Source of the DNA: Aneurinibacillus soli
GTDB taxonomy: Bacteria > Bacillota > Bacilli > Aneurinibacillales > Aneurinibacillaceae
DNA length: 64,000 bases
Direction of reading: 5' to 3'
Assembly (NCBI RefSeq): GCF_002355375.1
Contig: NZ_AP017312.1
Location: 2,373,001-2,437,000, forward strand
Part shown: positions 1 through 64,000 of the stretch, one piece after another
How positions within the stretch are numbered: position 1 is the first letter of the stretch
How the letters are laid out: every line of letters starts with the position of its first letter
Notes under the pieces: generated by a model
Seen by the model: the letters and a program-made list of their open reading frames with translations, nothing else
What the model was told of the DNA's origin: nothing
Database searches by the model: none
Made by a program: the position numbers and the translations under genes

Positions 1-150
1 TTATCGGTATTTGCGATGCCTGCGCAAGCGAAAGATGGGGAAGTTGTCTTGCAAAATGTGATCGCCAAGCATGTACGCCCATTGCTGGAAACAGAACTGG
101 GACTGATTATGCCGCCGCTGTCTAGCGAATTGCATGTGACGAAGGTATAG
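1..150 (+). CDS. dmpL: Phenol hydroxylase P1 subunit (C-terminal end, partial)
   Basis: Open frame from the window edge to a TAG at 148-150, 49 codons, 16 bases ahead of the P2 gene. In multicomponent phenol hydroxylases the order is P1-P2-P3-P4-P5, so the gene immediately before P2 is expected to be P1, the diiron-free beta-type oxygenase subunit that docks on P3. The visible tail is too short to show a diagnostic motif, so the call rests mainly on position. The rest of the gene lies outside the window. Confidence 0.6.
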   Translation, partial: LSVFAMPAQAKDGEVVLQNVIAKHVRPLLETELGLIMPPLSSELHVTKV

Positions 151-166
151 AAGGGAAGGGATATGG

Positions 167-463
167 ATGGCAGTGGTAGGAGAGCGCAGTCGGTATGTTG
201 GCGTTGATCTGACGAACGGACATGTAACAGATGCCGTGATCGAATCAGTCGAGCAGGATAATCCGAGCGCAAAAATTACCCGGTTTCCAGGGTATGCGAA
301 AGTCGAGGCGATTGAGAAGCTTGTTATCAATCGCGAGACCGTAGAAGAGGCGCTCGGGGAAGAGTGGGATACAGAGGATTTGCAACTCATTGTAACGTCG
401 TATTACGGATTTATTCGCGAATGGGACGATGACCAGATTATTATTCAATGGGATAACGTGTAA
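167..463 (+). CDS. dmpM: Phenol hydroxylase P2 regulatory (effector) protein, DmpM/MmoB family
   Basis: A 98-residue acidic protein with the size and character of the cofactor-less MmoB/DmpM effector proteins. These bind the diiron oxygenase and tune oxygen activation and substrate access. Visible family features are the VGVDL stretch near the start and the acidic C-terminus ending in IIIQWDNV. A GGGAAGGG Shine-Dalgarno site at 153-160 supports ATG 167. The gene lies 16 bases after P1 and 12 bases before P3, inside one transcription unit. It carries no metal-binding residues, as expected for this component. Confidence 0.85.
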   Translation: MAVVGERSRYVGVDLTNGHVTDAVIESVEQDNPSAKITRFPGYAKVEAIEKLVINRETVEEALGEEWDTEDLQLIVTSYYGFIREWDDDQIIIQWDNV

Positions 464-475
464 GGGGGGAGAAGC

Positions 476-1975
476 ATGAGCAAAAAGAAAAAGCGCGGAT
501 TAAAAGAAGAATACAACCTGTTTACCCGTGACCTGGATTGGGAACCGAGCTATGTGTCCTGGGATGAGATGTATCCGTATGCGAAGATGGAAGGCATCAA
601 AATTCATGATTGGTCGCGCTGGGAAGATCCATTTCGCGTGACGATTGAGAACTATGTTCGCATCCAGGCCGAGAAAGAGCGGAAATTCCAGGCAATTCGC
701 GAAAACATCGACATGATGCAAAGCCAGCTCGATATTAGTGATGCCCGCTGGCTGGAAGCGATGAAGCTGTTTATGGGTGCTGCTGCCCCGTCCGAATACA
801 ATGCCCACCGCCTGTTTCAATTCGTGGCCCGTCATGTGCCAAGCCCGGCGATTCGCTTCGCGGCTCTGACACAATCGGTTGATGAACTGCGCCACGTGCA
901 GGATCAAGTTCTGATGTTTAATAACTACAACAAATACTACCAGGGCTTCCACAGCTGGCGCCAGGTGGCAAGCCGCCACTGGTTGATGTCAGTGCCGAAG
1001 TCATTCTTTGAAGATGCCCTGACTGCTGGACCGTTTGAAGCACTGGCTGCGATCTCGTTCGGATTTGAAGTCGTGTTCACGAACATTTTGTTCGTCACCG
1101 TTGGTTCGATGGCGGTGAAAAACGGCGACCAGACGTATACCGGGGTCGGCTTCACCTCACAGTCTGATGAGTCACGCCATATGACGCTTGGTATGATGGC
1201 GATTCGTGCCATGCTCGAAGAAGATCCGGATAATGTGCCGATCGTGCAGCGCTGGCTGGACAAGTGGTACTGGCGTGCATACAAAGGGTTTGCGGTTGTA
1301 CCGTACATGCTCGACTACATCGCGCCGCGCAAGCTGATGTCATGGAAAGAAGCATTCGAGATGTACATTGAGGATCAGGTGTTTAACGGTCTGTTTAAGG
1401 ACCTGGAGCCGTATGGCATTCGCCTTCCGCTTCATGCCCAGGACAGCATCAAGGAAAAGGATCATCTGACCCACCAGGTTGCGCTGTTATTGAATCGTCT
1501 GCCACATGTAACGTTCTTCCATCCGTTCGCACCAAACGAGCAGGATAAAGCATTTCTCGCTGAAAAATACGGCAGTGCATGGGAAGATATCTGGGCGAAA
1601 AAATGGGAGCAGCAGACCGATCCAGACCACGATCACATCTATCCGGGCTTGCCACAGTTGTGCCAGACGTGTCAGATTCCGATGATTTTCAGCGAGCCGG
1701 ATAACCCGGAAGAGACATGCTTCCGCCACTCTGTACACGAAGGGGAGACGTATCACTTCTGTTCGGATGGATGTCAGTGGATTTTTGACAACGAACCGGA
1801 CAAATACAAACAGGCATGGCTGCCCGTACATGAAATTCTTTCCGGTAACTGTGGACCGGCGGATAAACTGCATGAGTACTGGGGCGTTGAACCGGAAGAT
1901 ACAGGTGATTATTACGAGTCTCTTAACTATAAAAACTTTACGAAATGGAAGGAAATTCGTGCCCAGGGCATATAA
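476..1975 (+). CDS. dmpN: Phenol hydroxylase P3, diiron oxygenase large subunit
   Basis: A 499-residue catalytic alpha subunit that hydroxylates phenol to catechol. All six carboxylate/histidine ligands of the bacterial multicomponent monooxygenase diiron site can be picked out: E107, E137, H140, E198, E232 and H235, with the DELRH and DESRH motifs at 136-140 and 231-235. Their spacing matches soluble methane monooxygenase. The C-terminal third has a YHS-type domain with Cys396, Cys399, Cys415, Cys429 and Cys433. The length is normal for the family, and a GGGGGAGAAGC site precedes ATG 476. P2 lies upstream and P4 begins 12 bases downstream. Phenol is the likely substrate from gene order, but methylphenols or toluene cannot be excluded. 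Confidence 0.95.
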   Translation: MSKKKKRGLKEEYNLFTRDLDWEPSYVSWDEMYPYAKMEGIKIHDWSRWEDPFRVTIENYVRIQAEKERKFQAIRENIDMMQSQLDISDARWLEAMKLFMGAAAPSEYNAHRLFQFVARHVPSPAIRFAALTQSVDELRHVQDQVLMFNNYNKYYQGFHSWRQVASRHWLMSVPKSFFEDALTAGPFEALAAISFGFEVVFTNILFVTVGSMAVKNGDQTYTGVGFTSQSDESRHMTLGMMAIRAMLEEDPDNVPIVQRWLDKWYWRAYKGFAVVPYMLDYIAPRKLMSWKEAFEMYIEDQVFNGLFKDLEPYGIRLPLHAQDSIKEKDHLTHQVALLLNRLPHVTFFHPFAPNEQDKAFLAEKYGSAWEDIWAKKWEQQTDPDHDHIYPGLPQLCQTCQIPMIFSEPDNPEETCFRHSVHEGETYHFCSDGCQWIFDNEPDKYKQAWLPVHEILSGNCGPADKLHEYWGVEPEDTGDYYESLNYKNFTKWKEIRAQGI

Positions 1976-1987
1976 GGGGGAGATAGC

Positions 1988-2212
1988 ATGATATTTGTAT
2001 ATTTATTTGAACATGGAAACCCGCCCGCATTGTGCCTGCCGGTTGATCCGGCCGCGACCTGGGCGGAATTCAAGGAAACCATTCGCCAGATGTATAAGCG
2101 TGATCCGGATGCTGTGCAGTTGACATACTTCGATGACCCGTTCACACCGGATGATAGCAAGACGCTTACGGAATTAGGAATTGGTCATAAAGGTCTGCTT
2201 AAAATTAAATAA
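1988..2212 (+). CDS. dmpO: Phenol hydroxylase P4 subunit
   Basis: A 74-residue protein in the P4 position directly after P3. P4 of Pseudomonas phenol hydroxylase is about 118 residues, so this version is clearly shorter and lacks one end of the family's usual length. Conserved character includes an aromatic/acidic segment (LTYFDDPFTPDD) near residues 47-58 and a beta-rich fold with no Cys or His metal site. Its proposed role is assembly or iron loading of the oxygenase. It sits in the same operon as P1-P3 and is followed 17 bases later by the dioxygenase gene with a GAGGAGGGAATT ribosome site. Confidence 0.8.
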   Translation: MIFVYLFEHGNPPALCLPVDPAATWAEFKETIRQMYKRDPDAVQLTYFDDPFTPDDSKTLTELGIGHKGLLKIK

Positions 2213-2229
2213 AACGAGGAGGGAATTAT

Positions 2230-3141
2230 ATGGCAATCATGCGTCTGGGTCGTGTACAAATCCGCGTGCCGAATTGGGAGAAATCGATTTTCTATTATAA
2301 AAATGTACTCGGATTAATTGAAACCGCCCGTGATGAAAACCATGTGTATCTCAAAGCATGGGATGAATATGATCATCATAGTGTGATTCTGCAAAAAGCA
2401 GATACGGCAGGCCTGGATCACCTGGCGTTCAAATGTGAATTTGCCCAAGACCTCGATTTGTACGAGCAGAAGCTGAGTGACTACGGCATTGTCGTACAGC
2501 GGGTTCCGAAAGGCACGCGCATTGCGGAAGGCGAAGCGATTCGCTTCCAGCTCCCGACTGAGCACTGGGTAGAATTGTATCATGAGATCGAAGTGGTAGG
2601 CAACGGGATGCCGCTTGTGAATCCAGACCCGTGGCCGGATCATCTGGTCGGAATCGCGCCACCACGCCTTGATCATCTGCTGGTGACAGGCGACGATATT
2701 GAAGGAGTAAGCCGCCTGTTTATGGATGTATTCGACTTCAAAATGAGCGAGCAACTTGTCGACCATAGCGGAGAAGGACAGCTTGCAACCTGGTTGTTCA
2801 AGACGAATACAGCGCATGACATCGCGTTTGTAAAAGGACCGAATGGACGTCTGCATCATATCGCTTTCTGGCTGGATGAATGGGTAGAGCTGCGTAAAGC
2901 GGCAGATATCATGGCGAAAAACGATGTGACCATTGATATAGGGCCGACCCGCCATGGCATTACGCGAGGGACAACGATCTACTTCTTTGACCCGTCTGGC
3001 AACCGCAACGAAGTGTTCTGCGGTGGCTATATCACGTATCCGGATTCTCCGACGATTACGTGGACAGAAGATACGATTGGCAAAGCGATTTTCTTCTTTG
3101 AGCGCGAGCTGAATGACCGATTTATGAATGTGAATTCATAG
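2230..3141 (+). CDS. dmpB: Catechol 2,3-dioxygenase, copy 1
   Basis: A 303-residue extradiol dioxygenase of the vicinal oxygen chelate superfamily that opens catechol to 2-hydroxymuconic semialdehyde. Two glyoxalase-type domains are visible. The Fe(II) ligands are H149, H210 and E261, and the acid-base residues H242 and Y251 lie in the strand carrying FFDPSGNRNEVF; spacing agrees with XylE. It directly follows the hydroxylase genes, so product passes straight into cleavage. It differs from the second copy (4852-5763) at only three residues: V88, K94 and Q184 here, A88, R94 and K184 there. The pair is a recent or homogenised duplication. Confidence 0.95.
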   Translation: MAIMRLGRVQIRVPNWEKSIFYYKNVLGLIETARDENHVYLKAWDEYDHHSVILQKADTAGLDHLAFKCEFAQDLDLYEQKLSDYGIVVQRVPKGTRIAEGEAIRFQLPTEHWVELYHEIEVVGNGMPLVNPDPWPDHLVGIAPPRLDHLLVTGDDIEGVSRLFMDVFDFKMSEQLVDHSGEGQLATWLFKTNTAHDIAFVKGPNGRLHHIAFWLDEWVELRKAADIMAKNDVTIDIGPTRHGITRGTTIYFFDPSGNRNEVFCGGYITYPDSPTITWTEDTIGKAIFFFERELNDRFMNVNS

Positions 3142-3168
3142 GAACCAGTTAATAGTGTTATATGATGC

Positions 3169-3208
3169 GCGGACCAGCGGAGATGTACAGTCATCTCCGT
3201 CCTGGCCG
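3169..3208 (+). other. Intercistronic hairpin between dioxygenase and ferredoxin
   Basis: A 7-bp perfect stem (GGAGATG at 3179-3185, CATCTCC at 3192-3198, six-base loop) is extended outward by further pairing of GCGG..CAG with CTG..CCGC. No U-tract follows, so it is not an obvious terminator. It may stabilise or be a processing point of the upstream hydroxylase-dioxygenase mRNA. Confidence 0.45.
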
Positions 3209-3259
3209 CTATTGGGCGTGAGGAAGGACGACTCCACGACAGAACAGGAGAAGATAATA

Positions 3260-3544
3260 ATGGCATACGATATTGTAATTGAACCGCTCGGTGTAACGAT
3301 TGCATGTGAAGAAGAACAAACAATTATGGATGCTTTGGTTTCCAATGGGGTAAAAGTAAAAAGTTTGTGTCGTACAGGCCGATGCGGCATGTGCAAATCG
3401 CATATTCATGAAGGGGAAGTAGACTATGGAGAGGCTAATCCCCATACGTTGTTCGAGTCAGAGCGGGAAGAAGGAAAAGTGCTGCTCTGTACAGCTACAC
3501 CGCTGAGTGATCTCGTTATTGAGATTGAAGATAGCGTTTTATAA
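3260..3544 (+). CDS. Plant-type [2Fe-2S] ferredoxin corresponding to the N-terminal domain of phenol hydroxylase reductase P5
   Basis: A 94-residue protein with Cys37, Cys42, Cys45 and Cys77, the C-x4-C-x2-C...C pattern of plant-type ferredoxins. The segment around 53-88 (EVDYGEANPHTL, then LLC and PLSDLVIE) resembles the ferredoxin domain of DmpP/P5. P5 normally continues with FAD and NADH domains to about 350 residues; here the frame stops right after the ferredoxin domain. It would pass electrons to P3 but needs a separate NADH-dependent reductase. A CAGGAG site precedes ATG 3260. A terminator and a repeat element begin within 60 bases of the stop, so either natural splitting or truncation is possible. 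Confidence 0.8.
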   Translation: MAYDIVIEPLGVTIACEEEQTIMDALVSNGVKVKSLCRTGRCGMCKSHIHEGEVDYGEANPHTLFESEREEGKVLLCTATPLSDLVIEIEDSVL

Positions 3545-3564
3545 GCGATGAATATACAAAGGAC

Positions 3565-3614
3565 GAGGCTGTCTCAAAAGCTGCAACACGGCGACTGAGG
3601 CAGCCTCTGTTTTC
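3565..3614 (+). terminator. Terminator after the phenol hydroxylase segment
   Basis: GAGGCTG-CTCA near 3565-3575 pairs with TGAG-CAGCCTC at 3596-3607, followed by TGTTTTC. It lies 20 bases after the ferredoxin stop codon. The right arm is also the beginning of the homology block shared with 23668-24043. Confidence 0.65.
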
Positions 3615-4015
3615 TTGGTGGAGGATTTCTCCAACGTGTGGTGGAGGAGCGGGATCGGGCGGGGCCTCGTCACTTCGGTACGCTTACGGAGAAGTGGTAA
3701 CTGTCCGCTTCAGGTGCCAGGCGAACTCGCCCACAAAAGAAAGCCCACGATGAATTCACATCGAAGCATTGTGGGCAAAGGCCCGTTCGTCTGCCCCCTT
3801 CCGCTGGGAAGTCGCGTACAGGCGTTCCGTTGCCCCGCCCGATCCCGCTCCTGACACAGCTTGGACGGACACCATCAAGCAATATCAAGAGGCTGAACCT
3901 TGCTATGCAGGTAAAAAATGAGGAAGCTGTCTTTCAAAAAGCCAGTTGCGACCCGAGCAAATCCGTTCTGGCGTTGCATGTTTTTTGTAAACCGAAACGT
4001 TGTGCGGGGAGCGGG
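3594..4015 (+). repeat. Interspersed repeat block, copy A1, containing a 206-bp element with perfect 20-bp inverted ends
   Basis: The core element runs 3646-3851 and is bounded by GGAGCGGGATCGGGCGGGGC at 3646-3665 and its exact reverse complement at 3832-3851. The interior is partly self-complementary and carries GGGCAAAGGCCCGTTCG. The whole block, including about 50 bases of left flank and 165 bases of right flank, recurs in inverted orientation at about 23668-24043. It ends at 4015 in GGGGAGCGGG, the position where the neighbouring element begins in the other locus. No transposase is encoded and no clear target duplication is seen. It fills the space between two convergent genes. ORFs across it look like by-products of the repeat. 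Confidence 0.8.
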
Positions 4016-4029
4016 TAAAACGATTAGAT

Positions 4030-4458
4030 TTACGTTGACTCCACCAGTTCTAAAGCTGCCACACAACATGCCATATCCTGTTCGGTGCTTCCACCACTGA
4101 CACCAATCGCACCGATAATCTCACCTTCTACCGTAATCGGATAGCCTCCGCCAAACGTCACAAGCCGTGATGTATGGACGATGCCTTCACGCAGGGCTGG
4201 TTCTTGTGAAATCAATGGATGCCACTCATGGGTTGGAATGCCGAAAGCGGCTCCTGTATAAGCTTTATTAATCGAGATATCAATACTTAAAATAGGAGCG
4301 CCATCCATGCGGGAAAAATGGACAAGATGGCCGCTTTCATCGACGATCGCGACATTGATTTGTACGCCTAACTCGTTTGCTTTTGTAAGGGAACACTCTA
4401 CCATTTGGGCAGCTAGTTCATTTGTGATTGATTTTTTTACGCGATATTTGTTCATCAT
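4030..4458 (-). CDS. GlcG/HbpS family protein
   Basis: A 142-residue protein of the GlcG/HbpS family, small alpha/beta domains often encoded in catabolic operons and in some cases heme-binding. Typical elements are visible: NVAIVDESGHLVHFSRMDGA near 36-55, then the Gly-rich FGGGYPI and GAIGVSGG near the C-terminus. An AGGAGAATC site supports ATG 4458, with ATG 4455 as an alternative. It is read against the surrounding catabolic genes, so it is separately transcribed. Its job in the pathway is unknown; a scavenging or redox role for the meta-cleavage enzymes is only a guess. Confidence 0.8.
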   Translation of the reverse strand: MMNKYRVKKSITNELAAQMVECSLTKANELGVQINVAIVDESGHLVHFSRMDGAPILSIDISINKAYTGAAFGIPTHEWHPLISQEPALREGIVHTSRLVTFGGGYPITVEGEIIGAIGVSGGSTEQDMACCVAALELVEST

Positions 4459-4851
4459 GATTCTCCTTTTTTATATTTTTTAAATTATAAATTTTCAGAA
4501 TTGTTACAGTGGATATTCTAATTTATCGCTTATCATTATGTCAATATGATGATACATAGGGGGAGAATGTAATGGAGAGGGCAAAGGATTTGTCATTGCG
4601 GCAATTGCTGCGTTTGCATCCAGAGATATGCCCGGGTATGTCTTTTTTGTTTGTGTAGCCGAATCGTACAAATTAACAAGAAGCAATTCATACGATTAGA
4701 CGCAACCGCTTTCATGCAGTTATTGTATGAATTTTCAGCCTATATTGTCGTATTCAGAAAAGATAAAATTCACTACTATTATTTTAATAACAGCTGTACA
4801 TGCTGAATGAAGAAAGCGTTTACTAGATAGCTTATCGAAGGGGGAAGTTGT
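4459..4851. other. 393-base gap with a regulatory region and a possible gene fragment
   Basis: This stretch separates the divergent GlcG-like gene and the second dioxygenase, so it should hold both promoters, but no convincing -35/-10 pair stands out. It is AT-rich. A 28-codon frame at 4572-4658 starts with ATG after GGGGGAGAATGTA and has a well-formed amphipathic beginning (KDLSLRQLLRLHPE). It then stops at TAG, which could be the remnant N-terminus of a lost regulator or chance. The dioxygenase has GAAGGGGGAAGTTGT just before ATG 4852. Confidence 0.4.
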
Positions 4852-5763
4852 ATGGCCATCATGCGTCTTGGTCGCGTACAAATCCGCGTGCCGAATTGGG
4901 AAAAATCGATTTTCTATTACAAGAATGTACTCGGGTTAATTGAGACGGCCCGTGATGAAAACCATGTGTATCTCAAAGCATGGGATGAATATGATCATCA
5001 TAGTGTGATTCTGCAAAAAGCAGATACAGCAGGTCTGGATCACTTGGCGTTCAAATGTGAATTTGCCCAAGACCTCGATTTGTACGAGCAGAAACTGAGT
5101 GACTACGGCATTGCCGTACAGCGGGTTCCAAGAGGCACGCGCATTGCGGAAGGTGAAGCGATTCGCTTTCAGCTACCGACTGAGCATTGGGTAGAGTTGT
5201 ATCATGAGATCGAAGTGGTGGGCAACGGGATGCCGCTTGTGAATCCGGATCCGTGGCCGGATCACCTGGTCGGAATCGCGCCGCCACGCCTTGATCATCT
5301 GCTGGTGACAGGTGATGACATTGAAGGAGTAAGCCGCCTGTTTATGGATGTATTCGACTTCAAAATGAGCGAGCAACTTGTCGACCATAGCGGGGAAGGA
5401 AAGCTTGCAACCTGGCTGTTCAAGACAAATACAGCGCATGACATCGCGTTTGTAAAAGGACCGAATGGACGTCTGCATCACATCGCTTTCTGGCTGGATG
5501 AATGGGTAGAGTTGCGTAAAGCGGCGGATATCATGGCGAAAAACGATGTGACCATTGATATCGGGCCAACCCGCCATGGCATTACGCGTGGGACGACGAT
5601 CTACTTCTTCGATCCATCTGGCAACCGCAACGAGGTGTTCTGCGGCGGCTATATCACGTATCCGGATTCTCCGACGATTACGTGGACAGAAGATACGATC
5701 GGCAAAGCGATTTTCTTCTTCGAGCGCGAGTTGAATGATCGATTTATGAATGTGAATTCGTAA
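4852..5763 (+). CDS. dmpB: Catechol 2,3-dioxygenase, copy 2
   Basis: A 303-residue extradiol dioxygenase with the same ligands as copy 1 (H149, H210, E261; H242 and Y251 conserved). Only residues 88, 94 and 184 differ between the copies, while many synonymous bases differ, so both are under purifying selection rather than being a fresh exact duplicate. This copy heads the second part of the pathway and is followed by its own terminator-like hairpin and then a XylT-type ferredoxin. Two copies would raise ring-cleavage capacity, or be expressed under different control from separate promoters. Confidence 0.95.
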   Translation: MAIMRLGRVQIRVPNWEKSIFYYKNVLGLIETARDENHVYLKAWDEYDHHSVILQKADTAGLDHLAFKCEFAQDLDLYEQKLSDYGIAVQRVPRGTRIAEGEAIRFQLPTEHWVELYHEIEVVGNGMPLVNPDPWPDHLVGIAPPRLDHLLVTGDDIEGVSRLFMDVFDFKMSEQLVDHSGEGKLATWLFKTNTAHDIAFVKGPNGRLHHIAFWLDEWVELRKAADIMAKNDVTIDIGPTRHGITRGTTIYFFDPSGNRNEVFCGGYITYPDSPTITWTEDTIGKAIFFFERELNDRFMNVNS

Positions 5764-5781
5764 GGCTCGAAATAGTAGATA

Positions 5782-5820
5782 GGAAGAAAAAAGAGGAGAG
5801 AGAATTCTCCTCTTTCTTCC
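5782..5820 (+). terminator. Hairpin after second catechol dioxygenase
   Basis: GAGGAGA at about 5792-5798 pairs with TCTCCTC after a short loop. Outer GGAAGAAA and TTTCTTCC arms extend the stem, and the 3' side is T-rich (TTTCTTCCTTATT). It could end part of the transcript between the dioxygenase and the ferredoxin gene. Confidence 0.55.
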
Positions 5821-5862
5821 TTATTATATGGAATCTATCTTGATAGAAGCGGAGGCCAAATC

Positions 5863-6135
5863 ATGGATACATATAACATGTATGTACGTGGTCAGGAGAA
5901 AGAAATAAAAGCTTCTGCCAAGCGGACGCTGCTTGATGCTGCTGCCGCTGCCCGGCTACCGCTGCTTGTCGGTTGCAAAGGCGGAGGATGTGGTGTGTGT
6001 AAAGTACGAATTATCGACGGGATGATCGAACACGGTTTTTACTCGAAATCGGTGCTTACGGATGAGGAACGATCTGCCGGATACGTACTTGCATGCCAGG
6101 CCAGGCCGCTATCTGATGTGACAATTGATTTGTGA
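5863..6135 (+). CDS. dmpQ: XylT/DmpQ-type [2Fe-2S] ferredoxin
   Basis: A 90-residue plant-type ferredoxin with cluster ligands Cys38, Cys43, Cys46 and Cys78. It sits right after a catechol 2,3-dioxygenase, the usual place for XylT/DmpQ, which re-reduces the active-site iron of the dioxygenase after oxidative inactivation. It lacks the GEVDYGEA-type segment that ties the other ferredoxin (3260-3544) to P5, so the two probably serve different partners. A GAAGCGGAGG site is upstream of ATG 5863. The downstream hydratase gene begins 37 bases later. Confidence 0.8.
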   Translation: MDTYNMYVRGQEKEIKASAKRTLLDAAAAARLPLLVGCKGGGCGVCKVRIIDGMIEHGFYSKSVLTDEERSAGYVLACQARPLSDVTIDL

Positions 6136-6172
6136 AAATAAAGAAGTGGACAGACAAGGAGGAAAAAGCAGC

Positions 6173-6958
6173 ATGGTAGCAACAGAGCAAATTACGGCAC
6201 TTGCAGCGAAACTGTATCGCGCTGATCAGGAGCGGACCCCGATTTCACCGTTGACAGAAGCTGATCCAAATTTGAGTGCGGAGGACGCGTACCGCATTCA
6301 GTTGGAGTGGGTACGCCTGCAGCAGCAGGCAGGCCGTCGTATTGTCGGTAAGAAAATCGGCCTTACATCGAAGCCGATGCAGCAGATGATGGGGGTAACA
6401 GAGCCGGATTACGGGCACTTGTTTGACCATATGGTGTTGTCGGATCAAGATGTTATGCGAACAGACGAGTTACTTCAACCGAGAATCGAGGCTGAGGTTG
6501 CATTTATTCTGAAACGTGATCTAAAGGGACCGGGTGTTACGGTAGCCGATGTTCTCAGTGCTACTCGCTACGTCGTACCTTCGATTGAAATCATCGATAG
6601 TCGCATTAGCGATTGGAAGATCAAGCTTTCAGATACGATCGCAGATAATGGCTCATCTGCCCGGGTTGTACTCGGTAGTAAGCCAGTTCCGATTGATGGT
6701 CTTGATCTCCAGCTTATGGGGATGGTACTTGAGAAAAATGGACAGCAAATTAGCACAGGTGCAGGAGCTGCAGCTCTAGGACATCCGGCGTATGCGATTG
6801 CGTGGCTGGCAAATAAACTGGCCGCGTATGATATCAGCCTGCATGCTGGCGAAATTATTCTGCCAGGGGCAGTAGCCAAAGCTGTGCCTGTTGAAAAAGG
6901 TGACCACATTACGGTGCGCTTTAGTGAAATTGGCTCTGTGTCAGTAGCATTCGGGTAA
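6173..6958 (+). CDS. dmpE: 2-oxopent-4-enoate (2-hydroxypenta-2,4-dienoate) hydratase
   Basis: A 261-residue member of the hydratase/decarboxylase (FAH-like) family that adds water to 2-hydroxypentadienoate to give 4-hydroxy-2-oxovalerate. Family landmarks are GKKIGLTSK near 57-65, the E-x-E metal site in [17 protein letters not shown], and [12 protein letters not shown]. The SRI-DWKIK sequence and the [10 protein letters not shown] motif favour DmpE over DmpH. ATG 6173 is chosen because AGGAGG lies just before it and the length equals that of DmpE. A paralogue (8898-9689) lies two genes downstream. Confidence 0.85.
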
Positions 6959-6983
6959 GTGGATAAGAAAGGAGAGATACAAA

Positions 6984-7883
6984 GTGGCAAAATTGAAAGC
7001 AGCCATTATTGGTTCCGGCAATATCGGAACCGATCTCATGTATAAACTGGAGCGTAGTGATGTGCTTGAGCTCACAGCCGTCATCGGCATTGACCCGGAA
7101 TCAGACGGACTAGCGCGTGCGGCAGAACGTGGATATTTGACGTTTGCAAATGGAATTAAAGCGCTTGAGGAAAATCCGGATATCGCTGATGTTGTATTTG
7201 ATGCGACATCAGCTAAAGCGCATGTGCGCCATGCTAAAACATTGCGGGAGCTGGGCAAGCTGGCCATTGATTTGACACCAGCAGCACGCGGCCCGTTTCT
7301 TTCCCCGGTCGTGAATTTAGGGAGCAATCTGGATGCGGATAACGTGAATTTGATTACGTGCGGCGGACAGGCGACCATTCCGATGGTACATGCCATTAAT
7401 CGGGTAGCCGATGTGTCATACGGTGAGATCGTCGCCACCGTTTCAAGTAAAAGCGCAGGTCCTGGCACGCGGGCAAATATCGATGAGTTTACGATTACAA
7501 CGCGTCGTGGGATCGAGGAAGTGGGCGGCGCCGATCGCGGCAAGGCGATTATTATTTTAAATCCGGCTGAGCCACCGATTTTGATGCGGGATACGGTACA
7601 TTGTGAAGTGAAAAACATGGATGAAGAGAAAATTCGTGCGTCCATTGATGAAATGATCACAGAAGTGCAATCGTACGTGCCGGGGTATCGCTTGAAGCAG
7701 GAGCCATTGTTTGATGGCAATCGTGTCACGGTGTTTCTGGAAGTGGAAGGGGCAGGCGATTATTTTCCGCCATATGCCGGTAACCTTGACATCATGACAG
7801 CGGCAGCAGTGCGTGTGGCAGAAGACTTTGCACGTCACAGACTCGCGACAGGAGGAGAACGTTATGAAACGAAACAGCGATAA
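6984..7883 (+). CDS. dmpF: Acetaldehyde dehydrogenase (acylating)
   Basis: A 299-residue NAD-dependent enzyme that turns acetaldehyde into acetyl-CoA, working in a channelling complex with the aldolase DmpG. The N-terminal Rossmann motif GSGNIGTDL and the catalytic cysteine in LITCGGQAT near residue 130 are visible. It starts at GTG 6984 after GAAAGGAGAG. The last 20 bases overlap the aldolase gene, consistent with tightly coupled synthesis of the complex. Length and gene order match the Pseudomonas dmp/xyl operons. Confidence 0.93.
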
Positions 7884-8898
7884 ACCGATTCGGATTACGG
7901 AAGTATGTTTGCGTGATGGGAGCCACAGTGTTGCACATCAGTTTACGGAAGAACAAGTACGCTCCGTGGTGCGTGCTTTAGATGACGCTGGTGTGCACTA
8001 CATTGAGGTATCACATGGAGATGGGCTCGGCGGTTCGACGCTTCAGTATGGCCGCTCGTTGGTCGATGAGATGAAGCTGATTGAAGCAGCGGTGTCGGAG
8101 TGTACAACGTCTAAAATCGCTGTGCTCCAATTACCGGGCATCGGAACGGTACACGAATTGAAGCAGGCGCATGCGCTTGGTGCGAAGCTGGTACGTGTCG
8201 CAACGCATGTTACGGAGGCAGACGTATCGGCTCAGCATATTAATATGGCACGCGAACTGGGCATGGAGACACTCGGCTTTCTGATGATGACGCATACCGC
8301 TACACCAGAAAAGCTGCTGGAGCAGGCGAAATTGATGGAAAGTTACGGGGCGGAAGCAGTCTATGTGACGGATTCTGCGGGGGCGCTACTGCCAGACGAT
8401 GTACGGGAGCGCGTGCGTCTGTTGCGTCAGGAGCTGTCATGTGAAATCGGCTTCCATGCGCACAACAATCTGTCGCTTGCGGTTGCTAATACACTGGCTG
8501 CCATTGAAGAGGGGGCAACCCGTATCGATGGAAGCGTACGCTGCCTCGGTGCGGGAGCGGGGAATACACAGACAGAAGTATTGATCGCGGTACTCGCTCG
8601 TCTTGGAGTGGATACCGGTGTTGATTTATATAAAATGATGGATTTAGCCGAAGACGTGGTCGGTCCGATCTTACCGCGCTCGCAGGAAATCCGCAAAGGC
8701 AGTCTGGTAATGGGCTATGCGGGTGTGTATTCTAGCTTTCTTCTTCATGCGGAGCGGGCGGCTGCTCGCTTTGGCCTGGATGCACGCGATATTCTCGTCG
8801 AGCTTGGCCGTAGGAAAGCGATTGGTGGACAGGAAGATATGATTATCGACGTAGCAGCAGATATTGCCAAACAGCGTAAGCAGGAGGTCGTTCAGTAA
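7864..8898 (+). CDS. dmpG: 4-hydroxy-2-oxovalerate aldolase
   Basis: A 344-residue class II aldolase that splits 4-hydroxy-2-oxovalerate into pyruvate and acetaldehyde, the latter passed to DmpF. It has an HMG-lyase-like TIM barrel with the metal-site sequences CLRDGSH near the start and GFHAHNN in the middle, and a C-terminal communication domain. The upstream-most ATG in frame is outvoted by ATG 7864, which has CAGGAGGAGAACGTT directly before it and gives the normal length. The stop TAA shares its last base with the ATG of the next gene. Confidence 0.93.
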
Positions 8899-9689
8899 TG
8901 AGTTTAACACCAGAACAACTAGAACAATGCGTGGATATTGTGGAACACGGTGAAGCGGAACGCCAAGAAATCGACCGTCTGACAGAACAATATCCGAACT
9001 TGACAATGGAAGAAGCGTATGACATTCAACAGCGCCTCATCGCGCGCAAACAGGAGCAGGGCCAGCGTGTTCTAGGCCGTAAGCTTGGATTAACGAGCCG
9101 TGCCAAGCAGCAGATGATGGGTGTGCATGAGCCGACATACGGCACGCTTGTTGATTATATGCTGATTAATGAGGGTGAACCTGTCTGTTATTCGGAACTG
9201 ATTCACCCGAAAGCAGAGCCAGAAATTGCATTTTATTTAAAAGAAGACCTGGAAGGACCAGCCGTAACCGGTGCACAAGTGCTGGCTGCCACGGAATACG
9301 TGTTTCCTGCGCTTGAAATTATCGATAGCCGATATCGCGATTTTAAATTTACGCTGGTTGATGTGATTGCGGATAATTCATCTTCGGCACGCTATGTGCT
9401 CGGCGGCAAGCCAAGCCGCGTGACCGATCTTGATTTGAGCCTGATGGGCATGGTGTTTTATAAGAACGGGGAGATTGTCGATACAGCAGCAGGAGCAGCT
9501 GTGCTCGGCCATCCGGCAACTGCAGTCGCCTGGCTCGTTCGTAAGCTACATGAACGAGGTGAGAAGCTGTGCAAAGGGGACGTTGTGCTGAGTGGCGCAT
9601 TGACCGGAGCGATTGATTTTCGTCCGGGAGATATCGTACAGGCACACTTTGAAAAACTCGGCAGCGTGACGCTGACGTGCAAGGAGTAG
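8898..9689 (+). CDS. dmpH: 4-oxalocrotonate decarboxylase
   Basis: A 263-residue paralogue of the hydratase at 6173-6958. In the oxalocrotonate branch it decarboxylates 2-oxo-3-hexenedioate to 2-hydroxypentadienoate, usually as a complex with the hydratase. The E-x-E metal site is in PKAEPEIAF. The DSRYRDFKF segment and VLGHP context are closer to DmpH than to DmpE. It is translationally coupled to dmpG (TAATG) and followed 10 bases later by the tautomerase. The hydratase/decarboxylase split is by sequence resemblance; swapped assignments are possible but unlikely. Confidence 0.82.
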   Translation: MSLTPEQLEQCVDIVEHGEAERQEIDRLTEQYPNLTMEEAYDIQQRLIARKQEQGQRVLGRKLGLTSRAKQQMMGVHEPTYGTLVDYMLINEGEPVCYSELIHPKAEPEIAFYLKEDLEGPAVTGAQVLAATEYVFPALEIIDSRYRDFKFTLVDVIADNSSSARYVLGGKPSRVTDLDLSLMGMVFYKNGEIVDTAAGAAVLGHPATAVAWLVRKLHERGEKLCKGDVVLSGALTGAIDFRPGDIVQAHFEKLGSVTLTCKE

Positions 9690-9699
9690 GAGGGAACGT

Positions 9700-9891
9700 A
9701 TGCCGCTTATTCAAATTAATATCGTAGAAGGTCGTTCCGATGAGATGAAGCGCCAGTTGATGAAGAATGTGACAGAGGTTGTGTCCGAAACACTTGGTTC
9801 ACCGAAAGAAGCGATTCGGATTCTGATTAATGAAATGCCGAAAAACCACTGGGGCATTGGTGGAGTACCGATGTCTGATCTCAAAAAATAA
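9700..9891 (+). CDS. dmpI: 4-oxalocrotonate tautomerase
   Basis: A 63-residue protein beginning Met-Pro, where Pro becomes the catalytic N-terminal residue after Met removal. It converts the enol form of 4-oxalocrotonate to its keto form ahead of decarboxylation. Typical family sequence PLIQINIVEGRSDE and a conserved Arg near residue 40 (AIRILINEMP) are present. The length is standard for 4-OT. It lies between the decarboxylase and the semialdehyde dehydrogenase with an AGGAGGGAACGT site. Confidence 0.92.
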   Translation: MPLIQINIVEGRSDEMKRQLMKNVTEVVSETLGSPKEAIRILINEMPKNHWGIGGVPMSDLKK

Positions 9892-9910
9892 GAACAGCGG
9901 AGGAGAACCT

Positions 9911-11389
9911 ATGCCACAGACAAAAGTAGACGTGCGTGAAGTGAAGCTGTATATTAACGGACAATATGTGGATGCGACGTCGAACCGCCTGTTCGATGTG
10001 CATGATCCATCGACAGGGGAGCTAATTGCCCGGGTTCATGAAGCGAGTGAAGCAGACGTACATGATGCGGTCATGGCAGCACGCCGCGCGTTTGAAGAAA
10101 GTGAATGGCGGACGATGCCGGTGAAACAGCGCTGTGCACTTGTGCGTCGGATGGGCGATATTATGATCGAACGGAAGGAAGAATTAGCCCGTCTTGAAGC
10201 ATTAGATGTAGGTAAACCGTATCGTGATGCGCTCGAACACGAAATTCCGCGTGCCGCGAACAATATGAAGTTTTTCGCAGATTTTATTGAACAGCATGGT
10301 TCAGAAGCGTTCCCAGTTGATGATCAGTTCTTGAACTATACGCTGTATGAGCCAGTCGGGGTAGCAGGGTTGATTACGCCGTGGAATCTTCCGTTCATGC
10401 TTACGACATGGAAGCTAGGGCCGTGTCTGGCGACAGGCAATACAGCGGTGATTAAGCCGGCGGAATTAACGCCGCTTACGGTAAGCTTACTTGGCGAAAT
10501 TGCTAAAGAAGCTGGCATTCCAGACGGGGTTGTGAATGTCGTGCAAGGGTTCGGTCCAAGGTCAGCGGGTGAGTTCATGACGACGCACCCGGAGATTGAT
10601 CTGATTACGTTCACAGGCGAGACAGCGACAGGTAAAGCGATCATGAAAGCGGGATCGGATACGTTGAAGCGTGTATCTTTTGAGATGGGCGGCAAAGCAG
10701 CGAACATCGTATTTGCGGATGCAGATCTCGATCAAGCTGTATCGACCTCCATTCGTGCCGCATTTATGAATGCAGGGCAAGTATGTCTGGCAGGTTCGCG
10801 CTTACTTGTACAGCGTGATATTTATAATACGTTCGTTGATAAACTTGTAGAAGCAGCCAGTCGTCTGAAAATCGGTGATCCGCAAGATCCGACTACAAAT
10901 TTGGGACCGCTAATCGGTGAGGAGCATTATCGTAAAGTAACTGGATATTTGGAAGTAGCCGCACAGGATGGAGCAGTGCTTGCATACGGTGGCAGACGTC
11001 CGGAACTGCCGGAACATTTGCAGAACGGCTACTATCTGGAACCGACAATTTATACGCATGTAAGTAACCAAATGCGCGTCTGCCGAGAAGAAATTTTCGG
11101 ACCAGTTGTTGTAGTCGTGCCGTTCGATACGGAAGAGGAAGCGATTCAAATCGCCAACGACACTGAATACGGACTGAATGGGATGCTGTGGACGAGTGAT
11201 GTGAAGCGGGCGCACCGTGTAGCCGCAAAAATTCGGGCTGGTACAATCTGGGTGAACTGCTGGTTCGTGCGCGATTTACGTGCACCGTTCGGGGGCTTCA
11301 AAAAGAGCGGCATCGGACGAGAAGGTGGTAAGTTCAGCCTTGAATTTTTCACAGAAGCAAAAAATGTTTGCGTAAGCTTGGTTGAATAA
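9911..11389 (+). CDS. dmpC: 2-hydroxymuconic semialdehyde dehydrogenase
   Basis: A 492-residue NAD-dependent aldehyde dehydrogenase that oxidises the ring-cleavage product to 4-oxalocrotonate. The TPWNLPFM cofactor motif, general-base Glu in SFEMGGKAA, catalytic Cys in NAGQVCLAGSR and the C-terminal PFGGFKKSGIGREGG are visible. ATG 9911 follows GGAGGAGAACCT; the longer open frame to 9830 overlaps the tautomerase and is unlikely. It is the last gene of the operon. With no DmpD hydrolase in the window, the pathway appears to use only this dehydrogenative branch. Confidence 0.93.
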   Translation: MPQTKVDVREVKLYINGQYVDATSNRLFDVHDPSTGELIARVHEASEADVHDAVMAARRAFEESEWRTMPVKQRCALVRRMGDIMIERKEELARLEALDVGKPYRDALEHEIPRAANNMKFFADFIEQHGSEAFPVDDQFLNYTLYEPVGVAGLITPWNLPFMLTTWKLGPCLATGNTAVIKPAELTPLTVSLLGEIAKEAGIPDGVVNVVQGFGPRSAGEFMTTHPEIDLITFTGETATGKAIMKAGSDTLKRVSFEMGGKAANIVFADADLDQAVSTSIRAAFMNAGQVCLAGSRLLVQRDIYNTFVDKLVEAASRLKIGDPQDPTTNLGPLIGEEHYRKVTGYLEVAAQDGAVLAYGGRRPELPEHLQNGYYLEPTIYTHVSNQMRVCREEIFGPVVVVVPFDTEEEAIQIANDTEYGLNGMLWTSDVKRAHRVAAKIRAGTIWVNCWFVRDLRAPFGGFKKSGIGREGGKFSLEFFTEAKNVCVSLVE

Positions 11390-11413
11390 AAGTTTCAGGT
11401 ATAGAAGTGGACG

Positions 11414-11427
11414 TTCCTCTAGAGGAA
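11414..11427. other. Perfect 14-bp palindrome
   Basis: TTCCTCTAGAGGAA lies 25 bases after dmpC and just ahead of its terminator. It might be a protein-binding site or a pre-terminator stem; nothing else shows its role. Confidence 0.3.
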
Positions 11428-11435
11428 AGTAGCAG

Positions 11436-11463
11436 GCTGTCGAGAAAGTCTCGACAGCTTTTT
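11436..11463 (+). terminator. Terminator of the meta-pathway operon
   Basis: A perfect 10-bp stem, GCTGTCGAGA at 11436-11445 with TCTCGACAGC at 11449-11458, and a three-base loop are followed by TTTTT. It lies 46 bases after the dmpC stop. Confidence 0.9.
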
Positions 11464-11480
11464 ACGTTTACATATAGTAT

Positions 11481-12617
11481 CTACTCGACTACGCCATTTT
11501 TTTTGATTTTTACTACGGGTATGATCGATACTTTTGCCTTTGAGAACTCCAAGGGCCAGTGATCCTCAACCTTTTTCCATTCTGAATATTGGTAAGCGCG
11601 TGCCTGCCATCCGAATCCAAAGGGATCAAGTTGTTTCTTTTGTGCTTTTTTAATTAGACCATTCAGTTCCTTTGTGAACTGCTTGGTAAGGATGGCTTCA
11701 AGCTGCTCCTTATTTTTGGTTACATTCATATCGAATGTACGTTCAGTTAAATCAACATTCATCTCCAGCTGTACAATAAAAGAAAAATGATTATGCTCAT
11801 GAGTAATCGAAATCTTACGTTTGGCTTTATAAACATCGATGGATGTAAAATCTGTCCCTTTTTTGTTTTGCAGCGGGTTTGGAGTTTTAAAAGAAAAAGG
11901 GGGCATATGCATCGTAAAAGATACTGGCGGGTGTTCACTTTTTTGCAGCATTAGAAGGAGGGCACTTTCATGACGATCGAGTGACAGCTCATACATTCCT
12001 TTTTTATTTAAAAGAGCTGAGCCGGTTATCGTAAGCGCCTTTGGTCCCTTCTTGATTTCGGTAATGAAGGGAGTAATTCCTTTATCGAACGCTATTTTAT
12101 GAAAATGTTGTGCGGTAACAAAAACTCCTTGATTTGAATCTCTTCCTACATCGACTACGTTTTTTATGTACATAGGCAGGATTGGTTTATCGTTAAATTT
12201 ACTGTTTATTAGCGGAGCAATGGGTCCTTTTACAACAACCAGGCACATATTCCCTGAGTTTTTTGCATCCCGATAAATACTATCAAGCAAAGTCATAACC
12301 CCTTGTTTTTTCAATAAGTGCTCGCTAAACATAATGACTTGTACTTTTCCAGTCGTGATCTTTCCATTCATCATACTGTCAAATATTTGTCTAGCTTGTC
12401 TGTTGGTATTCACTTTTGCGCTGTGGATTTCATATTTGTTCTTTGCTTCTTTATTGAAAACAGGGTTCAACTGATAGACCGTTAATTTTCCTTTTTCATC
12501 TATATCTAACGCGTACACTAACGATAAGGTTGTTTCCTCCACACTAAGTCGGTCTCCACAACCTGAGAGAAATAGTAAGTAAAAACAGAGTAGAATAAGC
12601 TTAGCCTGTTTTTTCAC
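11481..12617 (-). CDS. Ger(x)C family spore germination lipoprotein
   Basis: A 378-residue protein with an N-terminal lipoprotein signal (hydrophobic stretch then FLSGCGD), so Cys20 is probably lipidated and the protein anchored to the outer face of the spore inner membrane. The length and the order A-B-C identify the C subunit of a nutrient germinant receptor. The usual GCWDR start of GerC proteins is altered to GCGDR. It is the last gene of a minus-strand operon and overlaps the B-subunit gene by 17 bases. The germinant cannot be read from sequence. Confidence 0.9.
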   Translation of the reverse strand: MKKQAKLILLCFYLLFLSGCGDRLSVEETTLSLVYALDIDEKGKLTVYQLNPVFNKEAKNKYEIHSAKVNTNRQARQIFDSMMNGKITTGKVQVIMFSEHLLKKQGVMTLLDSIYRDAKNSGNMCLVVVKGPIAPLINSKFNDKPILPMYIKNVVDVGRDSNQGVFVTAQHFHKIAFDKGITPFITEIKKGPKALTITGSALLNKKGMYELSLDRHESALLLMLQKSEHPPVSFTMHMPPFSFKTPNPLQNKKGTDFTSIDVYKAKRKISITHEHNHFSFIVQLEMNVDLTERTFDMNVTKNKEQLEAILTKQFTKELNGLIKKAQKKQLDPFGFGWQARAYQYSEWKKVEDHWPLEFSKAKVSIIPVVKIKKNGVVE

Positions 12618-13704
12618 GAGATCTTCCTCCCCTCCAGTATGTATACACCGTCACATATAAAAAGAATAGAACAGGAAACGTATACCCTACAATGTAATCT
12701 ACAAACCCCCACCATTTCTTTAGGATTTCAAGTTCTTCATAAGAAAGCGTGAATACAGCAGATAAAATTACAATAAACGGTAATACAAGATAAGGGATTT
12801 TCCACTTTGGTTTATTGAAAAGCTGGCGAAGACTATCTATGACAAAAAAGATATAAGGTATAATTGCAGTAGAGAAAACAAAAATATAAAACGATAAAAA
12901 GATAATTTCCAATCGTTCAAGGAATGGAAATTTGATGGGCTTGACAAGTGTAAGCGTAGGCCATAAAAATTGTGTGATTTCATCGGGACTAAAATAAACA
13001 AAGCAGCTTATTGTGATTTGCAAATAGATGATTAATGTAAGCGTGTTAGCAATCAACATTCCTTTAACGGCAGATTGTTTGTTTTTTAGATAGGGATAAA
13101 AGAGAACGGCCATTTCAAATCCCAAAAAACCTACAGCTGTTTCTTTTACCCCATGAAGGATCGGAAGCCATCCATCTTTTAAAATAGGGAGGATATAAAG
13201 CCACTGACTGTCTTTAAGTGGGATAAGCAGTAAGGCAGGCAAAAAAAGTGTGAAGAAAAAAACAAAGACAGCATAGCGTGCTATAACGTTTACACCTCCG
13301 CGAAAAAGAGGAAAAGCACTGCACATAAAGAGTGCCGCTATGACATAGCGAGGCATATGGGGTAAAATCCATTCCTGAAGGAGAAATAATGTGATGAATA
13401 GAATGGAGATGGCAGAAAACGTAGCGTGAAATATCCATAAGATCATGAACACTTTCCCTAGTGTCTTTCCTGTGTAACGGATTAAGATTTCCTGAAAAGT
13501 TTCTCCAGGGTGTTTGGACATGAAGGAAATCACACATAGGCCAGCTATAGTAGCCAACATCCATCCAAGGATAATCGAAATCCATCCGTCTGTTCCTGCG
13601 GTTTTCGCTAAGGATGAAGGAAGTGTTAATATACTGGTGGCTACCTCGACTCCATGAATGGCGAGGACATACTGCATGAAGCTTATTTCTTTGAATGTAT
13701 TCAT
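12601..13704 (-). CDS. GerAB family spore germination permease
   Basis: A 367-residue integral membrane protein with about ten hydrophobic segments, of the GerB subfamily in the amino acid/polyamine/organocation superfamily. In GerA-type receptors this subunit binds the germinant. Family-like features include the early SFMQYVLAIHGVEVATSILTLP region, where the backbone Gly-rich helix break normally lies, and a long C-terminal pair of helices. It overlaps gerA by 4 bases and gerC by 17 bases, so the three subunits are made together. Confidence 0.92.
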   Translation of the reverse strand: MNTFKEISFMQYVLAIHGVEVATSILTLPSSLAKTAGTDGWISIILGWMLATIAGLCVISFMSKHPGETFQEILIRYTGKTLGKVFMILWIFHATFSAISILFITLFLLQEWILPHMPRYVIAALFMCSAFPLFRGGVNVIARYAVFVFFFTLFLPALLLIPLKDSQWLYILPILKDGWLPILHGVKETAVGFLGFEMAVLFYPYLKNKQSAVKGMLIANTLTLIIYLQITISCFVYFSPDEITQFLWPTLTLVKPIKFPFLERLEIIFLSFYIFVFSTAIIPYIFFVIDSLRQLFNKPKWKIPYLVLPFIVILSAVFTLSYEELEILKKWWGFVDYIVGYTFPVLFFLYVTVYTYWRGGRSREKTG

Positions 13705-15239
13705 GGGTCCTCCTTATGGTTTGGTGTACTTCCTTGCCGGTTTATTTGTTTAGGACGGATGGATAGAGGGCGCTTTTTCATCATCCAGATCGGTAAGCGA
13801 AGAAACGTATCTTTTATGTCTGGTATGCTCGAAAATGAAAGGAAGTTCATGTAGGGACTTCCTAATGACTTTAAAGACAGTAAATGTCCGATCAGTAACA
13901 TCATTCCCGAAATGATGCCGATCATCCCGAATATAGAAGCGAGAATCATCATAGGGAAGCGAAGGATTCGGATTCCAGCTGACATGTCTAGATTTGGAAT
14001 GATAAAAGAAGCGATGGCGGTCAAAGCTACTACGATTACCATGATATTGCTGACAAGCCCGGCTTGCACGGCAGCTTGTCCAATTACGATACCCCCAACT
14101 ACCCCTATCGTTTGTCCGATAGGTGCAGGGAGACGAATGCCGGCTTCACGAAGCATCTCCAGGGCTAGTTCCATCAGCAGCGCTTCAATAAGGGGAGGGA
14201 AAGGAACTTTTTCCCGTGATTCGGCAATAGATAAGAGCAGTTTAAGCGGAACAATTTCATAATGAAAAGAAACCATGGCGATATAAAACGCAGGCGCAAA
14301 AATAGCAATGAAAGCTCCAATAAAACGGAGCAGGCGAATGAAGGAGGCGATAAGCCATCGGATATTATAATCATCAACAGTTTGAAAGAACGAAGAAAAA
14401 GACATAGGTCCAATCAGAACCCCTGGCGAGCGATCTATAATAACGGCGATTCGCCCCTGTAGAATATGAGAGGCTGCCGTATCAGGGCGTTCTGTAATGA
14501 TAAATTGAGGGAAAGGTGTATAGGAATGATCTTCAATAAACCCCTCTAACTCACCGGTGCTAAGAATCGTATCCACTTTGATTTGTGTAATTCGCTTCTG
14601 CATTTCTTGAAGAAAATCTTGATTTATAACATCCTGGAGATAAAGTAGCGAGACGGTTACTTTTCCCCGGTCACCGACTGTACACTTAGTGACTTTTAAT
14701 TCCCGAGTAGGGATATACCGACGAATCATTGAAATATTTTGACTGGCTGTTTCGGTGAAACCTTGATGCGAACTTTTAATCGATGATTCTACTTGCGGTT
14801 CCTGGATGGCACGCTGTGGCCAATTTTGTGTTTCAAACCCGAATGCAAAAGAACATCCGTCAATAAACAGTATGCTTTTTCCACCAAGAAGGTCCTGTTC
14901 AATCTCAGACCACTGCTCCATTTTTTTGATGGGGCTCATAGAGACTGTTAATTCCAAAGGGCCTTCTTGATCCCACTTTTTAGATAGAAGTGGCGGAAGG
15001 ATATCTTTATTAATCATGTTCCGATCTACTAAGCCATCTATATAAAAAAGAGCAGCCTTTTTTTCTGTTTGTAATAAGAGTTCGTGAGAAGTAAGATCCG
15101 GCATATTACTAAAAAGTTTGGCTAGATCCTGCATATTAACAGAGAGGGAAGAATCAATCTTGCTGTGCAGGAGAGCAGTCGCTTCATTTTGTGTAGGAAG
15201 TGCGTTCTTTCCTCTGATCCAATTGGTGAAAAAAGTCAT
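13701..15239 (-). CDS. GerA family spore germination protein, A subunit
   Basis: A 512-residue GerA-type subunit with a large N-terminal soluble domain (about residues 1-290), then five or six membrane segments and a short basic tail. The sequence from ALFYIDGLVDR to the RLPAPIGQTIGVVGGIVIGQAAV region is highly characteristic, the latter lying in the membrane domain. The protein oligomerises into the channel of the germinant receptor. A GAGGAACAAC site precedes its ATG, and a sigma-G-like promoter lies upstream at 15272-15300. The homologous subunit of the second operon is at 57069-58571. Confidence 0.95.
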   Translation of the reverse strand: MTFFTNWIRGKNALPTQNEATALLHSKIDSSLSVNMQDLAKLFSNMPDLTSHELLLQTEKKAALFYIDGLVDRNMINKDILPPLLSKKWDQEGPLELTVSMSPIKKMEQWSEIEQDLLGGKSILFIDGCSFAFGFETQNWPQRAIQEPQVESSIKSSHQGFTETASQNISMIRRYIPTRELKVTKCTVGDRGKVTVSLLYLQDVINQDFLQEMQKRITQIKVDTILSTGELEGFIEDHSYTPFPQFIITERPDTAASHILQGRIAVIIDRSPGVLIGPMSFSSFFQTVDDYNIRWLIASFIRLLRFIGAFIAIFAPAFYIAMVSFHYEIVPLKLLLSIAESREKVPFPPLIEALLMELALEMLREAGIRLPAPIGQTIGVVGGIVIGQAAVQAGLVSNIMVIVVALTAIASFIIPNLDMSAGIRILRFPMMILASIFGMIGIISGMMLLIGHLLSLKSLGSPYMNFLSFSSIPDIKDTFLRLPIWMMKKRPLSIRPKQINRQGSTPNHKEDP

Positions 15240-15271
15240 GTTGTTCCTCTTGATCCACTTTTATTTTTATT

Positions 15272-15300
15272 TAGTATGTGTAGTGTGGATAAGAAGATAC
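15272..15300 (-). promoter_or_regulatory. Candidate sigma-G promoter of the first ger operon
   Basis: Read on the minus strand, GTATC (15300-15296) is followed after 17 bases by CATACTA (15278-15272). The -10 is an exact sigma-G type CATnnTA. The -35 differs from GHATR at one base. It is 33 bases from the gerA start, and forespore expression is what is known for germination receptors. Confidence 0.6.
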
Positions 15301-15485
15301 GCTTTAATTTTTTGAGTCTATGTAAAGTGTAGCCTCGCTGAAAAAAGGGGGAAGCGGGATATTTTGGATGAATGTGCTCGCTCTGGTAAAAATAAAGAGG
15401 AAAGTCGGCAGGAAATAGCGAATGATTTATAGTAGATAATGACCGAGTATGCCGATGTGTATTTTATTTTGAGGAGGACATAACT

Positions 15486-16046
15486 ATGTATGATATTCTC
15501 GTAATCGGAGCCGGACCAGCCGGGGCAAGTGCTGCTCTTATCGCGGCAAAATCAGGCAAGAAAACGCTACTTCTGGACAGCAATCAAAGTATTACAAAAA
15601 AAGCGTGGATTGAAAACCACTATGGTGTAAGAGAGATCACAGGACCTGCTCTTGTTGAACTCGGACAGGAACAGGCGAAAAAGTTCGGTGCCGAGCTTGT
15701 GCAAACAAAAGTAGAGAACATCGAAAAAGCGAGCGAAGGACTGCGGGTTGACACAGAAAACGGTTCGTTTGAAGCACGCCATGTCATTCTTGCAACCGGT
15801 CTTTTCACTGATCTGGCAGAAAAGATCGGTGTTCAAACAAAGTCGGGTACCGAACCGCGCGTCAAAACAATTGTTGATGTTGATGCTCTCGGGAAGACAA
15901 GTGTAGAAGGCATCTGGGCCGCAGGTGGTATTGCGGGGAAAAGCTTGCATACGATTATTGTAGCAGGCGACGGTGCGAATGTTGCCATTAACATTATTAG
16001 TGAGTTGAACGGCGAACGATATGTCGACCATGACGTATTAAAATAA
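15486..16046 (+). CDS. Short thioredoxin-reductase-like flavoprotein lacking the redox-active cysteines
   Basis: A 186-residue protein with an N-terminal FAD-binding Rossmann motif (VIGAGPAGASAAL, residues 6-18), an ATG motif in VILATGLF near residue 103, and a C-terminal GIWAAGGIAG segment as in thioredoxin reductases. The typical enzyme is about 310 residues, with an inserted NADPH domain holding a CxxC pair. Here that whole domain is absent and the protein contains no cysteine. Such single-domain forms could bind FAD but need another electron donor. A TGAGGAGGACATAACT site supports ATG 15486. An Old Yellow Enzyme gene follows 58 bases later, so a flavin-linked partnership is possible. Confidence 0.75.
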   Translation: MYDILVIGAGPAGASAALIAAKSGKKTLLLDSNQSITKKAWIENHYGVREITGPALVELGQEQAKKFGAELVQTKVENIEKASEGLRVDTENGSFEARHVILATGLFTDLAEKIGVQTKSGTEPRVKTIVDVDALGKTSVEGIWAAGGIAGKSLHTIIVAGDGANVAINIISELNGERYVDHDVLK

Positions 16047-16104
16047 TTTGGTGTGATCCTTCGTATTATTGGGGAGGCAATGTCTAAAAAGGGGTAGAGA
16101 GTAG

Positions 16105-17127
16105 ATGACAACCTTATTTTCTCCATTCGCAAGTAAAGATTTACACGTGAAAAATCGTATCGTTCTGCCGCCGATGTGCCAGTATGAAGTACATAAAGAA
16201 GACGGGATCCCGACTGACTGGCATTTTGTGCATTATGTCAGCCGGGCTGTTGGTGGCTTTGGCCTGATTATTTTGGAGATGACGGCAGTCGAACCGGATG
16301 GCCGGATCACAAATCGCGATCTTGGTCTGTGGTCGGATGAGCACATTCCAGCGTATAAAAGAATCGTGAATCAGCTGCACGAATACGGCGCAAAAGCGGC
16401 GATTCAGCTCGGACATGCCGGAAGAAAAGCGACAGATGCCGCCATTCCGGTTGCGCCGTCGGCGATCCCATTCGATCAGGCATCAAAAGTTCCGCAGGCA
16501 TTAACAGCGGAAGAAATCGAGCAGCAGATTGACTATTTCCAACAAGCAGCGCTGCGTGCTGTGCAGGCAGGATTTGACACGATTGAGATTCATGGTGCAC
16601 ATGGCTACTTGTTGCATCAATTTCACTCTCCGCTTACCAATCAGCGGGAGGATGAGTACGGACGCGACTTGACCCGATTCGGTGTAAAAGTTGTTGAGGC
16701 TGTTAAGAAAGTCATTCCAGAATCGATGCCGCTAATTATGCGTGTGTCGGCACAGGAGTATGTCGAGGGTGGATACGACGTTTCGTATGCGATCGACATC
16801 TGCCGCGCCTACAAAGAAGCAGGCATTGACATTTTTCACATTACATCTGGCGGGGAAGGCCCGATCGGTTCTGGCGGTAGACCGGGAGTGGAAGCTGGGT
16901 ATCAAGTGCCACTTGCTCAGGCTGTGAGAGAGGCGCTTGCAGTTCCGGTGATTGCGGTTGGAAAGCTGGAAAACCCGGCTGATGCGGCACGTGTTGTGGA
17001 GAGTGAGCAAGCGGACTTTGTGGCAATTGGCCGTGGGGCGTTGCGCAATCCTTTCTGGGCGCTTCACGTCGCGCAGGCTGAAGGGAATAAAGAAGTCATT
17101 CCGGCTGCGTATCAACGAGCATTTTAA
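16105..17127 (+). CDS. namA: NADPH dehydrogenase, YqjM-type Old Yellow Enzyme
   Basis: A 340-residue FMN TIM-barrel ene-reductase that reduces the C=C bond of alpha,beta-unsaturated carbonyls with NADPH. The N-terminal KNRIVLPPMCQYEV segment carries the Cys that tunes FMN in YqjM-type enzymes, and the substrate-binding HGAHGYLLHQF motif is at about 170-180. The C-terminal FVAIGRGALRNPFW segment is the phosphate-binding region. Length matches B. subtilis YqjM. It is followed by a strong terminator. Given the aromatic pathways on either side, a role in detoxifying enones or nitro-aromatics is plausible but not shown. Confidence 0.93.
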   Translation: MTTLFSPFASKDLHVKNRIVLPPMCQYEVHKEDGIPTDWHFVHYVSRAVGGFGLIILEMTAVEPDGRITNRDLGLWSDEHIPAYKRIVNQLHEYGAKAAIQLGHAGRKATDAAIPVAPSAIPFDQASKVPQALTAEEIEQQIDYFQQAALRAVQAGFDTIEIHGAHGYLLHQFHSPLTNQREDEYGRDLTRFGVKVVEAVKKVIPESMPLIMRVSAQEYVEGGYDVSYAIDICRAYKEAGIDIFHITSGGEGPIGSGGRPGVEAGYQVPLAQAVREALAVPVIAVGKLENPADAARVVESEQADFVAIGRGALRNPFWALHVAQAEGNKEVIPAAYQRAF

Positions 17128-17136
17128 AAAAGAAAA

Positions 17137-17189
17137 AACATCCTGTATCCACCCTGATGCATAGCGGTCGGATACGGGATGTTTTTTAT
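17137..17189 (+). terminator. Terminator after namA
   Basis: A long stem, AACATCCTGTATCC paired with GGATACGGGATGTT with a roughly 20-base loop, is flanked by A-runs upstream and TTTTTT downstream. It could work in both directions. Confidence 0.85.
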
Positions 17190-17362
17190 TGAAGGAGCAA
17201 ACGAACGTGGGAATTTGAAATGGATGTTTATCACTTTAATGGTAATAAACTAAAAATTTGTAGTAAAATAAAAATTGTAAATAAGGAGGTAGGTATCCAG
17301 AAAGTATTTTACGTCGTATTGAAGAAGACGATAAAGTAGGTGCCTCAAAAGGAGTGGTTGTT

Positions 17363-17578
17363 ATGAACAAAGAATCTAAACGTAGAATAGCGATGCTTTT
17401 TATTTTAGTACCCATTTTACTATCAATTTATTTAACCTTTAAAAGCGAGTTTTTGATACCAAAAGGGTATGACTTAGCAATTGAAGGCTATGTAATATCT
17501 AGAACCTTGATGATTATTTTTACATTTTATTTATTGACGCAAGCTGGATATTACATTATTAAAAACACAAAAGACTAA
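17363..17578 (+). CDS. Small two-helix membrane protein of unknown function
   Basis: A 71-residue protein with a basic N-terminus (MNKESKRR), a hydrophobic segment at about 10-28 and a second at about 48-64, ending in a charged tail. ATG 17363 is preferred because AAAGGAG ends 8 bases before it; GTG 17354 overlaps that site. It is AT-rich compared with the flanking genes. No family was recognised. The nearest neighbours, namA upstream (with its own terminator) and a rhodanese on the other strand, give no functional hint. Confidence 0.6.
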   Translation: MNKESKRRIAMLFILVPILLSIYLTFKSEFLIPKGYDLAIEGYVISRTLMIIFTFYLLTQAGYYIIKNTKD

Positions 17579-17581
17579 CAC

Positions 17582-17655
17582 GGCTTTTCAACCGCAACTT
17601 CGGCATGAAAATGGGTGTTGCGGCGAGTATGGACCGAAGTGGTAAGAGGAAGAGA
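17582..17655 (+). repeat. Interspersed repeat family B, copy 1
   Basis: Shares CGGCATGAAAATGG, GCGGCG-GTA and GACCGAAGTGGT-AGAGG in the same order and spacing with 53292-53367. ACTTCGG and CCGAAGT form inverted arms around the core. It begins 4 bases after a stop codon, and copy 2 also follows a gene end. Confidence 0.6.
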
Positions 17656-17724
17656 AGGACATAAGAAGAGGCTACCCCGTTCGCCATATTCTGGCTTTTA
17701 AGACAGCCTTCTTCCTCATCCATT

Positions 17725-18069
17725 TTATTTTTTACTTTCGACACACTCGTTCCAGGCTGTCATTCCACCTTCAAGTGAAACCGCGTTTCGTCCGCGTTCT
17801 CGCAGTAGCTGGGCTGCTTTCCCGGCTTTGTTTCCGGTTGTACAGACGGTAATGATTTGTACGTCCTGCGGCAGACGATCAATCCGATCGAGGGCTTCCT
17901 TATCGTTGTCTCGCATGGCGACATAGGCAATATTATGAGTTTCTCGTCCCTCTACATGCAGACTCCCTGCCTCGTATTTTTCCACATCTCGCACATCGAG
18001 AAACAGAACAGGCTTTCCTTCCGTGAGTATGTTCTGTACTTGTTGTGGTGATAGTTTCTCGTTATTCAT
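17725..18069 (-). CDS. Single-domain rhodanese-like protein
   Basis: A 114-residue rhodanese domain with the active-site loop starting at Cys in TVCTTGNKAGKAA near residues 84-96, the CxxxxK-type loop of small bacterial sulfurtransferases, and the FLDVRDVEKYEAGS entry strand. It transfers sulfane sulfur as a cysteine persulfide; the physiological acceptor is not evident. An AGGGAGGTTATAC site precedes ATG 18069. It lies 42 bases beyond the end of the LysR regulator gene on the same strand, so it could be co-transcribed with it. Confidence 0.88.
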   Translation of the reverse strand: MNNEKLSPQQVQNILTEGKPVLFLDVRDVEKYEAGSLHVEGRETHNIAYVAMRDNDKEALDRIDRLPQDVQIITVCTTGNKAGKAAQLLRERGRNAVSLEGGMTAWNECVESKK

Positions 18070-18111
18070 TTTGTATAACCTCCCTTTTTTTGTTCATTGT
18101 AGCACAGTTTT

Positions 18112-19008
18112 TTATGTACACTCATTATTTACATGTAAAAATGTATCAAGAAACCGGCGGGCGCTCTGTGACACATATCGATCACGAAGCCAGATTACCG
18201 CTGACTCGGACTGAATGTTAGCATCGATAATATTCAGGATGGAAAACTCCTGTGCGGACTGCCTGGTTAGTGCAGATGTGGGGAGCAAGGTAACGCCTAC
18301 GCCTTCCCGGACGAGTGAGAGGAGCATGCTGGCGTTTGGGCATTCGCATACGACATTCGGTTTACATCCGTGCCGCCGGAATTCTTCCATTGTTACTTCA
18401 TACGTTCCCGTTCCGTTAATGCGGTGCAAGAGCAGCAGGGGAACTTTCGCCAGGTCCTGTACTTGTATGCTGCCATCTGGAAAACGAGTTTCCCACTCCT
18501 TTGGCATAACTGCAACGAACGGCTCGGACGGCAGTGGAATCGAGGCGAAGGTGGTCATGTCCACTGGCAAGCGTACAAGCGCAAGCTCGATTTTTCGGTC
18601 GTGCAACTCTTCTGATAATCGGAAGGAATCCCCTTCACGCAATTGAAAACGAAGGAGCGGATAGTGTTCGCGGAAGTGGCGAATGCGCTCGGGCAGATGG
18701 GAAAAACAAGATTGCACACAGCCGATTGATAGCACGCCGCTGATCCCTTTACCGACTTGTTGTACTTCGGTTACGGTTTCCGTAAGATGGTGCAACAGTT
18801 GCTCCGCTTTTTCATATAAGGCCGCTCCCGCCTGTGTGAGCTCCATCTGTCTGCCGTTCCGCTCTAGCAACAGTACACCAAGTTCTTGCTCAAGAAGTTT
18901 GAGCTGCAAGCTCAGCGGTGGCTGCGCCATGTGCAGCCTTTTTGCGGCCCGGGTAATCTGTCCTTCCTCTGCGATTGTTACAAAATACCGCAGCTGTTTA
19001 ATATCCAT
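18112..19008 (-). CDS. LysR family transcriptional regulator, divergent from hpaB
   Basis: A 298-residue LysR-type regulator with a clear N-terminal winged helix-turn-helix (residues 1-60, with TRAAKRLHMAQPPLSLQLKLLE as the helix-turn-helix core) and a C-terminal periplasmic-binding-protein-like effector domain. The N-terminus is of the CatR/BenM type often tied to aromatic degradation. It is transcribed away from hpaB with 145 bases between, the classic layout for a LysR regulator controlling its neighbour. The likely inducer is 4-hydroxyphenylacetate or a pathway intermediate; this is inference from position. Confidence 0.88.
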   Translation of the reverse strand: MDIKQLRYFVTIAEEGQITRAAKRLHMAQPPLSLQLKLLEQELGVLLLERNGRQMELTQAGAALYEKAEQLLHHLTETVTEVQQVGKGISGVLSIGCVQSCFSHLPERIRHFREHYPLLRFQLREGDSFRLSEELHDRKIELALVRLPVDMTTFASIPLPSEPFVAVMPKEWETRFPDGSIQVQDLAKVPLLLLHRINGTGTYEVTMEEFRRHGCKPNVVCECPNASMLLSLVREGVGVTLLPTSALTRQSAQEFSILNIIDANIQSESAVIWLRDRYVSQSARRFLDTFLHVNNECT

Positions 19009-19073
19009 TTGATCGCTCCTGTCTGCTGTTTTCTATACTTTTTACATATACATAATCAATAAAATCGGTATTT

Positions 19074-19103
19074 TTCATATAGAGTAGCACATGCTAGTAT
19101 AAT
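19074..19103 (+). promoter_or_regulatory. Candidate promoter of the hpaB operon
   Basis: TTCATA followed after 18 bases by TATAAT at 19098-19103, within the 145-base divergent region. The weak -35 would fit an activator-dependent promoter. LysR-type T-N11-A half-sites are plausible around it but were not pinned down. Confidence 0.45.
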
Positions 19104-19153
19104 AAATAAAGAAAATTAAGTAATTTCAGATAATATATGAGGAGGAGTTATAC

Positions 19154-20629
19154 ATGGCAGCACGTACGGGACAGCAGTATTTGGACGCGCTTACTGCGGC
19201 GAATAACGAAGTATGGATTCACGGAGAGCGGGTGGAGAAAGTAGCGGAACATCCGGCGTTCCGCAACATTGTGCAAAGTATGGTGAATCTGTATGATCTT
19301 CAGCATGAAAAAGCAGACAAAATGTTGTATACGTCACCGACAACCGGCAATCAAGTCGGCCTGTCGTTTATTGAACCGAAAACAAAAGAAGACCTGTTCG
19401 CTCGCCGTGAGATGATCACAGAATGGGCGCGCTACTCGGGCGGCATGATGGGCCGTTCCCCGGATTATCTGAATACAAGCGTTATGTCTTTCGGTACAGC
19501 GGGTTCGTTCTTTGCCCAGGGTGATCCGCGCTTTGCAGAGAATGCACGTAATTATTATGAATACTGTCGAGAGAATGACATTAGCCTGACGCATACGCTC
19601 ATTCACCCGCAGGCGAATCGTTCTAAAATGCAGTCGGAGCAAAAGGACCCGTATCTTTCAGCCCGCATTGTCGAGAAAAATGCAGATGGTATTGTGGTAG
19701 ATGGCTGTCGCCTGTTAGCCACACTCGGCGGAGTAACAGACGAAATTGTTGTGTTCCCTTCTACGTTGAACAAGGCGACATCGCAGGATGACCCATATGC
19801 GTTTGCGTTTGCGATTCCAAACAATACACCGGGTCTAAAATTCATGTGCCGTGAATCATTTGATTATGGCCGTAATCAGTGGGATCATCCGCTTGGCGCA
19901 CGATTTGATGAAAGCGATGCCATTGTAGTATTTGATAAAGTGCTAGTGCCGTGGGAGCGCGTGTTTGTGTGTGAAAGCACAGACATTTGTAACCGTACCT
20001 ATGTAGAGACGAATGCCGTCGTTCATATGACGCATCAAGTTGTCGCGAAAAACATCGCGAAAACAGAATTTACACTCGGTGTCATCTTGAGCATTATTGA
20101 TGCGATTGGCATTGAGCAGTTCCAGCACGTGAAAGAAAAAGCGTCGGAAGTGATGATCGCGCTTGAAGTGATGCGCTCGCATATGTACCGTGCCGAACAT
20201 AATGCAGCGATTGATAAATACGGCAATATGACGCCGGACTTTGCACCGCTTAATGCGGCACGTAACTGGTACCCAAAAATGTATCAGCGTATTGTTGAAA
20301 TCATTCGTATCTTAGGTTCCTCTGGCTTGATGGCCATTCCGACAGAGGCAGATTTTGATCATGCCGAGATTGGCCCGCTTATGCACCGCTTTAACCAGGG
20401 GGCAAACATCGACGGTTACGATCGTGTGCAGCTGTATCGCCTCGCATGGGATATTGCAATTAGCGCATTCGGCAATCGTCAGGCACTGTATGAGTACTAC
20501 TTCTTTGGGGATCCGGTTCGCATGTCGAATGTATATTATGACATGTACAACAAGCAGCCGTACAAAGATCTCGTAACGGAGTTCTTGAGCCGTGTTAAAA
20601 ATCCAAATCATAAATATGCAGGTGTATAG
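19154..20629 (+). CDS. hpaB: 4-hydroxyphenylacetate 3-monooxygenase, oxygenase component
   Basis: A 491-residue two-component flavin monooxygenase of the HpaB family that uses FADH2 to hydroxylate 4-hydroxyphenylacetate to homoprotocatechuate. The acyl-CoA-dehydrogenase-like fold is evident, with RSPDYLNTS near residues 98-106, THTLIHPQANRS and the C-terminal RVQLYRLAWDIAISAFGNRQALYEYYFFGDP segment. It needs a separate flavin reductase (HpaC), not found in this window. A GAGGAGGAGTTATAC site precedes ATG 19154. The downstream hpaG and hpaF genes support the 4-hydroxyphenylacetate pathway rather than a chlorophenol or nitrophenol substrate. Confidence 0.9.
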   Translation: MAARTGQQYLDALTAANNEVWIHGERVEKVAEHPAFRNIVQSMVNLYDLQHEKADKMLYTSPTTGNQVGLSFIEPKTKEDLFARREMITEWARYSGGMMGRSPDYLNTSVMSFGTAGSFFAQGDPRFAENARNYYEYCRENDISLTHTLIHPQANRSKMQSEQKDPYLSARIVEKNADGIVVDGCRLLATLGGVTDEIVVFPSTLNKATSQDDPYAFAFAIPNNTPGLKFMCRESFDYGRNQWDHPLGARFDESDAIVVFDKVLVPWERVFVCESTDICNRTYVETNAVVHMTHQVVAKNIAKTEFTLGVILSIIDAIGIEQFQHVKEKASEVMIALEVMRSHMYRAEHNAAIDKYGNMTPDFAPLNAARNWYPKMYQRIVEIIRILGSSGLMAIPTEADFDHAEIGPLMHRFNQGANIDGYDRVQLYRLAWDIAISAFGNRQALYEYYFFGDPVRMSNVYYDMYNKQPYKDLVTEFLSRVKNPNHKYAGV

Positions 20630-20649
20630 CCTGTAAGTGAACGGCAGGT

Positions 20650-20684
20650 GGACCGGTGAGAAGAGCATTCTTTTCCCGGTCTAC
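20650..20684 (+). other. Intercistronic hairpin between hpaB and hpaG
   Basis: GTGGACCGG pairs with CCGGTCTAC, with GAGAAGAG and CTTTTC extending the stem and no U-tract. It may reduce or stabilise the message between the monooxygenase and the lower-pathway genes. Confidence 0.45.
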
Positions 20685-20732
20685 TTGAATGTGTGGCACG
20701 GTCATATAAGAGAGTAAAAGGAGTGAAATTAG

Positions 20733-21524
20733 ATGAGCAGAGCAATAATCAAGCGCTTCGGGAGACTACAGACAGAAGAGGCATGGGTGAATCTGGGTGA
20801 ACACACACTGGAGTTGAACGATAGACAGTATGATATCAACCAGCTTGCCTTTGCGGCTCCGATAGCGGGCATGATCTATGGGACACAATTGAACTACAAA
20901 GGGGCGCTTACCGCACTGGGTGGGGCAGTCAATGAAGCACCGTATATGGCGGCACCTAAAGCCCCGATTTTGTACATAAAGCCAGCGAATACAATTGCCG
21001 CGAATGGGGCTAGGATTCCCTTGCCGGATGATGTGCCAAAGCTTGCGATGGGAGCGGCACTTGGTGTTGTCATCGGTCACAGCGCGACCCGTGTGTGTGA
21101 GTCGGAGGCACTCGACTACGTAGCTGGCTATACGGTAGTGAATGATGTAAGCATTCCGCATGCGAGTGTGTACCGCCCGGCGATTGCCCAGCAAGCACGG
21201 GACGGATTCTGCCCGATTGGCCCGTGGGTAATCGAGCGGGATGCTGTCGCAGACCCGGATGCACTCGGGGTGCGGGTGTTCATTAATGGGGAGTTGCGTC
21301 AGAAAAATACGACTGCGAATCTGATTCGTTCGGTGACACGTCTGCTGGTAGATGTGACGGATTTTATGACGCTAAATCCAGGGGATGTGCTGCTTGTCGG
21401 TGTACCGGAAGATGCCCCGCTCGCCGGAGCAGGCGATCAGGTGCGGATCGAGATTGATGAAGTCGGCTGGCTTGAGAATACGGTTGTACCGGAGCGTGAC
21501 TGGATGAAGGAGGGAGCTGTATGA
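20733..21524 (+). CDS. hpaG1: HpaG-like isomerase/decarboxylase subunit (N-terminal half equivalent)
   Basis: A 263-residue FAH-superfamily protein corresponding to one half of the bifunctional HpaG/HpcE protein of enterobacteria. That protein decarboxylates 5-oxopent-3-ene-1,2,5-tricarboxylate and isomerises the product in homoprotocatechuate breakdown. It has family sequences such as PILYIKPANTIAANG near 87-101, YVAGYTVVNDVS near 129-140 and LNPGDVLLVGVPE near the end. In Bacillales the two halves are separate genes, as here. It overlaps its partner by 4 bases (ATGA). An AAAGGAGTGAAATTAG site precedes ATG 20733. Confidence 0.85.
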   Translation: MSRAIIKRFGRLQTEEAWVNLGEHTLELNDRQYDINQLAFAAPIAGMIYGTQLNYKGALTALGGAVNEAPYMAAPKAPILYIKPANTIAANGARIPLPDDVPKLAMGAALGVVIGHSATRVCESEALDYVAGYTVVNDVSIPHASVYRPAIAQQARDGFCPIGPWVIERDAVADPDALGVRVFINGELRQKNTTANLIRSVTRLLVDVTDFMTLNPGDVLLVGVPEDAPLAGAGDQVRIEIDEVGWLENTVVPERDWMKEGAV

Positions 21525-22267
21525 AACGAGCACGTGTAGCGTATGGCGGAGCGATTCATAGCGCGGTTGAAATGGAGGGGAGCGTGAAGCTGGCGGATGG
21601 GCGTGTGGTGGCAGAGGATGCGGTAGTCTGGCTGCCGCCGATTGAGCCGCGCACCGTGTTTGCCCTTGGTCTGAATTATGCGGATCATGCGGCGGAGCTG
21701 GCGTTTACGGCACCGACTGAACCGCTTGTGTTTCTCAAAGGGCCGAATACGTTCATCGGCCATCGCGGCCAAACGCGCCGTCCGGCGGATGTGACATATA
21801 TGCATTATGAATGTGAACTCGGTGTCGTCATCGGTCGTTCCGCACGCAAGGTAAAGCGGGAAGACGCATATGACTACGTGGCAGGCTATACGGTTGCGAA
21901 CGATTATGCGATCCGTGACTACTTAGAGAACTATTATCGTCCGAATCTGCGAGTCAAAAACAGGGACACATGCACACCGATCGGCCCATGGCTTGTGGAT
22001 GCTGCGGATGTAGCCGATCCAATGAATCTGGCGCTGCACACATATGTAAACGGCAAGCTCGTACAGCAAGGGACTACAGCGGACATGATTTTCAGTATTC
22101 CCGTGCTGATTGAATACTTGAGTAGTTTCATGACGTTAAATGCAGGGGATGTGATTCTCACCGGCACGCCGAAGGGCTCGGTTGATACGAAAGTGGGCGA
22201 TGAAGTTATAACAGAGGTTGAGGGCATTGGGCGCCTGGTCAATACGATTGTGGGGGATGAAGTCTGA
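21521..22267 (+). CDS. hpaG2: HpaG-like isomerase/decarboxylase subunit (C-terminal half equivalent)
   Basis: A 248-residue FAH-superfamily protein, the second half of the split HpaG. Conserved pieces include FALGLNYADHAAEL near 47-60, PLVFLKGPNTFIGH, the E-x-E metal ligands around MHYECELGVVIG, and TLNAGDVILTGTPKGS near the C-terminus. The two subunits probably divide decarboxylase and isomerase activity as in HpcE. It is translationally coupled to hpaG1 (overlap) and to hpaF (one shared base). Confidence 0.87.
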   Translation: MKRARVAYGGAIHSAVEMEGSVKLADGRVVAEDAVVWLPPIEPRTVFALGLNYADHAAELAFTAPTEPLVFLKGPNTFIGHRGQTRRPADVTYMHYECELGVVIGRSARKVKREDAYDYVAGYTVANDYAIRDYLENYYRPNLRVKNRDTCTPIGPWLVDAADVADPMNLALHTYVNGKLVQQGTTADMIFSIPVLIEYLSSFMTLNAGDVILTGTPKGSVDTKVGDEVITEVEGIGRLVNTIVGDEV

Positions 22268-22653
22268 TGCCGCATATTATTGTCGAATACACGGATAACA
22301 TTAAGGTAGAAGGTGATATTTCCGGCCTCCTCCGAAAAATCAATGATGTCCTCATTGGTCGTGCGCCTCTGTTTCCGGTCGGTGGCATTCGTTCGCGGGC
22401 GATTGAATTGCAAGATTATTGCGTGGCGGACGGAACAGAGGATGATGCGTTCGTCCATGTGACGCTAAAAATTGGTGCAGGACGGTCTGAAGCAGACAAG
22501 CAGGCTGTATGCGATGAGTTATTTGAGAAGGTAAAGGAGCATTTTGCCGAGTTGTTTGCGACACGCTATCTGGCGCTGTCGATGGAACTGGTAGAATTTA
22601 GTGAAGTAGGGACGTATAAGCATAACAATATTCATGCGCGTTACAAGAAATAG
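22267..22653 (+). CDS. hpaF: 5-carboxymethyl-2-hydroxymuconate isomerase
   Basis: A 128-residue tautomerase-superfamily enzyme beginning Met-Pro, where Pro is the catalytic base after Met removal. It isomerises 5-carboxymethyl-2-hydroxymuconate in the homoprotocatechuate pathway. The start PHIIVEYTDNI and the segment FVHVTLKIGAGRSEADKQ are typical of CHMI. Length matches the family (about 126). It is the last gene of this operon. The ring-cleavage dioxygenase, semialdehyde dehydrogenase, hydratase and aldolase that the pathway also needs are not next to it. Confidence 0.9.
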   Translation: MPHIIVEYTDNIKVEGDISGLLRKINDVLIGRAPLFPVGGIRSRAIELQDYCVADGTEDDAFVHVTLKIGAGRSEADKQAVCDELFEKVKEHFAELFATRYLALSMELVEFSEVGTYKHNNIHARYKK

Positions 22654-22658
22654 TGTTC

Positions 22659-22696
22659 GGAGCTGTCGAAAAATTGGAAGCTAGTTCGGCAGCTCA
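22659..22696. other. Hairpin between convergent hpaF and TRIC genes
   Basis: GAGCTGTCGAA pairs with TTCGGCAGCTC with a short loop. It lacks a U-run on either side and overlaps the last codons of the minus-strand gene. It may act as a weak bidirectional terminator. Confidence 0.5.
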
Positions 22697-23289
22697 CGTA
22701 ATCGTAAATGCCACTTGTACACAATGGAGAGCATACGCAGTATGGTCACAGCTATGAACAGCGAATACAATTCAACTACATTATGAGTATCCACCCATCC
22801 CATGCCAATCACGACGCCGACTAAAATCGCCCATACGGCATAAATCTCCTGCTGGAGAATCATCGGTTTTCGGCGGGCTAATACATCACGCAGCATGCCC
22901 CCGCCAATGCCTGTTACAATAGAAGAAAGAATAACGGCTCCAAGCGGCAAATGGAAGCTAAGAGCAAAAATCGCTCCCTGTATCGCAAATGCGGATAACC
23001 CGACGGCATCAAAAAAGTCATTCCAGCGATTCCAGGAATGCAGCCAGTTTTTAGGTAGCATATAAATGATCGTAATAGCTGCTAACGCAATGTACAGCAG
23101 AGAGCCCTGCTCCCATATTGGTTTAACGGGTAAGCCCATTAATACACAGCGAATATAGCCACCTCCGAACGATGCAGCCAAACCGAGGACGTATACCCCG
23201 AATATATCGTATTTTTCCTGCAGGGCAACAATGGCACCGCTAAAAGCAAATGCAATGATCGCCATACTATTAAAAAAATCCCACTCCAT
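22681..23289 (-). CDS. TRIC/UPF0126 family membrane protein (trimeric cation channel type)
   Basis: A 202-residue protein with seven predicted membrane segments made of two similar halves, each with a Gly-rich stretch (FGGGYIR in the first, GIGGGMLRDVL in the second) as in UPF0126/YicG proteins. Prokaryotic members with this fold form potassium-permeable trimers. ATG 23289 is preferred over 23316 because GAGG lies 10 bases before it and the length is then standard. It is separate from hpaF, which converges on it. Confidence 0.85.
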   Translation of the reverse strand: MEWDFFNSMAIIAFAFSGAIVALQEKYDIFGVYVLGLAASFGGGYIRCVLMGLPVKPIWEQGSLLYIALAAITIIYMLPKNWLHSWNRWNDFFDAVGLSAFAIQGAIFALSFHLPLGAVILSSIVTGIGGGMLRDVLARRKPMILQQEIYAVWAILVGVVIGMGWVDTHNVVELYSLFIAVTILRMLSIVYKWHLRLRELPN

Positions 23290-23461
23290 GTTGATCGCCT
23301 CAAGTCGAAAAGTCATTTTACAAAATGCTGATTCAAAGTATAAAGTTGTAAGCGTTTTTCACTCAATGTGGAAGTAACCAAAAAAAGTGCTGTTTGTTTG
23401 TGGATTTCCACAAATGACGAAGAGGGCAGCTTTTTGTGATATCGATAACGTTTGGGGGTGA

Positions 23462-23670
23462 GGGAGTGGGAGAAGAGAGGAGCCGTTCGTTTGGTTACGC
23501 TTGCAGGGAAGCTGGGACTGTCCGCTCCGGGAGCCCGGCGAACTCGCCCGCAAAGAAAGTTCTACGATGTTGATTCGCCGAAGGATTGCGGGCAAAGGCC
23601 CGTTCGACGTTCTCCCTCCGCTGAGTAGGCGCGTAAAGGCACTCTCTTGCTCCACCCTTCTCCCACTCCC
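23462..23670 (+). repeat. Terminal-inverted-repeat element, copy A2 (diverged)
   Basis: 209 bases bounded by GGGAGTGGGAGAAG at 23462-23475 and its exact reverse complement at 23657-23670. The interior shares ACTGTCCGC, GCGAACTCGCC, GGGCAAAGGCCCGTTCG and CGCGTA-AGGC with copies A1 and A3, although the terminal sequences have diverged in parallel on both ends. This suggests selection for pairing of the ends, i.e. an RNA or DNA hairpin. No coding capacity was recognised. Confidence 0.7.
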
Positions 23671-24043
23671 CGCACAACGTTTCGGTTTACAAAAAACATG
23701 CACGCCAGAACGCTTCCTTATTTTTTACTTGTAGAGCAAAGCTCAGCCTCTTGATTATACTTGAGGGTTTTCATCCAAACTGCGTTAGGAGCGGGATCGG
23801 GCGGGGCAACGGAACGCCTGTACGCGACTCCCTAGCGGAAGGGGCTAGACGAACGGGCTTTTGCCCACAATGCTTCGCTGCAAATACATCGCGGGCATGT
23901 TTTGTGGGCGAGTTCGTCTGGCACCTGGAGCGGACAGTCCCCACTTCTCTGTAAGCGTACCAAAGTGACGAGGCCCTACCCGATCCCGCTCCTCCACCAC
24001 ACTTTGGAGAAACCCTCCACCAAGAACAAGAGACTGCCTCGGC
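23668..24043 (-). repeat. Interspersed repeat block, copy A3, inverted relative to A1
   Basis: The core element runs 23788-23992 (205 bases). It has GGAGCGGGATCGGGCGGGGC at 23788-23807 and a right end at 23973-23992 matching 18 of 20 complementary bases. The block is the reverse complement of 3594-4015 for most of its length, including AAACCGAAACGTTGTGC on one side and GAGGCAG-CTCT on the other. With A2 it makes a composite of two adjacent elements in the region between a minus-strand and a plus-strand gene. Confidence 0.8.
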
Positions 24044-24120
24044 CTCTTGATTTATGTTTGTCACACTTCAAAAACTCAGATAAAATCAAACATATAGATA
24101 AAACATAGGGCGGGGATTGT

Positions 24121-25539
24121 ATGATTGCTCAAACTTCCTCTTCTCCTGCGCAAAAAACAGCGCCTACGCTGCGAATACAGGAGAAACTGCAAGGTATTTT
24201 TATTGGACTGTTAGCCTGTGGATACATTCTGCTCCAGTTTTTTCATCAGCACTGGTTGGAGATAGGGCTTAGTATTATAATCGGACTTATCATTGTCACG
24301 ATTCTACCAACGCTTCGGGGTAGCACGATGGTCGTGAGCGTAGTTCTTCTCGTAGGTGGCATCATCTTGTTAAGTGCGAATCGGGCTCCTGTTCAAGAGT
24401 GGCTGGCCGGTTTTCGGATTAACTTAACGCTGGTGGCGCTTTTTATTTTTTCCCCATTGCTTGGGATTCCGATAAAAATAGGCGGATACGTGCAGGCATT
24501 GAAGAGTGTATTTAAGGAAAAGATGAATCAGCCTTACTTTTTCTTTCTCGGATCGTCGATCTTAACGCATATACTTGGAACTGTGCTGAATATCGGATCG
24601 ACGGCGATTGTGTATCATCTGTCAACTGCTTCTAAAATTCGGGTCCCCCGTTTGTTAGCAGATGGGATCAGTCGAGGATTTGGGAGTGCGATCTTTTGGT
24701 CGCCGTACTTCGCAGCCATGGCGCTTGTGCTCAGTCAGCTGCCGATTACCTGGTCATCGATTGTACTACCTGCGATCGGTCTTGCTCTGATCAGCTTTGT
24801 CGTTAGCTTGCTCATTGATTTGCCGATTATTAGACAGGTCACGGCTGAGGATAATCAGGATGATGAAGAGGAGATCGTACATCAAACAGCAAGGACGAGT
24901 GGCATTAAAAAAGTAGTCGAGCTATTTAGTATCCTTCTCGCAATTATGGCGATTGTTTTAGTTATTGAGAGGCTATCTAATTTTGGAATGGTCGTCATTA
25001 TTTGTCTCGTCTCGCTTGTTTTTTCGTTTGTATGGTGTATGCTAGCAGGGAAAACAGGTGAGTACGTACGAGAGCTTCGCGATCATACGTTTCTTTCAAT
25101 TCCCCGGATGAAAAAGGAAGTTGTGTTATTTTTAGTGGCCGGATTTTTTAGCAGCGCGTTAAGTCATGTAAACCTGGGTACTTTTTTTGTGGAGCAGCTC
25201 AATCAAGTATTCGGATCTTTTATCATCGGTAAGGCGTGTTTTCTATCGATCCTCGTTGTACTTTCGGCGATGATTGGCTTGCATCCGATCATCATGATTA
25301 GCATTTTTGTGACAACGATCCAACCGGAGCTGATCGGAGTGAGTAATGCATTTTTTGCGGTGCTGCTTCTGGGGAGTTTTGGGATCGCGAATGTGATTTC
25401 GCCAGCATCAGGTGCGAATAATTTGCTTTCGAATGTGTTAAGGGCAGACATATTGGATGTCTCGATTCGCTGGAATCGTAACTATGTGTTCGCAATGGCT
25501 ATTATTTTGCCGATTTATTTGCAACTCATTCGTTTGTAA
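24121..25539 (+). CDS. Multi-pass membrane protein of unknown function
   Basis: A 472-residue protein with about 11-12 hydrophobic segments spread over the whole length. A charged cytoplasmic-type loop (AEDNQDDEEEIVHQ) near residues 241-255 separates two halves, the layout of an ion-transporter-like permease. Residues such as GSTAIVYHLSTASKIRVPRLL and SPASGANNLLSNVL suggest re-entrant loops in each half, but no family was recognised confidently. A GGCGGGGATTGT site precedes ATG 24121. It stands alone between the repeat cluster and an exonuclease gene. Substrate unknown. Confidence 0.65.
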   Translation: MIAQTSSSPAQKTAPTLRIQEKLQGIFIGLLACGYILLQFFHQHWLEIGLSIIIGLIIVTILPTLRGSTMVVSVVLLVGGIILLSANRAPVQEWLAGFRINLTLVALFIFSPLLGIPIKIGGYVQALKSVFKEKMNQPYFFFLGSSILTHILGTVLNIGSTAIVYHLSTASKIRVPRLLADGISRGFGSAIFWSPYFAAMALVLSQLPITWSSIVLPAIGLALISFVVSLLIDLPIIRQVTAEDNQDDEEEIVHQTARTSGIKKVVELFSILLAIMAIVLVIERLSNFGMVVIICLVSLVFSFVWCMLAGKTGEYVRELRDHTFLSIPRMKKEVVLFLVAGFFSSALSHVNLGTFFVEQLNQVFGSFIIGKACFLSILVVLSAMIGLHPIIMISIFVTTIQPELIGVSNAFFAVLLLGSFGIANVISPASGANNLLSNVLRADILDVSIRWNRNYVFAMAIILPIYLQLIRL

Positions 25540-25586
25540 GGCATGCTATAACGTAGAGGATGAATCCAGGCAAGGTGGTCATAGTG

Positions 25587-26288
25587 GTGAATTATATTGT
25601 AATGGATACAGAAATAAATGGACGTGTATGGAAAAGTCCGAATCCGATGGAAATCATTTCGATCGGTGCAGTAAAAATTACAGAGGAAGATATAAAAAAC
25701 AAGACGTATACGTGTGAACGTTTTTATGAATACATTAAACCGGTGTATACATATACCGATTACGCGCGGAAGTTTACGAAAATACCGAGACAAACGATCG
25801 CAAAAGCTGAGTCGCTCGTGCGTGTGGTAGAAAAATTTAAGCGCTGGATTGGAGAAGAAGAGTACGTATTTATTGGATGGAGCGATTCAGATAAGCTCGC
25901 TTTGCTGCGTGATTGCAAAATGCACAAGATGGATGGGGAATGGATAGATCCGTATATTGATCTACAGGCATACATCAAAAGGTATGTTCCGGAGTCCAAT
26001 CAGCAACAGCTTTCCTTGAAAAATGCGGTTGAAGTATTCGGTTTGCACTGGATCGGGGAAGAGCACGATGCGCTCGATGATGCGATGAACACGGCGAAAA
26101 TATTTACGTTGCTGTGTGAAGATAAAACAGGAAATATCATTCAAGAATTTATGCGGGGTAGTTCGTGTAAGGTGTACCGGAAGTGTAAGCGATGCGGCAC
26201 GTTTTATTATCCGAAATCAAATCGGCTTAAACGGGCGAAAGTATGCAAGCAGTGTTTTACGGAAGCGCAGAGAGTGCGGATAGAATGA
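25587..26288 (+). CDS. DEDDh-type 3'-5' exonuclease-like protein, copy 1
   Basis: A 233-residue DnaQ-fold protein with the exonuclease motifs visible: DTE at residues 7-9, the middle Asp in the WSDSDKLAL segment, and H-x4-D in GEEHDALDDA. The C-terminus carries a four-Cys zinc-ribbon-like element (CKRCG ... CKQC). The start is GTG 25587 because the paralogue at 50401-51102 begins at the same residue and has the same length; AAGGTGG precedes it. The two proteins are about 78% identical by eye. It resembles B. subtilis KapD-type exonucleases, but substrate and role are unknown. A strong terminator follows. Confidence 0.8.
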   Translation: MNYIVMDTEINGRVWKSPNPMEIISIGAVKITEEDIKNKTYTCERFYEYIKPVYTYTDYARKFTKIPRQTIAKAESLVRVVEKFKRWIGEEEYVFIGWSDSDKLALLRDCKMHKMDGEWIDPYIDLQAYIKRYVPESNQQQLSLKNAVEVFGLHWIGEEHDALDDAMNTAKIFTLLCEDKTGNIIQEFMRGSSCKVYRKCKRCGTFYYPKSNRLKRAKVCKQCFTEAQRVRIE

Positions 26289-26289
26289 A

Positions 26290-26335
26290 CAAAAACCAGG
26301 TGTAGAGGAACGTCTCTGCACCTGGTTTTTGTTTT
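26290..26335 (+). terminator. Terminator after exonuclease copy 1
   Basis: AAAAACCAGGTGTAGAG pairs with CTCTGCACCTGGTTTTT around a six-base loop, with T-rich sequence following. Flanking A- and T-runs would let it act on both strands. Confidence 0.88.
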
Positions 26336-26415
26336 AGGCTTTGAAGTATGTGGCGAATAGTAGCATTGGAATACGGACAAGGTAAGAGAAGAAAAATGAC
26401 ACAGGGGGAACACGC

Positions 26416-27243
26416 ATGAAAAGGAAACTTTTTCTCGGAACTTTTTTAGCACTACTACTATTTCAAGGCACAAGTTTTGCCGCTCCGTATGATCAATATA
26501 CATCAACGGGGAGGGATACATTTTGGTCGCTTGCGCAGCGGGCAGGAGTACGTGCTTCTGACTTACAAGCGATTAATCCACTCGTTGATCCCAAAAACAT
26601 TTGGAAGGGGTTGCTGATTAATCTTCCGAACGGGCATAAACCAATGCCTGGATTAATCCCCGCGAGTGAAGTATCGAGAAGAACGTATACCGTTCGGAGT
26701 CAGGATACGTTTTGGACGATTTCTAAAAAATTCGGCATCAATTTTTCCTACTTGATACAGGCAAATCCAAAAATCAACGATAAACATAACATCCAACCAG
26801 GATTAGTCATCAATATCCCAACCGTTCCTCCGTCCATTTCGCCCACTGCTAATTGGGAAACAAAGGCGAATTACATCATTGGATTGGCAAAAGACCAGTT
26901 CGATGTCCCGTATGTGTGGGGAGACACCACCCCGTGGGTTGGGTTGGATTGTTCGAGCTTGACGCAATACGTATTTGGTAAAATCGGAGTTAACCTTCCC
27001 CGCACCTCAAATTGGCAATTTCAATATGGAACTCCGGTAGCAAAAGATCAATTACGCAAAGGGGACCTCGTATTTTTTAAGGAACACGGCTCTTCTATCA
27101 TCACGCATGTAGGCATCTATATGGGAAATGATCAAATGATTAATGCGGATACAGGTCCTAAAGATGGCGTGCAGATTGAATACATCTTTGGTGATGATTA
27201 CTATAAAGCTTGTTATGCAGGAGCAAGGCGTTTTATTAAATAA
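26416..27243 (+). CDS. Secreted LysM-NlpC/P60 endopeptidase
   Basis: A 275-residue cell-wall hydrolase. A signal peptide (KRK, hydrophobic core, cleavage near SFA-AP) is followed by two LysM domains (about 29-75 and 93-140) that bind peptidoglycan. The C-terminal NlpC/P60 domain (about 150-275) cleaves the peptide stem. The catalytic Cys is in GLDCSSLTQ and the His in ITHVGIYMG. It resembles LytE/CwlS-type D,L-endopeptidases with fewer LysM repeats. An AGGGGGAACACGC site precedes ATG 26416. It is closed off by its own terminator from the biosynthetic operon that follows. Confidence 0.92.
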   Translation: MKRKLFLGTFLALLLFQGTSFAAPYDQYTSTGRDTFWSLAQRAGVRASDLQAINPLVDPKNIWKGLLINLPNGHKPMPGLIPASEVSRRTYTVRSQDTFWTISKKFGINFSYLIQANPKINDKHNIQPGLVINIPTVPPSISPTANWETKANYIIGLAKDQFDVPYVWGDTTPWVGLDCSSLTQYVFGKIGVNLPRTSNWQFQYGTPVAKDQLRKGDLVFFKEHGSSIITHVGIYMGNDQMINADTGPKDGVQIEYIFGDDYYKACYAGARRFIK

Positions 27244-27281
27244 CAGTACAGATTTGGTCCCCTTCTCAATGAAGTGCATTA

Positions 27282-27316
27282 CCTGAATCCAAAACATGAT
27301 TCAGGTTTTTCTTTTT
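27282..27316 (+). terminator. Terminator after the NlpC/P60 gene
   Basis: CCTGAATC and GATTCAGG form the stem with an eight-base loop, followed by TTTTTCTTTTTT. Confidence 0.88.
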
Positions 27317-27396
27317 TCCACTCATGTCCGTTTCCTCCATGAGTTCATTTCCATATAAATAAACAAGATAATTTTTAATGAGGGTGAGGTGGATCA

Positions 27397-28053
27397 ATGA
27401 GTGGAAATGTGTTAGTCATTGCCGCTCATCCCGACGATGAACTCCTTGGCACCGGTGGAACGATAAAAAAGCTAATTAATCATGGATGTAAAGTCACCAC
27501 CGTTATTGTCGCAAAAGGACGTAAGGAAGAGGAAGATCACATTCGGCAGTTTATGATAAAAGCAAACAAACACGTAGGAGTAGAAGAGACTGTTTTTTTG
27601 GAATATCCCAATCTATTATTGGAAACCTTTCCGCTACATGTCATCAATAAAGAGATTGAAGCCTTACTGAACAAGTATGAACCCTCTATGATTTTTACTC
27701 ATCATTATGGTGACATTAATCGTGACCATCAAATTCTCTTTCAAGCCGTTCTAACGGCAGCCCGTCCCCTACCTGGAAAACAACCCGTTGAAATTCTTTG
27801 TTTTGAAACGGTTTCTTCTAGCGAATGGACCCAGCACACGAATGATAAAGCATTTAAACCGAATTATTTTGTGGACATTACAGACACAATAGACGAAAAA
27901 CTGAAAGCTCTTCAGTATTATGATATGGAGATGAGGCCGTTTCCTCATCCCCGTTCTTATGAAGGAGTAAAATATTTAGCCCATGTGCGAGGAATGACAG
28001 TAGGAGTTAATTATGCAGAAGCTTTTGAAATCATAAGGAGGGTATGGAAATGA
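27397..28053 (+). CDS. PIG-L family N-acetylglucosaminyl deacetylase
   Basis: A 218-residue zinc deacetylase of the LmbE/PIG-L family, the group that includes MshB and BshB. The metal site AHPDDE is at residues 9-14 with HHYGDINRDHQ near 108-118. It normally removes the acetyl group from GlcNAc-linked small molecules or glycolipids. It is the first gene of a five-gene operon. ATG 27397 has GAGGGTGAGGTGG before it. Its stop overlaps the glycosyltransferase start by 4 bases. A simple bacillithiol role is unlikely because no BshC-like gene is present. Confidence 0.88.
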   Translation: MSGNVLVIAAHPDDELLGTGGTIKKLINHGCKVTTVIVAKGRKEEEDHIRQFMIKANKHVGVEETVFLEYPNLLLETFPLHVINKEIEALLNKYEPSMIFTHHYGDINRDHQILFQAVLTAARPLPGKQPVEILCFETVSSSEWTQHTNDKAFKPNYFVDITDTIDEKLKALQYYDMEMRPFPHPRSYEGVKYLAHVRGMTVGVNYAEAFEIIRRVWK

Positions 28054-29384
28054 CAGATAAGAAGAACCATTCGAATCAAGGTGAACGAATGAGTGAGGTC
28101 TCTTCTAAGTTGATTCCATATCCTTATTTGATTTCTGCAATGGATCAATATTATGGCATAACTCCCTCCTATAAAAAACAATCAGGGACAAAGAAAGCTC
28201 AGGCACAGGCTCAGGCAAAGCCTAGCAAAAAGATGCGTATATTACTTACGACATTTTGGAAGTACCCTGCTGTTGGAGGATTGCAGAATTATTTAACAAT
28301 GCTTAAGTCTGGTTTGGAAGAACTGGGGCATCGTGTTGATATTATTGCTCCCACCCAATTTGAGAGGGATAAACTTACCGGTTTACGCAAGGAAATAAAG
28401 AAAGATAATAAACAATTTTATCGTGACCGATACGGGTGCTATAGTGAAAAGATACTAGATAATGATCGGCATCTCTACAGTTATGAAATGATGTTACGAG
28501 ATATGAATTTAGAGAGATATGATATTTTCCACGCTCAGGATCGGTTTACCGCCAATATACTAGGCGCATTAAACGAACGCTACAAAAAACCACTTCTTTT
28601 CACTCCCCATGGATTTATGACCCATAGCAAATTAAAGTTCAATCTAATCGAAAAGGATTCAATAGAAGCCACATACTTTTTGTCATTGGATAGAAAAGCG
28701 ATTGAAAGTTCAAGCCAGGTAATCATTCTCTGTGAAGCCTTTCGCCCCATTCTAAAAAGTTTAGGTGCCGAGGATAGCCAAATGACAACGGTTTATACCG
28801 GTATCAATTTTAGGGCGGATAACATCGAGCAGAAAGCAAAAATGTTAGAAGACAAAACGATCATTACTTGTATCTCACGTCTTCGTCCTCGTAAAGGACA
28901 TAAATATTTGTTTGAAGCTCTCGCTTTACTTAAAAACCAATTAAAAAATGTTGATGTATGGATTGTAGGGGATGGGGTCATGAGAGAAGAGCTGGAGAAT
29001 CAAGTTCGTGCTCTACAATTAGACAACGTCTTCTTTTTAGGAAGCAGAACCGATGTTCCTGAATTGTTAAGTCAATCCGATATTGTTGTCCTACCAACCA
29101 CGAGTGATACGCTACCGATTTCGATCATTGAGGCTATGTTCGCACAACGAGCGATTATTACGACGAATTGCGGTGGTATACCGGAACTGATTCAAGATTA
29201 TCATTCTGGATTACTTACTGAACCGGGAAACGTTCAACAACTAGCCGAAAAATTATCGCTTCTTTTACACGACTCAACCTTAAGGGAAACAGTAGCCCAA
29301 AATGCCAGAAAGGTTGCCAAAAAACATTTAACCGTTACGAACATGGTAAAAAAAATAGAAGAGGTGTATCGATCGTTACTATAA
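28050..29384 (+). CDS. GT4 family glycosyltransferase
   Basis: A 444-residue glycosyltransferase of the GT-B fold. The acceptor-side Gly-rich loop PAVGGLQNYLTMLK lies near residues 70-83 and the donor-side E-x7-E type region around SIIEAMFAQRAIITTNCGGIPELI near 365-388. About 60 residues of extra, Gln/Ala/Lys-rich N-terminus precede the fold. ATG 28050 is preferred to 28044 because AAGGAGGG lies seven bases before it. Coupled to the deacetylase by overlap, it could make the GlcNAc-containing intermediate that the PIG-L enzyme then de-acetylates, as BshA and BshB do. The sugar and acceptor are unknown. Confidence 0.88.
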   Translation: MTDKKNHSNQGERMSEVSSKLIPYPYLISAMDQYYGITPSYKKQSGTKKAQAQAQAKPSKKMRILLTTFWKYPAVGGLQNYLTMLKSGLEELGHRVDIIAPTQFERDKLTGLRKEIKKDNKQFYRDRYGCYSEKILDNDRHLYSYEMMLRDMNLERYDIFHAQDRFTANILGALNERYKKPLLFTPHGFMTHSKLKFNLIEKDSIEATYFLSLDRKAIESSSQVIILCEAFRPILKSLGAEDSQMTTVYTGINFRADNIEQKAKMLEDKTIITCISRLRPRKGHKYLFEALALLKNQLKNVDVWIVGDGVMREELENQVRALQLDNVFFLGSRTDVPELLSQSDIVVLPTTSDTLPISIIEAMFAQRAIITTNCGGIPELIQDYHSGLLTEPGNVQQLAEKLSLLLHDSTLRETVAQNARKVAKKHLTVTNMVKKIEEVYRSLL

Positions 29385-29399
29385 CAGGAGGAAGAAGAA

Positions 29400-30581
29400 A
29401 TGCAACATGATATTCCGGCAGTTGTCCTTGATTTGAGTGCAACGGGGATCGGTATTGTTCGGAGTTTGAAAGAAAAGGGAATTCGAGTTTATGCGTATGA
29501 TACGAAAGGGAAATATGAAATCGGAAAAACCTGGCATGCGACCTGCGGTATTTGTCCCAATCCCGCCTCTGAGGAAGAGGAACTACTTCGATTTTTAACG
29601 AGTATCGGAAAAAACTTTGCGGAGAAAGCGGTACTTTATGCCGGTTCTGATGACTTTGTTCAGTTTATTTCCAAATACAGAACGGAATTATCTCGATACT
29701 ATCGTTTCCTACTCCCAGAACACTCACTCGTTGAAGCAGTGTTAGATAAAAGATTAACGTATGAATTGGCTCGCAAGCATAACATTCCATGTCCTAAAAC
29801 ATTTGTGATTCACGATGAGCATCAGCTTGAACAAATCATTCATGAAGTTACCTTTCCTTGTATTTTAAAACCGGTCTATTCTTCCGATTTCCGTAAACGA
29901 ATCGATCACCGGCTGTATAAAAAAGCAATCATGGTAGAGCAGGCATCAGAATTGCGAGAAGGATATCTTTTTTATCGCCAATTTGGCGAACTAATGATTC
30001 AAGAAGTGATCCCCGGAAATGAGGCGTGCATTTATTCCGTTAAAACATTTTTTGATGAACAGATGAACGTAATCGGTGTATGGATGAATCAAAAAATTCA
30101 TCAATTCCCCCCTCACTTTGGCTCCACGGCTCTTGCCCTAAGTGTAAGAGATGAAGAAGTGGTGGAGGCATGTGTATCATTCTTGAATGAACTACAATTC
30201 AAAGGATTAGCGATCACAGAATTTAAAAAAGATCCAAGGGATGGGAAGTTAAAATTTATTGAAATCAATCCAAGAATTGGGTTAACACAAAGGCTATCAA
30301 TTGCTTGTGGCGTTGATTTAGCCTACTTGTATTATTTGTCGCTAACCGATCAGAACCCATCGCCGGTAAATAGACAAAAAGAGGGAATCAAGTGGGTGTA
30401 TTTGGTCCGTGATTTTCTTTCTTTCCGTCAAAAGCAAAAAAATGGGGAGATGACGTTCACCGAATGGATAAAGTGTTTATCAGGAGGAGAGAAGGTAGAA
30501 GCTCTGTTTGCCTGGGATGATCCTTTGCCGTTTGTGAGGAGTTTTACCTCGCACTTGCGTAATTTATGGATAAGGAAATAG
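29400..30581 (+). CDS. ATP-grasp ligase
   Basis: A 393-residue ATP-grasp enzyme of the type related to D-aspartate ligases and carbamoyl-phosphate-synthase-like proteins. There is an N-terminal pre-ATP domain beginning with a DLSATGIGIVRSL nucleotide-binding turn, a central ATP lid (PCILKPVYSSD near 157-167) and the metal-binding KFIEINPRIG near 284-293. Such enzymes join a carboxylate to an amine through an acyl-phosphate. Placed after a deacetylase that would expose an amino sugar, it could attach an amino acid or other acid there. This is inference. It starts 15 bases after the glycosyltransferase with AGGAGGAAGAA. Confidence 0.85.
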   Translation: MQHDIPAVVLDLSATGIGIVRSLKEKGIRVYAYDTKGKYEIGKTWHATCGICPNPASEEEELLRFLTSIGKNFAEKAVLYAGSDDFVQFISKYRTELSRYYRFLLPEHSLVEAVLDKRLTYELARKHNIPCPKTFVIHDEHQLEQIIHEVTFPCILKPVYSSDFRKRIDHRLYKKAIMVEQASELREGYLFYRQFGELMIQEVIPGNEACIYSVKTFFDEQMNVIGVWMNQKIHQFPPHFGSTALALSVRDEEVVEACVSFLNELQFKGLAITEFKKDPRDGKLKFIEINPRIGLTQRLSIACGVDLAYLYYLSLTDQNPSPVNRQKEGIKWVYLVRDFLSFRQKQKNGEMTFTEWIKCLSGGEKVEALFAWDDPLPFVRSFTSHLRNLWIRK

Positions 30582-30611
30582 GATGATGCTCTTGAAGGTG
30601 GAACGTTCAGA

Positions 30612-31706
30612 ATGTATAGAAGCGAGGGGATTGTTCCGTTGAGCAGTAAAGAAGAAATTTTAAACAATTGGCAAAAATTTCGTTGGGGAGATAAGCTTAC
30701 ATCTGTTTTCGGTAATACGGTTACGTTAGTGGATCATCAAATAGAAACTCTCAAAGACTCGCGAAAAAAAACGAGTATTTGGAAACTAGTTGTTACGGAT
30801 GGGATTGAATCTATTCCGGTTGTTCTTAAAATTTTCAAACTGCCACTGAAAGAAAATCAAATGGTTGAAATTAATATGTATCAGAGAGCTTATACACTTT
30901 TGCAGGAATTTATGCCGCAAATGTATTGGATCGAGAATGTAAACAAGGAAGAAATCTGGTTATTCACACAGTATGTAAAGCCATTACGCGGACAAATCAA
31001 ATTAGTCCCAAAACATTTGGAACAAATCATTCCTACCGTAGCAAATTTTCATGCCCTCACATTTGAAAATCGTTTTTTGCAGCATGCACACGTTTTCGAT
31101 TCCTGGCTTCCCCGTTATGATTCAAAATTGATCACGTTGGAGAGAAGTAAACATATCGAAAAAACAAAGGAGTATCTCGACAAGGCCATGAAAGAACCTG
31201 GTCTAAGAGAAATGGTGGAACCTAGCTATAACGTTATCCACAAAATATTGCAAAAAGGTCCTATCTTTTTCCCTGAAATTATGGAGGCAGGGCAAAGTCT
31301 CATACACGGTGATCTCCATATTCACAATGTTTGCTGTACAAACGTAAATGAACAGCAAGCCTGGCCGATTCAATTGATTGATTGGGAGTCTGTGAAATAT
31401 GCTCCGGTCTGGTATGACCTGGTGGTTCTTGTTGAATTATTAATTGACTTCCGTAAAGATTGGCATAAGAAAGCCGAAGACATTCGCAGTCATTGTGTTC
31501 ATTTATATAGTAAAGAGATGCAAAGTAAGGGAATTGTCTTCCATGAGGATCCACTGAACTTGTTAAAAATGACCTATTTGCAGAGAGTTTTAGAAAAGCG
31601 GCTGCTTAATCATTTGCGCAGGGTATTGAACGGAGAAAAGAGCGCACTCCTAGGAAGATACCTGGAGAAAATCGTACTCTGGGGAAAAGAACTTGGACTT
31701 CTATAA
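30612..31706 (+). CDS. APH-type phosphotransferase (aminoglycoside/choline kinase fold)
   Basis: A 364-residue protein with a protein-kinase-like fold of the APH family. The Brenner motif LIHGDLHIHN is near 229-238 and the metal-binding IQLIDWESV near 254-262; an N-terminal ATP-binding lobe carries VVLKIFKLP. Relatives phosphorylate small molecules or, as CotS/CotI-type proteins, act in spore coat assembly. In this operon it might phosphorylate the sugar product. It starts 30 bases after the ligase gene. Confidence 0.82.
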   Translation: MYRSEGIVPLSSKEEILNNWQKFRWGDKLTSVFGNTVTLVDHQIETLKDSRKKTSIWKLVVTDGIESIPVVLKIFKLPLKENQMVEINMYQRAYTLLQEFMPQMYWIENVNKEEIWLFTQYVKPLRGQIKLVPKHLEQIIPTVANFHALTFENRFLQHAHVFDSWLPRYDSKLITLERSKHIEKTKEYLDKAMKEPGLREMVEPSYNVIHKILQKGPIFFPEIMEAGQSLIHGDLHIHNVCCTNVNEQQAWPIQLIDWESVKYAPVWYDLVVLVELLIDFRKDWHKKAEDIRSHCVHLYSKEMQSKGIVFHEDPLNLLKMTYLQRVLEKRLLNHLRRVLNGEKSALLGRYLEKIVLWGKELGLL

Positions 31707-31731
31707 TAGAAATGAAGGAGAGGGATTAGGA

Positions 31732-32295
31732 ATGGAAGATTTCAAGGATATAGTAACTAAGAATAACGGAACAGTCAGCGTTCAACATCTAAAAGGATAC
31801 AGACAGATAGGCCAGGGAGGGGATGGAACGATCTATCAATTGACTTCTGAGCGGTGCGTCAAAATTTTTTATGAGGAAGAAACTCAACAAAGGGAGTTGG
31901 AGGCACTACAGGTGGGACAATTATCTTCCGTTATTCCCCGGCTTTATGAGTATGGCTCAAACTATATAGTCATGGAGTATGTGAACGGAACTTCTCTTAA
32001 GAAGATCGCAAAAAAAGAGCGGCAATTGTCTGAATCAATCGTAAGGAAAATTTTATTCATGCTGGAAGAAATGAAAAGAGTGGGATTTGCGAGACACGAT
32101 ACGGAGGTTCGTCACATTTTATTCAATGAGCAGGGGGAAATAAAAGTAATCGATCACAAGCGGGCGTTGACTTCAGCTAGAACTGTTCCTACTAAATTAG
32201 TAGCTGGATTAAAAAAGATGGGGGTTTTAAAAGAGTTTTTGGAACATGTGAATAAGCTTTGCCCATCTCTTTATGAGGAATGGAAACACATTTAA
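31732..32295 (+). CDS. Small protein-kinase-like protein
   Basis: A 187-residue protein with eukaryotic-type kinase lobes in reduced form. A Gly-rich loop GQGGDGTIYQL is near 25-35 and an ATP-binding Lys in CVKIFYEEE. The catalytic loop has HDTEVRHILF in place of HRDxxxxN, and the metal motif DFG is replaced by DHK. This resembles short YrzF/Bud32-like kinases of Bacillales. ATG 31732 is chosen because GGAGAGGGATTAGGA precedes it; the longer frame from 31693 overlaps the APH gene. It is the last gene of the operon and is followed by a terminator. Confidence 0.72.
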   Translation: MEDFKDIVTKNNGTVSVQHLKGYRQIGQGGDGTIYQLTSERCVKIFYEEETQQRELEALQVGQLSSVIPRLYEYGSNYIVMEYVNGTSLKKIAKKERQLSESIVRKILFMLEEMKRVGFARHDTEVRHILFNEQGEIKVIDHKRALTSARTVPTKLVAGLKKMGVLKEFLEHVNKLCPSLYEEWKHI

Positions 32296-32301
32296 TAAGA
32301 A

Positions 32302-32344
32302 GAAGCCAGCGTATATGGGAACGGTCCATGCGCTGGCTTTTTCT
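32302..32344 (+). terminator. Terminator of the five-gene operon
   Basis: GAAGCCAGCG pairs with CGCTGGCTTTTTC across a loop of about 20 bases that has some internal pairing. A U-rich tail follows. Confidence 0.88.
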
Positions 32345-32522
32345 TATTGGTAAAGATTGCAGCTTTCGTCCTTAGCTAGAGTTCATTTGGATGTCCGATT
32401 CACTTGAACGAAAATTATAATATGCAAAATTTTCTTTTTTTCTAAAATTCACACATTTATCTGGTATGATAGTCATGTTTATTATGTTGCTATAGGATGA
32501 TAGAGAGAGAGGGGTCGCTAGA

Positions 32523-34493
32523 ATGAAAAGTATTAAATCAAAGTTATTGATGATTATAATTCCAATCATGTGTCTAGCTCTGATTGGAGTAGCATGGCTA
32601 AATCACAACAAAGCAAAAGAGTTTCTCGAACAAAACTTTCGTGAAAAGTCGATGGTTGAACTAGAGCTGCTAAGCATAAAATTAAATGATCAATTACAAA
32701 TGCATGTGGAGCGTCTGTCCAATATTGCAACCGGTGAAGAGATGACGAGTATGAATCCGGTTGTGCAAATGACCTATTTGAAGCAAAAGCTAAAGGAATA
32801 CCCGGAATATACGATGTTATTTGTAGCGAACAGTAACGGAGATGCACTCACAACAGAAGATAAACGAGCAAATATTGCAGACCGTCCGTACTTTCAACAA
32901 ATTATGCAGGGGAGTAAGTATGTGATTTCGGAGCCGGTTGCGAGTAAAACAACAGGAAAGTTAAGCATTGTAGTAGCCAATCGCATTCAAAATAAGGAAG
33001 GAAAGACGATTGGGTTAGTGGGAACGACGTTTCCAATTGATACGCTGACTAAGATTGCAAGTGAAGTAAAAATCGGACAAACTGGCTATGCATGCATAAC
33101 GCAAAAAGACGGGCTTATTATTGGCCATCCAAAAAAAGAATTAGTGATGAAAAGTAATGTGACAAAGCTAAACATACCAAAACTTGCCGAAGCACATGAA
33201 GCTGCGCAGCGTGGCGAAACTGGTGAGGTACGCTATGTATTTGATGGAGTGGACAAGTATACCTTTTATAAGAAACTCCCGATTACCGGATGGAGTATTT
33301 TCTTGACAGTGCCTGTAGCAGAAGCGTCTGTACAGTTAACATATTTAGCCAAGCTATCGTTTGTTAGCGCTTCTGTTGTCTTAATTTTCGCTATTATTGT
33401 TGTTGTTATCTTCTCTACTCGCCTGGTTCGTCCGATTCAAAAAATGAGTGAGTTGACCTCTCAGGTGGCGAATGGAGACCTGACCCTTAAGGTAGAGCAT
33501 GCTGCAAACGATGAAGTCGGCCGATTAGGAGAGAATTTCAATGTGATGGTGAGGAAAATTCAAGATCTGTTAGGTCAGATTGGCAAAGTGTCGACCCATA
33601 TTAAAGCGTCATCTGATACACTGGCGATTACAAGTCAGGAAACGAAAATGTCTGCCGAGCAGGTCGCGATTACGATTTCAGAATTAGCTTCTGGCACTGT
33701 GGATATTGCGTCATCAGTTACACACGCGACAAGTCAAATGAATGATATGGTTCAAACGGTTAACCGGATTGCCAATCATACAAGTGAAGTGTTATCCGCC
33801 TCCAATCAAAGTAAAGAATCAGCGGAGAGTGGCTTAGGGTATGCCAATGAAGCGATTCAAAAAATGACAGAAGTAAATGAAACGGTAAAACAGACATCCG
33901 AGATGATTCAAAAGCTGGATGAACGTTCAAAAGAAATTGGAAACATTGTAGGCATGATTACGAATATAGCGGAACAGACCAATCTCCTGGCGTTAAATGC
34001 CTCCATTGAAGCGGCACGAGCGGGTGATCATGGGAAAGGATTTGCGGTAGTAGCGGAAGAAGTGAGAAAGTTAGCCAATGAGACAAGCAACTCTGCTTCT
34101 CAAATCGCGGCACTAATTAAGGAAACACAACATGACAGTCAACGTGCCGTACAGTCCGCACAAAGCGGTACGCGTGTGGTGGAAGAAGGCTCAAGAACGG
34201 TCTATCAGGCAGGACAAGTGTTCGAGGAAATCGTCCTGCATATTGACAATGTGTTGCATAAGAATAAGGAAATTTATACCGCGATTAAAAGCTTAGAGGA
34301 TGTAGGGCAGGAGATCGGGGAAAGTATGGAGCGGATTTCAGCCGTTACGGAGGAAGCATCAGCGGGAGCTGAAGAAGTGAGTGCAGCCAGTCAACAGCAG
34401 GCAGCGGGGGCGAATCAGATTTCCGGTGATGCGAACAGCTTAGCTTCCCTTGGTGATGAATTGCAGCAAGTGATGAAACAGTTCAAAATTTAG
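32523..34493 (+). CDS. Methyl-accepting chemotaxis protein
   Basis: A 656-residue transmembrane chemoreceptor. There is an N-terminal membrane segment (about 7-26), an extracellular double-Cache-type sensor domain, and a second membrane segment near 282-305. A HAMP domain (RLVRPIQKMSEL onward) leads into the cytoplasmic coiled-coil signalling domain. The hairpin tip, with MITNIAEQTNLLALNASIEAARAGDHGKGFAVVAEEVRKLA at about 478-518, is diagnostic. It signals to CheA/CheW. The ligand is unknown; dCache sensors of this type often bind amino acids or organic acids. It is a single-gene unit with a terminator. Confidence 0.96.
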   Translation: MKSIKSKLLMIIIPIMCLALIGVAWLNHNKAKEFLEQNFREKSMVELELLSIKLNDQLQMHVERLSNIATGEEMTSMNPVVQMTYLKQKLKEYPEYTMLFVANSNGDALTTEDKRANIADRPYFQQIMQGSKYVISEPVASKTTGKLSIVVANRIQNKEGKTIGLVGTTFPIDTLTKIASEVKIGQTGYACITQKDGLIIGHPKKELVMKSNVTKLNIPKLAEAHEAAQRGETGEVRYVFDGVDKYTFYKKLPITGWSIFLTVPVAEASVQLTYLAKLSFVSASVVLIFAIIVVVIFSTRLVRPIQKMSELTSQVANGDLTLKVEHAANDEVGRLGENFNVMVRKIQDLLGQIGKVSTHIKASSDTLAITSQETKMSAEQVAITISELASGTVDIASSVTHATSQMNDMVQTVNRIANHTSEVLSASNQSKESAESGLGYANEAIQKMTEVNETVKQTSEMIQKLDERSKEIGNIVGMITNIAEQTNLLALNASIEAARAGDHGKGFAVVAEEVRKLANETSNSASQIAALIKETQHDSQRAVQSAQSGTRVVEEGSRTVYQAGQVFEEIVLHIDNVLHKNKEIYTAIKSLEDVGQEIGESMERISAVTEEASAGAEEVSAASQQQAAGANQISGDANSLASLGDELQQVMKQFKI

Positions 34494-34509
34494 CAGCAGT
34501 AGAACAGGA

Positions 34510-34556
34510 AAACCCCCATCCATTTTGGTTACAGAACGGATGGGGGTTTTTGTTTT
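34510..34556 (+). terminator. Terminator between chemoreceptor and acetoacetyl-CoA synthetase genes
   Basis: AAACCCCCATCC pairs with GGATGGGGGTTT, with T-rich sequence on the plus strand and AAAACCCCC on the other side. It separates convergent genes and probably serves both. Confidence 0.88.
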
Positions 34557-36519
34557 ACGTCTTGAGCGTGTTCGCTAGCTCAATAAAGAAAGAAAGCGAA
34601 TCAGGATTGCTCATCGAACCAGGACTTACACAGTTCTCTAGCGGGAAACCAAGCAGAATTTTACGGATTGGCACCTCCATCTTCTTACCATTTACGGTAC
34701 GTGGAATTTGCTGAACGTGATAGATTTCATCTGGAATATGGCGGGAAGACGCCAGTTTGCCGATCCTTGTTTTGATTCGCTGCTTGAGTTCATCCGTAAG
34801 AGAGACACCGTCTTTGAGAACGACAAAGCAGGGCATAAAAGATTTTCTTCCTACGTACTCCAGATCGACAACTAAACTGTCAAGAACTTCATCCAATCCT
34901 TCCGTCGCTTGATACATTTCACTTGTTCCCATGCGAACTCCCTGGCGGTTAATCGTGGAGTCCGAGCGTCCGTAGATGACACAGCTGCCCGTTGATTTGA
35001 TTTTGATCCAATCACCATGCCGCCACAAACCGGGGAACAGCTCAAAGTAGCTCTCGCGGTAGCGGCTTCCGCCTAGGTCATTCCAGAAATAAACCGGCAT
35101 TGTGGGCATCGGAAGAGTAATGACGAGTTCTCCTACTTCATCCAAAACAGGGTTTCCTGCGTCATTGAAGGCTTCCACTTTCGCTCCTAATAGTCGACAT
35201 TGTATTTCCCCGGCTCGCACTGGCAGGATGGGAGTTCCACCCACAAAGCCTGTACATACATCCGTTCCTCCGCTCGTACAGTTTACCCATATATCTTTTT
35301 TTACAGCCGTATAGAGCCATTCATATCCGTCCGGGGTCAGCGGTGCTCCGGTTACGCCGATGTTTTGCAGCTTGGTTAGATTGAACTGTTTCCCTGGATG
35401 AAGGCCTGATTTCATGCAGATCCCAATAAGCGCAGGACTAATGCCCAGCGAGGAAATCTCCGTTTTTTCCGCAAGTTCCCATAGAACATGAGGTCCTGGA
35501 TAGGTAGGACTTCCATCATATTGCACAATCGTTGCCCCAACAAGAAGAGAACCGACCACATAATTCCACATCATCCAGCCGGTTGTAGTAAACCAGAATA
35601 AACGATCTTTTGAAGTAAGTCCTTGCTGAATCGCGAAGGTAGTTAGGTGCTGAAGAATGATCCCTCCTTGAGGGTGCACGATTGCTTTTGGGATGCCGGT
35701 TGTGCCGGACGAATACAAAATCCATAACGGATGATCGAATGGCAGATGCTCATAGGTGAGTTCTGTTTCCTCCTCGATAAGGTTCTCAAACAGTAACGCT
35801 TCTGTATCCGACTTATCATAAACATACGAGACAAGAATGGTTTTTTCTAAACCGGGAAGTGATGCCTGTAGTTCGCTAATTACAGCTCTTCTGTCATGTA
35901 GTTTCCCGTTATACCGATAGCCATCGACTGTGATCAATACTTTCGGTTCGATTTGCCGGAAGCGGTCAATGACGCTTGGTGTCCCGAAATCAGGTGAGCA
36001 GCTTGACCAGATCGCACCGATGCTGGCACAAGCTAAAAAAGCAATAATCGCTTGCGGAATGTTTGGCAGATAAGCCGCCACGCGATCGCCAGGTACTACT
36101 CCCATGTCTCTCAAGTTCTGGGCAAAAGAAGCCGTTTGTCTCTTGAGTTCGCACCAGGACATCTCGGTTAACGGTACATGTTCGGATTGAAATACAATGG
36201 CAGGACTTGTATCCGAAGCGTGTCTGAATACATGCTCCGCATAATTCAGCCTAGCTCCTGTAAACCATCTGGCTCCAGGCATGACGAGTTTTTCCAGCAC
36301 CGTTGTATACGGAGCTAGAGACTGAATTCCGTGATACTGCCAGGCGCTTTCCCAGAAATCCTCCAGTGACTCCACAGACCATGTCCACAGGGCGTTGTAA
36401 TCTGGAAACGATAAGCCTTTGTTATCTTTCAACCAGGTCGTAAACTTGTGAATGCCGGAATTCTGTATCCGTTCTTGATCGGGTTGCCAGAGAAGAGTCC
36501 CTTCTGTAATCGCTGTCAT
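34555..36519 (-). CDS. Acetoacetyl-CoA synthetase
   Basis: A 654-residue adenylate-forming ligase that activates acetoacetate to acetoacetyl-CoA. The P-loop-like motif ILYSSGTTGIPKAIVH near 265-280, the GWMMWNYVVG signature, the YGRSDSTINRQGVRMG hinge segment near 536-551 and the C-terminal Lys in RTVNGKKMEVP are visible. Length is normal for acetoacetate-CoA ligases. It would let the cell use acetoacetate or ketone-type intermediates. It is read alone from a divergent region shared with the guanidine riboswitch transcript. Confidence 0.93.
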   Translation of the reverse strand: MTAITEGTLLWQPDQERIQNSGIHKFTTWLKDNKGLSFPDYNALWTWSVESLEDFWESAWQYHGIQSLAPYTTVLEKLVMPGARWFTGARLNYAEHVFRHASDTSPAIVFQSEHVPLTEMSWCELKRQTASFAQNLRDMGVVPGDRVAAYLPNIPQAIIAFLACASIGAIWSSCSPDFGTPSVIDRFRQIEPKVLITVDGYRYNGKLHDRRAVISELQASLPGLEKTILVSYVYDKSDTEALLFENLIEEETELTYEHLPFDHPLWILYSSGTTGIPKAIVHPQGGIILQHLTTFAIQQGLTSKDRLFWFTTTGWMMWNYVVGSLLVGATIVQYDGSPTYPGPHVLWELAEKTEISSLGISPALIGICMKSGLHPGKQFNLTKLQNIGVTGAPLTPDGYEWLYTAVKKDIWVNCTSGGTDVCTGFVGGTPILPVRAGEIQCRLLGAKVEAFNDAGNPVLDEVGELVITLPMPTMPVYFWNDLGGSRYRESYFELFPGLWRHGDWIKIKSTGSCVIYGRSDSTINRQGVRMGTSEMYQATEGLDEVLDSLVVDLEYVGRKSFMPCFVVLKDGVSLTDELKQRIKTRIGKLASSRHIPDEIYHVQQIPRTVNGKKMEVPIRKILLGFPLENCVSPGSMSNPDSLSFFIELANTLKT

Positions 36520-36569
36520 CGTATCACCTCATAGGTCACATTGCTACTTTCTTTATATTTATGATTATC

Positions 36570-36598
36570 TTGAAAAATAAGACTGGACCAGCTATAGT
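36570..36598 (+). promoter_or_regulatory. Promoter of the guanidine exporter operon
   Basis: TTGAAA at 36570-36575 and TATAGT at 36593-36598 with exactly 17 bases between. It lies about 25 bases before the riboswitch aptamer. Confidence 0.75.
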
Positions 36599-36619
36599 AA
36601 AAAGAACTGTATACGTTAC

Positions 36620-36718
36620 GTTTTCTAGGGTTCCGCGAGAGTACATCGGTCTGGTCCGAGAGAAAACGCACAGCGCTGCTGTGGCACGGAGGGATAAAAG
36701 CCCGGGAGATATCTGTCA
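36620..36718 (+). ncRNA. Guanidine-I (ykkC) riboswitch aptamer
   Basis: Carries the highly conserved blocks of the ykkC/guanidine-I class in order: CTAGGGTTCCG near 36625, ATCGGTCTGGTCCGAGAGA near 36645, a variable stem, then GGCACGGAGGGATAAAAGCCCGGGAGA near 36683-36709. In known members guanidinium binding stabilises the aptamer and prevents formation of a downstream terminator. It sits directly ahead of an SMR gene pair, the usual target. Confidence 0.95.
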
Positions 36719-36746
36719 AACACAGAATATCTTCTGGGCTTTTTTG
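36697..36746 (+). terminator. Riboswitch-controlled terminator
   Basis: AGCCCGGGAGATAT pairs with ATATCTTCTGGGCT followed by TTTTTT. The left arm is part of the conserved AAAAGCCCGGGAGA aptamer sequence, so aptamer folding and termination are mutually exclusive. Confidence 0.85.
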
Positions 36747-36790
36747 GTTGAATACGTCAAAGAAACGTGAGGAAAGAGAGGAGAAAGAAA

Positions 36791-37138
36791 ATGAACAAGG
36801 AATGGGTGAAAGTGTTGATTGCGGCATTTTTCGAGGTGTTCTGGGTGATCGGCCTCAAGCATGCTTATGATGGATGGACGTGGCTTGGAACGGCGCTCTC
36901 GATTGGGATTAGCTTTTATTTACTCATTATGGCAGGTGAAAAATTGCCGGTTGGTACGGTGTATGCCGTTTTCGTCGGAATGGGCACAGCGGGAACCGTG
37001 CTTTCCGAGATGATCTTGTTTGGTGAGCCGTTCAATTTCATGAAAGTGCTGCTCATTTTGCTGCTTCTGGTTGGTGTGATTGGCTTGAAAATGGTGACAA
37101 AAGATGAAAAAGCAAAAACAGAAGGAGTTGAATCATAA
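36791..37138 (+). CDS. gdnC: SMR family guanidinium exporter subunit
   Basis: A 115-residue four-helix small multidrug resistance protein with the buried Glu13 in [15 protein letters not shown] that binds cation and protons. Riboswitch control by a guanidine-I aptamer identifies it as the YkkC/GdnC partner of a heterodimeric guanidinium/proton antiporter rather than a general drug pump. A GAGGAGAAAGAAA site precedes ATG 36791. Its stop overlaps the start of its partner (TAATG). Confidence 0.92.
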
Positions 37139-37452
37139 TGGCCTGGATGTATTTGGTGATAGCTGGATTGTGTGAAATGTTTGGCGTTGCCATGATTAAT
37201 AAATGGCATCAAGATCGAAATCGGATCTCTTTTTTGCTCTTGCTTGCTGGTTTTGGTGCCAGCTTTCTTTTTCTTGAGCTTGCGATGGAAACATTGCCGA
37301 TGGGAACCTCGTATGCGGTTTGGACAGGAATCGGGGCATCTGGCGGAGCCATCTTAGGCATGGTGCTATATGGGGAATCAAAAGACTGGCGCCGGATTTT
37401 GTTTATCTTGCTGGTGCTTGGTGCAGCTATCGGACTCAAGTTAGTTTCATAG
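37138..37452 (+). CDS. gdnD: SMR family guanidinium exporter subunit, partner
   Basis: A 104-residue SMR protein with Glu13 in VIAGLCEMFGVAMINKWHQ, four membrane segments and the typical SMR loop MGTSYAVWTGIGASGG near 60-75. It is the YkkD/GdnD member of the pair. One-base coupling to gdnC implies equal amounts for an antiparallel heterodimer. Export of guanidinium protects the cell from a toxic by-product of arginine or guanylurea-type metabolism. Confidence 0.92.
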   Translation: MAWMYLVIAGLCEMFGVAMINKWHQDRNRISFLLLLAGFGASFLFLELAMETLPMGTSYAVWTGIGASGGAILGMVLYGESKDWRRILFILLVLGAAIGLKLVS

Positions 37453-37566
37453 AGGAGCGAGGGCAGCTCAGATGTCTGTACGTAATGGGCAATGGCACCC
37501 GCCAGCCGTGCAAATGATTCCTGAACTTTGGACGTAACTTGTGCGATTGCCTTGTTACCCTTATAT

Positions 37567-37605
37567 CTTCTACTAAATAGAATAATAGTATCTATTTAGT
37601 AGAAG
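37567..37605 (+). promoter_or_regulatory. Perfect 15-bp inverted repeat abutting a ribosome-binding site
   Basis: CTTCTACTAAATAGA (37567-37581) and its exact complement TCTATTTAGTAGAAG (37591-37605) enclose a nine-base AT loop. The GGAGAGG ribosome site of the next gene starts one base later. No T-run follows. It is either an operator for a dimeric repressor or an mRNA hairpin that affects translation of the sporulation gene. Confidence 0.7.
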
Positions 37606-37619
37606 GAGAGGGAACATGT

Positions 37620-37883
37620 ATGGACATAAATCGCATTATCAATATTGTAAAGGCGATTCCAAAGAATAAGTTACAGGATGATAAAACCATTCGAAAAGCC
37701 ATTCAAGAGGCGGGAAAGGCAGCAGGAAAGACATTTTCAGATGCTGAACTTAACAAATATGTTCGACAGTTTAAAGGTTTTGCTCAAGGCGGATCGTCTT
37801 TGTCCTTACTATCCATGCTGTTAAAGTCTGGAGTTACGAAAAGTCAAATCGACGATATTAGGAAAAAAATAGGGCGTAAATAA
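37620..37883 (+). CDS. SpoVIF-like small sporulation protein
   Basis: An 87-residue basic protein with the arrangement LQDDKTIRKAIQEAGKAAGKTFSDAELNKYV that resembles the core of stage VI sporulation protein F, a late coat-assembly factor in B. subtilis. It has no signal peptide and ends in a Lys/Arg-rich tail. It starts after the 15-bp inverted repeat with GGAGAGGGAAC and ends at a terminator, so it is a single-gene unit. Identification rests on resemblance of one segment and length, so it is tentative. Confidence 0.55.
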   Translation: MDINRIINIVKAIPKNKLQDDKTIRKAIQEAGKAAGKTFSDAELNKYVRQFKGFAQGGSSLSLLSMLLKSGVTKSQIDDIRKKIGRK

Positions 37884-37886
37884 GTA

Positions 37887-37925
37887 AAACAAAGCCATTT
37901 TGTTCGTAGGAATGGCTTTGTTTTA
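37887..37925 (+). terminator. Terminator after the SpoVIF-like gene
   Basis: AAACAAAGCCATT pairs with AATGGCTTTGTTT around an 11-base loop. A-rich and T-rich flanks suggest it can also end the convergent YjcZ transcript. Confidence 0.88.
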
Positions 37926-37952
37926 TAGAAAGCTACGTAGACAGAAATTCGA

Positions 37953-38039
37953 TTAATCGCATGCACAAGCGATAATCACAAGAAGGATAAAGAGAACCAG
38001 GATTACACCGATCTCCTCATTGTTATTAAAGAATCCCAT
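37953..38039 (-). CDS. YjcZ family small sporulation protein
   Basis: A 28-residue protein, too short for most gene finders. It begins MGFFNNNEEIG, continues as one hydrophobic helix (VILVLFILLVIIACACD) and ends. This is the recognisable pattern of the YjcZ/YtzZ-type sporulation peptides, usually Gly/Phe-rich at the start with a terminal hydrophobic helix. A perfect GGAGGTGAATTTC ribosome site supports the start at 38039. A sigma-K-like promoter is seen upstream. It probably accumulates in the mother cell or spore coat. Confidence 0.82.
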   Translation of the reverse strand: MGFFNNNEEIGVILVLFILLVIIACACD

Positions 38040-38073
38040 GAAATTCACCTCCATATCTAGCAAGAGATGATAA

Positions 38074-38101
38074 TACTCTATGTGTATGGAGCGGGGCGAG
38101 T
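38074..38101 (-). promoter_or_regulatory. Candidate sigma-K promoter of the YjcZ gene
   Basis: On the minus strand CATAGAGTA (38082-38074) fits the sigma-K -10 CATAnnnTA, with an AC dinucleotide 17 bases upstream. It sits 35 bases before the start codon. Confidence 0.5.
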
Positions 38102-38141
38102 GTTAGGCAAATACCGTCAAACACAAGCCTAAATATAAACA

Positions 38142-39383
38142 TCATGATTTGTTTTTGAGGATATGGCGGATTGTACCCTGTGTACTAGATGATGATTGAG
38201 ATGGGCGAATAGCGAGTAGGGAAAGAAGGACAGCCAATATACTGACCCCAGTTGCAGTAAAAAATAAAGTCTTTTGTGAAATCGTAATAAGTATAGCAAA
38301 GAGAGGAGGACCAAGTGCGACTCCAATAAATCGCATACTACTATATATGGATGTGATGGTTCCTCGTTCAGTTTTATCAAACCCTTCTGTAACCAAAGCG
38401 TCTAAGCTTGGCAAGGTAGCCCCAATTCCAACTCCACATAAAGAAAGTGCAACGAGCAGAATGGATAGATTTTGGAGAAAGCCCATCCATAAAACCCCTC
38501 CTGTAACCAGTAATAACCCTACAAACGTGATCCATTTCATGCGTATTTTGTTTTGTCCAATATATTTCCCGGTCACATAAGAAGTAAGACAAAGCGCAGC
38601 AAGAGGAATAGCCAGAATAAGCCCTTTTTTAATCCCGTCTATGTGATAAGTTCGTTCCAGTAAGGAAGATAGATAAAATTGAACACCAAACAGTATAAAC
38701 ATACAGATGATGCCAATCGCAAAAATGGAATACAGCCAGCGACCGTTTTTCCTGAAAATATGAACGATGGAGTTTTTAAATGCGGCGAGAGATTGTGGTT
38801 GTTCCTGTTTATTGGGTACTTTTACAAGGAAAAGGACAAGCAAGAGAGAAATCATACAAAGAAATGGTGTAGCGAAAAAAGGAAGATACCAAAATAAGGT
38901 GGCTAAAAAGGCACCCAGTATCGGACTTAGTACTTTGCCAAATGTGTTAGCTGTTTCGATGATCCCGAGATTGCTGCTTACTTGGCTGTCATCTTTAAAC
39001 ATATCTCCTACAAGAGGCATAACGATAGGAGCAGCTCCGGCAGCTCCGACTCCTTGCAGAAAACGACCGACAAGGATCATCATATACGGGTTTGTACTTT
39101 TCCATGCAGCCCATCCTGAAATGAGTCCGCCAACTCCAGCAATCAATAAGCTTGGAATAATAATCAGTTTTCGACCGAATCGATCCGATAAAAACCCAGC
39201 AATCGGGATAAGGATGATCGCAATAATGGAATATACCGTAATAATCATACTGGTCTGTAGGGATGTAATGGAAAGCTTGTTTTCCATTACGGGAAGGATG
39301 GGAATAAGCATGGAATTCCCGAGTGTCATAATAAGGGGGATCGAACTGAGAGCAATCAAATCCCACTTTTTTCTTTGCTCCAT
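38142..39383 (-). CDS. MFS drug exporter (DHA1 type)
   Basis: A 413-residue major facilitator protein with 12 predicted helices. The loop 2-3 motif GFLSDRFGRKLIII near 63-76 is the MFS signature A, and the GRFLQGVGAAGAAPIVMPLV segment near 106-125 is the antiporter-type helix 4-5 region. It resembles Bacillus exporters of the TetA/Bmr/BceR group. The central loop near 195-210 is charged. It is transcribed alone and away from the amidase. Substrates cannot be deduced. Confidence 0.9.
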   Translation of the reverse strand: MEQRKKWDLIALSSIPLIMTLGNSMLIPILPVMENKLSITSLQTSMIITVYSIIAIILIPIAGFLSDRFGRKLIIIPSLLIAGVGGLISGWAAWKSTNPYMMILVGRFLQGVGAAGAAPIVMPLVGDMFKDDSQVSSNLGIIETANTFGKVLSPILGAFLATLFWYLPFFATPFLCMISLLLVLFLVKVPNKQEQPQSLAAFKNSIVHIFRKNGRWLYSIFAIGIICMFILFGVQFYLSSLLERTYHIDGIKKGLILAIPLAALCLTSYVTGKYIGQNKIRMKWITFVGLLLVTGGVLWMGFLQNLSILLVALSLCGVGIGATLPSLDALVTEGFDKTERGTITSIYSSMRFIGVALGPPLFAILITISQKTLFFTATGVSILAVLLSLLAIRPSQSSSSTQGTIRHILKNKS

Positions 39384-39599
39384 ATAAATTCCTCTTTATT
39401 TATGTAATGTAGTACGCTTAGTATTGGTTTTCACTAGAAAAATAAACAAACATAATACACCAATTCAACATGGATGTATTTTCATCGCTTCTGTTATGTA
39501 AGCGTATCGAATGAAAGGGAAGAAAATGTTAATCATGCAGGAATTTTGCCGGATTACAATGAATCTTGTTTTAGAGATGATTATAAGTGAGGGAAGAAG

Positions 39600-41129
39600 A
39601 TGAAATTATACACATTGTCAGCGATTGAGCTTGCAAAAGGTATTCGAAACGGAGAATTTACTTCATTAGAAGTAGTCCATTCGTTTATTGAAAGAATTAA
39701 AAGTAAGAATCAGGATATTAATGCTATTGCAATTCCGTTGTTTGACAAAGCGTGTGCTGAAGCGAAGAGGTGTGACGAGATGGTGGCAAGAGGAGAGTTT
39801 TTAGGGCCACTTCACGGCGTTCCTGTCACAGTCAAAGAAAGCATTCATGTAGCGGGAACACCGTCTACCTGGGGGATAGAAGGTAAGGATGACTTGCTGA
39901 AAGAAGACGATCCTTCTGTAGAAAGATTACAAAATGCTGGGGCGATCATTCTCGCTAAAACTAACCCCATGCAGCTATTAATGGGATGTGAAACCTTTAA
40001 TCCGGTATACGGACGAACAAACAATCCCTGGAATCTTCAACGAACATCCGGGGGAAGTTCTGGAGGCGAAGGTGCTGCTGTCGCGTCTATGTTTTCCGCA
40101 CTTGGCATTGGTACAGACATTGGCGGGAGTATTCGAACGCCCGCTCATTTTTGTGGAGTTCATGGCCTAAAACCTACTCCGGGAATAGTACCGCAACATC
40201 CGCCAAAACGGATCACCCATATTAGAAGAGAAGCGGGGGCGATGTCTTCCGTTGGACCAATAGCCAGAACTGTAGCAGATTTAAAGCTGGCATTCGAGGT
40301 TTTAGTGGGCAAAGAAATAAACCTTCAAACAATTGACGGTCTGAAAATTGGCGTTTGGACAACGGATCACATCCTTCCTCCCTCTCGTTCTATTATAAGA
40401 GCGATAGAAGAAGCTGCTGGCGTATTAGCAGAGCGTGGCGCAAATGTAGTCGCTTATGAATTTCCGTTAATGAAAGAAAGTATGCAAAACTTTTACGGGA
40501 TTATGTGTGCAGACGGAGGTAAAGGCGTCGAGGAAACGCTTGGGGCATCCAAATGGGAATACCCCGTACAAAAGTTACATAGTGCTCAAAGGTTGGGAAG
40601 GGGCAAGCGAAAACTGGCGGTCTCTGTTCTTAAATTACTAGGACAACAAACGATCGGATCGGTTATTCTGCCATTCACGGGTGCCAAAACAGAAGAAGAA
40701 TATCAGCAGCTGTTATTACATCGAGAGCAATATCGAGATCAGGTTATACACGATATGCAGGCAAAAGGGGTGGACGCTGTTATTTGCCCTGTTTTTCCAA
40801 CGCCAGCGTTATTTCATAATGGTTCTAGAAATCTTTCGTACGAGGGGGCGTACAATTCGCTCATCAATTATTTAGGGTTTCCTTCTGGTGCTTTTTCGTA
40901 CAGTTTTGTTAAAAGTGGGGAAGAAGTTCTTGAACGAAACAAACGCGACATCGTTCAAAAAGCGGCGATGGATGCGGAAACAGGCTCGCGAGGTCTTCCT
41001 GTCGCGGTACAAATTATTTCGCGGCCTCATAAAGAAAACATTGTGTTATCCATTATGGCTCAATTAGAAGAAAGCTCAAGAGAAAGAAGCGACTACCCGC
41101 CAACAAGATGCGCTCTTTTGTTCGAATGA
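39600..41129 (+). CDS. Amidase signature family enzyme
   Basis: A 509-residue amidase with the Ser-cisSer-Lys triad evident: the Lys in VPVTVKESIHV near residue 79, the cis-Ser in TSGGSSGGEGAA near 150-161 and the nucleophile Ser in GTDIGGSIRTPA near 170-181. It hydrolyses a carboxamide to acid and ammonia; the substrate is unknown. A GAGGGAAGA site precedes ATG 39600. It lacks GatB/GatC neighbours, so it is not the tRNA amidotransferase. It lies about 2 kb from the guanidine exporter, but its own promoter region separates it. Confidence 0.9.
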   Translation: MKLYTLSAIELAKGIRNGEFTSLEVVHSFIERIKSKNQDINAIAIPLFDKACAEAKRCDEMVARGEFLGPLHGVPVTVKESIHVAGTPSTWGIEGKDDLLKEDDPSVERLQNAGAIILAKTNPMQLLMGCETFNPVYGRTNNPWNLQRTSGGSSGGEGAAVASMFSALGIGTDIGGSIRTPAHFCGVHGLKPTPGIVPQHPPKRITHIRREAGAMSSVGPIARTVADLKLAFEVLVGKEINLQTIDGLKIGVWTTDHILPPSRSIIRAIEEAAGVLAERGANVVAYEFPLMKESMQNFYGIMCADGGKGVEETLGASKWEYPVQKLHSAQRLGRGKRKLAVSVLKLLGQQTIGSVILPFTGAKTEEEYQQLLLHREQYRDQVIHDMQAKGVDAVICPVFPTPALFHNGSRNLSYEGAYNSLINYLGFPSGAFSYSFVKSGEEVLERNKRDIVQKAAMDAETGSRGLPVAVQIISRPHKENIVLSIMAQLEESSRERSDYPPTRCALLFE

Positions 41130-41178
41130 AATAAAAGATGCAGGAAGTGTTCAAAAGGAATAGTAATAACTAAATGGC

Positions 41179-41550
41179 TTACCTGCTTTTTTGTAGTAGC
41201 GCCTCCGAAACGCCAATAAAATATTCGGATTCACGCCTGATGTGGTTCAATACAGTGATAGCAGTTGGATTACTTTTTAATGCAGCGCTTTCTGCTGCGA
41301 GTTGATTTAAGAATTGGACAAATTGCTGGCTTTGCTGTAGTGCGAAGTGTACCAGATGCATGATTTCATTGTATATCATAGGTGAAATATGGTAGCCAGA
41401 TCCTGATACAATCTCGATATACCGTACAAAAAGTGCATGTGTTTGTGAAAAGGCTTGTTCCCACGCTTGCAGAGCCTGCACAAAAGCAGGTTCTAGGTTA
41501 GGGACTAAAGCGCGAATCACTTGTGTATGTTCAGCTTCTAGCCTAGTGTA
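41179..41550 (-). pseudogene. Fragment of a DUF2935-type helical protein
   Basis: The readable frame from GTG 41520 to 41179 gives 113 residues, and the frame extends upstream without a start (YTRLEAEHTQ) to an in-frame TAA. The pieces EHTQVIRALVPNLEPAF and HIRRESEYFIGVSEALL resemble one repeat of DUF2935, whose full proteins have two such repeats and about 260 residues. No good ribosome site precedes GTG 41520. A truncated remnant is more likely than a working gene, though a short expressed protein cannot be excluded. Confidence 0.5.
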
Positions 41551-41704
41551 TTAGTATTTGATACATAGCCTATGTAGGAAGAAAGAAAAAGGCTACACGA
41601 ATGTTGCCATCGCAGATACCATATATACAGTAGATTAATACTACACGTAGGGATCACCTCGTATGTAACGTACCATAATGTAAGAAAGGGGGAATTGTTA
41701 GTTG

Positions 41705-41733
41705 TTGTTATCTGGAAGTGAATGTGCTATACT
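41705..41733 (+). promoter_or_regulatory. Promoter of the cold-shock gene
   Basis: TTGTTA at 41705-41710 and TATACT at 41728-41733, with 17 bases between and an extended TG one base before the -10. It lies about 150 bases upstream of the csp start, so the message has a long leader as known for cold-shock genes. Confidence 0.8.
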
Positions 41734-41766
41734 AAATTCAAGAATTAATTATGTATTGATATTTAT

Positions 41767-41840
41767 AATTCACATGTTATCAGGGGTTATATTTTCAGTG
41801 TATATGTGACCCATGATAATATGTGAATTTTTATTTTTTA
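41767..41840 (+). promoter_or_regulatory. Long leader hairpin with U-tract (attenuator-like) before csp
   Basis: AATTCACAT, TTATCA and a GGTTATAT segment pair in order with ATATGTGACC, TGATAA and ATGTGAATT to give a roughly 25-bp imperfect stem, followed by TTTTTATTTTTTA. It lies between the promoter and the ribosome site. The shape is that of an intrinsic terminator or temperature-responsive leader. Confidence 0.7.
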
Positions 41841-41886
41841 CGGCAAATATTAAGTAGCATATTAACTAAACTTTTGGAGGTTCTTA

Positions 41887-42087
41887 ATGAACACAGGTAC
41901 AGTAAAATGGTTTAATGCAGAAAAAGGTTTTGGCTTTATTGAAAGAGAAGATGGCGATGATGTATTCGTACATTTCTCTGCGATTACAGGAGATGGATTC
42001 AAATCTCTTGAAGAAGGTCAGCGCGTTAGCTTTGATATTACGCAAGGCAACCGTGGAGATCAAGCGGCAAACGTTTCTAAGTTATAA
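41887..42087 (+). CDS. csp: Cold-shock protein
   Basis: A 66-residue single cold-shock domain with RNP1 (KGFGFIE, residues 13-19) and RNP2 (DVFVHFS, about 25-31), five-strand barrel length and acidic composition. It binds single-stranded RNA and DNA as a chaperone. The TTTTGGAGGTTCTTA site is strong. A structured leader with its own promoter precedes it, and a DEAD-box helicase gene follows, pairing RNA chaperone and helicase. Confidence 0.96.
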
Positions 42088-42126
42088 ACCAATAACAAAA
42101 AGCTTATACGATAAATGTATGAGTTC

Positions 42127-42165
42127 AAGGCTGCTGACAACATTATGTTTGTTAGTAGCTTTTTT
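42127..42165 (+). terminator. Terminator between csp and the helicase gene
   Basis: AAGGCTGCTGACAA pairs with TTGTTAGTAGCTT with one bulge and G-U pairs, then TTTTTT. Read-through would couple helicase expression to cold shock. Confidence 0.7.
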
Positions 42166-42239
42166 GTTATTGAAATGGAATGATTTCATTGTACTAAGCA
42201 ATTCGGTTAAATATAAACGAAGAGAAGGTGTTTTTGAGT

Positions 42240-43667
42240 ATGACAACATTTTATGAATTAGGTATAAGTGAATCCCTTCAAAGAGCAGTTACGGATATGG
42301 GTTTTGAAGAAACATCTTCAATCCAGGAGAAAGCCATCCCAGTTGCCTTGACGGGGAAAGATATTATTGGCCAAGCACAGACAGGTACAGGAAAAACGGC
42401 AGCCTTTGCTATTCCGATTTTGGAAAAAGTGGATACGACTAAAGAATATGTTCAGGCCCTTGTTATTGCGCCTACAAGGGAATTAGCCATTCAGGTTTCA
42501 GAAGAGATTAACCGTTTAGCGAAATATATGGGGATACGTTCTCTTCCGATTTATGGGGGACAGTCTATCGATCATCAAATAAGGGGATTAAAAACACGTC
42601 CGCATATTATAACCGGAACACCAGGCAGACTGCTGGATCACATCAAACGGAAAACACTGCGGTTAGATTGTACCTTTATGGTCGTATTGGATGAAGCAGA
42701 TGAAATGTTAGATATGGGTTTTCTAGAGGATATCGAACAAATCCTTAAGGAGGCCCCGGTGGGAAAACAAACCTTACTGTTTTCGGCAACAATGCCAAAA
42801 CCGATTCAAAACCTTGCGAAAAAATTTATGAGCAATCCAGAAATCATTAAAATTCAGGCGAAAGAAGTCACATCTCCAGCAGTGGAACAAGTGTATTATG
42901 AGGTAAACGAACGCCAAAAGTTTGATGTTCTTTGCCGTCTGTTGGATGTGGGGAATCCAGAGCTGGCAGTAATCTTTGGGCGAACAAAAAGACGCGTTGA
43001 TGAATTGAGCGATGCCTTAAATAAAAGAGGTTATCTTGCTGGTGGGTTGCACGGAGATTTAAATCAGCGGCAGCGAGATGTTGTGATGAATAAATTTCGT
43101 GAGGGAAGTATTGATATTTTAGTCGCAACAGATGTTGCTGCTAGGGGAATTGATGTTTCAGGCGTTACTCATGTCTACAATTTTGACATCCCGCAAGACC
43201 CGGAAAGTTATGTTCACCGCATTGGAAGAACAGGACGAGCCGGTAAGACGGGGGTTGCTGTCACATTTGTTATGCCTAGGAAAACAGGTCAGCTTCGGAG
43301 TATCGAAAAAGCTGCAAAAGTAAAAATCCATCGAAAACCGATTCCGACAGTTACAGAAGCGATGGAGTTTAAACAACGAATGACATCAGAAAAGCTGATT
43401 CAATTAGCTGAAGAGGGTGATTATTTACAGTTTAAGCAAACGGCAAGTGAATTACTGGATCAGTATGATTCAATTACGTTAGTTTCGGTTGCCTTGAAGC
43501 TATTGATGAAGGAACAGATGGATGAAACTGTACAGATTACTACCGAAGAAACGCGAGATTCCAAGAAGCCTGAAAGGAAAGAAAGAAGGAATTATAATGG
43601 GAATAAAGGGTTTGCAGGAAGAAACACAAAAGGTAAGCGAGGGCGAACTTCTAGCTCATTGTTATAA
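42240..43667 (+). CDS. cshA: DEAD-box ATP-dependent RNA helicase, CshA-like
   Basis: A 475-residue RNA helicase with all core motifs: Q motif (SIQEKAIP), AQTGTGKT near 45-52, PTREL, TPGRL, DEAD in LDEADEMLD near 149-157, SAT in LFSATMP, ARGID and [10 protein letters not shown]. The C-terminal extension has the [15 protein letters not shown] dimerisation-like region and ends in a basic Arg/Lys/Gly tail. It unwinds structured RNA and is typical of cold adaptation and RNA degradation. ATG 42240 is preferred to the GTG 12 bases upstream because the family begins at this point. Confidence 0.92.
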
Positions 43668-43824
43668 AGAGAGAGGCTGGAGCGTTAAAGAAGTTTCCAG
43701 ACGACGCAGACAAATTGGCAATTAGAAGTGCAAAAATGTACCAATTTACAGAAATAGTAAAAGAGGTCAGTGTTGCCAATATAAATCAGAAAAGCTAAAT
43801 CACATCCAAAGAGCTTTATTTATG

Positions 43825-43848
43825 CAAAAAAAATAGCCTTCGGGCTAT
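43825..43848 (-). terminator. Terminator of the CarD-type gene
   Basis: On the minus strand ATAGCCCGAAGGCTAT forms a six-base-pair stem with a tetraloop and is followed by eight T residues. Confidence 0.88.
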
Positions 43849-43883
43849 TCTATTCTTTTGAAGAGACATGTAGCTTCTCATCC

Positions 43884-44372
43884 TCAGTTATAAACCTCTG
43901 CATGTAAAAAATCAATTGCCTGGTTTTCAGTGAATCCTTTGACTAACGCTAGTTCACTAATTAACATGTCCTTTGCATTGTCCAGCATTCTCTTTTCGCT
44001 TGAATTCAGCGCTTTTCTTTCATTCATACGCATTAAATCACAGATGACTTCAGCACCTTCTTGTATAGCGCCCGTTTTGATTTTATCCATGTTTATGCGA
44101 TACCTTTGGCTCCATGGGAGTGATTGTTCTAATTCTCTATCACGAAAAACAAGCAATGTATTTTCCAATGTAAGCATATCGACAGCCAGGCGTATGCCTA
44201 CATCTGATGCTTTCCCCATAGGAACCAGTACTTGCATATTGCCAATGGGCATTTTTATGACATAATACTGCTGTTTCTCTCCAAGGATTTCCTTTTCCTC
44301 TATGGCTTCAATTACACCTGCACCATGCATTGGATAAACAATCTTGTCGCCAACTTGGAACAAAAAATCCAC
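43884..44372 (-). CDS. CarD family transcription regulator
   Basis: A 162-residue protein with an N-terminal RNA-polymerase-interacting domain (about 1-60: FQVGDKIVYPMHGAGVIEAIEEKE and VLVPMGKAS) like that of CarD and the transcription-repair factor Mfd. A helical C-terminal domain (about 75-162) is of the DNA-minor-groove-binding type. CarD proteins stabilise open promoter complexes, especially at rRNA promoters. A CTGGAGGTGGATTTTTTGTTCC-like region precedes the start on the minus strand. It stands alone, with its own terminator. Direct role here unknown. Confidence 0.88.
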   Translation of the reverse strand: MDFLFQVGDKIVYPMHGAGVIEAIEEKEILGEKQQYYVIKMPIGNMQVLVPMGKASDVGIRLAVDMLTLENTLLVFRDRELEQSLPWSQRYRINMDKIKTGAIQEGAEVICDLMRMNERKALNSSEKRMLDNAKDMLISELALVKGFTENQAIDFLHAEVYN

Positions 44373-44637
44373 CTCCAGTAAGTATCTTCTTTAAGGATAC
44401 CACACATGGGTTATAATAGCAAAAATTAAATAATATCATAAATATTCAATTGAAGTCAATAATCTTTCGGGAATAAATATCAATTTATGTGTAGGGGTTA
44501 TCTGGATATAAAAATTGTATAGCGGCTTTTATTATATCTTTTTTAGCACTCGATCTTTCGCCTCCCAATCATTTTGGGGGGCGTATTACTTTTTGCATAG
44601 TTTTTATAAAACAAAAGTGAAGAGGGGGAGAAATACA
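44373..44637. other. AT-rich intergenic region
   Basis: 265 bases between the divergent CarD-type gene and a small ORF. It is strongly AT-rich. Apart from CTTTCGCCTCCCAATCATTTTGGGGGGCG near 44560, a CCCCC/GGGGG-type hairpin, nothing stands out. It must contain two promoters. Confidence 0.4.
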
Positions 44638-44889
44638 ATGAACGAATTTATTAAAAAGAGTTTAAATTCTTTAGATAGCCAACTATCTATTATTGAAGCT
44701 TCTATAAATAGATTAATTGGAGGAAATCCTATAACAAGAATGCGCTCAAAGGAATTTACTGACTATAAAGTAATGAATGGAGAGCAAAAGTCAGTCTTGT
44801 TTGAATATTATTTTATACGTTGTAGAACATTATGTATATCACACAGGGCAATTTGTGTATATGGAATCTTAAAAACCATCTATCTTTAA
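44638..44889 (+). CDS. Hypothetical small protein
   Basis: An 83-residue frame with a strong AGAGGGGGAGAAATACA ribosome site before ATG 44638. The first 40 residues (NEFIKKSLNSLDSQLSIIE and on) look like a helical protein. The second half, after about residue 60, is Cys/Ile-rich and less protein-like, so the gene may be frameshifted or degraded at the 3' end. It is AT-rich, unlike the flanking envelope genes. No family recognised. Confidence 0.4.
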   Translation: MNEFIKKSLNSLDSQLSIIEASINRLIGGNPITRMRSKEFTDYKVMNGEQKSVLFEYYFIRCRTLCISHRAICVYGILKTIYL

Positions 44890-45054
44890 AAAATATTTAT
44901 TTCATAATGAACTTATTGTATCTTCTTCTTGTCTTTTTATGTATGTCAAGAGCAGCTTCGTTTCACTGTGAATGTACCATGAGTACAAAAAAGAAGAATA
45001 TTTCAGGATATGTATAAAGAGCTAGAAAGAAAGAAGGAACGGAGAGGATTTCAA

Positions 45055-45711
45055 GTGAACACACTCAGATTACAGTTTACGTATGTTTTTTTTCTTGGTT
45101 TATTAGCAGCTATTTGTTTCGGTATAGTAGCCGGTCTTGTAAGTACACATAAGATTGCCTATTTTGACAGTATGGTCATATCGTTTATCCAGGGTTTTGA
45201 ATCGCCGACACTTACGAAAGTGATGAAGTTTTTTACATTTGTAGGCTCAACCGCTTTTGTGGGGATTATTTCCATAGTTATCCTGATTTTCTTGTATAAA
45301 GTTCTCAATCATCGTTTAGAGATGCTTTTATTTATGGTTGTTATGGCAGGAACAGTCATTCTGGATCAAGCATTAAAATTTTCATTTCACCGGGAGCGTC
45401 CGACGTTTCATCGTCTTATTGAAGAAACAGGATACAGTTTCCCCAGTGGTCATTCCGTAGAGGCTTTTGCGATGTATGGGATAGTATCCTTTCTTCTATG
45501 GCGTCATATTCCTGCCCGAGCGGGACGTACGATTATTATTATCATTAGTGTTATTATGACTTTATCTATTGGAATAAGTCGTATTTATTTAGGCGTGCAT
45601 TACCCAAGTGATGTTATTGGAGGCTACCTTGTCAGTGGATTCTGGCTCTCACTTACCATTTGGTACTATCAGTGGTATAAGGAGCACCGTTATCAACAAA
45701 AATCAGTATAA
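45055..45711 (+). CDS. PAP2 family phosphatase
   Basis: A 218-residue membrane phosphatase with six hydrophobic segments. The three PAP2 motifs are visible: KFSFHRERPTF near 105-115, YSFPSGHSVEAF near 126-137 and SRIYLGVHYPSDVIGGY near 176-192. It probably removes phosphate from undecaprenyl pyrophosphate or phosphatidylglycerophosphate. GTG 45055 is chosen because GGAGAGGATTTCAA precedes it; ATG 45010 lacks a site. It begins a run of envelope genes (transglycosylase, DedA). Confidence 0.9.
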   Translation: MNTLRLQFTYVFFLGLLAAICFGIVAGLVSTHKIAYFDSMVISFIQGFESPTLTKVMKFFTFVGSTAFVGIISIVILIFLYKVLNHRLEMLLFMVVMAGTVILDQALKFSFHRERPTFHRLIEETGYSFPSGHSVEAFAMYGIVSFLLWRHIPARAGRTIIIIISVIMTLSIGISRIYLGVHYPSDVIGGYLVSGFWLSLTIWYYQWYKEHRYQQKSV

Positions 45712-45746
45712 ATTTCTCGAACGCAAAACATGAGGAGGTGATAACC

Positions 45747-46460
45747 GTGAGAAAGATAAATTGGGGGGCGCGACTTTTTCTTCTTTGTTTATTGCTGTGG
45801 GCTTCTTTTCTTTTTATCTTCTCAAATATATATCCAGTGGCAGACGTGGTTAGAGAAATATCTAATCAAAAGATCATAGAGAATAAAAGTCGTTTTCTAT
45901 CTCTGCAGCAAATTCCAGGGGCGTTTCAATTGGCGATTATTGAAACAGAAGATCGTCGTTTTTATTCTCACTTCGGTATTGACCCGATCGGTATTGTTCG
46001 TTCTTTTTTTGTAGACGTTCAGGGAGATCAACTTCGTGAAGGTGGAAGTACGATTACGCAGCAACTGATACGAAACACCATTTTAGGACCAGAAAAAACT
46101 TTTACCCGCAAAATAAAGGAAGTTGTTTTATCTGTTGCCTTGGACAGCTTTATGAGTAAGCAAGAAATTCTGGATTTATATTTAAATATTATTTATTTTG
46201 GACACGGGGCGTATGGAGCGGGACAGGCAGCTCAAGTTTACTTTGGCAAGTCGCTATCCGCCCTTTCTCTTCCGGAATGGAGCCTACTGGCCGGGCTTCC
46301 TAATGAACCATACAATTTAGATCCGTATTCTTTTATGAACCGTGCAAAAGAACGGCAAAAAGAAGTTCTTCAGCATTTAGTAGATGCACATTATATTAGC
46401 CAGCAGGAAGCAGATGCAGCCTATCAGCAGAAACTGGTGCTTAAACACTCAAAAGCTTAG
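45747..46460 (+). CDS. Monofunctional GT51 peptidoglycan glycosyltransferase
   Basis: A 237-residue protein with one N-terminal membrane anchor (about 8-28) and a GT51 domain. The catalytic Glu is in IETEDRRFYSHFGID near 65-79, with REGGSTITQQLIRN, RKIKEVVLSVALD and the second Glu in KQEILDLYLNIIYFGHGAYG. It polymerises lipid II glycan strands without a transpeptidase domain (MtgA-like). GTG 45747 follows GAGGAGGTGATAACC. Fused PBPs have much longer C-termini; this is short. Confidence 0.9.
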   Translation: MRKINWGARLFLLCLLLWASFLFIFSNIYPVADVVREISNQKIIENKSRFLSLQQIPGAFQLAIIETEDRRFYSHFGIDPIGIVRSFFVDVQGDQLREGGSTITQQLIRNTILGPEKTFTRKIKEVVLSVALDSFMSKQEILDLYLNIIYFGHGAYGAGQAAQVYFGKSLSALSLPEWSLLAGLPNEPYNLDPYSFMNRAKERQKEVLQHLVDAHYISQQEADAAYQQKLVLKHSKA

Positions 46461-46503
46461 ATTAATTTTGAAGAAAGAAATAAATAGCTACAGGAGAGAG
46501 AAA

Positions 46504-47097
46504 ATGCAAAATTTAATTCACACGCTTTTACTTTCATTAGCAAGTCTCGGTTACGTTGGAATTGCATTAGGACTCATGGTTGAAGTGATTCCAAGTGAAA
46601 TTGTATTAGCCTACAGCGGGTTTCTCATCGCCCAGGGGAAAATCTCCTTGCCTGGAGCGATTATTGCGGGAACAATTGGCGGAACGATTGCCCAACTGTT
46701 CATTTATTGGATTGGATATTACGGGGGAAGGCCATTTTTAGAGAAGTATGGGAAATATCTTTTCATTCATAAACGTCATATAGATGTAGCAGAAAATTGG
46801 TTTAATCGTTATGGTTCCGGCGTTATTTTTACCGCCCGTTTTATTCCTGTCGTAAGACATGCTATTTCAATCCCTGCAGGAATAGCCCGCATGCCGATTA
46901 TAAAATTTATAATCTACACGATGTGCGCTGTTATTCCATGGTCTGCTTTGTTTATTAGTCTGGGTATTCAATTAGGGGAGAATTGGAGTCAAATTAATCA
47001 AATGGCTCGGCCATATGTCCAACCTATTATGATAATCGCAAGTATAATTACGTTGCTCTATGTTTCATACAGCCTATGGAAAAGGAAGAGAAAATAA
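46504..47097 (+). CDS. DedA family membrane protein
   Basis: A 197-residue protein of the DedA/SNARE-associated family with several membrane segments. Conserved features are the acidic GLMVEVIPSEIVLAYSGFL region near 20-40 and the R-x4-R type motif FTARFIPVVRHAISIPAGIARM near 111-132. DedA proteins are proposed lipid scramblases, including for undecaprenyl phosphate recycling. It fits with the preceding PAP2 and GT51 genes. ATG 46504 follows ACAGGAGAGAGAAA; the longer frame from 46384 overlaps the transglycosylase. Confidence 0.9.
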   Translation: MQNLIHTLLLSLASLGYVGIALGLMVEVIPSEIVLAYSGFLIAQGKISLPGAIIAGTIGGTIAQLFIYWIGYYGGRPFLEKYGKYLFIHKRHIDVAENWFNRYGSGVIFTARFIPVVRHAISIPAGIARMPIIKFIIYTMCAVIPWSALFISLGIQLGENWSQINQMARPYVQPIMIIASIITLLYVSYSLWKRKRK

Positions 47098-47315
47098 CGG
47101 ATAAGTCACTTCCTAAGTTTTCAGCTGAGAAAGAACAATGAGATACGGCGTCATTCACAATTTATTAGAAAGCATTTAAGAAAATTTTAAAGTTTTCTTT
47201 ATCTTGTTTTTAGGATTACTCGATACAATGGGGACGCACCGGGCAAAAGAATATCGATTTATTCAAAGAATGATAATGTATGACCAACAAGATACAGAGA
47301 AGAGGAGGAAATCAT

Positions 47316-48236
47316 ATGTCTACATCTATTCTAGAGATTCGCAACCTGACCAAGCGAATCGGGAATAAAACGATAATTGACAATGTAAGTTTTGAAATAC
47401 CAAAGGGTGAAGTGTTTGGTTTTTTAGGTCCTAATGGAGCGGGGAAAACTACAACCATACGAATGATGGTTGGTTTAATGAGCATTACAGAAGGGGATGT
47501 CTTAATTGATGGACATAGTATTATAACCGATTTCGAAAGGGCGATCGTTAAAGTAGGAGCTATTGTAGAGAATCCTGAGATGTATAAATTCTTGAGCGGG
47601 TATGATAATTTAATTCATTTTGCACGGATGGTACCAGGCATTACGAAGGAACGTATTGACGAGGTTATTCAATTGGTAGGTTTAGCAAATCGTATCCGTG
47701 ACAAAGTTAAAACCTATTCACTCGGCATGCGACAGCGGTTAGGGGTAGCTCAAGCTTTGCTTCATAAGCCATCCCTTCTTATTTTGGATGAACCGACCAA
47801 TGGACTTGATCCTGCAGGTATTCGAGAACTGAGGGATTATTTGCATACACTGACGCGGGAGGAAGGGATTTCTGTTTTAGTATCGAGTCACTTGTTGTCT
47901 GAGATGCAGCTGATGTGTGACCGGGTAGCGATTATCCAAGAAGGAAAATTGATTGATGTTCAATCCATTAAAGATATTATGAATGAGGAAACAAGTAGTT
48001 CTGTTGTGTTTGAGCTTGATGATATTGAATTGGCTTTAGAAACATTAGCGTCCCAGCAGTCAGCTAGGCTAAAGAGAGTCGATGGCGGAGTGGAATGTTG
48101 GTTAGACAAAGAACAGATTGCGGTAATCAATGAAATTTTAGTTAAGGCTGGAGTTAAGATTTATGGAATTAAAAAGATTACTCCATCTTTGGAAGAAAAA
48201 TTCTTGCAAGTGACAGGGAGTGATCAAATTGCTTAA
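47316..48236 (+). CDS. ABC transporter ATPase, BcrA/bacteriocin-resistance type
   Basis: A 306-residue nucleotide-binding protein with Walker A (GPNGAGKTT near 40-48), Q-loop, signature YSLGMRQRLG near 138-147, Walker B (LLILDEPTNGLDP near 158-170) and H-switch (SSHLLSEMQ). A C-terminal regulatory extension of about 80 residues follows. It powers the permease encoded next. ATG 47316 follows AAGAGGAGGAAATCAT. Peptide antibiotic or lipid efflux is typical for the family. Confidence 0.93.
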   Translation: MSTSILEIRNLTKRIGNKTIIDNVSFEIPKGEVFGFLGPNGAGKTTTIRMMVGLMSITEGDVLIDGHSIITDFERAIVKVGAIVENPEMYKFLSGYDNLIHFARMVPGITKERIDEVIQLVGLANRIRDKVKTYSLGMRQRLGVAQALLHKPSLLILDEPTNGLDPAGIRELRDYLHTLTREEGISVLVSSHLLSEMQLMCDRVAIIQEGKLIDVQSIKDIMNEETSSSVVFELDDIELALETLASQQSARLKRVDGGVECWLDKEQIAVINEILVKAGVKIYGIKKITPSLEEKFLQVTGSDQIA

Positions 48237-49176
48237 TCTATTGCTGAATGAAAATATGAAAATTTATCGACGTATGCGAACTTGGATGTTGGTTGTAGCC
48301 TTAGTTCTCACGACGATAGGGTTTTTAACCGCTCAACATTTTACGGTGAAGCCTGCTGAAGTAGCCAATGCTAGTTGGAAAACAAACATACAACAACAGA
48401 TCAAAAATGATCAGCGCATGTTAACAGTTATGAATCGGGGAAATGATTGGAAAGCACGAGTGACATCACGAATTAATGTAAACCAATATCACTTAACGCA
48501 CAATTTACCACCTACGGATGAAACGTTGTGGGGTAATATACTAAAGGCAGCCGATCTCGTTGTTGTTGTCACTGTTTTTACCGTTGTGATTGCAGCGGAT
48601 AGTGTAGCAGGTGAGTTTAGTTCGGGAACGATCAAATTGCTCCTAATTCGTCCGGTATCTCGTTCCAAAATACTTCTTTCTAAATATGTATCAACTGTAG
48701 TGTTTTCGGTACTTCTTTTACTGATCTTATTTATTAGTGCGTTTATCGTATCAGGTGTATTGCAAGGGTTCCATGATATAGGCGTTCCTTATGTGTATGC
48801 ATCGGGTGATGGCGTTGTTCACACTAAAAATATTGTTCAAGAAGCGATTAGCACATACTTATATCAATGTGTACAAATGATTATAACGGTAACGATGGCT
48901 TTTATGATTTCTACCGTATTCCGTAGTAGTTCTATTGCAATTGCATTATCTGTGGGGATTATGTTTGCTGGATCAAGCATCGTTAGTTTTTTATCTCAAT
49001 TTAGCTGGGCAAAATACTATTTGTTTGAAAACACGGATTTGACCCAATATCTTAATGGTACACCTAATATTCCAGGCATGACGCTATCGTTTTCGATTAC
49101 AGTTATACTTGGTTATTTCTTAACTTTTATTGCCTTATCTTGGATTGTGTTTAAGAAAAGAGATATTGCGGCGTAA
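48229..49176 (+). CDS. ABC transporter permease (ABC-2 type)
   Basis: A 315-residue integral membrane partner of the preceding ATPase. It has one helix near 16-36, a large extracytoplasmic loop (about 40-110) and five further helices, the last near 285-310; the SVAGEFSSGTIKLLLIRPVSRSKILLSKY coupling segment is typical of ABC-2 permeases. TTG 48229 is preferred because ACAGGGAG ends about nine bases before it. GTG 48220 is too close to that site but also possible. It overlaps the ATPase gene. Confidence 0.85.
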   Translation: MLNLLLNENMKIYRRMRTWMLVVALVLTTIGFLTAQHFTVKPAEVANASWKTNIQQQIKNDQRMLTVMNRGNDWKARVTSRINVNQYHLTHNLPPTDETLWGNILKAADLVVVVTVFTVVIAADSVAGEFSSGTIKLLLIRPVSRSKILLSKYVSTVVFSVLLLLILFISAFIVSGVLQGFHDIGVPYVYASGDGVVHTKNIVQEAISTYLYQCVQMIITVTMAFMISTVFRSSSIAIALSVGIMFAGSSIVSFLSQFSWAKYYLFENTDLTQYLNGTPNIPGMTLSFSITVILGYFLTFIALSWIVFKKRDIAA

Positions 49177-49221
49177 TGTTTTTTAGTGAAAGAACAAATC
49201 ATTGGGGGAAAGAAATAGCAT

Positions 49222-50019
49222 ATGAATAAGTCCTTATCGATCACCACCCATAACGCGCAGCAAATCTTTACTAAGGTGCCGGAAATTACGATCTACTTCT
49301 GGATCATCAAGGTCATGACCACTGGTATGGGCGAGGTGTTCTCTGATTATCTAGTCAATCATATGAATCCGATCATTGCAGTAGCTCTCGGGGGAATTGG
49401 CCTGGTAGCCTCATTAGTATTGCAGTTCTCAGTACGCCGCTATGTAGCATGGATCTACTGGTTAGTTGTCGTAATGGTCAGTATATTTGGTACGATGGCT
49501 GCTGATGTTGTGCATGTTATATTGGGTGTCCCGTACCTTGTATCAACCGCGTTTTTTGCGGTGGCGCTGACTCTTATCTTTGTAATCTGGTATAGGACCG
49601 AGAAGACTCTGTCTATACACAGTATCTACACTCGTCTTCGCGAGGCTTTTTACTGGTGCACCGTACTGGGTACGTTTGCACTGGGCACCGCTGCGGGAGA
49701 TATGACCGCAGCAACGCTACACCTGGGATATTTGCTCTCGGGGGTGCTGTTTGCCGTCTTGCTTGCTATCCCGGTTCTGGGCTATCGATTCTTTGGGCTG
49801 AATGAGATTTTTGCCTTCTGGTTTGCCTATATAATGACACGTCCGGTAGGCGCCTCGTTTTCGGACTGGATATCGGTGCCTCATAGCCGTGGCGGTCTTG
49901 GATTGGGCGAAGGTCCTGTCAGTCTTTGCTTAACGATTATGATCCTGCTCTTTGTCGGCTACCTGGAAATGACCCGCAGAGATGTAAAGGAAGAATCTGG
50001 CGTATCACAGACGAGATAG
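49222..50019 (+). CDS. DUF347/COG4705 multi-pass membrane protein
   Basis: A 265-residue membrane protein with eight or more helices and four internal repeats sharing a G-x3-(S/A/G)-D pattern: GMGEVFSDYLVNHM near 35-48, GTMAADVVHVILG near 89-101, GTAAGDMTAATLHLGY near 154-169 and PVGASFSDWISVP near 213-225. This is the DUF347 repeat. Function is unknown, though some relatives are linked to metal exposure. A GGGGGAAAGAAATAGCAT site precedes ATG 49222. Its GC content looks higher than that of the ABC genes before it, and a terminator follows. Confidence 0.85.
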   Translation: MNKSLSITTHNAQQIFTKVPEITIYFWIIKVMTTGMGEVFSDYLVNHMNPIIAVALGGIGLVASLVLQFSVRRYVAWIYWLVVVMVSIFGTMAADVVHVILGVPYLVSTAFFAVALTLIFVIWYRTEKTLSIHSIYTRLREAFYWCTVLGTFALGTAAGDMTAATLHLGYLLSGVLFAVLLAIPVLGYRFFGLNEIFAFWFAYIMTRPVGASFSDWISVPHSRGGLGLGEGPVSLCLTIMILLFVGYLEMTRRDVKEESGVSQTR

Positions 50020-50045
50020 TAAACTTATTCGCAGCAATAGCTATA

Positions 50046-50083
50046 CAGCAGACCTTCGCAAAAATAGCGAGGTCTGCTTTTTT
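50046..50083 (+). terminator. Terminator after the DUF347 gene
   Basis: AGCAGACCTTCGC pairs with GCGAGGTCTGCT around a six-base loop, followed by TTTTTTA. Confidence 0.9.
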
Positions 50084-50400
50084 ATCGATTATAATAGTTA
50101 TCCGTACACATTTGCCGTGGTTTTATCTGAATGCAGTGAAATATAAAGATGATTCAGACATTTGCTTACGAGTTTGCTGCACTCTTGCAAAAAATTGTCG
50201 GAAAAACGGGGGGCAAAAAAGGACATTCTGACCTTTTGTAAAAATTCGGGATACAACATCCAGAATCATCCGAAAAAATAAACGGGATTTGGATAGGGTA
50301 TATTTGGGGATTGATGCTTTTCGGGTGGGAAGCGGATGAGATGCAACGAGGTGAAGTATGTTATAACCATATTGCAAATTTAACTAAGGTGATCATACCC
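50084..50400. other. Intergenic region before exonuclease copy 2
   Basis: 317 bases with no convincing gene. It holds the AAGGTGATCATACCC ribosome site of the exonuclease and presumably its promoter. Stretches of frame run through it but have no start site or protein-like composition. Confidence 0.4.
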
Positions 50401-51102
50401 ATGAATTATATTGTGCTGGATACGGAATTAAATGGACGGGCATGGAAAAGCACAGACCCGATGGAGATCATATCGATCGGGGCGGTGAAAATAAAGGAAG
50501 AACATATCCGAAACAAACCAGATACGTGCGAAATGTTTTATGAATACGTTAAACCTCTCTACACCTATACCGATTATGCCCGGAAGTTCACGCAAATACC
50601 GAGGCAAGCGATCGCAAAGGCGGAATCATTCGGGCGTGTTATCGAAACATTCAAGCGGTGGATCGGGGAAGAAGAGTATGTGTTTATCGGATGGAGCGAA
50701 TCGGACAAACTGGCTTTGATTCGGGACTGTAAAATGCACAAGCTTGAGGAAGAGTGGGTAGATCGGTATATTGATCTGCAGGCATACATAAAAAGGTATC
50801 GTCCCGAGGCAGGTCATCAGCAGCTTTCCTTGCGAAATGCGGTGGAGCTGTTTGGCCTGCCGTGGATTGGCGAGGAGCACGATGCTCTTGATGATGCGAT
50901 AAATACGGCTAAAATTTTTACGCTGCTCTGTAAGGATAAACCGGGGAATCTCGTTCAGGAATTTATGCGAGGGAGTACCTGCAAGGTTTATCGAAAATGC
51001 CAAAAGTGCGGGGTTTTTTATTATCCGAAATCGAATCGGATCAGACGGGCGAAAATGTGCGGGAAGTGCTTTAGAGAGACGCAGAAAGCACGGACTGAGT
51101 AG
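50401..51102 (+). CDS. DEDDh-type 3'-5' exonuclease-like protein, copy 2
   Basis: A 233-residue paralogue of 25587-26288, of identical length and about 78% identical by eye. Motifs are conserved: DTE at 7-9, Asp in WSESDKLAL, H-x4-D in GEEHDALDDA, and the four-Cys element CQKCG ... CGKC at the C-terminus. Both copies are therefore likely active. Copies 25 kb apart with all motifs intact suggest a retained duplication with some specialisation. Two small genes for an esterase and SelO follow. Confidence 0.8.
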   Translation: MNYIVLDTELNGRAWKSTDPMEIISIGAVKIKEEHIRNKPDTCEMFYEYVKPLYTYTDYARKFTQIPRQAIAKAESFGRVIETFKRWIGEEEYVFIGWSESDKLALIRDCKMHKLEEEWVDRYIDLQAYIKRYRPEAGHQQLSLRNAVELFGLPWIGEEHDALDDAINTAKIFTLLCKDKPGNLVQEFMRGSTCKVYRKCQKCGVFYYPKSNRIRRAKMCGKCFRETQKARTE

Positions 51103-51127
51103 AAGAGAAGGGATGGAGAGAGAAAAT

Positions 51128-51724
51128 ATGATTATCAATATACACGGTTTTTCTTCTTCAGGAAGGAATGCGAAGTTTTCTTTTTTGGAAGAAGTGTTTC
51201 CAGAAGAAAAGATCATGTCACCGGATCTGGCAGTTGAACCGATGAAGGCGATTGAACAACTCAAAACGTATATAGAGGAGTATAGGACAGAGCCGATTTT
51301 GCTCGTTGGCTCCAGTCTTGGCGGTTTCTATGCGTACTACTTATCGGCTTTGTATCGATGCCATGCTGTTCTTCTCAACCCTTCGCTGCTTCCGTTTGCC
51401 ACATTAATGGATTGTCTCGGCAACAATGTCAATTACAACACAGGCGAGCCGTTTGTGTTTACGATGGAGCATGTTAAGCAGCTTCGGGATCTGTTTCAAC
51501 ATGTGTATCTGGAAGGTGATCCGGCTCTTCTGCATGCATTTGTATGCGAAGATGATGAACGGATTGATCATAGACAGACTGAAAAAATGCTGACTGGCTG
51601 TGCGACATATCGAGCGTTTGCTACCGGGAGACATCGTTTTGATGACCTAGGTCGGATTACGAATGATATAAGAAGCATTTATAGGACGCTAACCATATAT
51701 GGAAAGAGTATAATGAAGGAATAG
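51128..51724 (+). CDS. YqiA/YcfP-like alpha/beta hydrolase
   Basis: A 198-residue small esterase of the UPF0227/YqiA group. It starts with the HGF turn (IINIHGFSSSG), has the nucleophile elbow GSSLGGFYAYYL near 65-76 and a C-terminal His in ATGRHRFDD near 170-178. The family has thioesterase or esterase activity on short acyl chains. ATG 51128 is favoured because GGATGGAGAGAG precedes it. It lies 25 bases after the exonuclease gene and may share its transcript. Confidence 0.85.
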   Translation: MIINIHGFSSSGRNAKFSFLEEVFPEEKIMSPDLAVEPMKAIEQLKTYIEEYRTEPILLVGSSLGGFYAYYLSALYRCHAVLLNPSLLPFATLMDCLGNNVNYNTGEPFVFTMEHVKQLRDLFQHVYLEGDPALLHAFVCEDDERIDHRQTEKMLTGCATYRAFATGRHRFDDLGRITNDIRSIYRTLTIYGKSIMKE

Positions 51725-51772
51725 AAGCGGACACTAAAAGGAGTTATCTTGCAAAGAAGAAAAGGAGATGCA

Positions 51773-53248
51773 ATGACAAAGGAAAAAGCAATAATCGAAA
51801 CAGGATGGAACTTGGACAACAGTTATGCACATCTACCAAAATCATTTTTTACCAGCCTTAACCCAACCCCTGCACGCTCACCGAAGCTAATGGTTCTCAA
51901 TGATTCGCTGGCAACATCTCTCGGGTTAAACGCCCAGGCGCTGCAAAGCGAAGCCGGGGTAGAAGTACTTGCTGGTAATCGGATTCCGGAAGGTGCCTTG
52001 CCTCTTGCCCAAGCTTATGCTGGGCATCAATTTGGGCATTTTACGATGTTAGGGGACGGTCGGGCTGTGCTGCTTAGCGAACAAATCACCCCTTCAGGCG
52101 AACGGTTTGATATTCAGCTCAAAGGTTCGGGCCGCACGCCATATTCCCGCGGGGGCGATGGTCGAGCAGCACTTGGACCGATGCTGCGCGAATACATTAT
52201 CAGCGAAGCCATGCATGCGCTTGGGATTCCTACTACCCGTAGTCTGGCAGTGGTAACAACCGGTGAGTCCGTAATCCGCGAAGCCGACCTGCCTGGGGCG
52301 ATTCTGACCCGCGTGGCTGCCAGTCATCTGCGTGTCGGTACCTTCCAATACGCTGCAAACTGGGGCACAGATGAGGAACTACGGGTTCTGGCCGACTACA
52401 CACTACAGCGCCATTATCCAGATGTGGAAGCAGATGAGAATCGCTATCTTTCACTACTTCAGGAAGTGATCAAGCGTCAGGCCGGGCTGATTGCCAAATG
52501 GCAACTGGTTGGTTTTATCCACGGGGTGATGAACACCGACAACATGACCATTAGCGGGGAAACCATCGATTATGGTCCTTGCGCCTTTATGGATGAGTAT
52601 GATCCGGCAACGGTATTCAGTTCCATTGACCGTCATGGTCGCTATGCTTATGGCAATCAGCCGCATATTGGCGTTTGGAATCTTGCGCGATTTGCTGAAA
52701 CCTTATTGCCGCTGCTGCATGCCGATCAGGATGAGGCTGTCAAACTGGCCGAGGGTGCACTTTCAAATTTTGCAGAGTTGTATCAGCGTAATTGGCTCGC
52801 AGGAATGAGAGCAAAGCTGGGAATATTCAATGAAGAGACGCAGGATGAATCCTTGATTGAAGACCTGCTCAGTATGATGCAGAAGTATCGTGCGGACTAT
52901 ACGAATACCTTCCGTGCCTTAACGTTTGATAAGCCGGAGGATACGGTCCTGTTTGAGACGCCGGAATTTGCTCAGTGGCATGAGCTGTGGCAGGCGAGAC
53001 TAGGCAGGCAGCAGGAATCGAAAGCTTCCTCGCAGGAGTTGATGCGGAACAGCAATCCTGCGTTCATTCCTCGGAATCACCGTGTAGAAGCTGCATTAGA
53101 AGCGGCAGTGAAACAAGGAGACTACAGTGTAATGGAACGACTTCTTGCTGTTCTGTCTAACCCCTACGCGCACTCTCCTGAACAGGCTGAGTACGCTACA
53201 CTGCCTGAGCCATCAGATCGTCCTTACCGAACCTTTTGCGGTACCTGA
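51773..53248 (+). CDS. selO: Protein adenylyltransferase SelO (YdiU)
   Basis: A 491-residue pseudokinase-fold protein that transfers AMP from ATP to Ser/Thr/Tyr residues. Landmarks are [11 protein letters not shown] near 84-94, [27 protein letters not shown] near 117-143, HGVMNTDNM near 241-249 and the [12 protein letters not shown] segment near 256-267. The typical C-terminal CGT ending is present; in most bacteria it is Cys, as here, not selenocysteine. An AAAGGAGATGCA site precedes ATG 51773. In E. coli SelO guards against oxidative stress; its partners here are unknown. Confidence 0.95.
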
Positions 53249-53291
53249 TATAGAAGTAGTAGACCAACTACATGTTTATAGAAAACCACCA

Positions 53292-53367
53292 TGGCTTGTA
53301 AGCCGTCACTCCGGCATGAAAATGGAAGGATGCGGCGCGTACAGACCGAAGTGGTGAGAGGGATGGG
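53292..53367 (+). repeat. Interspersed repeat family B, copy 2
   Basis: Carries CGGCATGAAAATGG, then GCGGCGCGTA and GACCGAAGTGGTGAGAGG, matching 17582-17655 in the same order. It lies 43 bases after the selO stop codon. The minus-strand frame through it looks like a by-product of the repeat. Confidence 0.6.
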
Positions 53368-53402
53368 AAAAAGGAGAGAAAAAACGAGTACGACTTCAAT
53401 GT

Positions 53403-53430
53403 AGGAAAAGGCGAATGCCTTTTCCTTTCC
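53403..53430 (+). terminator. Terminator after selO
   Basis: AGGAAAAGGC and GCCTTTTCCT form a 10-bp stem with a three-base loop. The T-rich side TTTTCCTTTCC is weak, so efficiency is uncertain. Confidence 0.6.
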
Positions 53431-53564
53431 GTTATTTTCACATAAAGGACATGCTAATTGGTTTTTTCTATTATGGATATTTTTCAAGATAGGTAGCCGA
53501 GGATTATCGCCTTTTTAAAGGTATAGAGTAATCGGCTAGGTCTTGCTATTCCATTTTTTTAGTA

Positions 53565-53573
53565 TGGTATAAT
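53565..53573 (+). promoter_or_regulatory. Extended -10 promoter of the DUF2971 gene
   Basis: TGGTATAAT at 53565-53573 is an extended -10 element, 37 bases before the start codon. No good -35 is evident at the usual distance. Confidence 0.55.
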
Positions 53574-53609
53574 AAGGATATATGCTATTGAAAGAAAGGG
53601 GTGAAATAG

Positions 53610-54605
53610 GTGGCTAATCAACAAGTACTTTATCATTATTGTAGTGTAGAAACTTTCCTAAGTATAATTCGCAATAGGACATTAAGAATGTCAGATATAG
53701 GGAAGTCTAATGATTATATGGAGACTAAATGGTTGTTAGAATACTTTGAGGATGAGGTTTTGCGCCAATACAACGAAGAGCCATTCTTAAATAGCGATAG
53801 TGTAATCTATGGGCTAAACGACATTGATACATTAAAATTTTTCATTAAAAATGAAAAGCAAAAGATTTTTAAACGTAATGATGAATTATTCTATGTAACA
53901 TGTTTCTCTAAAAATGGTGATAAATTAAGTCAATGGAGAGGCTACGCAGATGATGGAAATGGCATATCAATTGGATTTAGTACAGAAGTTTTAAAGGATA
54001 TAGCCATTAAAGAAGAATTATTGACATTACGAAAAGTGATTTACCCATGTAATAAAGATCCAGAACAAAAAATTATTTATCTAGATGATAGAGCTCTAGA
54101 AGGAATAAAGAATTATGCAAGAAGTTTTTTAGAAAGTATTTATTATGCTCTATCAACAGGAGATACGAACAGTATTTATTTCAATGAATACGCAATGAAT
54201 TATTTTCATTCTTTATCCACGAGTATTTTAATTCGAGAATCGTTATTTTTCAAAAATCCAGCGTTTGAGGAAGAAGAAGAATGGCGATTAGTATTACATG
54301 AAGAGTTAGATAAGTATTCAACCGAATGGGAAAATTGGTACTGTAGCTCAGAGGAAAAACCTTTGTTATCAGGATATTTTAGTGAGCGCTTTCCAAATGG
54401 ACTACAGTTTAGAAGTACTAGAAATAAAATAATATCATTTTTTGATTTGAGCTTTAAGGGATATGAAAAAGAAATTATTAAACACATTTATATCGGTCCA
54501 AAATCTGAAGTCGAAGAGAATGATATTTATCAATTATTACGATACTACGGCTACCAAGAATTTGATCAAATCAAAATTGAAAAATCAAAATCTACATATA
54601 GATAA
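53610..54605 (+). CDS. DUF2971 family protein
   Basis: A 331-residue soluble protein of the DUF2971 family. Diagnostic pieces are the N-terminal LYHYCSVETFLSIIRNRTLRMSD, the FYVTCFSKNGDKLSQWRGYADDGNGISIGF segment near 90-119 and EEEEWRLVLHE near 217-227. The function of the family is unknown; members occur in mobile regions and near defence genes. GTG 53610 follows AAAGGGGTGAAATAG. It is markedly AT-richer than the neighbouring selO and MFS genes, suggesting recent acquisition. Confidence 0.8.
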   Translation: MANQQVLYHYCSVETFLSIIRNRTLRMSDIGKSNDYMETKWLLEYFEDEVLRQYNEEPFLNSDSVIYGLNDIDTLKFFIKNEKQKIFKRNDELFYVTCFSKNGDKLSQWRGYADDGNGISIGFSTEVLKDIAIKEELLTLRKVIYPCNKDPEQKIIYLDDRALEGIKNYARSFLESIYYALSTGDTNSIYFNEYAMNYFHSLSTSILIRESLFFKNPAFEEEEEWRLVLHEELDKYSTEWENWYCSSEEKPLLSGYFSERFPNGLQFRSTRNKIISFFDLSFKGYEKEIIKHIYIGPKSEVEENDIYQLLRYYGYQEFDQIKIEKSKSTYR

Positions 54606-54864
54606 TGATAATAGACCCATTCGTGTATATCATTGGTTAATAGATTAGTCCCCTATTCTGGTAAATCTCCCCCATAACCTTAATTAGAACAGCAGTTTTT
54701 TTACTAAATAACTTGAGTGATTGGATAAAGTTATACATGTTCTTAAAATCAAAGGAGAAATTTTATGGGTAGTTCTTTATTCTTGTTCTTCCTTTAATTT
54801 TTGATCGGAATATTATAAGAGTGGAGAAGAAGGGATGATCAAATAAACGTTCAGGATGATAAGA

Positions 54865-55713
54865 ATGAAAAATCGATTTTCCATTGGGCAGATGTCACAG
54901 CTGCATAACATTCCGATCAAAACACTTCGTTACTATGATGAGATCGGATTATTTACACCCGCAGAAATTGATAGAAACAATCGATACCGCTACTATTCCA
55001 CAGAGCAGTTCGAGCAATTAAGCACGATAAATTATTTGAAAACGCTCGGAATTTCGTTAAAAGAAATCAAAACACTGCTGGATCGGCGAGAAATCGATCA
55101 CTTCCTTCAGCTATTGAAACAGCAGAAGGAGATAACAGAAAATAAAATCAGAGAATTGGAACGCGTACGAGATCGATTTGAAAATAGAATTGCAGAAATA
55201 GAGAAAGCAAGAACGATCAGCGAGCGAGGAGTTGTCCGGATACGAGAGCTTCCGGAAAGAAAGATTGTACGCTTGCAGGAAAAAATCTGCTCAGAACATC
55301 AGCTAGAGTTATCGCTGCGGAAGCTGGAGAATATGACTGGGCAGAATTCCTCGATATTCATCGGAAAAGTAGGGCTTACCGTATCCAGCGATCATCTCAA
55401 AAAAAGAGAGTTTACGAAATACAATTCGATCTTTCTTGTAGTAGAAGAAGAGGGAATACAGGATGAATTCGTAAGCACGCTGCCAGAGGGGGAATACGCC
55501 TGTGTGTATTATAACGGAGATCACAGCGCTTCTCCCGCGTATTATGCGAGGATGCTCGATTATATCGGGGAACAGGGGTATGACATAAGCGGAGATTCCG
55601 TGGAAAGAACGATTATTGATCAGTTTATCTCCCGACATAAAGAGGACTATCTTACGGAGATACAAATTCCAGTGAAAAAGTTGACTCTCCAGCAGCTGGA
55701 GGGTTCAAAATAA
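54865..55713 (+). CDS. MerR family regulator with GyrI-like ligand domain (BmrR type)
   Basis: A 282-residue MerR-type activator. There is an N-terminal winged helix (RFSIGQMSQLHNIPIKTLRYYDEIGLFTP, about 4-32), a long coiled-coil linker (about 75-118) and a C-terminal GyrI-like effector-binding domain (about 125-270) as in BmrR. ATG 54865 is chosen because AGGATGATAAG precedes it. It lies upstream of a Bcr-type exporter in the same direction, the usual set-up for drug-induced export. A terminator separates the two, so exporter induction may work by its own promoter. Confidence 0.9.
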   Translation: MKNRFSIGQMSQLHNIPIKTLRYYDEIGLFTPAEIDRNNRYRYYSTEQFEQLSTINYLKTLGISLKEIKTLLDRREIDHFLQLLKQQKEITENKIRELERVRDRFENRIAEIEKARTISERGVVRIRELPERKIVRLQEKICSEHQLELSLRKLENMTGQNSSIFIGKVGLTVSSDHLKKREFTKYNSIFLVVEEEGIQDEFVSTLPEGEYACVYYNGDHSASPAYYARMLDYIGEQGYDISGDSVERTIIDQFISRHKEDYLTEIQIPVKKLTLQQLEGSK

Positions 55714-55743
55714 GCATAGAAACTGTTTCTATGCTTATTTTTT
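55711..55743 (+). terminator. Terminator between MerR and exporter genes
   Basis: TAAGCATAGAAAC pairs with GTTTCTATGCTTA with almost no loop, followed by TTTTTT. The stem begins at the MerR stop codon. Confidence 0.85.
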
Positions 55744-55770
55744 ATGGAGAAAAGAGGAGAGACGTACATA

Positions 55771-56978
55771 TGAATTATGGAGAATCGACGCTTTCGACCC
55801 CTGCCCGATCACGCAGGTTATGGATGGCGATTATACTTGGGGCGTTATCAGCATTCGGTCCGCTGTCCCTTGATATGTATTTACCTGCTTTACCTGTATT
55901 GGCCGAAGATTTGCACACCAGTGCATCGCTTACGCAGCTTAGTCTGACATTTTGTTTGCTCGGTCTGGCGATTGGGCAACTGCTTGCAGGTCCCATCAGC
56001 GATGTACGCGGGCGGCGTGGGCCGCTGCTTATCGGGATTGCGGTCTATGCTGTTTCGTCGCTGCTGTGCGCCTTCGCTCCTTCTATCTGGGCACTTATTG
56101 CGCTGCGGTTTATTCAGGGGTTAGCGGGATCAGCGGGCATTGTCATATCCCGTGCTATGGTACGGGATATGTACTCAGGAACTGAGCTGACGAAATTCTT
56201 TTCCCTGTTGATGCTTGTGAACGGAGCAGCACCCATCCTTGCACCGATTGCAGGCGGACAGCTATTGCGGATGACCTCCTGGACAGGTGTATTTATTGTG
56301 CTCAGTATAATCGGCATCGCCTTGCTGCTTGCCGTTTACGTGAGTGTACCGGAAACACTGGCCGCCCCACATCGCTCGAAAGGTGGGCTTATGAATCTGC
56401 TATCCACCTTCCGAAATCTGCTGCGTGACCGTATGTTTATGGGCTACGCGTTATCACAGGGGCTTGTCATGGCTGCAATGTTTGCCTATATATCCGGCTC
56501 CCCGTTTGTTTTGCAAAACATTTATGGTGCTTCCCCGCAACTATTCAGCCTGTTTTTTGCGATCAATGGCCTTGGAATTATTATTGCTACTCAAATTACC
56601 GGAAAACTGGCAGGCCGTATAAGCGAAACGAAGCTGTTTGTGAGTGGACTTTGGCTTGCCTGTCTTGGTGGCACGATTCTGCTAAGTATGATTCTCATTG
56701 GAGCAGGGTTGCTCGCGATTTTGCTGCCGTTGTTTGTCGTTGTCTCAAGTGTCGGGATTGTAACGACAGTCGGCTTTTCATTAGCCATGCAAAATCAACA
56801 GCAGGCAGCAGGCAGCGCCTCGGCATTACTTGGTGTTCTTTCCCTTATCTTCGGTGGACTGGTCGCTCCGCTTGTTGGGATTGGTGGAAGTCACACCGCG
56901 ATTCCAATGGGGATGGTCATTGCCATCACTGATATCGGTGCAATTGTATGTTATGCGATTCTTATATGGCGAAGGTAA
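55771..56978 (+). CDS. bcr: Bcr/CflA family MFS drug exporter
   Basis: A 402-residue 12-helix MFS transporter. Typical of the Bcr/CflA group are PLSLDMYLPALPVLAEDL near 31-48, the QLLAGPISDVRGRRGPLL loop near 70-87 and RFIQGLAGSAGIVISRAMVRDMY in helices 4-5. It is a proton-driven efflux pump for drugs such as bicyclomycin or chloramphenicol-type compounds. It is placed 57 bases after the BmrR-like regulator, suggesting drug-responsive control. AAGAGGAGAGACGTACAT precedes ATG 55771. Confidence 0.92.
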
Positions 56979-56984
56979 ATACGA

Positions 56985-57018
56985 TCCGTTTCTACGTATA
57001 TGTAGGAACGGTTTTTTT
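56985..57018 (+). terminator. Terminator after bcr
   Basis: CCGTTTCTAC and GTAGGAACGG form a stem with one mismatch around a six-base loop, followed by TTTTTTT. Confidence 0.88.
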
Positions 57019-57048
57019 CGTATATGGGTGTAAATCACTGTATTGGTT

Positions 57049-57055
57049 CATACTA
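57049..57055 (+). promoter_or_regulatory. Candidate sigma-G -10 element of the second ger operon
   Basis: CATACTA, identical to the -10 of the first ger operon. The -35 is not clear. It is only 14 bases before ATG 57069, so if this is the promoter the actual gerA start may be the GTG at 57105. Confidence 0.45.
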
Positions 57056-57068
57056 ACAGCATATATGA

Positions 57069-58571
57069 ATGGATAAATGGAGCGGAATGGCAGGTGAGAT
57101 ACCGGTGTTGACAGAGGATTTGCAGACGAATACGCAAACCTTACAAAATATGATCGGCACAAATCCGGACGTTGTGTTGCGTCGGCTGATCATTCGTGAT
57201 GTAGCCAAAGAAGCGACGATGATCTACATTGAAGGATTAGTGGATAAGCGGGAAATTCATGAACAAATTCTCATGCCTCTGATGAAACCAGGTGCGAACA
57301 ACACGGAAGGAAACATAGAGAATAAGCAGGTCAAACAGTGGCTCATAACCGAGGCCATTCCGGTATCCACCGTTCAGCCTGTACAGCGGGTAGAAGAGTG
57401 TATGCAGGCGATTTTTGCTGGGAATACGGTTTTACTTGTCCAGGGAATTGCAGAAGCCTTTGTAATAGGAACGAGCAACTGGGAAACCAGGCCGGTTGAA
57501 GAGCCAATAACGGAAGCGTTAATACGTGGTCCGAGAGAAGGGTTCGTAGAGTCTATTCGTAAAAATACGGCCATTATTCGCCGGAAAATTAAAGACCCGA
57601 ATCTTGTTTTTCTCCCTTATAAAGTGGGACGGCGCTCGCAAAAAGATCTGTATGTTGTCTACATAAAGGAAATCGCCAATCAAGCATTAGTAGACGAGGT
57701 GAAAAGCCGAATCGAACGCATTGATATCGATGCAGTGGAAGAATCAGGGTATGTAGAACAGTTAATTGAAGAGAATTATTTATCTCCTTTCCCTCAAACA
57801 CAAAATACGGAGCGGCCGGATCGAGTTGTACAGGCTTTGCTGGAGGGGCGTGTTGCCATTTTGCTGGATGGAACCCCGTTCGTTCTGCTGGCGCCTGTCA
57901 CCTTCCCGATGCTGATGAGTTCGCCGGAAGATTATTATGAACGGTGGATTCCCGGCTCGCTCATTCGTCTTTTACGTTATATAGCCGTTTTTCTTTCTTT
58001 ATTTCTTCCTGCTCTGTATATTTCATTTATTTCATACAATCATGGAATGATTCCAACGAAGCTGGCGATTTCGATTTCAGCATCGAGAGAGGGCGTTCCC
58101 TTCCCTTCAATTGTGGAAGCGTTCATCATGGAAGTGACCGTAGAGATCCTGCGCGAAGCCGGCATTCGTCTTCCTAAACCTGTAGGGCAGGCCATTGGAA
58201 TTGTAGGGGCGCTTGTGATCGGACAAGCAGCGGTAGAAGCTGGAATTGTCAGCCCGATCACAGTCATTGTTGTATCCTTAACGGCCATTTCTTCCTTTTC
58301 GTTTCCACAGTATAGTGCGGCGATTGCCATTCGAATCGCGCGATTTGGCATGATGATAGCCGCTTCATTTTTAGGGTTGTTTGGGGTTATTTTACTGTCG
58401 ATATTTCTCATCGCACATCTTGTAAAACTAAAAAGCTTTGGTGTTTCATACCTGGCGCCGTTTGCTCCTATCTATCTTCACGATTGGAAAGACGGACTGA
58501 TACGGCTACCGTTTTTCACATTACGAAAACGCACACGGATTACAAAACCAAAAGATTCAACCAGACGGTAG
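57069..58571 (+). CDS. GerA family spore germination protein, A subunit (second operon)
   Basis: A 500-residue A subunit with a soluble N-terminal domain and a membrane domain. Conserved landmarks are MIYIEGLVDKREI near 57-69, the VGYVEQ/ENYLSPFPQTQNTERPD segment near 230-250 and RLPKPVGQAIGIVGALVIGQAAVEAGIV near 372-399. The coordinates use the longest frame. ATG 57069 has no ribosome site and lies very near the likely promoter, while AGGTGAGA precedes GTG 57105, so the true protein may be about 12 residues shorter. It opens an A-B-C operon. Confidence 0.93.
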   Translation: MDKWSGMAGEIPVLTEDLQTNTQTLQNMIGTNPDVVLRRLIIRDVAKEATMIYIEGLVDKREIHEQILMPLMKPGANNTEGNIENKQVKQWLITEAIPVSTVQPVQRVEECMQAIFAGNTVLLVQGIAEAFVIGTSNWETRPVEEPITEALIRGPREGFVESIRKNTAIIRRKIKDPNLVFLPYKVGRRSQKDLYVVYIKEIANQALVDEVKSRIERIDIDAVEESGYVEQLIEENYLSPFPQTQNTERPDRVVQALLEGRVAILLDGTPFVLLAPVTFPMLMSSPEDYYERWIPGSLIRLLRYIAVFLSLFLPALYISFISYNHGMIPTKLAISISASREGVPFPSIVEAFIMEVTVEILREAGIRLPKPVGQAIGIVGALVIGQAAVEAGIVSPITVIVVSLTAISSFSFPQYSAAIAIRIARFGMMIAASFLGLFGVILLSIFLIAHLVKLKSFGVSYLAPFAPIYLHDWKDGLIRLPFFTLRKRTRITKPKDSTRR

Positions 58572-58586
58572 AAGTAGGAGATATGT

Positions 58587-59684
58587 ATGAACCAGAGAGA
58601 ACAAATTACATCAAAACAGGTAACGCTAAGCATCTTTCAGTATTTAGTTGGTTCTGGGATTTTGTCACTTCCTCGGTCTGCAACGGAAGCGACCGGTAAT
58701 CATGATGGTTGGATCAGTGTACTCGTTGCGGGAATTTTGATAATGGGAATTGTGTATGTTGTGACTAAAGTGAGCATGATGTTCCCGGAACGAACTTTCT
58801 TTCAGTATAGCCAGGAGATATTCGGAAAGTGGATCGGCAGATTGTTGAGTCTGGTTTTTTTAGGTTATTTTCTGCTTCAGGCTGGATACCAGTCACGAAT
58901 TATGGCAGAGGCAATTCATATGCATTTGCTAACCAAGACACCAAAGAGTGTGCTTATTATTTTATTTATGGCGGTTGGAACGTATTTGGTAGTCGGGGGC
59001 GTCAATGCTCTTGCCCGTTTTTGTGAGTTTGTAACCCCGATTACACTTCTGCTTGTTTTGATCGTACTTTTGCTTGCTTTAAGTAACGTCGAGATCGACA
59101 ATTTACGTCCCGTGCTAGTCGATGGAGTGATGCCAGTCGCCAAGGGCATAATGTCTGTAGCTTTGCCGTATACAGGAGCAGAAAGTATGCTAATTTTCTA
59201 TGCATTCATGAAGAAATCGGATCATCCGACTAGGTCGGCTGTATTAGGGATTGGGATTGCAACCGTGATGTATACGATAGTTACAATGGTTACCATAAGT
59301 GCGCTCACGGCGGCAGAAACGCAGACACTACTCCTTCCTGTAATGGATATGGCAAAAGAGATTTCATTTCCGGGTGGTTTTTTCGAGAGATTTGAACTGT
59401 TGCTGCTCGTATTCTGGGTTTTGTTTATGTACACCACGTACACATATAGTCAATATTTTGCCAGCCTTGGATTGAGTCAATTGTTCAATAAGAAGCTTAC
59501 GCCGTTTGTTTATGTAGTGCTTCCCTTGATTTATGGAATAGCCGTGTACCCACCAGATATAAATGCAGCATATAAGATGGGGCGGGGAATGGCTTTGTTC
59601 GGCATAGGACTTGCTATACTATTGCCACTCCTTATATGGATATGTGCAAAAATAAGGAAGGTAAAATATGCGCCACAAACATGA
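58587..59684 (+). CDS. GerAB family spore germination permease (second operon)
   Basis: A 365-residue membrane protein with ten or so helices of the GerB subfamily. The N-terminal QVTLSIFQYLVGSGILSLPRSATEATGNHDGWISVLVAG region is typical. It senses the nutrient germinant. It lies 15 bases after gerA and overlaps gerC by 17 bases, the same spacing pattern as in the first operon. Sequence differs enough from the 12601-13704 copy to suggest another germinant. Confidence 0.93.
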   Translation: MNQREQITSKQVTLSIFQYLVGSGILSLPRSATEATGNHDGWISVLVAGILIMGIVYVVTKVSMMFPERTFFQYSQEIFGKWIGRLLSLVFLGYFLLQAGYQSRIMAEAIHMHLLTKTPKSVLIILFMAVGTYLVVGGVNALARFCEFVTPITLLLVLIVLLLALSNVEIDNLRPVLVDGVMPVAKGIMSVALPYTGAESMLIFYAFMKKSDHPTRSAVLGIGIATVMYTIVTMVTISALTAAETQTLLLPVMDMAKEISFPGGFFERFELLLLVFWVLFMYTTYTYSQYFASLGLSQLFNKKLTPFVYVVLPLIYGIAVYPPDINAAYKMGRGMALFGIGLAILLPLLIWICAKIRKVKYAPQT

Positions 59685-60840
59685 AAAACGTTGGGCTGTT
59701 CTTTTTGTATGGATACTTGTGATTACAGGTTGCTGGGATCGGACTGAAATTGAAGACATTGGAATTGTAACCGGGATTGCCATTGACCAGCCGGAGAAAA
59801 TGGATAAACAGGGGAAGGACAATAAAAAAATTGATCTTACCCATAACATTGTCATTCCGCAGGCGGCCGCAGGAAAATCTGCCGGTTCGAAAAAGGCGTA
59901 TGCAAACGTGACAACGAAAACAGAAAGTGTATTCGAGGGCATCAGGCAGGTATCTACGGTTACAGGGAATTCTCCATCGTATGAATATTTGAAGGTATTG
60001 GCCATTAGTGAGGACATAGCTCGTGCCCATAACTTGCAGGAACTGTTGAATTTCTTTTTGCGTAATACAGAAGCGCGCCGGACGGTTAAGGTGGTCATTG
60101 TACAGGGAAAAGCAAAAGATGTATTGGACAAGCATCCTATTATTGAAAATAATCCTGCCGTGAACTTGTCTGATATTGTGGAAAATAGTAAAAAAGTGAT
60201 ACAGGTTACGCCTGAAGTAACCCTTGGAGATGTTTCTAAGCGATTAACAAGCCAGAGAAGCCTGGTCATTCCAAGAGTAATGGTCGTAAAAGACAAAGCA
60301 CAAATGAGTGGAGCTGCTGTTATAAAGGGGAAAAATGCCAAAATGATCGGGACATTGACCCCGGAAGAGGTAGGGGGATTAAGTTTGTTGCGAGGAGAAG
60401 TGAAAAATGGAATCGTTAAGGGCAAAACGGCAAAGGGTAAATTCCTGGTATTTGAAGTCGATCGTATTCAACATCAAATACAATCAGAAGTAGAGAAAGA
60501 ACAGGTGCATTTCACATTACGGATTAACGTAAAGGGAAAGCTGCGTGAAGATAATGTGATGGCAGAGGATGACTTTGATGAAAAGGTTTTGCAAGAGGCA
60601 GAACGAGTCATACAGAATCAACTAGAAAAGCTAACTCAACGAACATTACGTAAAACTCAGAAAGAATTAAAAGTAGATGTAATCGGATTTGGAAAAGAAC
60701 TGAGTATTGAAAACCATCAAGTATGGAAGAAATATGAGCAAAACTGGGACGAAGCGTTCAGTCGTATGCCTGTAAAGGTGGATATTCAAACAAAGATTAT
60801 GGAATTCGGCACAAAAGGCAGAGAACGAATCAAACAGTAA
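59668..60840 (+). CDS. Ger(x)C family spore germination lipoprotein (second operon)
   Basis: A 390-residue lipoprotein. The lipobox is ITGC and the following CWDRTEIEDIGIVTGIAID is the standard GerC start, unlike the altered form in the first operon. The C-terminal domain ends in HQVWKKYEQNWDEAFSRMPVKVDIQTKI, a conserved GerC end. It anchors the receptor at the spore inner membrane after lipidation. Last gene of its operon. Confidence 0.94.
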   Translation: MRHKHEKRWAVLFVWILVITGCWDRTEIEDIGIVTGIAIDQPEKMDKQGKDNKKIDLTHNIVIPQAAAGKSAGSKKAYANVTTKTESVFEGIRQVSTVTGNSPSYEYLKVLAISEDIARAHNLQELLNFFLRNTEARRTVKVVIVQGKAKDVLDKHPIIENNPAVNLSDIVENSKKVIQVTPEVTLGDVSKRLTSQRSLVIPRVMVVKDKAQMSGAAVIKGKNAKMIGTLTPEEVGGLSLLRGEVKNGIVKGKTAKGKFLVFEVDRIQHQIQSEVEKEQVHFTLRINVKGKLREDNVMAEDDFDEKVLQEAERVIQNQLEKLTQRTLRKTQKELKVDVIGFGKELSIENHQVWKKYEQNWDEAFSRMPVKVDIQTKIMEFGTKGRERIKQ

Positions 60841-60944
60841 GCGGAAAATATATTTCACGTATTATCAGAAAAATGGTATAACTATAAATGAAAAACAATT
60901 CGTACATTTGATGTTGAAATCAAATAGCAGAGGAGTATGGTAGC

Positions 60945-62012
60945 ATGAGTAGTCAGTTTACGGTTGAAAAAACACAACATCCAAAAACAAAGCCTGATCA
61001 GCAAAATTTAGGCTTCGGAAAACATTTTACCGATCATATGTTTTTGATGAACTATACAGCAGGTGAAGGCTGGCATGATGCCCGCATTGTTCCGTATGCG
61101 CCGTTAAGTCTTGATCCGGCCGCGATGGTGTTTCATTATGGACAGGCCGTATTTGAAGGTCTGAAGGCATATAAAACAGAAGGTGGTCGGGTTCTGTTGT
61201 TCAGACCGGATCAAAATCTTGAGCGCTTAAACATTTCCAATGAGCGGTTGAGCATCCCACAAATTGATGAAGCGCTCGTACTCGAAGGAATTAAGGAATT
61301 AGTACGTACAGACGCAGATTGGATTCCGACAGCGGAAGGCACATCTCTCTACATCCGTCCGTTTATTATTGCGACAGATGCGGCATTAGGCGTTCATCCT
61401 TCGCCGCAGTATTTGCTTATTGTAATCTTATCTCCAGTTGGAGCGTACTATCCGGAAGGCCTTAAGCCAGTAAAAATCAACGTAGAAAGCGAATATGTGC
61501 GTGCCGTGCGTGGTGGAACAGGTGTTGCCAAAACAGCTGGGAACTATGCGGCTAGTCTTCGTGCGCAGGAAGAAGCAGAAAAGCAAGGCTATGCGCAAGT
61601 ATTATGGCTCGATGGTGTGGAGAAGAAATACATCGAAGAAGTTGGTAGCATGAATGTATTTTTCAAAATTAATGGAGAAGTCGTAACTCCTGCGTTAAAT
61701 GGAAGCATTTTGAGTGGTGTTACAAGACGATCCATTATCCAGATTTTGCAGGATAAAGAAATCCCGGTAGTAGAGCGGAGAATTTCGATTGAAGAACTGT
61801 ATGAGGCATCTGTGAACGGAACGCTGGAAGAAGCATTCGGAACGGGCACAGCGGCTGTTATTTCACCGATCGGGGAATTAAACTGGGAAGATAAACAGAT
61901 CACTATCAACAAAGGTGAGATTGGTCAGGTGTCTCAGGAACTGTACGACACACTGACAGGTATCCAGAACGGAAAAGTAAAGGATACGTTCGGCTGGACA
62001 TTTGAAGTATAA
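60945..62012 (+). CDS. ilvE: Branched-chain amino acid aminotransferase
   Basis: A 355-residue class IV PLP aminotransferase of the long (type II) form. Landmarks are [26 protein letters not shown] near 56-81, the PLP Lys in [14 protein letters not shown] near 191-204, the [11 protein letters not shown] segment near 234-244 and [19 protein letters not shown] near 294-312. It makes and degrades Leu, Ile and Val. A GAGGAGTATGGTAGC site precedes ATG 60945. It is a single-gene unit ended by a terminator and has no leader attenuator that can be seen. Confidence 0.95.
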
Positions 62013-62040
62013 AAAGTAAGCACGTTTGATTATGACAGGA

Positions 62041-62090
62041 GTGTATGAATCGTCTAACTTACGATTCATACACTCTTCTCTTTTTATTTT
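62041..62090 (+). terminator. Terminator after ilvE
   Basis: GTGTATGAATCGT pairs with ACGATTCATACAC around a seven-base loop, followed by TCTTCTCTTTTTATTTT. Confidence 0.9.
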
Positions 62091-62145
62091 AGGAAACTTC
62101 GATGTAGGACGAACGTAAAATTAATAATCCCACCCGAAATGCCTG

Positions 62146-62154
62146 TGGTATAAT
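62146..62154 (+). promoter_or_regulatory. Extended -10 promoter of the DUF1002 gene
   Basis: TGGTATAAT at 62146-62154, about 49 bases before the start codon. The -35 is weak. Confidence 0.5.
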
Positions 62155-62202
62155 CAGGTGGGAAAATCAAAGTATACTTGACATGGGGAGGAGTGGATAG
62201 AA

Positions 62203-63069
62203 GTGCGAAAGTTGGCTTTAACAGTGCTTTTCTTTCTTCTATCAACCGCAACCGCCTTTGCGGATGCCGCACCAGGCGACACGATTGTAACATACGGACA
62301 GAACTTGTCGTCCGCGCAAAAACAGCAAATCAAAGGACGCTTTAATCCACCGAAGGAAGCGCAAGAGATTACCGTTACGAATGCTGAGGAGCATAAATAT
62401 CTCGATGGACTATTGCCGAAGAATGTAATTGGTACAAGGGCCATTTCGTCTACGATGATTCAATTAGCAGAAGCAGGACAGGGGATTAAAGTCGAGACAA
62501 ATAACATTACAGGCATCAGTAAGGCAATGTATGAGAATGCACTGGCAACTGCCGGTGTGAAAGATGCCAATGTAAAAGTTGATGCGCCGTTCCCGGTATC
62601 AGGTACAGCAGGCTTAACCGGCGTCATGAAGGCGTATGAGCAGGTAACGGGTAAAAAAATCGATGAGAATCAGAAAAAAGTTGCCAGTGAAGAAATGGTC
62701 ACAACATCGAAGATCGCAGAACAAATCGGTGATAAGGAAAAAGCAGCCGAGCTTCTGACGCGCCTGAAAGCAGAAATGGCAAAGCAGACCGGCAAAATGA
62801 CCGATGATCAGCTGCGCCAGATGATTAGCAATGTGGCGGCTCAGATGGGTCTCACGCTAAGTGATCAGGAAATTGATTCGCTCGTGAGTATTTTGCGCAA
62901 AATCCAGAATTTAAACATCGACTGGAGTAAGACGCTTGACCAGATCTCAAGCTATAAGGGGCAGATGCAGGATTTTCTGAACAGCAATCCGGAAGCGAAG
63001 TCATTTGTCCAGGAGATTTTGCAGTTCCTCAAGCAATTAATCGATAAGATGCTGGGCTGGTTTGCATAA
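62203..63069 (+). CDS. Secreted DUF1002 family protein (YpuA-like)
   Basis: A 288-residue exported protein. The N-terminal signal peptide (RKLALTVLFFLLSTATAFA, about 1-21) is followed by a DUF1002 region. AAPGDTIVTYGQNLSSAQKQQI and the GTRAISSTMIQLAEAGQGIKVETNNITGISKAMYENALATAGV segment near 77-119 are characteristic. The C-terminal third is helical and may form a coiled coil. Function unknown. GTG 62203 is set by GGGGAGGAG ten bases upstream and the start of the signal peptide. Confidence 0.85.
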   Translation: MRKLALTVLFFLLSTATAFADAAPGDTIVTYGQNLSSAQKQQIKGRFNPPKEAQEITVTNAEEHKYLDGLLPKNVIGTRAISSTMIQLAEAGQGIKVETNNITGISKAMYENALATAGVKDANVKVDAPFPVSGTAGLTGVMKAYEQVTGKKIDENQKKVASEEMVTTSKIAEQIGDKEKAAELLTRLKAEMAKQTGKMTDDQLRQMISNVAAQMGLTLSDQEIDSLVSILRKIQNLNIDWSKTLDQISSYKGQMQDFLNSNPEAKSFVQEILQFLKQLIDKMLGWFA

Positions 63070-63076
63070 TCGTGGG

Positions 63077-63105
63077 TTGACAGGGGAGAAATATCCAGGT
63101 ACGAT
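63077..63105 (+). promoter_or_regulatory. Promoter of the SAM riboswitch-hom transcript
   Basis: TTGACA at 63077-63082 and TACGAT at 63100-63105 with exactly 17 bases between, about 35 bases before the aptamer. Confidence 0.85.
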
Positions 63106-63141
63106 ATGTGATAATTAAATTAATAGTACGAAAGAACACAA

Positions 63142-63259
63142 CTCTTATTCAGAGAGACGGAGGGATATGGCCCAATGAAGTCTCAGCAACCACAGGCTTG
63201 CCTGTAAGGTGCTAATTCCATCAAAGCTTTGTACATAAGCTTTGGAAGATGAGAGAAGG
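63142..63259 (+). ncRNA. SAM-I (S-box) riboswitch aptamer
   Basis: S-box blocks appear in order: CTTATTCAGAGAGACGGAGG at the start, ATGGCCC-ATGAAG, CAGCAACCACAGG, GGTGCTAATTCC and GGAAGATGAGAGAAGG at the end. The outer stem pairs CTCTTATTC with GATGAGAG-like sequence. SAM binding in this class causes termination. Confidence 0.96.
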
Positions 63260-63272
63260 ACAGCTGGATACC

Positions 63273-63306
63273 CGGCCCTCTTCTCTGGAAGAGGGTCTTT
63301 CTTTTT
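63273..63306 (+). terminator. SAM-riboswitch-controlled terminator
   Basis: GGCCCTCTT pairs with AAGAGGGTC around CTCTGG, followed by TTTCTTTTT. It lies directly after the aptamer and before the hom ribosome site. Confidence 0.88.
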
Positions 63307-63335
63307 GTACATATATCCAGAGAGGGGAAAAATAG

Positions 63336-64000
63336 ATGAAAAATGTACGCATTGCTTTACTTGGACTTGGAACGGTAGGATCAGGCGTTGTGACTATTTT
63401 GCAAACACACGCGGAACGGCTTCGCAAGCAGACAGGGACAAACTTTGAGATTGCAGGTATTCTGGTGCGTGATACTACGCGTTCGCGCCAGGTTGATGTG
63501 GAACGTAGTCTGCTTACAACTGACATTGCTCGCATCTGGGAGAGTAAGCCAGACGTTGTGGTGGATGCTATGGGCGGTCTTGTGCCGACACTTGGCTACA
63601 TCGAAGAGGCGATTGCGCGTGGCTGTCATGTCGTATCTGCGAATAAAGAGTTGATTGCGGTACACGGGGCACGGCTACATGCGCTGGCTGGGGAACAAGG
63701 CGTGGGCCTGTTGTATGAAGCGAGCGTGGGTGGCGGCATCCCGGTTCTGAATACGTTGGCCCAGCTGTTAAATGTGAATCGGATTACGCGTGTGGCGGGA
63801 ATCCTGAACGGAACGACGAATTACATTTTGACGCGCATGGAAGAAGACGGGCTGCCGTATGAAGCGGTGCTTGCTCAGGCGCAGGAGCTTGGTTTTGCCG
63901 AAGCGGATCCGACCGCAGATGTGGAAGGATATGATGCGTTTCATAAAATCCGGATTGTAGCCCGCCTGTGCTTCGGGGAAGAAGTGGAGGAAGAAGTGGG
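63336..64000 (+). CDS. hom: Homoserine dehydrogenase (3' end beyond the window)
   Basis: 221 codons visible, open at the window edge. NAD(P)-binding LLGLGTVGSGVV at residues 6-17, AMGGL near 79-83, the SANKELIA motif near 102-109 and VGGGIPVLNTL near 131-141 are diagnostic, as is GILNGTTNYILTRM further on. It reduces aspartate semialdehyde to homoserine, the branch point to Met and Thr. SAM-riboswitch control means it is turned down when methionine is plentiful. AGAGGGGAAAAATAG precedes ATG 63336. Confidence 0.95.
   Translation, partial: MKNVRIALLGLGTVGSGVVTILQTHAERLRKQTGTNFEIAGILVRDTTRSRQVDVERSLLTTDIARIWESKPDVVVDAMGGLVPTLGYIEEAIARGCHVVSANKELIAVHGARLHALAGEQGVGLLYEASVGGGIPVLNTLAQLLNVNRITRVAGILNGTTNYILTRMEEDGLPYEAVLAQAQELGFAEADPTADVEGYDAFHKIRIVARLCFGEEVEEEV

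Follow-up and report, generated by a model that had tools for sequence, protein, structure and literature searches.

The window, a 64,000-nucleotide stretch of Aneurinibacillus soli DNA, opens inside a phenol hydroxylase cluster, in a genome (G000) that consists of 1 contig of 4,116,770 bases and is 99.98% complete. The cluster runs in the order regulator, P1, P2, P3, P4, a first copy of a catechol 2,3-dioxygenase gene and a small ferredoxin gene, which we call Fd1. On the 3' side of Fd1 there follow a dispersed repeat, a gene for an HbpS-like protein on the opposite strand, a second dioxygenase copy, a second ferredoxin gene (Fd2) and further meta-pathway genes (Table 1). P3 matched the phenol hydroxylase PHN at 6.9e-137, and its two DExRH motifs, located at residues 136 and 231, are presumably the ligand motifs of the diiron alpha subunit. 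Fd2 probably serves the catechol 2,3-dioxygenase. The preliminary description of this DNA had treated positions 3260 to 4015 as a single feature, which joined two unrelated things, the Fd1 gene and the repeat that lies behind it.

Table 1 Genes and other features around Fd1, in window positions
Feature	Position	Strand	Evidence
P1 3' end, DmpL-like beta subunit, 350 aa; remainder upstream of the window (L004:14098-15150)	1..150	+	Phenol_Hydrox PF02332 1.7e-52
P2, MmoB/DmpM effector protein, 98 aa	167..463	+	PF02406 7.1e-27
P3, diiron hydroxylase alpha subunit (DmpN-like), 499 aa, YHS domain, two DExRH motifs	476..1975	+	PF02332 8.3e-56, YHS
P4-like small subunit, 74 aa	1988..2212	+	No Pfam match; assigned by position and conservation
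Catechol 2,3-dioxygenase copy 1, between P4 and Fd1	2230..3141	+	TIGR03211 425 bits, above cut-off
Fd1, free-standing [2Fe-2S] ferredoxin (94 aa) corresponding to the P5/DmpP N-terminal domain	3260..3544	+	Pfam, NCBIfam, tree, BLASTP
Stem-loop, possible terminator, on the left edge of the repeat	3561..3612	+	Fold of 3560-3625, -30.3 kcal/mol, z -3.7
Dispersed repeat, ~450 bp, many genome copies, unrelated to the Fd1 gene	~3565..~4015		86 own-genome matches
HbpS-like protein, neighbour	4030..4458	-	PF03928 5e-41
Catechol 2,3-dioxygenase copy 2, protein 99% identical to copy 1	4852..5763	+	
Fd2, XylT/DmpQ-like ferredoxin	5863..6135	+	PF00111; groups with XylT-like ferredoxins

Other features of the neighbourhood were recorded alongside. 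The regulator, just upstream of the window (L004:11826-13808), has XylR_N and V4R sensor domains joined to a PucR-type helix-turn-helix; in activators of the XylR/DmpR type a sigma-54 domain is present. Two members of the lineage described below encode, close to their phenol cluster, a small protein of 107-124 residues with no Pfam match (L038:3330-3653 and L004:11397-11768 (minus strand)), the two being alike by eye. A strong hairpin at 3160-3225 (-28.2 kcal/mol, z -2.9) occupies the gap between dioxygenase copy 1 and Fd1, a gap that is far shorter in the near relative G006. Both near relatives carry two dioxygenase copies (those of Table 1, and L016:7628-8539 and 11254-12165), with 51 and 42 nucleotide differences between copies within a genome, as against 98-119 between genomes, which suggests gene conversion or separate duplications.

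Fd1 corresponds to the ferredoxin half of P5

The Fd1 reading frame extends from an ATG at 3260, with an AGGAGA-like ribosome site upstream, to a TAA at 3542-3544. Residues 7-81 matched Pfam Fer2 at 4.9e-15, and the cysteines are spaced CX4CX2CX31C, so that Fd1 has what defines a Fer2 ferredoxin, namely a Fer2 domain with CX4CX2CX(~30)C. The best NCBIfam model was that of an MmoC-type reductase, matched at model positions 14-91 of 343 only. When compared by BLASTP with the reductase DmpP encoded on a Pseudomonas veronii plasmid (L091), Fd1 aligned without a gap over residues 1-93 of both proteins at 47% identity, and its end coincided with the inter-domain linker of DmpP. Because this alignment is ungapped from residue 1 to residue 93, Fd1 is taken to match the ferredoxin domain exactly in extent. 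By comparison, the DmpQ-type ferredoxin from this P. veronii cluster matched Fd1 at an E value of 0.02 only. The alignment and its stop at the linker bear out the earlier reading of this frame as covering only the N-terminal [2Fe-2S] domain of P5; the FAD/NADH part was likewise correctly described as missing, since a tblastn search with the C-terminal half of P5 gave no significant match either in the window or in the near-lineage loci (best E 4.8).

The short gene is shared by a lineage and is under purifying selection

Searches with P3 yielded a lineage of five loci, in which P3 identity to the window's protein is 96% for G006, 74% and 71% for the two loci of G010 (L040 and L041) and 72% for L038 (genome G398); the records L037 and L039 duplicate L040 and L041, so that each pair counts as one locus. 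At four of these five loci the sequence can be read past P4, while L040 stops at a contig edge 185 bases after P4. The four readable clusters comprise two that are near-identical and two from metagenome-assembled genomes. Fd1 was present and P5 absent in all four, and in each of them Fd1 had a length of 94-99 residues and the C-terminal end E-[DE]-S-[VI]-[LF]. In the near relative G006, a one-contig genome, Fd1 is 99% identical to that of the window, and in two distant relatives, whose P3 is 71-72% identical, it has 95-99 residues and the same C-terminal ending. The dioxygenase gene lies between P4 and Fd1 in three of the four readable clusters; in L038, Fd1 comes directly after P4, which is the site of P5 in Proteobacteria.

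The nucleotide sequences of Fd1 in G000 and G006 differ at 29 positions and the proteins at 1 residue (dN 0.009, dS 0.63; Nei-Gojobori, raw pairwise values), giving a dN/dS of about 0.015. For the same pair of genomes, dN/dS values were 0.018/0.37 for P2, 0.020/0.72 for P3, 0.030/0.70 for P4 and 0.011/0.75 for the dioxygenase. Of these five genes, Fd1 and the dioxygenase were therefore under the strongest constraint, the ratio for Fd1 falling below those for P2, P4 and P3. Purifying selection of this strength would not be expected of a fragment. The idea, already raised in the preliminary description, that this lineage has a split P5 is strengthened by these comparisons, as the short form is common to all four readable clusters, ends at the linker in each and is under strong selection.

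Candidate reductases elsewhere in the genomes

If P5 is split, its reductase might be encoded elsewhere in the genome, as had also been proposed. A Bacilli P5 query run against G000 and G006, each one contig, returned only ferredoxin matches and flavoprotein scraps of 17-21 bits. FAD_binding_6 (PF00970) gave 0 matches in these two genomes, in a search whose sensitivity is limited because PyrK of G000 was missed too; the same search recovered P5 itself in G002 and G007. NAD_binding_1 (PF00175) had three matches in G000, namely a CysJ-like protein, a CysJ-like protein without the flavodoxin domain, and PyrK. By the P5 query and these two domain searches, neither a P5-type reductase nor a free FAD/NADH protein of P5 type was found in G000 or G006, and no reductase was found linked to the cluster.

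G000 does encode a reductase of another kind. Among its 12 Pyr_redox_2 matches, one is close to ferredoxin-NADP reductases of known structure (6gas 3.5e-165, 3lzw 5e-154). This thioredoxin-reductase-type ferredoxin-NADP reductase, which by name we take to belong to the YumC family, is located at G000:C1:1016692-1017567, unlinked to the phenol cluster. We regard it as an even call whether this YumC-type NADPH reductase would be the electron donor. The system could also be split with a different donor, either the CysJ-like FAD/NAD protein without a flavodoxin domain (386 aa, L084:6932-8092) or some other flavoprotein. This CysJ-like protein is a free combination of FAD_binding_1 and NAD_binding_1 similar to plant-type ferredoxin-NADP reductases, and an open frame of equal length in G006 matches it; however, its best matches are sulphite reductase flavoproteins and it is unlinked to the phenol cluster, and we consider a donor other than the YumC-type reductase unlikely.

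Other flavoproteins were set aside. In G010 a single full-length reductase of Fer2-FAD-NAD architecture is encoded, with 35% identity to P5. It is the sole FAD_binding_6 match in that genome, and was not taken as the partner because it stands beside a Rieske-type dioxygenase operon, adjoining a dioxygenase alpha/beta pair and a dehydrogenase. In G398, FAD_binding_6 matched only a 267-aa Fpr-like protein and a PyrK-like protein, and the Fpr-like reductase was rejected as a partner since the remaining genes of its 6.6-kb contig look foreign in our reading. FixABCX, named by eye 3' of the cluster in L038, was rejected as a donor as well, FixC being present in all six genomes searched, two of them of the P5-bearing lineage, and being encoded at a distance from the phenol cluster in the other genomes. 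G010 also contains a toluene-monooxygenase-like cluster with a Rieske-type ferredoxin (L086:6738-10242); in the 20 kb listed there, no TmoF-like reductase was noticed by eye, and this is possibly a second oxygenase without a reductase of its own.

P5 in the sister lineage and the placement of Fd1 in trees

Other phenol hydroxylases of Bacilli, with P3 proteins 44-47% identical to that of the window, were treated as a sister lineage, for which 25 loci were read, 11 from the class and relatives searches and 14 from a search of 193 genomes around G398. Full-length P5 (339-378 aa) was present in 20 of these 25 clusters. P5 was interrupted in two (L044 and L125) and was not seen in the fetched stretch of another two (L127 and L130), and one (L129) ends at a contig edge. 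The genome of L127 has another cluster with P5, and L130 is a P1-P3 remnant. Of 48 plasmid records found with P3, 3 were opened, and in each of these a reductase gene with 352-353 codons is annotated behind P4. As sister clusters without P5 exist, the window's lineage is not alone in lacking P5; among the loci read, it is only in that lineage that the absence is the rule and that a P5-like free ferredoxin was found in its place.

In a P3 tree that takes in 11 of the 25 sister loci, the five rows of the window's lineage formed one group (94/99), apart from the 11 Bacilli rows with P5 and 3 proteobacterial rows. In a tree of 38 ferredoxin domains, Fd1 formed one group (100/100) within the P5 side (90/90), and Fd2 was placed with XylT-like ferredoxins; once one very long row was left out, support for the P5/Fd1 side was 96/93. 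Placement of Fd1 on the XylT side was not rejected by the AU test (p 0.35), and nor was its placement with Fd2 (p 0.26). Because the test rejects neither alternative, descent from P5 is favoured, rather than proven, by the tree, and the ungapped match to DmpP and the position after P4 in L038 add to it. We thus favour the interpretation that the Fd1 gene is complete, and that the free [2Fe-2S] ferredoxin it encodes descends from the ferredoxin half of a DmpP-type P5.

XylT-like ferredoxins act by re-reducing the dioxygenase. Fd1 might be a second ferredoxin of the XylT/DmpQ kind that reactivates the extra catechol dioxygenase, with the hydroxylase using another carrier. In G000 and G006 one ferredoxin gene comes after each copy of the dioxygenase, and the AU test does not reject the XylT side. 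Yet the clusters of L038 and L041 show a single dioxygenase together with both ferredoxins, Fd1 sits directly after P4 in L038, and the DmpP match is far better than the DmpQ match, all of which make this reading improbable. We judge it very improbable that the cluster is decaying, such that the hydroxylase has lost its reductase and no longer works: degenerate clusters do exist in the sister lineage (L127 and L130 without P5, L044 and L125 with a broken P5), but the other parts of the cluster are intact here, the 4 lineage members that were checked retain both DExRH motifs, and P2, P3, P4, the dioxygenase and Fd1 all have dN/dS values far below 1.

The repeat behind Fd1 did not truncate P5

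The stretch homologous to the repeat begins 21 bases past the Fd1 stop. Of its matches in its own genome, 40 reach E 1.2e-113 or better, its own site included; many of the copies adjoin a partly inverted second part. A terminator and a repeat had been placed within 60 bases of the gene, and this was right for the repeat and for the presence of a stem-loop, which is only a possible terminator and is not among the sites listed by a simple terminator scan. The repeat is absent 3' of Fd1 in G006, L038 and L041, and G006 has a hairpin of its own at that place. Elsewhere in the G006 cluster, a repeat copy is found between the regulator and P1 (L016:3545-3999).

The preliminary description had offered truncation of P5 by insertion of the repeat as an explanation, and this is refuted because the relatives carry the short Fd1 without the repeat: G006, L038 and L041 all have a short Fd1 with the same ending, no repeat behind it and no P5, which is the very pattern that the preliminary description had named as counting against truncation. 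Although the repeat does start 21 bases past the stop, its insertion into a full-length P5 in this strain, cutting off the FAD/NADH half and leaving a fragment, is scarcely credible, given that G006 has the same 94-aa gene followed by a different hairpin, that Fd1 ends at the same residues in L038 and L041, that a FAD/NADH remnant was not found in the window, and that Fd1 is under strong purifying selection.

A proposed split phenol hydroxylase system

Judged by sequence, the identity of Fd1, its conserved length, the absence of P5 from both cluster and genome, and the intact state of the hydroxylase can be regarded as established. The cluster probably represents a form of the DMP phenol hydroxylase system that is split and specific to this lineage. 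P5 would have lost its FAD/NADH half before the P3 lineage spread over several genera of Bacilli, at which point the system became split. Because only the iron-sulphur half of P5 appears to have been kept, the hydroxylase probably borrows electrons from a general-purpose reductase. In the scheme that we propose, an unlinked housekeeping NAD(P)H:ferredoxin reductase, for which the YumC-type enzyme with NADPH as the source is the best candidate, would reduce Fd1. Fd1 would then dock in the manner of the P5 ferredoxin domain and pass electrons one at a time to the diiron site of the hydroxylase (P1-P2-P3-P4). Phenol would be converted to catechol, which would be cleaved by the neighbouring catechol 2,3-dioxygenase, and Fd2 would keep its separate XylT-like role. 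The system most likely works like DMP phenol hydroxylase with a longer electron chain.

The fullest version of this proposal is that a whole lineage of Bacilli phenol hydroxylases operates without a dedicated NADH reductase, its free P5-derived ferredoxin being fed by a general NADPH-dependent ferredoxin reductase of the thioredoxin-reductase type. We put this forward tentatively, at somewhat less than an even chance. If true, phenol oxidation changed both flavoprotein family and coenzyme in this lineage, which would make it an example from nature of a diiron monooxygenase whose reductase has shrunk to the ferredoxin domain. The FAD/NADH half would then be replaceable by an unrelated housekeeping reductase, and the result would be a minimal module for oxygenase engineering. 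As a rule for annotation, a P5 gene missing from such clusters need not mean a broken pathway. In the open literature, with subscription journals mostly uncovered, no description of a phenol hydroxylase with a free P5-type ferredoxin was found, which is weak evidence; the type of ferredoxin used by the Bacillus reductase is not stated in the available portion of PMC10526003.

Comparison with known systems

The closest counterpart is the DMP-type phenol hydroxylase (DmpKLMNOP; PHN structure 2INN). As there, P1, P2, P3 and a P4-like gene stand in the usual order with a catechol 2,3-dioxygenase and meta-pathway genes after them, and one operon encodes a diiron alpha subunit with two DExRH motifs, a beta subunit and an MmoB/DmpM effector. 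Unlike the DMP type, however, the P5/DmpP reductase with its Fer2, FAD and NADH domains is not encoded with the window's hydroxylase, the ferredoxin half forms a gene of its own, and the P4-like protein has 74 aa only.

In toluene 4-monooxygenase (TmoABCDEF), the TmoC component is a Rieske ferredoxin. The window's system resembles this enzyme in having its electron carrier separate from a flavoprotein reductase, and in toluene 4-monooxygenase assays T4moC and T4moF were added as separate proteins (PMC4200526). The two differ in that TmoF is a dedicated reductase, whereas the window's carrier is of the plant type and a dedicated reductase was not found. With the XylT/DmpQ ferredoxins, Fd1 shares the form of a small plant-type [2Fe-2S] ferredoxin in a meta-cleavage operon, but in the window it is Fd2 that fills that place, and Fd1 groups with the N-domains of P5 in the best trees.

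Finally, the ferredoxin domain of methane monooxygenase reductase (1JQ4), to which Fd1 matched at 4.9e-10, folds alone as an isolated domain. For methane monooxygenase, it has been proposed that the reductase hands electrons on to the hydroxylase through its ferredoxin domain (PMC9628860). The 1JQ4 domain, in contrast to Fd1, was cut out in the laboratory; Fd1 is a natural gene.

Follow-up and report, generated by a model that had tools for sequence, protein, structure and literature searches.

A horizontally spread five-gene operon of Aneurinibacillus soli is a candidate spore-surface glycan cassette

Spore-surface glycan loci are already known. The antABCD sugar operons of the Bacillus cereus group build a nucleotide sugar, and we know of no PIG-L or ATP-grasp partners in the CotS, CotI(YtaA) and CotSA loci of B. 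subtilis. The exosporium of the B. cereus group carries GalNAc-Rha-Rha-Rha-anthrose on BclA (PMC10050317), and Clostridioides difficile has HexSDF, a three-gene operon for an aminohexosyl glycolipid (PMC10128005). In B. megaterium, all exosporium-less strains were without plasmid pBM600, a link drawn from plasmid-cured strains and thus from plasmid loss rather than gene deletion; a need for pBM500 as well was not ruled out, and the plasmid genes needed for the exosporium were left open in 2015 (Manetsberger et al., PMC4674009). The gene combination described below is unnamed in the literature searched, where we found no paper on it or on PIG-L/ATP-grasp spore loci.

The DNA analyzed here is a stretch of 64,000 nucleotides (the window) from a complete 4.1 Mb genome. 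Five genes, A to E, all on the plus strand, form one tight operon (27397-32295) with a strong terminator (Table 1), and each is preceded by a purine-rich site. An earlier note made from the letters alone had described five genes in one operon with one terminator; all five ORFs were confirmed and its spacing proved exact, with A and B overlapping by 4 bases and later gaps of 15, 30 and 25 bases. The start of gene B was set at the ATG at 28050, 7 nt from AGGAGGG, rather than at the beginning of the longest ORF (28044), giving the 4-base overlap with A and a good ribosome site. The longest ORF of gene E begins at TTG 31693, and its start was set at ATG 31732, the position whose counterpart opens the gene in G006, a close relative. 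A simple terminator scan had no match at the end of the operon; folding detected the terminator there, with none of 200 shuffles as good. A further terminator separates the operon from an upstream gene (26416-27243) encoding an NlpC/P60 hydrolase with two LysM domains.

Table 1. Features of the operon and its borders, in window coordinates.
Feature	Position	Strand	Description
Gene A	27397..28053	+	PIG-L / LmbE-type zinc de-N-acetylase, 218 aa
Gene B	28050..29384	+	GT4 glycosyltransferase, N-terminal motif PYPYLxxxMDxYYG, Lys-rich linker
Gene C	29400..30581	+	ATP-grasp carboxylate-amine ligase, 393 aa, invariant CxxCPxP motif
Gene D	30612..31706	+	APH / fructosamine-kinase-fold phosphotransferase, 364 aa
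Gene E	31732..32295	+	small protein-kinase / RIO-Bud32-like protein, 187 aa
Operon intrinsic terminator	32296..32345	+	fold -30.6 kcal/mol, z -6.9
Terminator of preceding LysM-NlpC/P60 gene	27281..27306	+	terminator scan
Conserved upstream region CATxTCC ... CATATA	27324..27386	+	shared by the window clade and Bacillaceae relatives; alignment of six upstream regions

Pfam models recognized the families PIG-L, GT4, ATP-grasp and APH and, for E, a small kinase-like protein. Every one of the five has intact catalytic motifs, with catalytic residues invariant across 23-28 sequences. In protein A (PF02585 PIG-L, 1.2e-22), AHPDDE (H11, D13, D14) and H111 do not vary among 27 orthologues; in the PDB it is distantly related to diacetylchitobiose deacetylases and to BshB-type enzymes. 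Protein B (PF00534 Glycos_transf_1, 8.4e-42) has H189, R279, K284, D355 and E363 invariant in 26 orthologues (numbering from 28044). Its N-terminal motif is also present in B2, a paralogue encoded at many related loci. Window positions 28050-28200 and the B and B2 genes of loci L032-L037 and L071-L090 encode a common start of approximately P-x-L-x-x-x-M/L-D-x-Y-Y/F, then a Lys-rich linker; all other locus ORFs yielded one match, a fragment just upstream of B in L083 (7558-7794). The shared motif may be a docking or anchoring peptide.

Protein C matches the ATP-grasp models PF15632, PF02786 and PF02655 at 4e-7 to 3e-6. Residues K117, K157, E202, E274, K276, E288, N290, R292, C49 and C52 are invariant in 27 orthologues, and conservation of the ATP and Mg ligands among them (K117, K157, E202, E274, E288 and N290; 27 sequences) agrees with a place for C among the ATP-grasp ligases. 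The CxxCPxP motif of its N-terminal domain (residues 49-55; 29544-29564), kept in 27 orthologues, can be made out in L091 and L092 too, which are more distant. Structure prediction for C, made from only five closely related sequences, reached pLDDT 40. Protein D (PF01636 APH, 4.7e-10) has K73, E86, HxDLHxxN (H232-N239) and D257 invariant in 28 orthologues. The best Foldseek match in the PDB to its model (pLDDT 66) was 2q83, YtaA of B. subtilis (E 9.8e-6), at only 15% identity and from a model of modest confidence; we take YtaA to be the coat protein CotI. The earlier note had pointed to CotS-like kinases of Bacillales coats. D shares the APH fold with YtaA, but NCBIfam results for D and six orthologues contained no CotS match up to E = 1, and on sequence we reject membership of D in the CotS family. 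Protein E, searched as the longer ORF from 31693, scored just under the cut-off for PF00069 Pkinase (1.6e-7) and also matched PF03109 ABC1 (8.6e-7); K44, E55, D123 and D141 are invariant in 23 orthologues.

We read 28 loci (the window, L032-L037, L071-L090 and L104). The earlier note had tied its operon to linkage of the genes in relatives, and linkage is what we found: A-B-C-D are consecutive, in the same order and on one strand in 27/28. A was not found at L074, and B and C are fused at L088. Gene E lies close by in 23 loci, a second GT4 gene (B2) follows D in 14, and a GalE-type epimerase gene stands beside B2 in 8. Chance linkage is ruled out because the genes are linked in independent genomes. 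The L088 fusion (7696-10173), a single open frame of 826 aa holding GT4 and ATP-grasp, supports a joint action of the two enzymes. At two loci the epimerase gene between D and E is in pieces (L035, 12379-13680; L036, 12381-13279), a sign that this step is decaying there. Distant ATP-grasp homologues (E ~1e-62 to 1e-48) without partner genes in the neighborhoods read were excluded from the family. A distant ATP-grasp paralogue (27% identity) belongs to another, polysaccharide-like cluster (L103; G000:C1:3851000-3870000), where its companions are a GT4-like protein of 577 aa and a deacetylase-like protein; similar pairings occur in L105-L107.

Only 2/7 genomes of the window's genus have an orthologue of C, and sampling of other members of the family and order turned up none. 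Scanning the genome collection returned four Bacillaceae loci with C at 78-79% identity; within the order of one of these matches, 22/397 genomes carry the cassette, and a C homologue is present in 37 Priestia plasmid records. The tree of C groups the window and G006 with Bacillus sp. OV166, BA3, Peribacillus and Neobacillus in one clade (support 100/99). RpoB of the window genome, by contrast, shares 93% identity with its counterpart in a cassette-free genus member and only 79-81% with those of the Bacillaceae carriers. G+C content is 39% in the operon and 47% and 43% in the DNA on either side. Because the clade of C contradicts RpoB similarity and the operon is lower in G+C, horizontal acquisition of the window copy is the simplest reading. 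In our reading, the five genes are a conserved cassette that has spread horizontally among spore formers. Strong orthologues of the LysM-NlpC/P60 gene are confined, within the genus, to the two operon-carrying genomes; the gene may have been acquired together with the operon, although elsewhere it is no part of the cassette.

Evidence on the role of the cassette came from its neighbors in other lineages. A homologous copy resides on pBM600 of Priestia megaterium QM B1551, with proteins 66, 51, 52, 47 and 55% identical to window A, B, C, D and E, respectively; its A-D block spans NC_014031.1 29342-33536, and the E-like kinase gene is at 35373-35942. Neighbors on Priestia plasmids include CotX-family coat proteins, DUF4183 proteins and other glycosyltransferases; a C1q-domain protein is encoded near the cassette on pBM600, and CotX is found at L032. 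In another lineage (L085), a collagen/BclA_C-like protein adjoins E. Coat or exosporium structural genes (CotX, C1q-like, DUF4183, BclA-like) are neighbors of the cassette in two lineages. None lies directly beside the window copy, and L034-L037 have no obvious coat neighbors as judged by eye. The BclA_C family occurs in 12/22 carriers versus 85/375 other genomes (p = 0.0017, relatedness ignored), and the window genome encodes BclA_C domains too, at 3100534-3101700, a long way from the operon. Sporulation itself discriminates little, since spoIVA is present in 382/397 sampled genomes. A divergent pair of unnamed proteins adjoins the cassette at L085 (12247-15471) and L086 (5911-9587), and C alone at L091 (10352-12019). 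They share a GDxxxxYAG...GxFxxxxxxxxIWID-like motif and long charged stretches, those tested had no Pfam or NCBIfam match, and they could possibly be spore-surface acceptor proteins. On pBM600, a second small kinase-like ORF of 165 aa (L134, 24744-25238), with no Pfam match, adjoins the E homologue.

Collectively, these observations favor the idea of a mobile cassette for a spore-surface glycan, of which the window operon would be one copy, and to this idea we assign a probability of roughly 60%. The earlier note had offered a spore-coat or envelope glycan locus as its second choice; the Priestia plasmid neighborhoods, including that of pBM600, support it, as do the BclA-like neighbor at L085, the match of D to YtaA (through a modest model) and an excess of promoter elements of the sigma-K type. 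The sigma-K -10 pattern CATANNNTA occurs in the 150 bp preceding E or A for 22/44 Bacillales cassette genes versus 18/149 control genes (p = 4e-7); combined with a relaxed -35 the counts were 17/44 versus 10/149 (p = 1e-6), and with a strict -35 the signal was weak (6/44 versus 6/149, p = 0.03), all by statistics that ignore relatedness. The pattern also lies upstream of A on pBM600 and upstream of both E and A in Cytobacillus. Sigma-E promoters were not enriched upstream of cassette genes (1/44 versus 3/149). The upstream region of the window copy gave no match in the sigma-E/K scan; it shares its CATATA block with Bacillaceae relatives, and no sigma factor can be confidently assigned there.

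The lack of a sigma-K element at the window copy would suit a vegetative locus for modification of the cell envelope or an exopolysaccharide that lies near plasmid spore genes by chance. Such loci contain these generic families, and the product of the upstream LysM-NlpC/P60 gene acts on the cell wall. That gene, however, is not conserved with the cassette and a terminator stands between them, sigma-K-type elements occur in relatives, and no polymerase or flippase gene was seen in or beside the conserved cassette. We therefore regard a vegetative role as unlikely.

For a spore-surface glycan cassette, general knowledge of the enzyme families suggests a sequence of reactions. GT4 enzymes are retaining sugar transferases, and PIG-L enzymes remove the N-acetyl group of HexNAc. 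ATP-grasp enzymes couple carboxylates to amines via an acyl phosphate, and kinases of the APH fold act on hydroxyl groups of sugars or small molecules. In the mother cell during sporulation, B (with B2 where present) would transfer HexNAc from a nucleotide sugar to an exosporium or outer-coat acceptor. In some relatives the GalE-type epimerase would supply the donor, probably UDP-GalNAc: at the position of E. coli GalE Tyr299, aligned by eye on the following KA, the linked epimerase has Ser or Cys, which fits N-acetylated sugars and suggests a HexNAc donor. The zinc deacetylase A would then strip the N-acetyl group and expose a free amine, to which ligase C would couple a carboxylic acid or amino acid; kinase D would phosphorylate the sugar, and E would have coat proteins as its targets or regulate the pathway. 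The product we propose is a HexNAc glycan, located in the exosporium or outer coat, that has lost its N-acetyl group, carries an amide cap and is phosphorylated. Support is fairly good for the spore-surface location; we infer the product and its chemistry, the substrates, the sequence of steps and expression in the mother cell.

A narrower identification can be imagined. Spore coats of B. megaterium reportedly contain a galactosamine-6-phosphate polymer, and the cassette might make this amino-sugar-phosphate glycan of the outer spore layers: UDP-GalNAc from the epimerase would be used for transfer by the GT4 enzyme, de-N-acetylation would leave galactosamine and D would phosphorylate it, with the ATP-grasp amide bond capping the amine or tying the glycan to a peptide or protein. 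A literature search on galactosamine-6-phosphate in spores returned nothing relevant, and we consider the identification doubtful. If true, it would assign genes to the polymer and show ATP-grasp chemistry put to a new use, in a spore glycan.

The GT4 and PIG-L pair is also common to BshA and BshB, and the earlier note had put forward a conjugate resembling bacillithiol. The cassette follows the BshA-BshB-BshC logic of a GT4 step and then a PIG-L deacetylase, but has an ATP-grasp ligase and a kinase instead of BshC. The matches to the Bsh models are weak, missing the cut-offs by more than half: A scored 58.8 bits against 182.5 for BshB1 and 52.7 against 195.25 for BshB2, and B scored 109.9 bits against the BshA equivalog cut-off of 273.7. 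Moreover, bona fide BshA and BshC over cut-off are encoded elsewhere in all 26 genomes searched (24 carriers and two cassette-free genus members). Because the hosts hold another BshA and BshC, the cassette does not supply the bacillithiol pathway; together with the family cut-offs this rules out a role there and leaves the proposed conjugate unsupported. A different soluble molecule of this kind, in which a sugar-acid conjugate made by B would be deacetylated by A, receive an acyl group or amino acid from C and be phosphorylated by D, is quite improbable given these results; the second GT4 in many relatives suits a glycan better, and the coat and exosporium neighbors also argue against it. A conflict or defense module of Ter-type ATP-grasp, conflict GT4 and kinase, hinted at by a weak ATPgrasp_Ter match of C, a sub-threshold GT4-conflict match of the L088 fusion and weak matches of E to kinase-containing PADLOC models, is highly implausible, as A-D have no PADLOC match, the matches of E reflect a generic kinase domain and no Ter genes were seen in the loci read.

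As a spore-surface glycan locus, the cassette provides a concrete candidate gene set on pBM600 for the exosporium, and the homologous copy on this exosporium-linked plasmid makes the idea directly testable. Its predicted chemistry of deacetylation, amide ligation and phosphorylation is assigned to no spore glycan in the literature searched. The cassette resembles B. subtilis CotS, CotI(YtaA) and CotSA in pairing an APH-fold kinase with a GT4 enzyme in a putative spore-surface role, and differs in that D matches no CotS model. With the antABCD operons it would plausibly share an exosporium location and a decorated amino sugar, but it consists of GT4, deacetylase, ATP-grasp and kinase genes. HexSDF of C. 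difficile acts on a membrane lipid acceptor, has a deacetylase annotated as polysaccharide deacetylase and lacks ATP-grasp and kinase genes in its three-gene operon, yet there too an N-acetylhexose is transferred and then deacetylated, which leaves a free amino sugar (PMC10128005).
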